Source: Alphaproteobacteria bacterium | Lineage (GTDB): Bacteria > Pseudomonadota > Alphaproteobacteria > DSM-16000 > Inquilinaceae | Length of the DNA: 34,967 bases | NCBI GenBank assembly: GCA_028281265.1 | Contig: JANQKE010000074.1 | Coordinates: 1 to 34,967 of the forward strand | Reading direction: 5' to 3' | Shown here: positions 1-34,967 of the stretch, one piece after another | Layout of the letters: each line of letters begins with the position of its first letter | Position numbering within the stretch: the first letter of the stretch is position 1 | Translations under genes and position numbers: made by a program | Notes under the pieces: model-generated | What the model was told of the DNA's origin: nothing | The model's input: only the letters and a program-made list of their open reading frames with translations | Databases searched by the model: none

Positions 1-2
1 AC

Positions 3-99
3 CTGCGTTCAGATGGACTCATCTGAACGCAGATAAGTTGATCTATTTCAAAGATTTAGAGCATCTTATCTGCGTCCGTTAGGACGCAGGATGCTCTAA
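3..99. repeat. Paired palindromes with a competing third stem, upstream of the first aldehyde dehydrogenase gene
   Basis: Bases 3-15 (CTGCGTTCAGATG) and 20-32 form a perfect 13-bp inverted repeat around the loop GACT. A second structure pairs 56-65 (TTAGAGCATC) with 90-99, and 70-77 (CTGCGTCC) with 82-89, around the loop GTTA, with a four-base bulge at 66-69. Bases 27-37 (ACGCAGATAAG) are also a perfect complement of 65-75, so a third stem competes with both hairpins. GAGCAT...ATGCTC palindromes are familiar dispersed repeats in alphaproteobacteria; whether this one acts in RNA is inference. It ends 28 bases before the ATG at 128. Confidence 0.8.
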
Positions 100-127
100 C
101 CGATCTAACCACCCCAGGGAGCGAGAG

Positions 128-1585
128 ATGAACATCCAGACCAAGATGGCCCACGGCATCCGGGTCGACTTCGACGGGCCCTATACCATGTCGATCGACG
201 GCGAACCGGTCGGCTCCAACGACACGTTCGAGGTCTACAACCCCGCAACCGACGAGGTCGTCGCCAACGCACCGTCCGCCACGCGCGAACAGGTCGAACA
301 CGCGGTTGCCGCCGCCAAGGCCGCGCAGCCGGCCTGGGCGGCCCTGAGCTGGGAGGAGCGGTCCGCCTACGTCACCGCCTATGCCGACGCCCTCGACGCC
401 CACAAGCAGGAGATCATCACCCTTCTGACCACCGAGCAGGGCAAGCCGCGCCATTCCATGGCGACGGTGGAGGTCGACTACGCGATCTACTGGGTCCGCG
501 AGGTGGCCAAGCGCCGGCTCGAAGACGAGGTCATCGAGGACACGCCGCAGCACGTCGTCAAGGTCGCCCACACCCCGCTGGGCGTGGTCGGCGCCATCAC
601 GCCGTGGAACTTCCCGATCCTGCTGGGTCTGTGGAAGATCGCGCCCTGCCTGATCACGGGCAACACCATGGTGATGAAGCCCTCGCCCTACACGCCGCTG
701 GGCACGCTGCGCTTCGGCGAGATCGCCCAGACGGTGCTGCCCAAGGGGGTGCTCAACATCGTGTCCGGCGGCAACGATCAGGGCCGGTGGCTGACCGAGC
801 ATCCGGACGTCTCGAAGATCTCGTTCACGGGCTCGACGGCGACCGGCAAGAAGGTGATGGCGGCGTCGAGCGCGAATCTCAAGCGGCTCACGCTGGAGCT
901 GGGCGGTAACGACCCCGCGATCGTTCTGCCGGGCACCGACTACGAGCCGCTGATCCCCACGCTGTTCGACGCCGCCTACGGCAATTCCGGTCAGTGGTGC
1001 ATCGCCATCAAGCGGCTATACGTGCATGACAGTCTTTATGACGACTTCCTTGAGGACTTCGTCGCCTACGCCGCCGAGAAGACGGTCGGCAACGGCATGG
1101 ACCCCAACACCGATCTGGGGCCGATCCAGAACAAGATGCAGTTCGGCAAGCTCAAGAGCCTGTTTGCCGATGTCAGGGAGAAGGGCTATTCGGTCCCGCT
1201 GGGCGGCGAGATCGACGAGGATCGGCCGGGCAACTTCGTGCCCATCACCGTGGTCGACAACCCGCCCAAGGATAGCCGGGTCGTCCGCGAGGAACCGTTC
1301 GGCCCGATCCTGCCGATCGTCCGCTGGACCGATCTTGGGGAGGTCATCGACGACGCCAACGACACCGAGTTCGGCCTGGCCGCATCGGTCTGGGGACCGG
1401 ACCGCGACGCGGCGATCGAGGTCGCCAATCGGATCGAGGCGGGGACGGTCTGGGTCAACGAGATCCACATCCACGGCATCGACATCCCCTTCGGCGGTCA
1501 CAAGCAGTCGGGCATGGGTGTGGAGAACGGCCGCGAGGGTCTGGAAGAGTTCACCAACACCAAGACCTATATGTTCGCGAAGTAA
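128..1585 (+). CDS. NAD(P)-dependent aldehyde dehydrogenase (ALDH superfamily)
   Basis: This 485-residue protein is a full-length cytoplasmic aldehyde dehydrogenase that would oxidise an aldehyde to its acid with NAD(P)+. The Rossmann segment carries TPWNFP (158-163) and the FTGS motif (243-246). The general base lies in LELGG (Glu257) and the catalytic nucleophile is Cys291 in GQWC, where the residue before Cys is Trp rather than the commoner Thr or Val. The EEPFGP motif and the C-terminal FGG-K-SG motif are present. The ATG at 128 follows an AGGGA ribosome site at 116-120 with a seven-base spacer. It stands alone, with a terminator-like hairpin after it. The substrate is unknown; the neighbours suggest a short-chain aldehyde on the way to a dicarboxylate. 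Confidence 0.93.
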   Translation: MNIQTKMAHGIRVDFDGPYTMSIDGEPVGSNDTFEVYNPATDEVVANAPSATREQVEHAVAAAKAAQPAWAALSWEERSAYVTAYADALDAHKQEIITLLTTEQGKPRHSMATVEVDYAIYWVREVAKRRLEDEVIEDTPQHVVKVAHTPLGVVGAITPWNFPILLGLWKIAPCLITGNTMVMKPSPYTPLGTLRFGEIAQTVLPKGVLNIVSGGNDQGRWLTEHPDVSKISFTGSTATGKKVMAASSANLKRLTLELGGNDPAIVLPGTDYEPLIPTLFDAAYGNSGQWCIAIKRLYVHDSLYDDFLEDFVAYAAEKTVGNGMDPNTDLGPIQNKMQFGKLKSLFADVREKGYSVPLGGEIDEDRPGNFVPITVVDNPPKDSRVVREEPFGPILPIVRWTDLGEVIDDANDTEFGLAASVWGPDRDAAIEVANRIEAGTVWVNEIHIHGIDIPFGGHKQSGMGVENGREGLEEFTNTKTYMFAK

Positions 1586-1605
1586 TGCCGGCGAAACGGG
1601 TGGGC

Positions 1606-1634
1606 GAAGGGCGGCGAGCGGCCGCCCTTCTTCT
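1606..1634. terminator. Bidirectional hairpin terminator between convergent genes
   Basis: GAAGGGCGGC at 1606-1615 pairs perfectly with GCCGCCCTTC at 1621-1630 around a five-base loop, followed by TTCTT on the plus strand. It sits in the 99-base gap between the aldehyde dehydrogenase stop and the CoA-transferase stop, which converge here. Confidence 0.65.
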
Positions 1635-1684
1635 TGCCGATGGATAGTGGCTGTGCCGGGCGGAACGGGGCGAGGTCGCCCGCC

Positions 1685-2839
1685 TCACTCCCCGGCCAGG
1701 CGCGGTCCCCATGCGTGCGAGAACTCCGCACGGATCGCATCGGTGCTGTCGCCCTTTTCGGGCACCGGCCCGAACCGCTCGGTCATCCCCTTCACCAGGG
1801 CGCCGGGCGCCAGAAGCTCCACCTCGCCCTTGTCGGTCCGCACGGTGACGAAGCGGTTCTGCGGATGCTCGATCAGATCGGCGATGTCGGTCAGGCGGCC
1901 ATAGGCGATCCTGGCGCCGGCCAGCAGCGCCACGGCCTGGTCGCGGTCGATCCCGGCGAAGGCCGCACCGACCCTGCCGTCGACCGCCTGGCGGTTGGCC
2001 ACCCGCTCGGTGTTGGTGGACCAGCCGGGCCGGTCGGCCAAAGCCGGCTCTTCGAGGAGCACCTTGCACAGCGTGGCCCATTCCCGATCGTTCTGAATCG
2101 AGATCAGGATCTGCTTGCCGTCCTTGCAGGTGAACACGCCATAGGGCGCGATGGTGGGATGCTTGAGGCCCAGCCGGGACGGCGCCTTGCCGCCATAGCG
2201 ATACTGCAGATAGGGCACGTTCATCCAATCGGCCATCGCATGAAACAGCGAGACCTCGATCTCCCGTCCCTGGCCGGTCCGCGCCCGCCCGATCAACGCC
2301 TGCAGGATCGCCTGATAGGCCGTCATGCCGGCGGCGATATCGCAGACCGACACGCCGACCCGCGCCGGCCCGTCCTCGGTTCCGTTGATCGCCGAAAGCC
2401 CGGTTTCCGCCTGGATGAGAAGATCGTAGGCCTTCTGGTCCTTGGCCGGCCCTTCCGAGCCGTAGCCGGAGATCGAACAGACGATGAGACGCGGGTTGTC
2501 CCGGCGCAGGGCGTTCACGTCCAGCCCCAGCCGCTCCAGCGCGCCGGGCGACAGGTTCTGGATGAACACGTCGGCCACGGCCAGAATCCGCCGCAGCAAG
2601 GCGCGGTCGTCTTGGTCCCGGAGATCGAGGCAGGCCGATTCCTTGCCCCGGTTGATCCAGACGAAATAGGCGCTGGAGCCCTTGACGAGATCGTCGTAGC
2701 CCCGCGCGAAATCGCCTTCGGGCCGCTCGACCTTGATCACCCGCGCACCCGCATCGGCCAGCTTGCACGACGCATAGGGCGCGGCGACCGCATGTTCCAC
2801 CGATACCACGAGTATGTCGGCCAGATCCTGCATCGGCAC
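1685..2839 (-). CDS. Family III CoA-transferase (CaiB/BaiF type)
   Basis: A 384-residue protein of the usual length for family III CoA-transferases, which move CoA between an acyl-CoA donor and a carboxylic acid through an aspartyl-CoA thioester. The N-terminus has the family's LADAGARVIKVE pattern (28-38), WINRGKES follows near 61-68, and Asp167 in SVCDIAAG is the likely catalytic aspartate. The start taken is the GTG at 2839, because GGAG lies nine bases upstream; an ATG two codons later is the alternative. It is divergent from a LysR regulator and probably controlled by it. With the CoA-ester lyase (8321-9154) and the fumarase-type hydratase (9607-11133) it could activate citramalate or a similar acid. 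The acid specificity cannot be read from the sequence. Confidence 0.92.
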   Translation of the reverse strand: MPMQDLADILVVSVEHAVAAPYASCKLADAGARVIKVERPEGDFARGYDDLVKGSSAYFVWINRGKESACLDLRDQDDRALLRRILAVADVFIQNLSPGALERLGLDVNALRRDNPRLIVCSISGYGSEGPAKDQKAYDLLIQAETGLSAINGTEDGPARVGVSVCDIAAGMTAYQAILQALIGRARTGQGREIEVSLFHAMADWMNVPYLQYRYGGKAPSRLGLKHPTIAPYGVFTCKDGKQILISIQNDREWATLCKVLLEEPALADRPGWSTNTERVANRQAVDGRVGAAFAGIDRDQAVALLAGARIAYGRLTDIADLIEHPQNRFVTVRTDKGEVELLAPGALVKGMTERFGPVPEKGDSTDAIRAEFSHAWGPRLAGE

Positions 2840-2920
2840 CCCAGTCAGCTCCGCCCGGTCATGGGTCCAATGTCGCGTTCTGTGAGAACGAACACAAATA
2901 CAGGTGCCCTTGAAAGCCTA

Positions 2921-2933
2921 TAGGTAATACCTA
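2921..2933. promoter_or_regulatory. Candidate LysR-type operator (T-N11-A dyad)
   Basis: TAGGTAATACCTA is an interrupted dyad (TAGGT/ACCTA) that fits the T-N11-A consensus of LysR-type regulators exactly. It lies in an A/T-richer part of the 130-base gap between the divergent CoA-transferase and LysR genes, 37 bases before the LysR start. This is the usual place for an autoregulatory site. Confidence 0.5.
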
Positions 2934-2969
2934 GTTCCGCCCGGGCCTGACGGTTAGGAGAGCAGCACC

Positions 2970-3938
2970 ATGGATGTTCGCCAACTAGGCTATTTCGTCG
3001 CGGTCGCCGAAAGCGGGTCGCTGGCGTCGGCTGCCAATGTGATCGGCATCGCCCAGCCGTCCTTGTCGCTGCAGATCAAGAACCTCGAAGGCCGTCTGGG
3101 GACCGAACTGCTGGTGCGGTCGCCGCGCGGCGTGTCGCTGACCGATGCCGGCGAAGTGCTGTTGGACCATGCCCGGAAGATCCTCGACGCGGTCGAACGG
3201 GCCAAGGAGGAGGTCCGCCAGGCCGGCACCACGCCGACCGGCAAGGTGGTCTTCGGTCTTGCCTCGTCCGTCTCCATGGTGCTGTCGGTGCCGCTCGCCG
3301 AGACGGTGCGCCTTGAGTTGCCCAATGTTCGCCTGCGGGCGGTCGACGCGATGAGCGGCTTCATCAAGGAATGGCTGGAGGAAAGATCGATCGATCTCGG
3401 AATCCTCTATGAGACCGGTGGCCTGGCCAATGCCGAGGTGACGACCCTGTTGCATGAGGACATGCATTTCTATGCGCCTGCGGATCTCTGGCCGCTGAAG
3501 ACCTCGCCCGGCGAGCCGGTGCGGTTGGTCGATCTCGAAGGCGTCGAACTGGTGATGCCGTCCAAGTCGCACGGTCTGCGCATCCTCGTCGAGAAGGCCT
3601 GCCGCTCCGCGCGGGTCGCGCTGGACGTGGTGGTCGAGATGGACTCCCTGACCCAGATCAAGTCCCTGGTCTCCCGCGGCAGTGCCTGCACGATCCTGGC
3701 GCCTGCGGCCGCACAGGATTTCGAGGACCGGGGAGAACTGGTCAGCTCGGTGATCACCGATCCGCAGATCAGCCGCCCGGTCTATCTGGTGCGCAATCCC
3801 GAGCGTACCCGCACCCGCGCCGCCGTGGAGGTCGAGCGCATCACCCGGCAGGTGATCACCGATCTGGTTCGGCGCGGCATCTGGCGCGGCCGGCTGTCCG
3901 GGTCGGGCGAACTGCAGGCCCCTGTCGCGGAGTTATAG
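2970..3938 (+). CDS. LysR-family transcriptional regulator
   Basis: A 322-residue LysR-type regulator. Residues 1-60 are the winged helix-turn-helix (SLASAANVIGIAQPSLSLQI, then LEGRLGTELLVRSPRGVSLTDAG), followed by a linker helix and a periplasmic-binding-protein-like effector domain from about residue 90. The ATG at 2970 has AGGAG at 2956-2960 with a nine-base spacer. It is transcribed away from the CoA-transferase gene, with a T-N11-A dyad between them, so it probably controls that gene and itself. It may also control the downstream aldehyde dehydrogenase and SDR genes. The helix-turn-helix resembles the Nac/Cyn-like branch, but the effector cannot be inferred. Confidence 0.93.
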   Translation: MDVRQLGYFVAVAESGSLASAANVIGIAQPSLSLQIKNLEGRLGTELLVRSPRGVSLTDAGEVLLDHARKILDAVERAKEEVRQAGTTPTGKVVFGLASSVSMVLSVPLAETVRLELPNVRLRAVDAMSGFIKEWLEERSIDLGILYETGGLANAEVTTLLHEDMHFYAPADLWPLKTSPGEPVRLVDLEGVELVMPSKSHGLRILVEKACRSARVALDVVVEMDSLTQIKSLVSRGSACTILAPAAAQDFEDRGELVSSVITDPQISRPVYLVRNPERTRTRAAVEVERITRQVITDLVRRGIWRGRLSGSGELQAPVAEL

Positions 3939-4043
3939 CTTTTTCCTATCACCGTCATCCGTTCCCCCACCTTGTTGAGGTGCGAGGCACCCCATAGCGT
4001 GACCGGAGGCTTCGATGCGTCGGGGCGCGAAAGGGGCGGTCAG

Positions 4044-5501
4044 GTGAACCTGCAGACGGAAACAGTTCCTCTCTTCTCCTGCATCATCGGCGGCGAACGC
4101 GTTGCGGCCGATGCCCTGATCGACGTGATCGATCCTGCCGATGGCGGGCTGATCGCCCGCGTCCCCGCCGGCGGCCCCGCCCAGATCGACGCGGCGGTGA
4201 AGGCCGCCCGCGCGGCGTTCGACGGCGGCGCCTGGTCGCGGCTGACGGCGGTGGAGCGCGGCCGGCTCCTGCTGCGCCTGGCCGATGTCGTGAGCGGGCA
4301 CGCGCGAGACCTCGCCGAATGGGAAGCCAGGGATACCGGCAAGCCGATCCGTCAGGCGCGCGCCGACATCGCCGCCGCGGCCCGCTATTTCGAGTTCTAC
4401 GGGTCCGCCGCCGACAAGGTGCACGGTGATACCATCCCCTTTCTCAATGGCTATCAGGTGCAGACGATCCATGAGCCCTTCGGCGTGACGGGCCATATCA
4501 TTCCGTGGAACTACCCAGCCCAGATGGTCGGCCGCTCCTGCGCGCCGGCGCTGGCGATGGGTAATGCGGTGGTGCTCAAGCCGGCCGAGGAGGCCTGCCT
4601 GACCCCCGTCCGCATCGCCGAGTTGGCTTACGAGGTCGGCTTTCCCGACGGTGCGATCAACGTGGTGACGGGCTACGGCCACGAGGCCGGCGCGGCGCTG
4701 GCCGCCCATGCGGGGGTGGATTTCCTGTCCTTCACCGGCTCGCCGGAGGTCGGCGTCCTGGTCCAGAAGGCGGCCGCCGACAACCACATCGGCTGTACGC
4801 TGGAACTCGGCGGAAAATCGCCGCAGATCGTCTTTGCCGACGCCGATCTGGACGCGGCGGTTCCGGTGCTGATGAACGCGATCGTGCAGAACGGCGGACA
4901 GACCTGTTCGGCCGGCTCGCGCGCGCTCGTCCAGCGGGGGGTCTTCGACACGGTCGTCGCCCGCCTCAGGGAAGGGTTCGCTGGGCTGACCGCCGCGCCC
5001 TGGCATGAGGACGGCGATCTCGGTCCGCTGATCTCAAGGGCCCAGAAAGAGCGGGTGGAGGCGTTCATTGCCGCCGGCGGGACGGACACCGCCCCGCTGA
5101 TCGCCCGCGGCCGGGTTTCCCCGAGCGCCTCGCCGGACGGGTGCTTCGTCGCACCGGCGGTGTTCGGGCCGGTCGCCGAAGACGATCCGCTGGCCCGCGA
5201 GGAGGTGTTCGGCCCCGTCCTGTCGGTGATCCCTTTCGACGATGAGGCCGACGCGGTTCGTATCGCCAACGATACCGAATACGGCCTCGTCGCGGCGGTC
5301 TGGACGACGGATGGCGGGCGCCAGATGCGCGTGGCCAAGGCGCTCAGATGCGGCCAGGTGTTCCTCAACGGCTATGGGGCCGGTGGCGGCATCGAACTGC
5401 CGTTCGGCGGTGTGCGCAAATCCGGCCATGGCCGCGAGAAGGGCATGGCGGCGCTGCATGAGTTCTCGCAGATCAAGACGGTGGTGCTCAACCATGGCTG
5501 A
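4044..5501 (+). CDS. NAD(P)-dependent aldehyde dehydrogenase, betaine-aldehyde-dehydrogenase-like
   Basis: A second full-length aldehyde dehydrogenase, about 485 residues from the chosen start. It has IPWNYPAQM, FTGSPEVG, the general-base motif LELGGKSP and the nucleophile motif GGQTCSAGSR, then EEVFGPV and FGGVRKSG near the C-terminus. The frame is open back to 3972, but the GTG at 4044 is preferred: AAGGGGCGG lies just upstream, and homology-like sequence begins only after it. The sequence is unlike the first ALDH (128-1585), so this is not a recent duplication. An SDR gene follows 48 bases later on the same strand, suggesting cotranscription and successive alcohol and aldehyde oxidation. 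The true substrate is not known. Confidence 0.92.
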   Translation: MNLQTETVPLFSCIIGGERVAADALIDVIDPADGGLIARVPAGGPAQIDAAVKAARAAFDGGAWSRLTAVERGRLLLRLADVVSGHARDLAEWEARDTGKPIRQARADIAAAARYFEFYGSAADKVHGDTIPFLNGYQVQTIHEPFGVTGHIIPWNYPAQMVGRSCAPALAMGNAVVLKPAEEACLTPVRIAELAYEVGFPDGAINVVTGYGHEAGAALAAHAGVDFLSFTGSPEVGVLVQKAAADNHIGCTLELGGKSPQIVFADADLDAAVPVLMNAIVQNGGQTCSAGSRALVQRGVFDTVVARLREGFAGLTAAPWHEDGDLGPLISRAQKERVEAFIAAGGTDTAPLIARGRVSPSASPDGCFVAPAVFGPVAEDDPLAREEVFGPVLSVIPFDDEADAVRIANDTEYGLVAAVWTTDGGRQMRVAKALRCGQVFLNGYGAGGGIELPFGGVRKSGHGREKGMAALHEFSQIKTVVLNHG

Positions 5502-5549
5502 CGGGGTGAACGACCGGGTCGCGGATCTCCGGGGCGACGGGGGCGGTTG

Positions 5550-6299
5550 ATGCGGCTCGACGGCAAGACCGCGATCGTCACCGGCGCCGCATCGGGCTTC
5601 GGACGCGAGATCGCCAGGCGCTTCGCGCGCGAGGGCGCCAAGGTGGCGATCGTCGACCTGAACGGCGCGGGCGCCGCGGCGGTCGCCGATGAGCTGGGCG
5701 AGGCCGGCCTCGCGCTGACCTGCGACGTGTCGAGCGCCGGCGATGTCGCCGCCGCCGTCGCGCGCACGATCGATGCGTTCGGATCGATCGGGATCGTGGT
5801 CAACAATGCCGGATGGAGCCACCGCAACCAGCCCGCGCTGGACGTGGACTACGACACGTTCCGCAAGGTCTACGCGGTCAATGTCGATTCCATCTTCCAC
5901 ATGACCAAGGCGGTCGTGCCCCATTGGCGGGAGACCGGCGGCGGGGTGATGATCAATGTCGGCTCCACCGCCGGCATCCGGCCGCGCCCGGGCCTGAGCT
6001 GGTACAACAGCTCCAAGGGTGCGGTGAACATCATGACCAAGACCCTCGCCGTCGAGCTCGCACCGGACAGGATACGGGTCTGCGGGCTGGCGCCGGTCAT
6101 GGGCGCGACGGCACTGCTCGAAACCTTCATGGGCATGCCCGACACGCCGGAGAACCGGGCGCGGTTCCTTTCGACGATTCCGCTCGGCCGGCTGTGCGAG
6201 CCCGAGGACATGGCCAACGCCGCACTCTATCTGGCCTCCGACGAGGCCGAGTTCATTACCGGAGTCATCTTGGAGGTGGACGGCGGGCGCACGATCTAG
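5550..6299 (+). CDS. Short-chain dehydrogenase/reductase (SDR, classical)
   Basis: A 249-residue classical SDR. The cofactor motif TGAASGFG is at residues 11-18, Asp36 after the second strand favours NAD(H), NNAG is at 85-88, and the catalytic set is Asn111, Ser139, Tyr152 and Lys156 (YNSSK). The C-terminal ITGVILEVDGG motif is typical. The ATG at 5550 is used; the TTG directly before it is possible but less likely. It follows the aldehyde dehydrogenase closely and probably oxidises a hydroxyl group of the same substrate, or reduces a carbonyl. The reaction direction and substrate are inferred from context only. Confidence 0.92.
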   Translation: MRLDGKTAIVTGAASGFGREIARRFAREGAKVAIVDLNGAGAAAVADELGEAGLALTCDVSSAGDVAAAVARTIDAFGSIGIVVNNAGWSHRNQPALDVDYDTFRKVYAVNVDSIFHMTKAVVPHWRETGGGVMINVGSTAGIRPRPGLSWYNSSKGAVNIMTKTLAVELAPDRIRVCGLAPVMGATALLETFMGMPDTPENRARFLSTIPLGRLCEPEDMANAALYLASDEAEFITGVILEVDGGRTI

Positions 6300-6374
6300 G
6301 GCGACCTTTGCCGCAAACGGCGCGCATCGCTCTAATATCTTGTAATCAATCACCCTTTTGTATTCTGAGTGGCT

Positions 6375-6392
6375 CATCCGGAACACCGGATG
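6375..6392. other. Short inverted repeat in the SDR-GMC intergenic region
   Basis: CATCCGG and CCGGATG form a perfect 7-bp inverted repeat around AACA. It lies downstream of an A/T-rich stretch (about 6330-6369) that is the best candidate for the GMC gene's promoter region. It could be an operator or a hairpin in the leader. No U-run follows, so it is not a good terminator. Confidence 0.35.
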
Positions 6393-6519
6393 ATCGCACG
6401 GCCGCCAGAACCAAGGCCCGCCGGCAGGTCGCCGGGCCGACGGGCCGCGTGAGCGGGGAAACCCGGCAATCGACACGCCGCCAAGGCGAAAAAGCAAGGC
6501 GGCATCCTGGGAGGACAGC

Positions 6520-8220
6520 ATGGCCTATTTCCGCAGCAGACAAGATGGCGAACTGGAACGCGCCGTCGTCGACTATCGCACCGGCGGCATAAGCCGCCGC
6601 AGCTTCGTCCGGCGTGCGATGGCGCTGGGGGTCAGCGCCGGCATGGCCGGGGCCCTGGCAACGGCCTGGTCCGGCAAAGCCCTGGCCCGGTCGACCTCGA
6701 CGAGCCCGGCGCCGGACGGCGAGTACGACTACATCGTCGTCGGCACCGGCTCGGCCGGCGCGGCCTGCGTTCACCAGCTCGCCAGGTCTGGTGCACGGGT
6801 GCTGGTCCTCGAAGCGGGCCGCAACGACGACCTCGAAGAGGTGCATGACAGCCGCCTGTGGGGGGCGTCTCTGGGAACCGACGCCACCAAGTTCTTCGAG
6901 ACGCTGCCGTCGGTCCATACCGATGGCCGGACGCATATGTGGCCGCGCGGCAACGTGCTGGGCGGCACCTCGGCGCTCAACGCCATGGTCTTCGCGCGTG
7001 GGCACCGGACCGATTACGACAACTGGGCCTCGATGGGTGCGACCGGCTGGTCGTTCGAGGAGGTCCTGCCCTATTTCATGGAGCTGGAGACGTTCGAGCC
7101 GGGCGGCGAGAACCGGGGCGATTCAGGGCCGCTCTTCGTCAGCCAGCCGGAAGACGGCCTGAAGCACGAGGGCGCCATCGCCTTCATGAACGCCTGTTCC
7201 GATCTGGGCTTCGAGGAGACCCCCTCGTTCAACACCGCGCGCATGTCCGGCCAGGCCTGGGTCGACTTCAACATCCGCGATCAGCGCCGCCAGTCGTCGG
7301 CCACGGCGTTCCTGCGGCCGGTCATGGACAGGGACAACGTCACCGTCTTCACCGATGCGCCGGTCCAGCGGCTGAACTTCGACGGTACGCGCTGCACCGG
7401 CGTGACCTATCTGCACGATGGCGAGCCGGTTACCGTCAACGCTCAGAACGAAGTGGTGCTGTCCGCCGGCGCGATCGACAGTCCGCGGCTGCTGATGGTC
7501 TCGGGGGTCGGCATTGCCGAAGACCTGTCCGCCCTGGGCATCGACGTGGTGGCCGACCTGCCGGTGGGCGTCGGGCTTCAGGACCATGTTCTGGGCGCGG
7601 GCGTGAACTACGAGGCGACCGGCCCGGTGCCGGTCAGCCACTACAACCATTCGGAGGTCTATATGTGGGAGCGGTCGGACAGCTCGCTCCGGTCGCCCGA
7701 CATGATCGCGCTCTACGTCTCGGTGCCGTTCGCTTCGAGCGGTCATACGCTCGACTACGAGCATGGCTACTGCATCCTGTCGGGCGTGGCGACGCCGCAA
7801 TCGCGCGGCTACGTCAAGCTCGCCTCGGCCGATATCGCCGCCGCCCCGATCGTGGAATCGAACTATCTCGCCGAGGAACAGGACTGGCGCAGCTATCGTG
7901 CAGCGACCGAGCTCTGCCGCGAGATCGGCGCCAGCGACCATTATGCGGACTTCCGCGCCCGCGAGGCCTTGCCCCAGAAGGATGGCGCGCTGACCGACGC
8001 CGAATGGCGGGAATTCCTGTCGGCCTCGGTCAACACCTATTTCCACCCGACCTCGACCTGCCAGATCGGCCGGGTGGTGGATCCGGAACTGAAGGTCATG
8101 GGCATCGAAGGCCTCAGGGTCGCCGATGCCTCGGTGATGCCGCACATCACCACCTCGAACACCAACGCGCCCACGATGATGATCGGTTGGCGCGCCGGTT
8201 CGATGATCGCCGCCCGGTAG
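6520..8220 (+). CDS. Tat-exported GMC-family FAD oxidoreductase (choline/alcohol dehydrogenase-like)
   Basis: A 566-residue glucose-methanol-choline oxidoreductase. Residues 25-32 (SRRSFVRR), followed by a small hydrophobic stretch ending near ALA at 54-56, form a twin-arginine signal, so the folded FAD enzyme is probably periplasmic. The FAD-binding motif GTGSAG is at 75-80 and ends in LVLEAG (95-100). The second GMC signature, GAIDSPRLLMVSG, is present. The likely catalytic pair is His in YFHPTSTCQIG and Asn in SNTNAPTMMIGWRAG near the C-terminus. A GGGAGGA ribosome site precedes the ATG at 6520. The family oxidises primary alcohols and polyols and passes electrons to oxygen or a quinone/cytochrome acceptor. 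It probably starts a pathway continued by the cytoplasmic dehydrogenases nearby. Confidence 0.93.
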   Translation: MAYFRSRQDGELERAVVDYRTGGISRRSFVRRAMALGVSAGMAGALATAWSGKALARSTSTSPAPDGEYDYIVVGTGSAGAACVHQLARSGARVLVLEAGRNDDLEEVHDSRLWGASLGTDATKFFETLPSVHTDGRTHMWPRGNVLGGTSALNAMVFARGHRTDYDNWASMGATGWSFEEVLPYFMELETFEPGGENRGDSGPLFVSQPEDGLKHEGAIAFMNACSDLGFEETPSFNTARMSGQAWVDFNIRDQRRQSSATAFLRPVMDRDNVTVFTDAPVQRLNFDGTRCTGVTYLHDGEPVTVNAQNEVVLSAGAIDSPRLLMVSGVGIAEDLSALGIDVVADLPVGVGLQDHVLGAGVNYEATGPVPVSHYNHSEVYMWERSDSSLRSPDMIALYVSVPFASSGHTLDYEHGYCILSGVATPQSRGYVKLASADIAAAPIVESNYLAEEQDWRSYRAATELCREIGASDHYADFRAREALPQKDGALTDAEWREFLSASVNTYFHPTSTCQIGRVVDPELKVMGIEGLRVADASVMPHITTSNTNAPTMMIGWRAGSMIAAR

Positions 8221-8253
8221 GGCAGGCTCGGCGGTCGGAGGATCTCCGGCCGA

Positions 8254-8282
8254 CGGCCCGTCCGCTTCCCGCGGGCGGGCCG
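8254..8282. terminator. G/C-rich hairpin between convergent genes
   Basis: CGGCCCGTCCGC at 8254-8265 pairs with GCGGGCGGGCCG at 8271-8282 (one G-T pair) around the loop TTCCC. It lies in the 100-base gap between the GMC stop and the lyase stop. There is no clear U-run, so intrinsic termination is plausible but not certain. Confidence 0.45.
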
Positions 8283-8320
8283 CCTCATGCCGGGGTCCGT
8301 TCCCGGAAAAGGCGGCGCGG

Positions 8321-9154
8321 TCAGGCCGAAGCGGCCAGCCGCCGCCTGGCAGCCAGATAGACCGGCCGGTCGATCATCCGGCCGTCCAGCCGGGTCACGC
8401 CGGCGCCCGCGTGGAGCGCGGCCTCGAAGGCGGTGACGATACGCATCGCCTCGGCCCGATCGTCCTCGGACAGCCCGAACACCCGGTTCAGCACGTCGAC
8501 CTGTCCGGGATGGATGGCGAATCCGCCGACCGCGCCGGCGTGCCGACCGGCCCGGGCCACGGTCTCGAACCGTGCCAGATCGGTGAATTCGGCGATGCCG
8601 CCGGGATAGCCTAGCAGAGCGACACCGTGCCGGGCCGCCAGATGCGCCAATGTGTTCAGCGCGGCGGCCACCGGCGGCGCATCGGGGGCGGTGCCCAGAT
8701 CGGCCGCCAGGTCTTCGGTGCCCAGGGCGAGCGCACCCAGACAGGCCGGCCACGCGCCCCGGTCGGCATCGAGGGCGGCCAGGCCGGCGGCGTCCTCCAC
8801 CATGGCGATCAGGGTCGGGACGGCGGAGCCGAAGCGGCGGTCGAGTGCTTCGGCGAGCTGGCCGAGCTGGTGCCGCGATCCCGTCTTCGGCAGGACGACG
8901 GCCGACAGGCCGGCGGGCAGCGTCTCCAGGTCCCGGCCGATGAGGTCCAGATCGGCGTTGATCCTCGTCGCCGCCCGGCGCCCGGCCGCGACGATCCCGG
9001 TGACCGCCGACGCGAGCGCGGCGCGCGCGGTGGCTTTCGCGTCGGGCGCCACGCCGTCCTCCAGGTCCAGGCAGATCAGCCCGGCGTCGGTCGCCAGGGC
9101 CTTCGGCACCAGATCGGGGCGGTCGGCGGGAACGAACAGGATGCTCTTCATCAT
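8321..9154 (-). CDS. HpcH/HpaI aldolase - CitE-type CoA-ester lyase
   Basis: A 277-residue TIM-barrel CoA-ester lyase of the CitE/malyl-CoA/citramalyl-CoA lyase family. Recognisable motifs in order are LFVPADRPDL (substrate entry), LDLEDGV (metal and substrate binding), TRIN, VVLPKTGS, MVEDAAG (where many relatives have IETAxG), GTEDLAADLG, GFAIHPGQV and the C-terminal G-MID-P lid. Such enzymes cleave 3-hydroxyacyl-CoA thioesters such as malyl-CoA or citramalyl-CoA. The start has two adjacent ATGs; the GAGG overlapping the stop of the upstream remnant is a likely ribosome site and implies coupling. It lies downstream of the fumarase-type hydratase and the CitF-like stub on the same strand. 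Citramalyl-CoA cleavage to acetyl-CoA and pyruvate is the favoured role by context. Confidence 0.9.
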   Translation of the reverse strand: MMKSILFVPADRPDLVPKALATDAGLICLDLEDGVAPDAKATARAALASAVTGIVAAGRRAATRINADLDLIGRDLETLPAGLSAVVLPKTGSRHQLGQLAEALDRRFGSAVPTLIAMVEDAAGLAALDADRGAWPACLGALALGTEDLAADLGTAPDAPPVAAALNTLAHLAARHGVALLGYPGGIAEFTDLARFETVARAGRHAGAVGGFAIHPGQVDVLNRVFGLSEDDRAEAMRIVTAFEAALHAGAGVTRLDGRMIDRPVYLAARRRLAASA

Positions 9155-9166
9155 GACTTGACGACC

Positions 9167-9478
9167 TCATATCCAGTCCGCGACCCGGCCGTCCCGGGCC
9201 TCGACAGAGACCCTCCGCAGCTCGGTCGGCGGTGCGGGGTCGGCCCTGGCCTTCGCCGCCGCCCAGGCGGCCGATTCCTCGAACGGGTGCATCGGCAGTC
9301 CCGCCTCGATCGGCCGCCGGTGCGGCGCGTCCCGGGCGTCGTGCACGGCGACGGCTTCGGGCGTCACGATCACATCCACGTCGTGTCCGGGCGTCGAGAC
9401 GCAGCGGATATCGGCCACCGGCTTGGCGTGGCCGCCGCCTGACGGATGCTCATCGGCGACGCCTGCGCTCGATCCGTG
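9167..9478 (-). pseudogene. C-terminal remnant of a CitF-like (citrate lyase alpha / citrate CoA-transferase) gene
   Basis: The frame is open on the minus strand from 9478 to a TGA at 9167, about 103 codons, with a GTG at 9418 as its only reasonable start (83 residues). The translation carries STPGHDVDVIVTPEAVAV, then AGLPMHPFEE and a final RDGRVADWI. By recollection this is the order in CitF-type CoA-transferase C-termini: TPGE-VDV-VT-GIAVNP, then AGLPV--IEEL, then V-E-RDGTV-D. The first ~400 residues of such a protein are absent, and the hydratase stop is only 129 bases upstream. It therefore looks like the stub left by a deletion between the hydratase and lyase genes. A small functional protein or chance resemblance remains possible. 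Confidence 0.5.
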
Positions 9479-9602
9479 TCAGAGGGTAAGGGTTTTCAAA
9501 CGCTTCCGGACCGGGGCCGGTTTCGCCGCTTGTCAGCGCCTCATTGAAGGACGGATCGATCGCCGGGAGAACGGGGGCAACGGCTTCGGCCCGATATAGG
9601 CG

Positions 9603-9608
9603 CCTCCT
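9603..9608 (-). promoter_or_regulatory. Orphan Shine-Dalgarno sequence at the hydratase stop
   Basis: On the minus strand a perfect AGGAGG overlaps the TAG stop of the hydratase gene. No ATG, GTG or TTG follows at normal spacing. It looks like the ribosome site of a downstream gene whose start has been lost, which fits the CitF-like stub that follows. Confidence 0.45.
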
Positions 9609-11133
9609 ATGGCGCCGATGGCGGCAGGACCGGGACCGCCCGCCCGCGCCACGAGGCCGGCCCGATCGTATGGATTGAAGCGCCCCGGCTGTCGACGGCG
9701 ACGCTGACCGGCATGTCGCGCACCTCGAACTCGCGGATCGCTTCCATGCCGAGGTCGTCGAAGGCGACGATCCGGGACGATCGGATCGCCTTGGCGACGA
9801 GAACCGCCGCCCCGCCGACGGCGATCAGATAGGTGGCGCGATGGCGGGCGATCTGCGCGATCGCCTCCGGCCCCCGTTCCGCCTTGCCGATCATGGCCAG
9901 AAGGCCCTGGTCGAGAACCGGGCCGACGAAGCGGTCCATGCGTGTCGCCGTCGTCGGTCCCGCCGGGCCGACGATCTCGTCGCCGACGGGATCGACCGGG
10001 CCGACATAGTAGATCACCCGTCCGTCCAGGGACACCGGCAGCGGATCTCCGCGCTTCAGCATGTCGACCAGGCGCTTGTGCGCGGCGTCGCGGCCGGTGA
10101 GGACCTTGCCCGACAACAAAAGCGTCTCGCCGGGTTCCCAGTCGGCCATGGCCTCCCGGGTCAGCCGATCCAGGTCGACCCGCCGCAGCCCGTCGGTCGG
10201 GCCGACGCCGTCGACCCGGGGCCAGGCGTCGAGATCGGGCGGGTCCAGATAGGCCGGGCCGGAGCCGTCCAGCACCACCGTGCCGTGCCGGTTGGCGGCG
10301 CATTGCGGCACCAGGGCGACCGGCTTGGATGCGGCATGCGTGGGATAGGTGGCGATCTTGACGTCGACCACCGTGGTCAGCCCGCCGAGCCCCTGCGCCC
10401 CGATCCCCAGCGCGTTGATCCGGTCGTACAGGGCGAGCCGCAACTCCTCCTCGCGGCTCCGCGGTCCGCGCCGGATCAGATCGGTCATATCGATCTCTTC
10501 CATCACGGCGCGCTTGGCCAGAAGCATGGCTTTCTCGGCGCTGCCGCCCACGCCGATGCCGATCACACCCGGCGGGCACCAACCGGCGCCCAGGGTGGCG
10601 ACCGTGTCCACCACCCAGTCGGCGGTGTCGGCCGATGGGGTGAGCATGGCGTAGCGCGCCTTGTTCTCCGACCCTCCGCCCTTGGCCGCGATCAGCAGCT
10701 CCAGGGTACGGCCCGGCACGGTCTCGACATGGGTGACCGCCGGCGTGTTGTCGCGCGTGTTCCGGCGCTCGAAGACCGGGTCTGCGACCATCGAGGCGCG
10801 CAAGGGGTTGGCCTGATCCAGATAGGCGAGACGGACGCCCTCGTCGACGATGGCCGGCAACGCTTTGTCGGAGGCGACGACGACCGACTGCCCCAATCGC
10901 GCGAAGACGGTGACCAGCCCCGTGTCCTGGCAGAGAGGCCGCCGGCCGATCGCCGCCAGGCGCGAGCTTTCGAGGATCTGTCCGATCGCCGCCTTCGCCG
11001 CGGCGCTTTGTTCACGCCCGTAGGCCAGGGCGAGATGGTCGAGATAGTCGGCCGTGTGATAGACGGCGATATGCTGAAGCGCCGCTCGGACGCTTTCGAC
11101 AATATCGTCATGGGCGATGACGGTCGGTCGCAT
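9607..11133 (-). CDS. Class I fumarase-type [4Fe-4S] hydratase (fumarase/mesaconase/tartrate dehydratase family)
   Basis: A 508-residue class I hydro-lyase with the alpha and beta domains fused, as in FumA. Three cysteines sit where the [4Fe-4S] cluster ligands are expected: Cys68 in PLCQDTG, Cys186 in GWCPPGVIG and Cys278 in VPQCAANRH. The N-terminal domain has KGGGSENK (151-158) and the second domain carries VGPAGPTTATRMDRF. It would hydrate a trans-dicarboxylate such as fumarate or mesaconate in the cytoplasm and should be oxygen-sensitive. The ATG at 11133 has AGGA about six bases upstream. Its position before a CitE-type lyase, with a family III CoA-transferase nearby, favours a mesaconate/citramalate role. 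Fumarase activity cannot be excluded. Confidence 0.9.
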   Translation of the reverse strand: MRPTVIAHDDIVESVRAALQHIAVYHTADYLDHLALAYGREQSAAAKAAIGQILESSRLAAIGRRPLCQDTGLVTVFARLGQSVVVASDKALPAIVDEGVRLAYLDQANPLRASMVADPVFERRNTRDNTPAVTHVETVPGRTLELLIAAKGGGSENKARYAMLTPSADTADWVVDTVATLGAGWCPPGVIGIGVGGSAEKAMLLAKRAVMEEIDMTDLIRRGPRSREEELRLALYDRINALGIGAQGLGGLTTVVDVKIATYPTHAASKPVALVPQCAANRHGTVVLDGSGPAYLDPPDLDAWPRVDGVGPTDGLRRVDLDRLTREAMADWEPGETLLLSGKVLTGRDAAHKRLVDMLKRGDPLPVSLDGRVIYYVGPVDPVGDEIVGPAGPTTATRMDRFVGPVLDQGLLAMIGKAERGPEAIAQIARHRATYLIAVGGAAVLVAKAIRSSRIVAFDDLGMEAIREFEVRDMPVSVAVDSRGASIHTIGPASWRGRAVPVLPPSAP

Positions 11134-11714
11134 GGTGTTCCTGGTGCGGGCGGCCTCTCAAGCGCCTCCGGGCATCATGATGGGGTTTTTCGTCGGCCTT
11201 GTGCAGTCTCGAATGCCAAGGGCCGCCATAGGCTGCGTCTTGAGCCGCGAGGGTCCGAAGACCGGGCCGCACCGTCTCGACCAGCTTCGCCGGACCCGGG
11301 AGCGGATTGATGCGGTGAGCGATAGGCCGCTATCCATCTCGAAACAGACGGTGACGGTGCGGGCACGCCGGCCCGATCTTTCGTCGACCAGGCCTCTGCA
11401 GGCTGGGGGCCGGTCTTTTCCAGGCATGTCAAGGACGGCCAAGCCACAGCACGGAGGATCACCCTCGACGTCTCCTGCGCCTGGAAGCAGCCCCTATCCG
11501 GAGACACCCCACGGCCCCTCCGCCCGTGCGAGGCGTTCGGGGCCGGTTTTGATCCCGGATGGCGAAGGGTGGTGTCCAGGGCACGCAAGCGGCACAAGAC
11601 AGGAGAGATCATCGGCACGGGCGTGAGGCTGAGGCGCGCGTCCGGATCGAGGCCTGGCGCAGGCACGACACCACCGATGTTCGCACCGTAGCCTCGGCTC
11701 TGGAGGCGCCGCGG
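11134..11714. other. 581-base region without a convincing gene
   Basis: Between the hydratase start and the rsmI stop, several frames are open on both strands, but none shows a recognisable domain, a good ribosome site or the third-position bias of the neighbours. The only structured part seen is the hairpin repeat at 11411-11490. The first ~50 bases next to 11134 must hold the hydratase leader and probably its promoter. The remainder may be decayed sequence. Confidence 0.5.
11411..11490. repeat. Dispersed hairpin repeat, copy A
   Basis: This ~80-base element matches 31016-31105 over most of its length, sharing the core AAGCCACAGCAC and GACGTC, in the same orientation. TTCCAGGC at 11418-11425 pairs perfectly with GCCTGGAA at 11479-11486. 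GTCAAGG (11428-11434) pairs with CCTCGAC (11463-11469) with one mismatch. A small GGC-CAA-GCC hairpin sits in the loop; copy B has GGC-GAA-GCC there. This looks like a REP-like intergenic palindrome. Confidence 0.65.
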
Positions 11715-12440
11715 CTACGCTTCCGCCTTCGGGCTCGACGAGGGAGATGAGCTCGCCGCCTCAGTCCCCGCGATCAGCAATACATACTCACCCAAGGGCT
11801 TGAAGCCGGGTGCGGTGACCCTGTCGGCAAGTGCTGCCAACGGCAGGCGATCGACGCGTTCGTGCAGCTTGGTCAGGTCGTTGGCCAGTGCCGCGGGCCG
11901 GTCACCGAACACCTCCAGCGCGGCCGCGACCAGCTTGCCGATCCGGTATGGGCTCTCATAGTAGATCAGCGTGGTGTCAAGGTCGGCGTCGGCGGCCAGA
12001 AACCGCGCCCGGGCGCCGGACTTGCGCGGCGGGAAGCCGCGGAAGGTGAACGCGTGCGCCGGCAGTCCGGACAGGGTCAGGGCCGGGATCAGGGCGGCCG
12101 GGCCGGGCAGGGCGGTGACCGGGACGCCGGCCTCGATCGCCGCGCGGACGGCCGAGTATCCGGGATCGCTGATCCCCGGCGAGCCGGCATCGGTGACGAT
12201 CGCCACGGACTTGCCCTGCCGCACCGCCTCGATCAGCCCGCCGACGCTGCGCGCCTCGTTATGGGCGTGGAAGGGCACCATCTTGGTGCCGATGCCGTAA
12301 TGCCGCAGCAGCTTGGCCGTGTGCCGGGTGTCTTCGGCCGCGATCAGGTCGACCGTCTTGAGCGTCTCGACCGCCCGATAGGTCATGTCGCCGAGATGGC
12401 CGATCGGCGTGGCGACGAGGTAGAGGGTCGGCTCGGTCAT
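11715..12440 (-). CDS. rsmI: 16S rRNA (cytidine1402-2'-O)-methyltransferase
   Basis: A 241-residue SAM-dependent methyltransferase of the tetrapyrrole-methylase fold, matching RsmI, which 2'-O-methylates C1402 in the 16S rRNA decoding centre. It starts with [18 protein letters not shown], followed by [30 protein letters not shown] and [16 protein letters not shown], the standard RsmI blocks. The reading frame is open well upstream, but the ATG at 12440 fits the family start and overlaps the stop of the upstream methyltransferase gene by four bases (ATGA), so the two are translationally coupled. At 241 residues it is somewhat shorter than E. coli RsmI (286), missing part of the C-terminal extension. 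Confidence 0.94.
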
Positions 12441-13447
12441 GGGCGATCCTCGCCGGTGGCGGCTTCCGTGCCCGTCCCTTTGCGCAGCCGGCAGGTGAAG
12501 AACCCCTCCATATGCGGGCTTGGTTCCACCCGGACGGCATGGGCGAGGCCGGAATGAAAGCGGCGTTCGCCCCATCGCGCCAACCCCGGTCGCGTGCCCG
12601 GGATGTCGACCCCGATCGGCTCCGCCCCGGCCGGGAAATGGCGGAGCAGGTGATCCACCGGGGCTTCGTTCTCCTCCGGCGCGAAGGTGCAGGTCGCAAA
12701 GACCAGCACACCACCGGGCTTGAGCAGCTTGAACGCGGCCACCAGCATCCGCTGCTGCAGCCGGCCCATCCGTTCGACCCGGTCCAGCGACCAGTGCCGC
12801 AGCGCGCCCGGCTTGGACAGGTTCATCATCCCTTCGCCGGAGCATTGGGCGTCCAGCAGGATGCGGTCGAACCGCCGGTCGATGACCTTGTCGACATATT
12901 GCCCGGGATGAGCGGTCACCGCCGCGGGGCGGACGTGGAAAGCGGTCATGACCGCCTCGAGCTTCTCCAGGCGCGGTTTCAGCGCATCGTTGAGCCAGAG
13001 CCGGGCCGCACCGCCGGTGCGGGAGGCGATATGGGCGCTCTTCCCGCCCGGTGCGGCGCAGACATCCAGCACGTCCTCCCCCGGCCGGGCGCCGAGGGCC
13101 ACCACCGGAACCATCGAGGACGCGTTCTGGATGTAGACATGCCCTTGGGTGAACAGGGGCGATGCCGCGAGATCCGCCTTGTCGCTTTCCAGGAAATGGG
13201 CGTCGGCGCACCAGGGAATGGGGGTGAGGCGATGGCCCTCCGCCGTCAGCCGGTCGCCGACCGCATCGATCCCCAGCGGGCTCAACCGGTTGATCCAGAG
13301 GCTCGACCGCAGGGGCACCGAAGCCAGCGCCTCGGCTTCCGCGGCGCGGACATCGAAGATACGGCTCAGCCGGTCCAGGAACTGGCTGCGTTTGGCCTTG
13401 TCGCCCGCACCAGGCGGGATCGACCGTTTCCCCTTCGCTTTGGCCAC
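12437..13447 (-). CDS. RsmB/NOP2-family RNA (cytosine-C5)-methyltransferase
   Basis: A 336-residue SAM-dependent m5C methyltransferase. The SAM-binding motif [16 protein letters not shown], the acidic motif [14 protein letters not shown], the motif IV cysteine in [12 protein letters not shown] (usually PCSG) and the motif VI catalytic cysteine in [13 protein letters not shown] are all present. The short lysine-rich N-terminus ([12 protein letters not shown]) suits RNA binding. It probably methylates rRNA, as RsmB or RsmF does; the exact target is not readable from the sequence. It overlaps rsmI by four bases downstream and lies three bases after the hypothetical protein gene upstream, so the three genes form a tight minus-strand operon linked to rRNA modification. 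Confidence 0.9.
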
Positions 13448-13450
13448 CGG

Positions 13451-14098
13451 CTACAGGCGCTCCAAGGCCCGGTCCGTCAGATCGGCCACGGTCAGGAACG
13501 CATCCGTCTCGATCGGGACCAGCAGGCTGCCATGGGCCAGGGCATCCCGGGTCCGTTTGGCGCGGACCAGGGCGGAGCGGGCGTCCGGGCCCATCGGCAT
13601 GCGGCCTTCCAGCAGACGGATGGCCAGGGAGCTGTGCAGGTCCAGGGTACCGCCCGGGTCGCTGGTGTCGGCTGCCAGCATCCGAACCACGCACTCGAAC
13701 GCCGACCAGATGCCCAGTGCCCCCAGCCCCGGCTCCGGCCCCTGCAGGGCGGCCCGGCCCGCGGCCAGCCAGCGCCGGGCCGTCGACGCTGCCGGGATGT
13801 CCCTGGCGATCGGCGCGTCGCCTTCCAGGAAGTGCCGTTCCAGCCGCCAATCGGGCAGGGTGGCGATCGCCGCTTCCAGGGAGCGTAAGGTGCGCACCGC
13901 GAAGCCGCCCGGCGGTTCCAGAACCACCGCCACCGCCTCTTGGTCCGACCAGGCGATCAGGTCGAGGTCCTTGCCGCGCAGGCCACCGGGCAGGCTGCCG
14001 GGTTCCGGGGCGATGGCGACGCGATAGCCACGCTCCTCATAGAGATCGGCGACCACCGCCCGGCGCTGGTCGAGGTCGAAGCCTGCGGAAGGGATCAT
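13451..14098 (-). CDS. Hypothetical protein: degenerate restriction-endonuclease-like domain plus HEPN-like RX4H motif
   Basis: A 215-residue protein without a confident family name. Residues 18-63 ([35 protein letters not shown]) follow the pattern of small PD-(D/E)XK nuclease-like domains of the REase_AHJR type. Asp46 and Glu61 occupy likely metal-ligand positions, but the catalytic Lys that should follow Glu by two residues is Pro63, so cleavage activity is doubtful. The C-terminal half is helical and carries RDALAH (184-189), which fits the R-X4-H signature of HEPN ribonucleases. It is the first gene of the operon with two RNA methyltransferases. It could bind or cut RNA, or be a dead remnant; no antitoxin-like partner is next to it. 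Confidence 0.6.
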
Positions 14099-14191
14099 CG
14101 CGACGCTCGTCGCCCCCGTCTGGTGGCGGGGCGCATGGGAGGGGCGGGCCGCTTGCCCGCCCCCGGAGCCTGCAAGATGGCCGTTCCGGCG

Positions 14192-15652
14192 TCAGGCGTC
14201 GATCCCGCCCAGGCAGAGATATTTGAGCTCCAGGTATTCGTCGATGCCGTATTTGGAGCCTTCGCGGCCGATACCGCTTTCCTTCATCCCGCCGAACGGG
14301 GCCACTTCGGTGGAGATGATGCCCTCGTTGATGCCGACGATGCCGTATTCCAGCGCCTCGGCGACCCGGTACACCCGGCCGATGTCACGGGTGTAGAAAT
14401 AGGCAGCCAGGCCGAACTCGGTGGCGTTGGCCAGGGCGATCGCCTCGGCCTCGTCGGCGACCTTGAACACCGGGGCGACCGGCCCGAAGGTCTCCTCGCC
14501 CGCGCACAGCATGTCCGGGGTGGCATCGGCGATCACCGTGGGCTCGAAGAAGGTGCCGCCCAGGGCGTGGCGCCTGCCGCCGGTGACCACCCGGCCCCCC
14601 CTGGCGACGGCATCGGCGATGTGCGCCTCGACCTTGGCGACGGCCTGCGGGTCGATCAGCGGGCCCTGCTGGGCATCCGCCTCGGTGCCGGGAGCGACCT
14701 TCAACGTGGCCGCGGCCGCGGCCAGCTTGTCGACGAAGGCCTCGTAGACATCGGCGTGGACGATCAGCCGGTTGGCGCAGACGCATGTCTGGCCGGCGTT
14801 GCGGTATTTCGAGGCCATCGCCCCGGCCACCGCGGCATCGAGATCGGCGTCGTCGAACACGATGAAGGGCGCGTTCCCACCCAGTTCCAGCGACAGCTTC
14901 TTCATCGTGTCGGCGCATTGCCGCATCAGCAGCTTGCCCACCTCGGTCGAGCCGGTGAAGGACAGCTTGCGCACGATCGGGTTGGCCGTCAGCTCGCCGC
15001 CGATGGTCCTGGCGTCGCCGGTGACGACGCTGAGCACGCCCGCCGGCACCCCGGCCCGTTCGGCCAGCACCGCCATCGCCAGGGCGGACAGCGGCGTCGC
15101 CTCGGCCGGCTTGATCACCATCGGACAGCCCGCGGCCAGGGCCGGACCGGCCTTGCGCGTGATCATCGCCGAGGGGAAGTTCCACGGCGTGATCGCCGCG
15201 GTGACGCCGATCGGCTCCTTCACCACGAGGATGCGGCGGCCGGGCAGGTGATGCGGGATGGTGTCGCCATAGACCCGCTTGCCCTCTTCGGCGAACCATT
15301 CGAGGAAGCTGGCCGCGTAGGCGATCTCTCCCCTGGCTTCGGTGAGAGGCTTGCCCTGCTCCCGGGTCATGATCAGGGCGAGATCGTCCTGCGCGGCCAT
15401 CATCAGGTCGCGCCAGCGCTTGAGGATCGCCGCCCGCTCCTTGGCCGGCAGCGCCCGCCATGCCGGCCAGGCGTCCCGCGCCGCCTCGATCGCGGTCCGG
15501 GTCTCCGCCACCCCGCAATCGGGCAGGGCGGCCAGAACCTCCCCCGAGGCCGGGTCGGTCACCGCGACGGTGGCCCCGGTCTCCGAGGCGGCCAGCCAGC
15601 GGCCGGCGACGAAGGCTTCGGTCTTGAGGAGATCGGGATCGGAAAGCTGCAT
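14192..15652 (-). CDS. gabD: Succinate-semialdehyde dehydrogenase [NAD(P)+]
   Basis: A 486-residue aldehyde dehydrogenase with the features of GabD, which oxidises succinic semialdehyde to succinate at the end of the GABA shunt. The N-terminus LSDPDLLKTEAFVAGRWL and the C-terminus GSKYGIDEYLELKYLCLGG are characteristic. Glu256 in LELGG is the general base and Cys290 in GQTCVCANR the nucleophile, with Cys292 two residues on. Human SSADH has the same Cys-X-Cys arrangement, where it is a redox switch. The ATG at 15652 is chosen for its match to GabD N-termini; the open frame runs far upstream over the next gene. No strong ribosome site is seen. It lies 131 bases downstream of the hydroquinone reductase gene. 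Confidence 0.92.
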   Translation of the reverse strand: MQLSDPDLLKTEAFVAGRWLAASETGATVAVTDPASGEVLAALPDCGVAETRTAIEAARDAWPAWRALPAKERAAILKRWRDLMMAAQDDLALIMTREQGKPLTEARGEIAYAASFLEWFAEEGKRVYGDTIPHHLPGRRILVVKEPIGVTAAITPWNFPSAMITRKAGPALAAGCPMVIKPAEATPLSALAMAVLAERAGVPAGVLSVVTGDARTIGGELTANPIVRKLSFTGSTEVGKLLMRQCADTMKKLSLELGGNAPFIVFDDADLDAAVAGAMASKYRNAGQTCVCANRLIVHADVYEAFVDKLAAAAATLKVAPGTEADAQQGPLIDPQAVAKVEAHIADAVARGGRVVTGGRRHALGGTFFEPTVIADATPDMLCAGEETFGPVAPVFKVADEAEAIALANATEFGLAAYFYTRDIGRVYRVAEALEYGIVGINEGIISTEVAPFGGMKESGIGREGSKYGIDEYLELKYLCLGGIDA

Positions 15653-15783
15653 GGATCTGCTGTCGTCAGGAGGATGAGGCGCCACCGGCGCCCGACTATA
15701 GGACACTGTGCCCGTGGTGAGCGAGGGGGGCGATGCCGGATCTCGGCCGTACGGTGCCGGCGTCGGCGACGAGGGATCACGCC

Positions 15784-16773
15784 CTATGCCGCCGGCTGCA
15801 GCGCCGCCCGCCCGTGGGGGGCGGTGAAGTCGATCGACGGCCCCTTGGGCACGATCCGGGTCGGGTTGATGGTCTCGTGGCTCTGATAGTAGTGCCGCTT
15901 GATGTGGTCGACATGGACGGTCTCCGCCACGCCGGGGACCTGGTACAGCTCGCGGGTGTAGGCCCACAGATTGGGATAGTCGACGATCCGCTGTCGGTTG
16001 GTCTTGAAGTGGCCGACATAGACCAGGTCGAAGCGGACCAGGGTGGTGAACAGTCGCCAATCGGCCTCGGTGATCGTGTCCCCGACCAGGTAGCGGTGCC
16101 GGCTCAACCGCGCCTCCATCCGGTCCAGGGCGCCGAACAGCGTGTCGAACGCCTCCTCGTAGGCCGCCTGGGTGGTGGCGAAACCGCATTTGTAGACGCC
16201 GTTGTTGATCGCGTCGTAGACCTCGGCATTGACCGCATCGATCTCGGCCCGAAGCCGATCGGGGTAGAGGTCGAGCGGTCTGGCCCCGAGCCCGTCGAAC
16301 GCGGTGTTGAGCATCCGCAAGATCTCGGACGATTCGTTGCTGACGATCGTGTTGCGCGCCCTGTCCCACAGGATCGGGACGGTGACCCGGCCGGTGTAGT
16401 CCGATCGGGCGCGGGTGTAGACCTGATGCGCCCGGGTGAACCCGTGCAGCGGATCGGCCGTCGCCGCCCCTTCCGCGCCGAAGGTCCAGCCCTCCGATCC
16501 CATGAGGGCATCGACGGGGCTGGCGCCGATCATGTCGCCCAGCCCCTTGAGGGTGCGGACGATCAGCGTGCGATGGGCCCAAGGACAGGCGTAGGACACG
16601 TAGAGGTGGTAGCGCCCCGCCTCGGCCTCGAAGCCGCCTTCGCCGCTGGGCCCGGCCGACCCGTCGGCGGTGATCCAGTTGCGGAACCGGCTCTCGCTGC
16701 GGATGAACCGGCCCCCGCTGTTCTTGGTGTCGTACCAGCGGTCGTGCCAGGCGCCGTCGATCAACAGGCCCAT
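15784..16773 (-). CDS. Glutathionyl-hydroquinone reductase (Xi-class GST, YqjG/PcpF type)
   Basis: A 329-residue glutathione S-transferase-like protein of the length typical for the Xi class. The catalytic cysteine is Cys63 in YACPWAHRTL. The N-terminal lead-in (MGLLIDGAW, then GGRFIR-ES-FRNWI) and later FEEAFDTLFGALDRMEARLS fit YqjG. The class removes glutathione from glutathionyl-hydroquinones, dealing with products of quinone stress. The ATG at 16773 has GAGAGGA about eight bases upstream. It is divergent from the LysR gene at 16981, the layout expected for a regulator and its inducible target. Confidence 0.93.
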   Translation of the reverse strand: MGLLIDGAWHDRWYDTKNSGGRFIRSESRFRNWITADGSAGPSGEGGFEAEAGRYHLYVSYACPWAHRTLIVRTLKGLGDMIGASPVDALMGSEGWTFGAEGAATADPLHGFTRAHQVYTRARSDYTGRVTVPILWDRARNTIVSNESSEILRMLNTAFDGLGARPLDLYPDRLRAEIDAVNAEVYDAINNGVYKCGFATTQAAYEEAFDTLFGALDRMEARLSRHRYLVGDTITEADWRLFTTLVRFDLVYVGHFKTNRQRIVDYPNLWAYTRELYQVPGVAETVHVDHIKRHYYQSHETINPTRIVPKGPSIDFTAPHGRAALQPAA

Positions 16774-16980
16774 GGTCGATGTCCTCTCGGTTGAACCGGT
16801 CCTCCGGGGGCGGGGAGGTGGGCGCGGGGCCCGTCCGGACCCCGGCCTGCCGTCGACATGGGCCCGGACGGCTGTTTCTCCATCGCCCGGTCGTTCACAA
16901 CACCGTTTCCGTCTATGCCCTGTCCCGGGGGCCCGGACGATCGGGGCCGATGCCGAGGCCCGAAGACGAGGAGGTCGATG

Positions 16981-17886
16981 ATGTCGGATCTGGTCGGTGC
17001 GATGATCACCTTCGCCAAGGTGGCGGAGGCCAACGGGTTTTCCGAGGCCGCCCGGCGTCTGGGCGTGTCGAAATCGGCCGTCAGCAAGCACGTCACCCGG
17101 CTGGAGGATCATTTCGGCACCCGACTGCTGAACCGGACGACCCGGCGGGTCAGCCTGACCGAGGCGGGCCTCGCCCTGTACGAGCGCTGCGCCCGGATCG
17201 CCGAGGCGGTCGAGGAGGCCGAGCAGGCGGTCAGCAGCCATTCCGACAGCCCGCGCGGTCAACTCCGGGTCAACGCGCCGGTGACCTTCGGACTGATGCA
17301 TCTGGCACCGGCCATTCCGGACTTTCTGGCCGCGTATCCGGATGTCACGATGGATCTGACCCTCAACGACCGGTTCGTCGACGTGGTGGATGAGGGGTAT
17401 GACCTGGCCGTGCGGATCGCCAAGCTGGCGGATTCGAGCCTGATCGCCAAGAAGCTGGCGCCGGCGCCGCGGAAAATCTTGGCTTCGCCGGAGTATCTCG
17501 CCCGGCACGGTATGCCGAAGGAGCCGGCCGACCTCGCCCATCATGCGTGCCTGGGCTATTCCAATTCCCCCGGTCGGGACGAGTGGCGCATCCGGTGGAA
17601 AGGGGAGGTCGAGACCATCCGGATCCGATCGCCACTGGTCGTCAACAATGGCGACGTGTTGCTGAGCGCCGCCCTCAAGGGGCTCGGCATCGTATGGATC
17701 CCGACCTTCATGAGCTACGCACATCTCCGGGACGGCAGCCTGGTCCACCTGCTGCCGGATGGCGACGATCACAGCCTGTCAGTCTACGCGCTGTACCCGC
17801 ATAGCCGCCACCTGTCGCCGAAGACCCGGGCGTTCGTCGATTTCCTGGCCCGAAGGTTCCGCCGGTCGCCCTGGATGGAGGATTGA
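16981..17886 (+). CDS. LysR-family transcriptional regulator
   Basis: A 301-residue LysR regulator. The helix-turn-helix covers residues 1-60 (AMITFAKVAEANGFSEAARR, LGVSKSAVSKHVTRLE, FGTRLLNRTTRRVSLTEAG), and the effector domain of the type-2 periplasmic-binding fold starts near residue 90 (GQLRVNAPVTFG). Two ATGs lie side by side; 16981 is preferred because GAGGAGG at 16968-16974 is then six bases away. The frame is open further upstream, but the extra sequence shows no homology-like pattern. Its divergent arrangement with the glutathionyl-hydroquinone reductase suggests it responds to quinones or phenolic acids and controls that gene. This is inference from layout. Confidence 0.92.
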   Translation: MSDLVGAMITFAKVAEANGFSEAARRLGVSKSAVSKHVTRLEDHFGTRLLNRTTRRVSLTEAGLALYERCARIAEAVEEAEQAVSSHSDSPRGQLRVNAPVTFGLMHLAPAIPDFLAAYPDVTMDLTLNDRFVDVVDEGYDLAVRIAKLADSSLIAKKLAPAPRKILASPEYLARHGMPKEPADLAHHACLGYSNSPGRDEWRIRWKGEVETIRIRSPLVVNNGDVLLSAALKGLGIVWIPTFMSYAHLRDGSLVHLLPDGDDHSLSVYALYPHSRHLSPKTRAFVDFLARRFRRSPWMED

Positions 17887-18005
17887 TACCGGGGTGCGAT
17901 CGGCAAAGCTCATCGCGACGGGGCAGGCGCGCCTGCGCGTCCCACCAGGCAAGCCTCGTGCGACGCTTGAACGCGAAAACGGTTCGAGATGAGGCCCCCT
18001 CAGCG

Positions 18006-18031
18006 CGGACCGGTATGAACCTGCCGGTCCG
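18006..18031. other. Inverted repeat between the LysR and argS genes
   Basis: CGGACCGG at 18006-18013 pairs perfectly with CCGGTCCG at 18024-18031 around a ten-base loop. It lies in the 255-base gap after the LysR stop and could end that transcript, though no U-run follows. The rest of the gap holds a possible argS promoter. Confidence 0.35.
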
Positions 18032-18069
18032 GACCGGACGCGGCCGCAGCGGTGCCAGCGAGCTTCCGC

Positions 18070-18098
18070 ACTTGTCGCGGACGGGCCGGTCCCATAGG
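18070..18098 (+). promoter_or_regulatory. Candidate sigma-70 promoter for argS
   Basis: CTTGTC is followed after 17 bases by ATAGGT, close to the alphaproteobacterial CTTGAC -35 but with a weak -10. It lies about 45 bases before the argS ATG at 18142. Placement is better than the sequence match. Confidence 0.3.
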
Positions 18099-18141
18099 TA
18101 GCGCCGGTCGCCCCTGCCGGGCCGGAAACCTGGAGATCCCC

Positions 18142-19917
18142 ATGGCGTCGCTGACGGCCACGCTGACGGACCTGTTCGCCGCGGCCTTCGAAGCCCTCGG
18201 CCTGCCCGCCTCGGCGGGCCGGGTGACGGTGTCGAACCGGCCGGACCTGGCCCAGTTCCAATGCAACGGCGCCCTGGCCGTGGCCAAGGCGGCCAAACGT
18301 CCGCCACGGGAGATCGCGGGCCAGGTCGCCGAGCGGGCCGAAGCGCTCGCGCCTCCAGGGCTGTTCGCCGATCTGTCGCTGGCCGGGCCCGGTTTCGTCA
18401 ACATCACCCTGTCCGACGCCGCCCTGGCCGAGCGGGCGGCGACCCTGATCGACGATCCGCGTAGCGGCGTGGTCCCGGCCGGCGACCCGATGACCGTGAT
18501 CGTCGACTATGGCGGTCCCAACATCGCCAAGCCCATGCATGTCGGGCATCTGCGGGCGTCGATCATCGGCGAGTCGATCAAGCGCATCACCCGGTTGGCC
18601 GGGCATGAGGCGATCGGCGACGTCCATATGGGTGACTGGGGGCTGCCGATGGGCATGCTGATCAGCGAGATCGCGATCCGACAGCCGGACTTGCCCTATG
18701 TCGACCCGGACGACCGGGGTCCGTTCCCGGCCGACAGCCCGGTCAGCCTCGCGGATCTGGAGCGTCTGTATCCGCAGGCCGCAGCGGCCTGCAAGGCCGA
18801 CCCGGCCCGGCTGGAAACCGCCCGGCAGGCGACCGCCGACCTGCAGGCCGGCCGGCCCGGCTATCGCGCGCTGTGGCGGCATTTCATGGACGTCTCCATC
18901 GCCGCGATGAAGCGCGACTTCGGCAGCCTCGGCGTGTCGTTCGAGCTGTGGAAGGGAGAAGCCGACGTCAACGACCTGATCGAGCCGATGATCGCCGACT
19001 TCCAGTCCAAGGGGCTGACGGAGGAAAGCGACGGCGCCCTGATCATCCGCGTCGCCCAGGACGGGGACAAGTCGGACGTTCCGCCGCTGATCCTGAAGAA
19101 GTCCGATGGCGCTGTGATGTACGGGACGACCGATCTGGGCACCATCCTGGACCGGGTACGTAGCGTCGACCCGGATCTGTCTCTCTATGTCGTCGACCAG
19201 CGCCAGCACCTGCATTTCGAGCAGGTGTTCCGTGCCGCCAGACGGGCCGGCATCGCCGGCAAGGGCACCCTTGAGCATATCGGCTTCGGCACCATGAACG
19301 GCAAGGACGGCAAGCCGTTCAAGACCCGGGCCGGCGGGGTGATGAAGCTGGCCGATCTGCTGTCCATGGCCCGCGATCAGGCCCGGGCCAAGCTGGAGGA
19401 GGCCCATCTCGCCGAAGATTATCCGGCCGACGAGCGGGAGGAGATCGCCCGCATGGTCGGGGTGGCGGCGGTCAAGTTCGCCGACCTCAGCAACCACCGC
19501 ACCTCCAACTACGTCTTCGATCTGGAGCGGTTCACGAGCTTCGAAGGCAAGACGGGGCCGTATCTGCAATACGCGGCCGTGCGCGTCCGCTCGCTGCTGC
19601 GCAAGGCCGAGGCGGCCGGAGCGGCCGCAGGGCCGCTGGTCCCGCCGACCGACAGGACCGAACGGGACCTGATCCTGGCGTTGATGGGCTGGCCGGACGC
19701 GCTGGCGGCGGCGTTCGACAAGCGGGCCCCGAACGAGGTCTGCGAGCATGCCTATGGGCTCGCGCAGGCCTTCAGCGGCTTCTACGCCGCGTGCCACATC
19801 CTCAGCGAAACGGACCGGGCCGTGCAGGCGAGCCGCTTGCAGCTCGCCCGGCTTGCGCTGACCCAGCTCGTCCTGGCGCTCGATCTGTTGGGGATCGACG
19901 TGCCCGAGCGGATGTAG
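18142..19917 (+). CDS. argS: Arginyl-tRNA synthetase
   Basis: A 591-residue class I aminoacyl-tRNA synthetase that charges tRNA-Arg. The N-terminal Add-1 domain (about 1-100) contains the conserved pattern around QCNGAL and GPGFVNI. The HIGH-type motif is HVGH at 133-136 in VDYGGPNIAKPMHVGHLR, and the KMSKS-equivalent region reads GKDGKPFKTRAGG, as usual for ArgRS. The C-terminal helical anticodon-binding (DALR) domain follows from about residue 450 and ends in DVPERM. The ATG at 18142 fits the family's start and has GGAG seven to ten bases upstream. Its two flanking genes are unrelated and it is probably a single-gene unit. Confidence 0.96.
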   Translation: MASLTATLTDLFAAAFEALGLPASAGRVTVSNRPDLAQFQCNGALAVAKAAKRPPREIAGQVAERAEALAPPGLFADLSLAGPGFVNITLSDAALAERAATLIDDPRSGVVPAGDPMTVIVDYGGPNIAKPMHVGHLRASIIGESIKRITRLAGHEAIGDVHMGDWGLPMGMLISEIAIRQPDLPYVDPDDRGPFPADSPVSLADLERLYPQAAAACKADPARLETARQATADLQAGRPGYRALWRHFMDVSIAAMKRDFGSLGVSFELWKGEADVNDLIEPMIADFQSKGLTEESDGALIIRVAQDGDKSDVPPLILKKSDGAVMYGTTDLGTILDRVRSVDPDLSLYVVDQRQHLHFEQVFRAARRAGIAGKGTLEHIGFGTMNGKDGKPFKTRAGGVMKLADLLSMARDQARAKLEEAHLAEDYPADEREEIARMVGVAAVKFADLSNHRTSNYVFDLERFTSFEGKTGPYLQYAAVRVRSLLRKAEAAGAAAGPLVPPTDRTERDLILALMGWPDALAAAFDKRAPNEVCEHAYGLAQAFSGFYAACHILSETDRAVQASRLQLARLALTQLVLALDLLGIDVPERM

Positions 19918-19939
19918 GCCTGGGGTCGCGGCACTCCCC

Positions 19940-21034
19940 CTACCGGACGGTGACGCTGTCCTGCTGCAGGACGAGCAACTGGCCGTCGCGCACCAGGCTG
20001 TACCGGCCGACATAGCGACCCGGCGGGATGCCGTCGGGGAACCGCTCGCCGGCGAAGGCGAACCAGGACACGTAGCTGTCGTCCAGCACGTCCTCGACAT
20101 TGCTGACCGGCCGTCCGTCCGGCGCGAACAGGGTGAAGCGCTGGATATCGCCGGCCAGAACGCCGAACAACTCCACCCAGTAGACCAGTGCCGTCGCATC
20201 CGCCGGCACGGCCGCGCGTCGGTAGGTGCCTTGCTGGGCGGCGTCCTGATCGGGGCGGCCGGTATGAAACCCGGAGATCAGCAGATCCGTGCCGATATAG
20301 TCGAGCCCGTCCAGGGCCGCGGCCGTCCAGAGGGGCCGCATCGGCTCGCCGCAGCCGGGGAAATCCATCGGCCCGACGAACGGATCGACCGGACGGCCCT
20401 GGTAGCGCACCCTGAACTCGACATGAGGAAACTCGGTCAGGCCGGACAGCCCGATCCGGCCCAGCACCGTTCCCCGCTCCACCCGATCCCCCTGGCTGAC
20501 GGTGACCGACCCTTGGAGGAGATGGCTGTACTGGGTCATCCACCCGTTGCCGTGATCGATCAGCACGCCGTTGCCGGCTTCCCGCCCCTCGATCGCCTCG
20601 ACCCCGGTTGCGCGGACATTGATGTCGGGCATGCCGTCGCGGGTGGCGCGGACCGTGCCGCCGGCCGCTGCCAGCACGTCGATCCCGCGTTGCATCTGCG
20701 GGATATCGCGGGTGCGGAAATCGATGCCGTCATGGCCGTCGTAGGACAGGCGGCCACAGGCATGATCCTGCCGAGCCGGGCCGGGGGCGTGATCGAAATA
20801 GTTCTGGATGAAGCAATCCTGCCCGATCGCGCAGTCCACCGGCAGAGACAGCTCGATCGGCGGGATCTGAGCGTGTGACGCCGTCGGCGACGCGATCGCC
20901 CCTGCGCCGACGATCAGGGCGGCGATCGGCCCGATGGCCCGGTGGCGCGCGCCGGCGAGGAAGCGGAAGAGGGGCATGGGCGAACCCATGGCGAAGTCGG
21001 CGCCCACCTGCAACCAACCTGTGCGACGTCTCAC
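19940..21034 (-). CDS. Exported M23-like (LytM/lysostaphin-type) peptidoglycan hydrolase-related protein
   Basis: A protein of up to 364 residues with a signal peptide (hydrophobic IGPIAALIVGAGAIA, cleavage near SHAQ at 53-56) and an M23 domain at about 95-215. The first zinc motif is intact: His101 and Asp105 in GHDGID. YSHL (169-172) and VERGTVLGRIGLSG are typical. The second motif, normally H-X-H, reads His204-Val-Glu206, so one expected zinc ligand is Glu. Four cysteines (68, 74, 93 and one near residue 230) could form two disulfides. The GTG start at 21034 overlaps the rnd stop by four bases (GTGA); internal ATGs at 20989 and 20977 would give a more normal signal peptide. It acts in the periplasm, as a cell-wall endopeptidase or a non-catalytic activator. 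Confidence 0.85.
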   Translation of the reverse strand: MRRRTGWLQVGADFAMGSPMPLFRFLAGARHRAIGPIAALIVGAGAIASPTASHAQIPPIELSLPVDCAIGQDCFIQNYFDHAPGPARQDHACGRLSYDGHDGIDFRTRDIPQMQRGIDVLAAAGGTVRATRDGMPDINVRATGVEAIEGREAGNGVLIDHGNGWMTQYSHLLQGSVTVSQGDRVERGTVLGRIGLSGLTEFPHVEFRVRYQGRPVDPFVGPMDFPGCGEPMRPLWTAAALDGLDYIGTDLLISGFHTGRPDQDAAQQGTYRRAAVPADATALVYWVELFGVLAGDIQRFTLFAPDGRPVSNVEDVLDDSYVSWFAFAGERFPDGIPPGRYVGRYSLVRDGQLLVLQQDSVTVR

Positions 21035-22200
21035 GCGGAGCCGTCGCCCGGCAAACGGGTGAGCCGGATCTCGCCGTCATGCACGGACAGGGCGATCTCG
21101 CCATGCTTGAGCCGAAGCGCGTCCTCCCCGAACACGTCCCGGCGCCAGCCGTGCAACGCCGGAACATCCGCCCGATCGTCGGCTGCCAGCAGGTCCAGAT
21201 CGTCGCCCGAGGCGATCATCTTCGGTGCGACATGGTGGATTTCGGCCTTGAGCTTCAGCAGAACCCGAAGCAGGTCGACGGTCGGCCCGAGGCCTTTGGG
21301 CAAGTCGGGTCTGCGGGGCAGGTGCGGCCAGTCATCCGGCGGGCTGGCGAGCGCCGTCCGCACGGCGGCGACCAGGTCTTCCCCGACCCGGCCGCGGACC
21401 ATGCCCTGGTGGACACCGCGTAGCCGATTGAGATCCTCAACCGATTTCGGTTGACGCGCCGCGATCTCCAGCAGGCTGTCGTCCTTCAGCACCCGGGCGC
21501 GAGGGACGTCGCGGGCCTGCGCCTCGCGTTCGCGCCACGCCGCCACGGCCCTGAGGACGGCCAGGAACTTCCGGTCGCCGCTGCGGGCCCGGATCCGGCG
21601 CCAGGCCTCGTCGGGATCGGTGCGATAGGTTGCCGGATCGGTCAGGATGGCCATTTCCTCGTCGAGCCAGCCGTGACGGCCGCGCTCGACCAGCGTCCGC
21701 TCCAGCGTGTCGTAGATCGGCCGCAACCAGGTCACGTCGGCCAGCGCGTAGGCGATCTGCTTGTCGGTCAGCGGTCGGCGCGACCAGTCGGTGAAGCGGG
21801 ATGTCTTGTCGATCCGGCCGTCGGTCAGCGCCGACACCAGCTTTTCGTAGCCCACGCTGTCGCCGAAACCGCAGACCATCGCGGCGATCTGGGTGTCGAA
21901 CAGCGGCTGCGGCACCCGGCCGGTCAGTGCCACGATGATCTCGATATCCTGCCGGGCGGAATGGAACACCTTGACCGGCGGGGCATCGTTCAGCAGCGCG
22001 TACAGAGGGGTGAGGTCGATGCCCGGGGCCAGCGTGTCGATCACCGCCGCCTCGTCCGGTCCGGCCAGTTGCACCAGGCACAGCTTGGCGTAATAGGTGC
22101 TGTCGCGCAGAAACTCGGTATCGACGGTGATGAAATCGGCTGATGAAAGCCGGTCGCACAGGGTCGCCAGTGCGCCGCTTTCCGTAATGACAGTGCTCAT
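21031..22200 (-). CDS. rnd: Ribonuclease D
   Basis: A 389-residue DEDDy 3'-5' exoribonuclease that trims tRNA and other stable-RNA 3' ends. The four metal-binding acidic residues are visible: Asp27 and Glu29 in TVDTEF, Asp85 in HSARQDIE, and Asp155 in YALADVTWL with the catalytic Tyr151. HRDC-like helical regions follow, including RDVPRARVLKDDSLLEIA and LRGVHQG. The ATG at 22200 begins the conserved domain, though the frame is open further upstream. It is divergent from aspS, as is often seen in alphaproteobacteria, and its stop overlaps the possible GTG start of the M23-like gene, so the two are probably cotranscribed. Confidence 0.95.
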   Translation of the reverse strand: MSTVITESGALATLCDRLSSADFITVDTEFLRDSTYYAKLCLVQLAGPDEAAVIDTLAPGIDLTPLYALLNDAPPVKVFHSARQDIEIIVALTGRVPQPLFDTQIAAMVCGFGDSVGYEKLVSALTDGRIDKTSRFTDWSRRPLTDKQIAYALADVTWLRPIYDTLERTLVERGRHGWLDEEMAILTDPATYRTDPDEAWRRIRARSGDRKFLAVLRAVAAWREREAQARDVPRARVLKDDSLLEIAARQPKSVEDLNRLRGVHQGMVRGRVGEDLVAAVRTALASPPDDWPHLPRRPDLPKGLGPTVDLLRVLLKLKAEIHHVAPKMIASGDDLDLLAADDRADVPALHGWRRDVFGEDALRLKHGEIALSVHDGEIRLTRLPGDGSA

Positions 22201-22298
22201 ATCCGGCCCATACCATATCCCGTGCGGTTCGGCCTGCCCCCGCGACGTGTTGACAGCCGATGGGTGCCATGAAGGACGGCGGGCCGGGGGGTGCTCGC

Positions 22299-22327
22299 TT
22301 GACAGCGATTGTGGGGACTGTCTTGTT
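22299..22327 (+). promoter_or_regulatory. Candidate aspS promoter
   Basis: A consensus -35 (TTGACA at 22299-22304) is followed after 17 bases by CTTGTT, a poor -10, about 70 bases before the aspS start. A second TTGACA at 22250-22255 has no acceptable -10. The 195-base gap is shared by the divergent rnd and aspS genes. Confidence 0.3.
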
Positions 22328-22395
22328 CCCCGGCACCCGCGTCGCGCCATGCGATGGGGTCCGGCACTCTCCCATCATCATCCGTCTCGGTCCCG

Positions 22396-24222
22396 ATGCA
22401 TCCCTACCGCACCCATACGTGTGGCGCGCTGCGCCCCGATCATGCCGGCGAGATCGTTCGTCTGTCGGGCTGGATCCACCGCAAGCGGGACCATGGGAGC
22501 CTTCTGTTCATCGACCTGCGGGACCATTTCGGGCTCACCCAATGCGTCGTGGACGCCGGCATGAAGATCGCCGATGGCCGGTCGAGCCTGGAGGTGCTGG
22601 AAAGCATCCGGGTCGAAAGCGTGGTCACCGTCACCGGCAAGGTCGTGCCGCGGACCGAAGAGACGGTCAATCCGACCCTGTCCACCGGCGATGTGGAGGT
22701 GCAGATCCACGACCTGGTCCTGCAATCCACCGCCGCCGTGGTGCCGCTGCAGGTCAACACCGACGAGGATGCGGGCGAAGACGTCCGGCTGCGCTACCGC
22801 TATCTCGACCTGCGGCGGCAGAAGATGCAGCGCAACCTCACCTTGCGCAGCGGCGTGATCGGCTCCATCCGCCGGCGGATGATCGAGCAGGGCTTCACCG
22901 AGTACCAGACCCCGATCCTCACCGCTTCCAGCCCCGAAGGCGCGCGTGACTTCCTCGTTCCGGCACGGCAGCACCCGGGCAAGTTCTACGCCCTGCCCCA
23001 GGCCCCTCAGCAGTTCAAGCAGCTGTTGATGATGGCCGGGTTCGATCGCTACTTCCAGATCGCGCCCTGCTTTCGGGATGAGGACAGCCGGGCCGACCGC
23101 AGTCCGGGTGAGTTCTACCAGCTCGACTTCGAGATGAGCTTCGTCACCCAGGACGACGTCTTCGCCGCCCTGGAACCGGTGTTGCACGGCGTGTTCGAGG
23201 AGTTTGCCGGCTTCACCGGCACCACCCGGCCGGTGACCGCGCCTCCGTTCCCCCGGATCGCTTATGACGAGGCGATGCTGCGCTATGGCACGGACAAGCC
23301 CGACCTGCGCAACCCGCTGGAGATCTGCGACGTCACCGCGGTGTTCGCGCGCGATGATGTCGCGTTCAAGGCGTTCAAGGGTGTGATCGACAAGGGTGGC
23401 GTGGTGCGCGGCATCCGCGCTCCACAGGTCGCGGACCGGCCGCGCAGCTTCTTCGACAAGCTCAATGCCTGGGCCCAGGGCGAAGGGGCGCCCGGTCTCG
23501 GCTACATCCTGTTCGCCGCGGGCGAGGGCAAGGGGCCGATCGCGAAGTTCGTACCCCAGGCGGCTCAGCAGGCGCTCAAGGACCTCGCCGGGATGCAGGA
23601 GGGCGACGCCATCTTCTTCGTCTGCGCCCTGAAACCCGAGGCCGAGACGTTCGCCGGCGCGGCCCGCACCCGGATCGGCCAGGATATGGGCGTCGTCGAC
23701 CGCGACCGCTACGCGTTCTGCTGGATCGTCGACTTCCCGATGTTCGAGCTGAACGAGGAGACCAAGCGGATCGATTTCAGCCACAACCCGTTCTCCATGC
23801 CGCAAGGCGGGCTGGCGGCGCTGGAGACGCAAGATCCGCTGACCATCAAGGCCTACCAGTACGATATCGTCTGCAACGGCGTGGAGCTGTCCTCGGGCGC
23901 GATCCGGAACCACAAGCCCGAGATCATGGAGAAGGCGTTCGCCATCGCCGGCTACGACACCGCGGAGTTGGAGGCGAAGTTCGGCGGCATGCTGTCGGCG
24001 ATGCGCTTCGGCGCCCCGCCGCATGGCGGCTCGGCGCCGGGGATCGACCGGATCGTCATGCTTCTGGCCGACGAGCCGAACATCCGCGAGGTGATCGCGT
24101 TTCCGATGAACCAGCGGGCCGAGGACCTGCTGATGGGGGCGCCGGCGGCGGTCGAGCCGGACCGGCTGAAGGAACTGGCGATCAAGCTCGATCTACCCAA
24201 GGCGATGAAGACGATCGACTGA
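22396..24222 (+). CDS. aspS: Aspartyl-tRNA synthetase, probably non-discriminating
   Basis: A 608-residue class IIb synthetase of the bacterial type. An OB-fold anticodon domain (about 1-105, [19 protein letters not shown]) is followed by the catalytic core with motif 2 in [11 protein letters not shown], a bacterial GAD insertion (about 290-420), and motif 3 [13 protein letters not shown] near the C-terminus. His33, in KRDHG, is at the site where discriminating bacterial enzymes have Leu (RRDLG). His there is known from non-discriminating AspRS, which also makes Asp-tRNA-Asn for GatCAB. The ATG at 22396 fits the family start ([10 protein letters not shown]). It is divergent from rnd and ends before a convergent GGDEF gene. 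Confidence 0.96.
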
Positions 24223-24249
24223 CCGGCGGCCGGTCGGGCGACCCCGTTC

Positions 24250-24270
24250 AACGGCCGGGACCCGGCCGTT
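24250..24270. terminator. Bidirectional hairpin between aspS and the GGDEF gene
   Basis: AACGGCCGGG and CCCGGCCGTT flank a single A, a perfect 10-bp inverted repeat lying in the 53-base gap between two convergent stop codons. The realistic loop is about five bases. It probably ends both transcripts. Confidence 0.6.
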
Positions 24271-24275
24271 CCGGC

Positions 24276-24965
<690 letters not shown>

Positions 24966-25155
24966 TGCGATCGCTCCGGTCATGGTCGGTCCGGGGGAGA
25001 GGTCCACCACGAAGCAAACGCCGCACCAGGGGCCCGGCGGTTCATGCCGCCACCGGATTTGTCCTATTGTATCAGCAAGTTGAGTGCGGTCCGCAACCGT
25101 AGCCCGCCGCTCAACCGGTCCACGCTGCCGGCCGCCCCGGCAAGGTTTGCCGAGC

Positions 25156-26124
25156 CTAGTCGGCCCGATCCGGCGGTTCTTGCCCAGCGAAATACACCTC
25201 AAGATTGTCTAGCGCCTTGAAACCCATCGCGTTTCGGGTTTCGACCGTGGCACTGCCGAGGTGCGGTAGCAGGAAGGTACGGTCCAGTTCCCGATAGCGC
25301 GGGTCGATATCCGGCTCGCCGGTGAAGACGTCGAGACCGGCGGCGGCGAGATGCCCGGACCTCAATCCGGCGATCAGCGCGTCGTCGTCCACGATCGGGC
25401 CGCGGGCGGTATTGACGATGATGGCGCCGTGGGGAAGACGCGCCACCGCTGCCGCATCGATCAGCCCCGTGGTGGCGGGGGTAGCCGGGCAATGGATGGA
25501 GAGGACATCGCTCCGGGCGAGAAAGTCGTCCAGGCTCTCGACATAGTCGGCCTGGGCAGCCTGCGATGGCGGCAACGGGCGCCGGTTGTGGTAATGGACC
25601 CGCATCCCGAAGGCCTGCGCCCGTCGCGCGACCGCACTGCCGATCCGGCCCATACCGAGAATGCCGAGCCGCTTGCCGGTGAGATCGGTACCGAGAAGCT
25701 GGGTCGGTCGCCAACTGGTCCATCGGTTGGTCCGAACCAGCCGCTCGCCTTCATAGGCGCGGCGGGCCGCACCGAGCATCAGCAGCATGGCGATGTCGGC
25801 CGTCGCGTCGGTCAGCACGTCGGGGGTGTTGGTTACCACGATGCCGCGGGCGCGTGCCGCATCCAGATCGATATGGTCGAGCCCGACCGAGAACGTCGCC
25901 ATGATCCGGACCGTGTCCGGCAGGCTCCGGATCAGCGCGGCGTCGAACCGATTGACCGGGCTGACCAGCAGGCCGTCGGCGCCCGCCACGTGGGAGGCCA
26001 GCGCGTCGCCCTCCAGCTTGATGTCCGTCGGGTTGAGGCGGACCCGAAAGCGGGCTGAGGCACGCGCCTCGACCGCTTCGGGAAACCGGTTCAGCAGGGC
26101 GACAAGGGGCTGCAGGTCGGTCAT
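25156..26124 (-). CDS. D-2-hydroxyacid dehydrogenase (glyoxylate/hydroxypyruvate reductase-like)
   Basis: A 322-residue D-isomer-specific 2-hydroxyacid dehydrogenase that would reduce glyoxylate, hydroxypyruvate or a similar 2-oxoacid in the cytoplasm. The nucleotide motif GMGRIG is at 157-162. The following HNRRP (180-184) has the Arg pair that usually indicates NADPH. The catalytic triad is Arg241 (NTARGPIVDD), Glu270 (TGEP) and His288 (LPHLGS). The substrate loop VGLDHID (80-86) matches GhrB-type enzymes. It is followed 190 bases later on the same strand by the GGDEF gene. Divergent to it, across a gap with a three-part CCTGGTA motif, is the eipB gene. Confidence 0.92.
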   Translation of the reverse strand: MTDLQPLVALLNRFPEAVEARASARFRVRLNPTDIKLEGDALASHVAGADGLLVSPVNRFDAALIRSLPDTVRIMATFSVGLDHIDLDAARARGIVVTNTPDVLTDATADIAMLLMLGAARRAYEGERLVRTNRWTSWRPTQLLGTDLTGKRLGILGMGRIGSAVARRAQAFGMRVHYHNRRPLPPSQAAQADYVESLDDFLARSDVLSIHCPATPATTGLIDAAAVARLPHGAIIVNTARGPIVDDDALIAGLRSGHLAAAGLDVFTGEPDIDPRYRELDRTFLLPHLGSATVETRNAMGFKALDNLEVYFAGQEPPDRAD

Positions 26125-26182
26125 GGGGCGTGCCGGTCAACGCGGGTTTCGAAGGGACGGACGTATCCGGAGGGCGGCGCGG

Positions 26183-26210
26183 CCTGGTATCGCTTCCTGG
26201 TAGTACCAGG
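26183..26210. promoter_or_regulatory. Candidate operator: three CCTGGTA half-sites upstream of eipB
   Basis: CCTGGTA occurs at 26183-26189 and again at 26196-26202, 13 bases apart, and the second copy forms a palindrome with TACCAGG ending at 26210 (CCTGGTAGTACCAGG). It lies in the 148-base gap between the divergent 2-hydroxyacid dehydrogenase and eipB genes. It has the shape of a repressor or activator site with an extra half-site. The regulator is unknown. Confidence 0.45.
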
Positions 26211-26272
26211 TAGAAGGGTCCGGGCGGTGGTCGCCCGTCGCTCGTTCCGCTCGCCCACGACCGAGATAGACC

Positions 26273-27058
26273 ATGCTTGCGAAACCCCTGTCGATCCTCG
26301 TCGTCGGCACCGTGTGTGTCGCAGGCATGCCGAGCCAGGCGCAGGAGGTCGCGATCCAGCCGCATCGGGCGGTCTACGCGTTCTCCTTGGGTCAGTCCGG
26401 CGCCGGACTGACCGGCGTCGACGGGCGGCTGGTCTTCCAATGGGCCGACCGGTGCGACGCCTGGGCGGTCGACCAGCATATGGTGTTCCGGCTCTTCGGC
26501 CCCGACGGGGCGCCGATCGGTGCGGCCGCGACCTATGCCACCCGGGAGGCCAAGGACGGCAGCGCGTTCACGTTCTCCGCAAAGACCCGGGGCACCGGCG
26601 AACCGGAGGAGGAGTTCCGGGGGCAGGTGGTCCGCGATGCCGAGGGGGCGATGACCGTCGATTATCGGCAGCCCGATGCCGCTCCGGCGGCCCTGCCCCC
26701 CGGCACGTTGCTGCCCAGCGAGCATACCTTGGAGACGATCCTGCGCGCGCAGCGGGGCGACCTGCTGTTCAGCGCGCTGATGTTCGATGGCGCCGACGAG
26801 GACGGGTTGACGGAGGTCGACGCGGTGATGGTGCCGGCCGGGCCGTCGCAAGAGCCGCTGATGGACGGCATCGAGCACCGCCGTTGGCTGGTCACGCTGG
26901 CCTTCCGCACGCCGGGCAACCAATCGCCGGAACCCGACTACCAGATGACGATCGGGCTGATGAGCAACGGCATGGTCGACACGGTGTCCCTCGACTATGG
27001 CGATTTCGTCATGGACGGGACGCTGACCGAGCTGGAACTGCTCGAAGACGGCTGCTGA
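26273..27058 (+). CDS. EipB-type cell envelope integrity protein (DUF1849), periplasmic
   Basis: A 261-residue secreted protein matching the DUF1849/EipB family, conserved in alphaproteobacteria and known in Brucella as a spiral beta-barrel periplasmic protein needed for envelope integrity. The signal peptide spans about 1-23 (ILVVGTVCVAG core, cleavage near PSQAQ). The family pattern follows: IQPHRAVYAFSL, GVDGRLVFQWADRCDAW and a late YQMTIGLMSNGMVD. The family's conserved disulfide pair is here Cys61 and the very last residue, Cys261. It converges on the DinB-type polymerase gene with only 18 bases between stops, and its start faces a possible operator. Confidence 0.88.
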   Translation: MLAKPLSILVVGTVCVAGMPSQAQEVAIQPHRAVYAFSLGQSGAGLTGVDGRLVFQWADRCDAWAVDQHMVFRLFGPDGAPIGAAATYATREAKDGSAFTFSAKTRGTGEPEEEFRGQVVRDAEGAMTVDYRQPDAAPAALPPGTLLPSEHTLETILRAQRGDLLFSALMFDGADEDGLTEVDAVMVPAGPSQEPLMDGIEHRRWLVTLAFRTPGNQSPEPDYQMTIGLMSNGMVDTVSLDYGDFVMDGTLTELELLEDGC

Positions 27059-27076
27059 CGCCGCTTCCCCGCCCGG

Positions 27077-28429
27077 CTACTTCTCCTGCAGGCCGCGGCC
27101 CTTGCCGATGGCCCCGGACCCCAGTCTGGCCCGGACCGCGTCGATGGTCGCCTCCACCCGCTTGCGGCGGGGCAGATCGGGATCCGCGAGATCGGGGGGA
27201 TCAGCGAGGCTCGCCGGCGCCAGGTCCTGACAGCCGATGCCGATCAGCCGATAGCTCACCGGGTGGGACGGGGCTCCGCCGGCCAGCTCGGCGGTCAGCA
27301 GATGGTCGGCGGTGCGGAACAGCGTGTCGGCCAACTGGGTCGGTGCCGACAGCGTTTCCGAACGGGTGACGGTCTTGAAGGCGGCCGTCTTGAGCTTGAG
27401 GACGACGGTGCCGCCGGCGAGGTCCTTGGCCTTCAGGCGCGCGGACACCTTCTCGCAAAGCCGCCACAGCCGGGGGCCGAGATCCGCGTGGGAACCGTAG
27501 TCCCGGTCGAAGGTGGTCTCCGAACTCACGCTCTTGATCGCGGTTTCGGGGTCCACGCGCCGGTGATCGATGCCGCGGGCGAAATGCCAGAGCCGTCGGC
27601 CCATGCCGCCGTAGCGCGAGACCAGATCCCGCTCGTCGAGCGGCAGGAGGTGGCCGATCCGGCGGATGCCGTCGCGTTCCAGCCGCTCCCGCAAGGCCGT
27701 ACCGACCCCCCAGATCAGGCTGACCGGCCGCTCGGCCAGGAAGCCCGGTGCGTCGGCCCGTCCCAGGACGGCGAACCCCCTCGGCTTGTCGAGATCCGAT
27801 GCCACCTTGGCCAGGAACTTGTTGTAGGACAGCCCGATCGAGATGGTCACACCGACATCCTGCTCGATCACCCGGGCCAGGTGAGCACAGGTTTCCGCCG
27901 GTATCCGCCCGTGTAGCCGTTCGGTCCCCGACAGGTCCAGGAAGGCTTCGTCGATCGACAGCGGCTCCACCAGCGGGGTCGCGGCCGTCATCAGGGCGCG
28001 GATCTGGCGGCCGACCGCGACGTATTTCGCCATGTCGGGGCGGATCACCACGGCATCGGGGCAGGCCTTCAGCGCCTTGAACATCGGCATCGCCGAGCGC
28101 ACGCCGCTCATCCGGGCGACATAGCAGGCCGCCGCCACGACGCCGCGGCGCCCGCCGCCGATGATCACCGGCCGGTTCCGCAACTCGGGACGGTCGCGCT
28201 TCTCGACGGTGGCATAGAACGCGTCGCAGTCGAGGTGAGCGATCGACAGTGCGTTCAACTCCGGATGCTTGACGATCCGCATGCCGCTACAGGCAGGACA
28301 GCGCGGCAAGGCGGCGTTAACCGTTTTCGCGCAGTCTCGGCATAATCCGAGTGCAGGGGTGTGACCCGGTCTCGGTTCGCCGGTGCCAGTGGTTGTTTCG
28401 GCCTCGGCCACAGCGTAGTGTCCTACCAC
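27077..28429 (-). CDS. dinB: DNA polymerase IV (DinB, Y-family) with N-terminal four-cysteine motif
   Basis: Up to 450 residues, a Y-family translesion polymerase. Palm residues are visible in [14 protein letters not shown] and [11 protein letters not shown], with the [15 protein letters not shown] finger segment and thumb helix-hairpin-helix ([16 protein letters not shown]) and little-finger regions after them. A ~50-residue N-terminal extension contains Cys30, Cys33, Cys44 and Cys47 (C-X2-C-X10-C-X2-C), a likely zinc-binding knuckle absent from E. coli DinB. The start shown is a GTG at 28429; a GTG at 28411 with AGGA nine bases upstream is at least as good. The gene is divergent from divK across 31 bases. 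No GTTC-N7-GTTC LexA site was seen near the start. Confidence 0.92.
28317..28346 (+). promoter_or_regulatory. Candidate divK promoter with CtrA-like half-site
   Basis: TTAACC is followed after 18 bases by CATAAT, a fair -10, giving a ~110-base leader to the divK ATG. TTAACC is also a half-site of the CtrA box known from Caulobacter; the second half (TTAA after seven bases) is absent. The site lies inside the 5' part of the divergent polymerase gene. Confidence 0.25.
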
Positions 28430-28460
28430 CTATCGGGATCGACCCACTCAGGGGAATCTT

Positions 28461-28826
28461 ATGGCCAAAACCGTTCTGGTCGTGGAAGACAACGAGTTGA
28501 ACATGAAGCTATTCCACGATCTGTTGGAAGCCCATGGCTACAATATTCTCCAAACCAAGGACGGCATGGAAGCGCTGAAGATCGCCCGCGTCGAAAAACC
28601 CGATCTGATCCTGATGGACATCCAGCTACCGGAAGTTTCCGGTCTGGAGGTCACCAAATGGATCAAGGAAGACGATAATCTGCGGTCGATCCCGGTGATT
28701 GCCGTCACTGCCTTCGCGATGAAGGGCGATGAAGAGAAAATCCGCGAAGGGGGGTGTGAAGACTATATCGCCAAACCGATCTCGGTGGCGAGCTTCATCG
28801 AAAAGATTAAGAAATATCTTGATTAG
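28461..28826 (+). CDS. divK: Single-domain response regulator DivK
   Basis: A 121-residue stand-alone receiver domain, the same form as Caulobacter DivK, which in its phosphorylated state regulates the PleC and DivJ kinases and CckA-CtrA signalling. The acidic pocket (Glu9, Asp10), phospho-acceptor Asp53 (LMDIQLP), Thr83 (AVTAFAM) and Lys105 (AKPIS) are all present. AGGGGAA lies ahead of the ATG at 28461. It ends nine bases before pleD, and this divK-pleD order is the classical alphaproteobacterial arrangement, which supports the symbol beyond the domain match. Confidence 0.94.
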
Positions 28827-28835
28827 GACAGCCTT

Positions 28836-30245
28836 ATGTCCGCCCGGATCCTGGTCGTTGACGATATTCTACCGAACGTCAAGCTGCTCGAAATCAAGCT
28901 GACACGCGAGTACTTCGATGTCGTCACCGCATTCAACGGCGCCGACGCCCTGACTGTCGCGCGGGAGCAGGCGCCCGATCTCATTCTGCTCGACGTCATG
29001 ATGCCGGAGATGGACGGTTTCGAGGTCTGCCGCCGGCTCAAGGCCGATCCGATGACCCAGCACATCCCGGTGGTGATGGTGACCGCGCTTTCCGACAGCG
29101 CCGACCGGGTCCGCGGGCTCGAAGTCGGTGCGGACGATTTCCTGACTAAACCGGTCAACGATACGGCTCTGTTCGCCCGGGTTCGCTCGCTGACCCGGCT
29201 GAAGATGATGATGGATGAGTGGCGGGCGCGGGAGACCACGTCCGGCGAACTCGGCGTGCTGCACAGCCGCGCGGCGGAAACGGCGGAGGCCGGCGACAAG
29301 GCGGCCGTCCTGGTGGTGGAGGATTCGCGGATCGATGCCGAGAAGGTCGCCGAGTCCCTGGAGTGGGAGAAGGACCGTGTCTCCCTCGCCCATACCGCGG
29401 AAGACGCGATGGTCATCGGTCAGGCCGCGACGTTCGACCTGATCGTCATCAGCCTGACGATGCTGTCCGAAGACGGCCTCCGGCTGTGCTCGCACCTCCG
29501 GAACGCCGAGCGTACCCGCCAGACGCCGATCCTGCTGATGGCCGACGATGCGGATATGGGTCGCGTGGCCAAGGGGCTCGAGATCGGGGCGAACGACTAT
29601 CTGGTCAAACCGATCGACCGGAACGAACTGCTCGCCCGCAAGCGTACGCAAGTCCGCCGCAAGCGATACCAGGACCGGCTGCGGGCGAACTATGAGATGA
29701 GCCTGTCGATGGCGCTGACCGACGGGCTGACCGGTCTGTTCAACCGGCGCTATCTGTCCACCCATCTGGCCCGGACGATCCAGCGGATCGCCGAGACCCA
29801 GAAGCCGGTTTCCGCCATCCTGTTCGACATCGACCATTTCAAGGCGGTCAACGACACCCACGGCCATGACGTCGGCGACAACGTCTTGAAGGAGGTCGCC
29901 GGACGGGTCTCGCGGAACTTGCGCAACTTCGACACCGTCGCCCGCTATGGGGGGGAGGAGTTCGTCATCGTGATGCCGGACGCCTCGCTCGAAGCGGCGG
30001 CCCTGGTCGCCGATCGGCTGCGCCAGCAGATCGCCTCCGAGCCGTTCGACGCCTCGAAGCCGGCCGAGCCGCTGACCGTCACCATCAGCCTGGGCGTGGC
30101 CATGACCCAGGACCCGGCCTCCCATCCGGACGACTTGCTGCGCAACGCCGACCGGGCCCTGTACGACGCCAAGCGGGCCGGTCGAAACCGGGTTGCCGCC
30201 TATGGCGGTGACAACCTGCCGCCGGGAATCATGACGGCGGGATGA
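28836..30245 (+). CDS. pleD: Response regulator diguanylate cyclase PleD (REC-REC-GGDEF)
   Basis: A 469-residue protein with two receiver domains and a C-terminal diguanylate cyclase. The first receiver (1-125) has Asp9-Asp10, phospho-acceptor Asp53 and Lys105. The second (about 155-275) has Ser206 in place of the acceptor Asp (IVISLTM), fitting its known role in PleD as a dimerisation adaptor. The cyclase domain starts at LTDGLTGLFNRRYL and has GGEEF at 372-376 with the inhibitory-site RNFD at 363-366, so it should be active and product-inhibited. In Caulobacter PleD drives the motile-to-sessile change. It is cotranscribed with divK at a nine-base spacing. Confidence 0.95.
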   Translation: MSARILVVDDILPNVKLLEIKLTREYFDVVTAFNGADALTVAREQAPDLILLDVMMPEMDGFEVCRRLKADPMTQHIPVVMVTALSDSADRVRGLEVGADDFLTKPVNDTALFARVRSLTRLKMMMDEWRARETTSGELGVLHSRAAETAEAGDKAAVLVVEDSRIDAEKVAESLEWEKDRVSLAHTAEDAMVIGQAATFDLIVISLTMLSEDGLRLCSHLRNAERTRQTPILLMADDADMGRVAKGLEIGANDYLVKPIDRNELLARKRTQVRRKRYQDRLRANYEMSLSMALTDGLTGLFNRRYLSTHLARTIQRIAETQKPVSAILFDIDHFKAVNDTHGHDVGDNVLKEVAGRVSRNLRNFDTVARYGGEEFVIVMPDASLEAAALVADRLRQQIASEPFDASKPAEPLTVTISLGVAMTQDPASHPDDLLRNADRALYDAKRAGRNRVAAYGGDNLPPGIMTAG

Positions 30246-30332
30246 CCTGGTGAGCGGGGTGCGGGCAGCCGTTGTCAGGCGCGACCGTCACGCCGCTCCG
30301 ACAGCCTTGGCGCGGACGGGCAGGACGGCTAC

Positions 30333-30845
30333 ATGACCGGCATGATGAGACGCCTGCTCGCCACCACCGTTGTCGCCATCGGCCTGGTCGCCGCCGCCCA
30401 GCCCGCCCTGGCCGCCTGCACGGATCCGGCGGAGCCCGGCGTCAACTGGCGCCGCTGCTACCATGACGGCCGCGATTTCGGCGTCGTCGATCTGACCGGG
30501 GCGATGCTGCGGGACGCCACCTTCCAGCGGTCGGTCCTCGACGGCTCGACCTTCGACGGGGCCGATGCCTTCCGGGCGAAGTTCATCTCCGCCTCGCTGG
30601 AGGGGACCAGCTTCATCAACGCCCGGCTGTTCCAGGCCGATCTGACGCGCGCGATCCTAGCGGAGGCCGATCTTTCCGGCGCCGATCTGCGCGGCGCGCG
30701 GTTGGTCCGGGCCGATCTCTCCGGCGCCGACCTGACCGGGGCACGGCTGGAAGGCGCGGATCTGCGCGACGCCAACCTGTCCCTTGCCACCTGGGTCAGG
30801 GGGGGACGCATCTGTGCCGAGGGCTCGATCGGCCAGTGCAACTGA
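30333..30845 (+). CDS. Exported pentapeptide-repeat protein
   Basis: A 170-residue protein with a signal peptide (MRRLLATTVVAIGLVAAAQPALA, cleavage just before AC). Pentapeptide repeats of the A(D/N)LXX type then cover about residues 50-150 (DLTGAML, ADLSGADLRGARLVRADLSGADLTGARLEGADLRDANL). These fold into a right-handed quadrilateral beta-helix. The ends are capped by cysteines: ACTDP and RRCYHDG at the start, and GGRICAEGSIGQC at the end, probably disulfide-bonded in the periplasm. The function is unknown; the repeats suggest a binding scaffold. The start at 30333 is uncertain, with MMRR just inside. Confidence 0.85.
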   Translation: MTGMMRRLLATTVVAIGLVAAAQPALAACTDPAEPGVNWRRCYHDGRDFGVVDLTGAMLRDATFQRSVLDGSTFDGADAFRAKFISASLEGTSFINARLFQADLTRAILAEADLSGADLRGARLVRADLSGADLTGARLEGADLRDANLSLATWVRGGRICAEGSIGQCN

Positions 30846-30983
30846 CCGGTGGCCGCACCATCCGGAGTCCCTTGCGCCGAAAGCGGTGCGGATAAGGTTC
30901 CCTAACCGTGGTCTTGCAACAGGGTGTCGCCCGACGCGCCGGCCCGGACACGCAGTTCCGACGCTTCCTTCGGTGGGTGGGGT

Positions 30984-31008
30984 AGAGCGCAAGCCTGCAT
31001 AGCGCTCT
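30984..31008. other. Small inverted repeat ahead of hairpin repeat copy B
   Basis: AGAGCGC at 30984-30990 and GCGCTCT at 31002-31008 are a perfect 7-bp inverted repeat with an 11-base loop. It lies in the 259-base gap between the convergent pentapeptide-repeat gene and purB, and could add to transcription termination. Confidence 0.3.
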
Positions 31009-31015
31009 CAGGGGC

Positions 31016-31105
31016 CCGTCTTTTCGAGGCGTTCGAGACGTCAAGGGCGGCGAAGCCACAGCACCAAGGGTCACCCTTGACGTCCTCCAACGCCTGAAGA
31101 TGCTT
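31016..31105. repeat. Dispersed hairpin repeat, copy B (at the purB 3' end)
   Basis: GACGTCAAGGG at 31037-31047 and CCCTTGACGTC at 31074-31084 form a perfect 11-bp stem, enclosed by AGGCGTT (31027-31033) and AACGCCT (31089-31095), with TTTTC/GAAGA extending it. The loop holds GGC-GAA-GCC and the core AAGCCACAGCAC shared with copy A at 11411-11490. The element reaches the purB stop codon (31105-31107), so it is placed to act as purB's terminator or 3' protection. Confidence 0.7.
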
Positions 31106-32403
31106 CAGGCCGCGCCGAAGACGCGGTCGAAGATCCGGTCGACATGGCGGAGGTGCCGCGCCGGGTCGAACAGGTCATCCAGCGCCGCATCGGGGAGATG
31201 GGCGGTGATGACCGGGTCCGCCGCCAGCCGATCGCGGAAGCTGCCGCCCCCGTCCCACACCTGCAGGGCGGCACGCTGCACGGCGGCATAGGCCGCTTCC
31301 CGGCTCAGCCCGGCCTGGGTGAGGGCGAGCAGCACGGTCTGGGAGTGCACCAGTCCACCGAGCCGGTCGAGATTGGTCCGCATCGCCTCGGGATGGACCA
31401 CCAGCTCCTCCACCACCCCGGCCAGCCGGTCGAGGGCGAAGTCCAGGGTGACGGTCGCGTCCGGGGCGATCATCCGCTCGACCGAGGAATGGCTGATGTC
31501 CCGCTCATGCCACAGGGTGACGTTCTCCAGCGCCGGGATCACCGCCGACCGCACCACCCGGGCCAGACCGGTCAGGTTCTCGGTCAGCACGGGGTTACGC
31601 TTGTGCGGCATCGCCGAGGACCCCTTCTGGCCGGCGGCGAAATACTCCTCGGCCTCGCGCAGCTCGGTCCGCTGCAAGTGACGGATCTCGGTCGCCAGGT
31701 TCTCGACCGAACTGGCGATCACCGCCAGCGTGGCGAACAGCATCGCGTGCCGGTCGCGCGGGATGATCTGGGTCGAGATCGGCTCGACCGTCAGGCCCAG
31801 TTTCGCCGCCACATGCGCTTCGACCGCCGGGTCGATGGACGCGAAGGTGCCGACCGGTCCGGACAGGGCGCAGGTCGCCACCTCGGCCCGCGCGGCCGCC
31901 AGCCGGACCCGGTTGCGGGCAAAGGCGGCGTAGTGGGTGGCGAGCTTGAGCCCGAAGCTGGTCGGCTCGGCATGGATGCCATGACTGCGACCCACGCACA
32001 GGGTGTGCTTGTGCTCCCGCGCCCGGGTCTCCAGGGCCGCCATCAGCCGGTCGAGCCCGGCCAGCAGCAGGTCGCAGGCCCGGCCGAGCTGGACGGCAAA
32101 GGCGGTATCGAGCACGTCGGAAGAGGTCATGCCTTGATGGAGGAAGCGGGCCTCCGGGCCGACATGTTCGCCCAGCGCGGTCAGGAAGGCGATGACGTCG
32201 TGCCTGACCTCCCGCTCGATGGCGTCGATCCGTGCGATCTCCCAGCGGCCGCGCGCCCACACCGCCTCGGCCGCCTCCTGCGGGATCACGCCGAGGGCGG
32301 CCTGGGCGTCGCAGGCATGGGCCTCGATCTCGAACCAGATGCGGAACTTGGTCTCCGGCTGCCACAGGGCGGCCATCTCGGGGCGGCTGTATCGCGGGAT
32401 CAT
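31105..32403 (-). CDS. purB: Adenylosuccinate lyase
   Basis: A 432-residue member of the fumarase/aspartase superfamily matching PurB, which acts twice in purine synthesis, on SAICAR and on adenylosuccinate. [10 protein letters not shown] at the N-terminus is characteristic. The substrate-binding TSSD is at 93-96, the acid His141 is in [14 protein letters not shown], and the flexible signature loop with the catalytic Ser is [11 protein letters not shown] at 261-271. ATG 32403 is chosen for the family start. A TTGACA-containing candidate promoter lies ~50-75 bases upstream. It ends directly at hairpin repeat copy B. Confidence 0.96.
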
Positions 32404-32450
32404 GTCGGCGGTCGGCAGCGATGGAGAGGGGAGGCGGACGATGCCGGCCC

Positions 32451-32479
32451 GTTTGAGGATCCTGGTTCCGCCTTGTCAA
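32451..32479 (-). promoter_or_regulatory. Candidate purB promoter
   Basis: On the minus strand TTGACA (32479-32474) is followed after 17 bases by TCAAAC (32456-32451), about 48 bases before the purB ATG. The -35 is perfect and the -10 weak. The 232-base gap is shared with the divergent gene at 32636; nothing else is recognised in it. Confidence 0.4.
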
Positions 32480-32635
32480 CGGCCGGCGGGGCGAGATCGC
32501 CCGGGGTCGGCTCGCACGACCGTGTCGCGGTCCGGCCTCGACAGGGCCGGGCGAAGCACGGCAGATGGACGGGGGTCCGGCCCCGGCCGGCCCCGCACAA
32601 CGACAGTCACACGCCGTTCTCAGGGAGTGAAGCCG

Positions 32636-33226
32636 ATGCCGCTGGTCAGCCCGTTGCCGCCCGACCATGATGCCGAGGTCGCCGAACTCGCCACGTTCTT
32701 CAACGAGACCTTGGGCTTCTGCCCCAACAGCGTGCTGACCATGCAGCGTCGGCCGGCGATCGCCAAGGCGTTCATCGCGCTCAACATGGCGGTGATGGAC
32801 CCCGGCCACGGCGTTTCCAGCGAGCTCAAGCGCTGGATCGGCTATGTCGCCAGCCATACCGCCGGCTGCCGCTACTGCCAGGCGCATACCGCCCTGGCGG
32901 CCCAGCGCTACGGCGCGACGGACGACCGCATCCATCATATCTGGGAGTATCCGGCCTCGCCCTTGTTCAGCGCGGCGGAGCGGGCGGCGCTCGACTTCGC
33001 CATCGCCGCGGCCTCGGTGCCCAACGCGGTGACGCCGACGATCCAGGAACGGCTGCGCGCCCATTGGGATGACGGCCAGATCGTCGAGATCCTCGGCGTG
33101 GTGGCGCTGTTCGGCTATCTCAACCGCTGGAACGACAGCATGGCGACGACCCTGGAGGAGGGGGCCGAAGCCATGGGCCAGACCCACCTCACCGGCTTCG
33201 GCTGGAACAAGGGCAAGCATGTCTGA
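32636..33226 (+). CDS. Carboxymuconolactone-decarboxylase / AhpD-like family protein
   Basis: A 196-residue all-helical protein of the CMD/AhpD-like type. The redox motif is Cys78-X2-Cys81-X2-His84 (GCRYCQAHT) after ELKRWIGYVASHTA, the arrangement AhpD-like peroxidases use. The longer N-terminus (EVAELATFFNETLGFCPNSVLTMQRRPAI) and C-terminal EILGVVALFGYLNRWNDS fit the family. The likely role is thiol-based peroxide or electrophile reduction, but the substrate is unknown. The ATG at 32636 follows GGGAG at 32623-32627. Its TGA overlaps the xseA ATG by one base (TGATG), so the two are translationally coupled although functionally unrelated as far as is known. Confidence 0.9.
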   Translation: MPLVSPLPPDHDAEVAELATFFNETLGFCPNSVLTMQRRPAIAKAFIALNMAVMDPGHGVSSELKRWIGYVASHTAGCRYCQAHTALAAQRYGATDDRIHHIWEYPASPLFSAAERAALDFAIAAASVPNAVTPTIQERLRAHWDDGQIVEILGVVALFGYLNRWNDSMATTLEEGAEAMGQTHLTGFGWNKGKHV

Positions 33227-34827
33227 TGGCCGGCGACGCTACCGCGCCCGTGTCCAACGCGCCTGTGTCTAACGCGCCCGAGTTCAGAGTCTCGGAGATC
33301 TCCGGCGCGATCAAGCGGACGCTGGAGGACGCGTTTGGGTATGTGCGGGTGCGGGGGGAGGTCTCGCGGCCGCGGATGCCGGCGTCGGGGCATGTCTACC
33401 TTACCCTCAAGGACGACAAGGCGGTTCTGGACGGGGTGATCTGGCGCGGGGTGGCCGCACGGCTGAGCCTGCGGCCCGAGGAGGGGCTGGAGGTCATCGC
33501 CACCGGCCGGATCACCACCTTCGCCGGGCAGTCCAAGTATCAACTGGTGATCGAACAGCTCGAACTCGCCGGCGAAGGCGCGCTGCTCAAGCTGCTGGAG
33601 GAGCGCAAGCGCCGGCTGGCGGCCGAAGGCTTGTTCGCCGCCGAGCGCAAGCGTTCCCTGCCCTATCTGCCGGAGACGATCGGCGTCGTCACCTCGCCGA
33701 CTGGGGCCGTGATCCGCGACATTCTGCACCGGCTGGCGGATCGGTTCCCCCGGCGGGTGCTGGTCTGGCCCGTGCGGGTCCAGGGGGAGACGGCGGCGGC
33801 GGAGATCGCCGCGGCGATCCACGGCTTCGAGGTGCTGCGGCCGGGCGGACTGGTGCCGCGGCCGGACGTGCTGATCGTCGCCCGCGGCGGCGGCAGCCTC
33901 GAGGACCTGATGGCGTTCAACGAGGAGGCGGTGGTACGGGCCGCGGCGGCCGGCACCATCCCGCTGATCAGTGCGGTCGGTCATGAGACCGACACCACGC
34001 TGATCGACTTCGCCGCCGACTGCCGGGCGCCGACGCCGACGGCCGCGGCGGAAATGGCGGTGCCGGTGCGCGCCGAGTTGCGCGCCGATCTCTCCGCGAT
34101 CGAGCAGAGGCGCCTGACCGGAATGGTGCGGGCACTGGAGGATCGGCGGGTCCGATTGGAAGGCCTGGCGCGCGGGCTCGGGGAACCGCTGCGGTTGCTC
34201 GAAGCGGCGATGCAGCGGCTCGACGATCGCGGTGAGCGGCTGGACCGCGCCTTGCCGGCCCGGCTGGAGCGGGAGGTGTTGAGCCTGACCGTCCTGGGCG
34301 ACCGGCACCGGCGGGCGCTGCCGGCGCTGGTCGACCGGGCCGCGACCCGGCTGGTCGGCGCCGCGGCGCGCTTGCCGCGCCCGGGCGCCTTGCTGGAACG
34401 TCCCCGCTACCGCCTGCAATCGACCGGGGGGCGGCTGCGGCGGGGGCTGGTGGACCGGCCGGTGGCCGAGGCGCGGCGGCGCCTGGACGAGCTTTCCGAC
34501 CGGATGGCTCGGGCCGGGCGCCGCCGGTTGGTCGAAGCGGATCGGCGGCTCACCGCCCAAGCCCAGTTGCTGCGCAGCCTGTCCCACGAAGGTGTGCTGG
34601 AACGCGGCTTCGCGCTGGTGATCGGGCCGGCCGGCACGCCGGTGAAGGACGCCCGGGCGGTCTCGCCCGGCGACCGCGTGGACCTGCGGTTCCGCCGCGA
34701 CGGCCGGGTGGGTGCGGTCATCGAAGGCGGTCCCGCCGGCCGATCACCCTCGGACCGATCCGGGGGTTCATCCCCGAGGCCGAGTCGGCCGCGCCGCGGC
34801 CCGGCCGATCAAGGCAGCCTGTTCTGA
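33226..34827 (+). CDS. xseA: Exodeoxyribonuclease VII large subunit
   Basis: A 533-residue large subunit of exonuclease VII, which with XseB degrades single-stranded DNA from both ends. The N-terminal OB-fold (about 20-115) shows [28 protein letters not shown]. The catalytic domain contains [15 protein letters not shown], the conserved [16 protein letters not shown] and [30 protein letters not shown] long Arg/Leu-rich helical coiled-coil follows (about 280-440), as expected for the XseB-binding stalk, then an alphaproteobacterial tail ending QGSLF. The N-terminus carries a 15-base duplication (APVSN twice). The start overlaps the preceding stop (TGATG). No xseB gene is in the window. Confidence 0.96.
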
Positions 34828-34829
34828 TC

Positions 34830-34967
34830 GGGAGCCGGGAGCCGGGAGACGGGAGACGGGAGCCGGGAGCCGGGAGCCGGGAGCCGGGAGCCGGGAGACG
34901 GGAGCCGGGAGCCGGGAGCCGGGAGCCGGGAGACGGGAGCCGGGAGCCGGGAGCCGGGAGCCGGGAG
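34830..34967. repeat. 7-base tandem repeat with 35-base higher-order period, cut by the window end
   Basis: GGGAGCC and its variant GGGAGAC run head to tail for nineteen full copies and a partial twentieth, starting two bases after the xseA stop. Variant units are numbers 3, 4, 10 and 15. From unit 10 on, the order is GAC-type followed by four GCC-type, twice, giving a 35-base period. The array is open-ended at the window edge, so its true length is unknown. Confidence 0.95.

What the first reader, a model, noticed from the sequence alone, without database searches (positions are those of the whole stretch)
3..99. Leader element with two hairpins and a mutually exclusive third stem
Two strong palindromes (13-bp arms; 10+8-bp arms) are joined by a perfect 11-bp complement (27-37 with 65-75) that can form only if both hairpins open. 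The third stem re-uses the inside strand of each. This could be an RNA switch ahead of the aldehyde dehydrogenase, or a mobile palindromic repeat made of two related modules (both contain a CTGCGT core). The first reading is inference; the pairings are seen.
Basis: partly seen in the sequence, partly recalled or inferred. Interest (0 to 1): 0.5.

Follow-up and report, generated by a model that had tools for sequence, protein, structure and literature searches.

The report
Mobile double-hairpin repeat, not a switch
The two hairpins at the start of the window are a cut-off copy of a small jumping DNA repeat, present in roughly a hundred or more places in this bacterium and in relatives across the Alphaproteobacteria, rather than an RNA switch for the aldehyde dehydrogenase gene.

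Summary
The pairings are real but belong to a truncated copy of a dispersed repeat, mostly 103 or 107 nt. The contig starts inside it, so 8 nt of the left arm are missing. The own genome gives 123 core matches and none for the reversed control; some are one place seen at two contig ends. The hairpins covary; the third stem does so no more than slid controls and is complete in 25 of 70 copies. It exists because the hairpins are inverted versions of one module. Copies face either way relative to genes (16 with, 16 against). Size, two arms plus linker, GANTC in one loop (56 of 70 copies), TA ends and intergenic location match CIR elements (Caulobacter CcrM-associated intergenic repeats) as reviewed in PMC2229807. 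Related elements occur across the class, including Sinorhizobium pSymB. There, filled and empty sites between S. meliloti strains show insertion at a TA that is duplicated; a second site fits. This is a new member of a known kind. The added value is direct evidence for how relatives insert, left open in the 2007 review. The transposase is unidentified.

The parts
1..96 (+). CIR-type double-hairpin element, left 8 nt (CTAGATCA) missing because the contig starts here; strand = orientation with the TAGATC-type hairpin first
   Evidence: 100% identical over 94-97 nt to a number of other copies of the own genome; complete copies
3..32 (+). Hairpin 1 inner stem, 13-bp arms 3-15/20-32
   Evidence: 7 of 13 pairs show changes on both sides among 70 copies
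16..20 (+). GACTC = GANTC in the exposed loop of hairpin 1 (last C is the first base of the 3' arm)
   Evidence: GANTC in 56 of 70 copies, the N position the most variable of the loop
33..36 (+). ATAA bulge on the linker side of hairpin 1
37..45 (+). Surviving 3' outer arm of hairpin 1 (GTTGATCTA); its partner TAGATCAAC is mostly lost at the contig edge
46..55 (+). Linker between the hairpins
56..99 (+). Hairpin 2: outer arms 56-65/90-99, TTAT bulge 66-69, inner arms 70-77/82-89
   Evidence: bulge absent in 29 of 70 copies
97..98 (+). TA, right copy of the inferred duplicated target (target here YTAA)
   Evidence: inferred from the S. meliloti filled/empty site and the right-flank census
128..1585 (+). 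Aldehyde dehydrogenase gene (PF00171) that starts 29 nt after the TA

Best explanation
The feature is one copy of a small non-autonomous mobile element of the CIR type. It has two bulged hairpins in inverted orientation joined by a ~10-nt linker, with a CcrM-type site (GANTC) exposed in one loop. Shown: it is highly repeated in the own genome; the hairpins, not the third stem, are maintained; the examined copies lie mostly between genes and in both orientations; and a related element in Sinorhizobium meliloti sits at a target TA that was duplicated. Inferred: the same insertion chemistry applies to the window's copy, and a transposase acting in trans that duplicates TA in a YTAR target (as IS711 appears to do, or an IS630-type enzyme) moves it after recognising the inverted ends. 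It probably has no specific role in regulating the aldehyde dehydrogenase.
For: Copies: 123 matches to a 34-nt core with up to 3 mismatches, 0 to the reversed control. Architecture: 70 aligned copies. Covariation: hairpins have 16 of 39 pairs and 25 cells with changes on both sides against 3.4 and 3.6 in shuffles and 5-10 and 5-14 in slid controls; third stem 3 of 11 pairs and 4 cells, slid controls 2-5 and 2-6. Insertion: S. meliloti 1021 and B401 are filled while Rm41, M270 and Sinorhizobium M103 are empty at one site, with the empty ...ACTCTAAGG becoming ...ACTC-TA-[G...C]-TA-AGG. A second site has a single CTAG when empty in S. kummerowiae and strain K101. Own family: left ends CTAG in 81 of 93; right ends CTAG in 71 and CTAA in 9 of 96. 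Among the 43 near-consensus copies (1.1% internal divergence), 40 have TA at the right end, followed by G in 35 and A in 5, as expected for a host base in a YTAR target. 26 of 149 TAG-bearing ends (169 ends examined) serve as the stop codon of a neighbouring frame, against 3 of 298 control frames. Spread, own genome included: 24 of 385 genomes of the class; 21 of 398 of a phylum sample, all same class.
Against: No autonomous partner was found. Y1/RAYT is absent from the own genome, IS630 is represented only by two fragments at contig starts, and the ends of the three IS5-type loci were read by eye only. The empty sites are in Sinorhizobium, where GANTC is missing from the loops of the copies looked at, not in the own genome. 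The third stem does exceed column shuffles (pairs 15 of 500, cells 5 of 500 shuffles as high), though relatedness alone can do that. Four of 96 right ends read GATGCTCTCTAG, two bases longer than the rule. At two further loci the comparison was not clean (L181; and R. johnstonii L182, where the presumed empty site reads TCTGAG). The CIR1-4 sequences could not be compared, because the original paper is not held.
Confidence: 0.85

Rival explanations
1. A cis-acting RNA switch in the leader of the aldehyde dehydrogenase gene, toggling between two hairpins and the 11-bp third stem.
For: The pairings exist, and the copy lies 29 nt upstream of the ATG; the third stem exceeds column shuffles.
Against: 123 core matches in the genome; of 54 examined copies between two called genes, 16 face with and 16 against codirectional transcription and 19 lie between convergent genes; the third stem is complete in 25 of 70 copies and does not exceed slid controls; the forced third stem is 9.5 kcal/mol worse; no Rfam match at gathering score.
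Confidence: 0.03
2. A REPIN: two inverted REPs (tetranucleotide plus bulged hairpin) moved by a RAYT tyrosine transposase as single-stranded DNA.
For: Two inverted bulged hairpins with an outer tetranucleotide CTAG and high copy number.
Against: No Y1_Tnp in the own genome, while the control search rings in E. coli; found in only 6 of 15 carrier genomes; the S. meliloti site shows a TA duplication with a CTAA target, so the outer tetranucleotide is partly host sequence.
Confidence: 0.06
3. Domesticated element: a formerly mobile repeat now kept for a cellular task such as transcription termination or mRNA 3'-end protection between convergent genes, or CcrM-linked regulation.
For: Convergent 19 against divergent 3; compensatory changes in the hairpins; GANTC kept in 56 of 70 loops although GANTC is about 7-fold depleted in the window.
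Against: Avoidance of promoters and of coding DNA alone would give the same placement; compensatory changes can arise by palindrome correction at the DNA level; the scan of window 1-300 found no T-tailed terminator.
Confidence: 0.15

Closest known systems
CIR, Caulobacter CcrM-associated intergenic repeats (Chen and Shapiro 2003, not held; seen through passages and one section of the review PMC2229807, and passages of PMC10969869)
   Same: About 110 bp, two long inverted-repeat arms joined by a linker, GANTC at a terminal loop of one arm, TA at the termini, intergenic, abundant in Alphaproteobacteria.
RIME1, Rhizobium-specific intergenic mosaic element (Osteras 1995, not held; the element's name appears in passages of PMC2245857, the paper is cited in PMC2873474; its two palindromes and size are recalled)
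   Same: The model finds 14 matches in S. meliloti pSymB and 2 in R. johnstonii pRL12; those read show the same two-hairpin plan.
   Different: That those matches are RIME1 is my inference; the six rhizobial copies laid out lack GANTC in the hairpin-1 loop.
Bru-RS1 and Bru-RS2 of Brucella (passages of PMC2267715, PMC2266754, PMC10800456)
   Same: 103-106 bp palindromic repeats; reported as possible hot spots for IS711, which appears to duplicate TA in YTAR, the same kind of target seen here.
   Different: Brucella sequences were not compared.
RUP (S. pneumoniae) and Correia/NEMIS (Neisseria) miniature elements (passages of PMC2229807 and PMC2267715)
   Same: About 107-108 bp (a longer Correia form is about 155 bp), TA at the ends or target, non-autonomous.
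   Different: The review describes other families as one stem formed by pairing of the two ends, without arms and linker; RUP has an IS630 with similar ends, none was found here.

Membership tests
CIR | Length about 110 bp | tested here: met
   70 complete copies of 103-112 nt, 28 of 103 and 33 of 107
CIR | Two inverted-repeat arms joined by a linker | tested here: met
CIR | GANTC at or in the terminal loop of one arm | tested here: met
   56 of 70 copies, and the window's own GACTC at 16-20
CIR | TA at the termini | tested here: met
   CTAG at 81 of 93 left ends, CTAG or CTAA at 80 of 96 right ends
CIR | Intergenic | tested here: met
   57 of 61 interior copies do not overlap a called gene; home-made gene caller, 50 copies of G000 and 11 of G003
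CIR | Sequence relationship to CIR1-CIR4 of Caulobacter | not testable with these tools
RIME1 / Bru-RS | Sequence relationship to the published elements | tested here: inconclusive
   Structure model matches S. meliloti pSymB and R. johnstonii pRL12, but nothing I saw labels these places as RIME1; Brucella not tested
MITE with TA duplication (RUP, Correia type) | TA target duplicated on insertion | tested here: met
   Shown for one site of a Sinorhizobium relative, compatible at a second, indirect for the own genome
MITE with TA duplication (RUP, Correia type) | Ends shared with an autonomous insertion sequence | tested here: inconclusive
   Two IS630 fragments at contig starts, three IS5-type loci, no clear match of ends by eye
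REPIN / RAYT | RAYT (Y1_Tnp) in the genome | tested here: not met
   0 matches in G000 (99.4% complete) with working controls
Riboswitch or other Rfam RNA | Match to a described RNA family; one orientation to the gene | tested here: not met
   No Rfam match at gathering score; both orientations

The most novel reading that the evidence does not exclude
CIR, RIME and Bru-RS type repeats are one class-wide superfamily of TA-duplicating mobile elements with two inverted bulged-hairpin modules. The exposed GANTC, kept in the loop of this lineage while the site is depleted about 7-fold in the window, ties their movement or extrusion to the brief hemimethylated state after replication through CcrM, much as Dam sites time some insertion sequences (the Dam comparison is recalled).
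Probability: 0.15. Interest if true: 0.65.

Novelty: new member of a known kind. Interest (0 to 1): 0.33.

Why it matters
It removes a false RNA-switch candidate and names the repeat. It also gives something that the 2007 review (as far as I read it) marks as unknown for this kind of element: filled and empty sites between strains of one species, showing insertion at a TA that is duplicated. That makes the search for the responsible transposase concrete. The element also often re-creates the TAG stop codon of the gene next to it (26 of 149 ends), which may help to explain how the genome tolerates so many copies.

Tried and rejected
RNA switch: rejected on copy number, orientation and third-stem counts. 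REPIN/RAYT: rejected for lack of Y1_Tnp in the own genome (9 of 15 carrier genomes lack it). IS630 as partner: two fragments only. L119 ends ...AACGCTCTAG, which shares GCTCTAG with the element's right end and ACGCTCTAG with the second repeat family, but this is too short to count. IS5-type as partner: three loci, ends compared by eye and unlike the element's; one (L202) appears to have landed beside half of a diverged copy. DNA similarity searches of plasmids with the window's element, and with eight class-level elements, found nothing, so the rhizobial link rests on the structure model. Empty-site comparisons that were not clean: the L181 locus (the relatives carry a short hairpin of their own) and the R. 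johnstonii L182 locus, and L186 in strain Ak57, which has its own copy, cut on the right. Searches around L188 and L184 were not followed to junctions. Promoter and terminator scan of window 1-300 negative. Two plasmid records that I asked for by recalled accession, meant as Caulobacter and Ochrobactrum, were not found.

Rows dropped: two of 72 complete copies (L002, L017) were left out of the alignment because their right end is cut by the contig. Some copies at contig ends may be the same genomic place seen twice (for example L069 and L082 share a left flank). The 61 copies include tandem neighbours. The class and phylum searches used stricter filters and scored at most 9-10 candidates per genome, so their counts are lower bounds. 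The phylum listing does not tell how many of its 398 genomes belong to other classes. The 38 relatives are a hand-picked part of the loci fetched. G003 and G006 are equated with the MAGs IP29b_bin.98 and PL24a_bin.70 by equal contig lengths.

Full report
Observation. The stretch folds far better than shuffled sequence on either strand (z -10.7 and -8.5). The two hairpins win over the third stem by 9.5 kcal/mol.

What it is. Searching the genome of the window (G000, 4.33 Mb, 232 contigs; the window is contig C35 from its first base) gives 123 places for the 34-nt core with up to 3 mismatches, 55 forward and 68 reverse, and none for the reversed control. A structure model built here from 70 copies reports 150 matches at E <= 0.01, the number of candidates that were scored. 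At least 31 of the own-genome matches listed there begin at base 1 of a contig, as the window does, so assembly breaks count some places twice and the true number of places is lower; roughly a hundred or more is my estimate. Complete copies read CTAGATCAAC...GATGCTCTAG and are 103-112 nt, mostly 103 or 107. The window's copy therefore lacks 8 nt of its left outer arm.

Anatomy. Each half is a hairpin with a 9-bp outer stem (TAGATCAAC/GTTGATCTA and TAGAGCATC/GATGCTCTA), a 4-nt bulge on the side facing the linker (ATAA in hairpin 1, TTAT in hairpin 2), and an inner stem that begins CTGCG. The outer flanks are complementary too. The bulges come and go: hairpin 2 lacks its bulge in 29 of 70 copies, and a few copies have an extra TTAT or ATAA in the opposite arm. 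The third stem has all 11 pairs in 25 of 70 copies, 9-10 in 11, and 8 or fewer in 34.

Covariation. With the two hairpins as structure, 16 of 39 pairs show changes on both sides (25 cells; shuffles 3.4 and 3.6; slid controls 5-10 and 5-14). The third stem gives 3 of 11 pairs and 4 cells. That is above column shuffles (15 of 500 and 5 of 500 as high) but not above its slid controls, 2-5 and 2-6. The alignment was made by sequence, not fitted to the structure. Copies are related, so these counts are not independent events. DNA-level correction of palindromes could also produce them.

Gene context. For 61 interior copies (50 of G000, 11 of G003), some of them tandem neighbours, a simple codon-based gene caller of my own places 54 between two called genes: 19 convergent, 16 codirectional with the element, 16 codirectional against it, 3 divergent; 4 overlap a called gene and 3 lack a called neighbour. 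There is no orientation preference. Of 169 ends examined, 149 carry TAG, and in 26 of these the TAG closes a coding frame, against 3 of 298 shifted-frame controls. The aldehyde dehydrogenase (PF00171) starts 29 nt after the TA. No match at E <= 1e-100 exists in the 16 other genomes of the order, so a conserved context could not be tested.

Relatives. At E <= 0.01 the model finds the same plan in 8 of 17 genomes of the order, and at E <= 0.001 in 24 of 385 of the class and 21 of 398 of a phylum sample, every hit in the same class; each count includes the own genome. In 38 relatives laid out in one orientation (a selection) the left end is CTAG in 29 and the right end CTAG in 20. In named records the model finds 14 matches in Sinorhizobium meliloti pSymB and 2 in Rhizobium johnstonii pRL12, and none in pSymA, pMLa or the Ruegeria pomeroyi megaplasmid at E <= 0.05, with strict filters.

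Movement. At pSymB 402117-402235 the element is present in S. meliloti 1021 and B401 and absent in Rm41, M270 and Sinorhizobium M103. The empty site reads ACTCTAAGG and the filled site ACTC-TA-G...C-TA-AGG, so the TA is duplicated, the G and C belong to the element, and the target was CTAA. At pSymB 1025544-1025660 the empty site in S. kummerowiae and strain K101 has one CTAG and the filled site has CTAG at both ends, 10 nt before an ATG; a DUF421 gene is annotated under the match in some strains. Which state is older was not determined at either site. Other loci were less clean (L181 and L182). In the own family the same rule is visible indirectly: of 43 near-consensus copies, 40 have TA at the right end, followed by G in 35 and A in 5, while internal divergence is 1.1%, and some tandem copies share one CTAG. 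Direct proof for the own species is lacking.

Known family. The review PMC2229807 (passages and one section read) describes CIR elements: about 110 bp, two inverted-repeat arms joined by a linker, GANTC at the terminal loop of one arm, TA at the ends, intergenic, in Caulobacter, Brucella and other Alphaproteobacteria, with target duplication marked unknown and the mechanism of mobility open. The window's element meets each of the features that I could test: the loop is GACTC, GANTC is present in 56 of 70 copies, and the N position is the one that varies most. GANTC is otherwise the most depleted of 16 comparable motifs in the window (24 found, 172 expected by a first-order model). A 2024 review (PMC10969869, passages) still cites CIR as strictly intergenic. 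Three searches for later work on CIR, RIME or Bru-RS mobility listed 3, 1 and 0 papers, and the passages that I saw do not treat the insertion mechanism; the held library lacks most subscription papers.

Mechanism. Shown: repeat, architecture, orientation independence, and TA-type insertion of a Sinorhizobium relative. Inferred: the same insertion in the own genome by a transposase acting in trans with YTAR preference. IS711 of Brucella, which appears to duplicate TA in YTAR and is associated with Bru-RS repeats (PMC2266754, passages), is the closest analogue of target choice. Not found: the enzyme.

Verdict. This is a new member of a known kind. The switch reading is rejected, and the repeat reading is accepted and named.

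Noticed in passing
L117:1-170, L114:3151-3330, also next to copies in L052, L065, L100, L107: A second CTAG-ended palindromic repeat family of about 170 bp (CTAGAGCGTTTTCAGGGA ... TCCCTGAAAACGCTCTAG) in the same genome; CIR-type copies abut it and share its CTAG.
   Followed up: partly
L202:1200-1900: An IS5-type transposase gene ends at a GGATGGACTC that is followed by half of a diverged copy of the element, as if the insertion sequence had landed in the hairpin loop.
   Followed up: no
L119:1-210, L120:1-240: IS630-type transposase fragments at the first bases of two contigs; the first ends ...AACGCTCTAG, similar to the ends of the 170-bp repeat.
   Followed up: no
window 102-34967: GANTC is about 7-fold below expectation (24 against 172) and CTAG about 5-fold (7 against 33), consistent with a CcrM-methylating genome; the methyltransferase gene was not looked for.
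   Followed up: partly
L181:1501-1607, L183:1501-1607: A S. meliloti pSymB variant with CTAC...GTAG ends instead of CTAG but the same two-hairpin plan.
   Followed up: no
L174 (JANQKQ010000012.1): A 3.7-kb contig binned as a Rhizobiaceae MAG carries a match to the element's core pattern near its end, next to MAGs of similar sample names; possibly a binning error.
   Followed up: no
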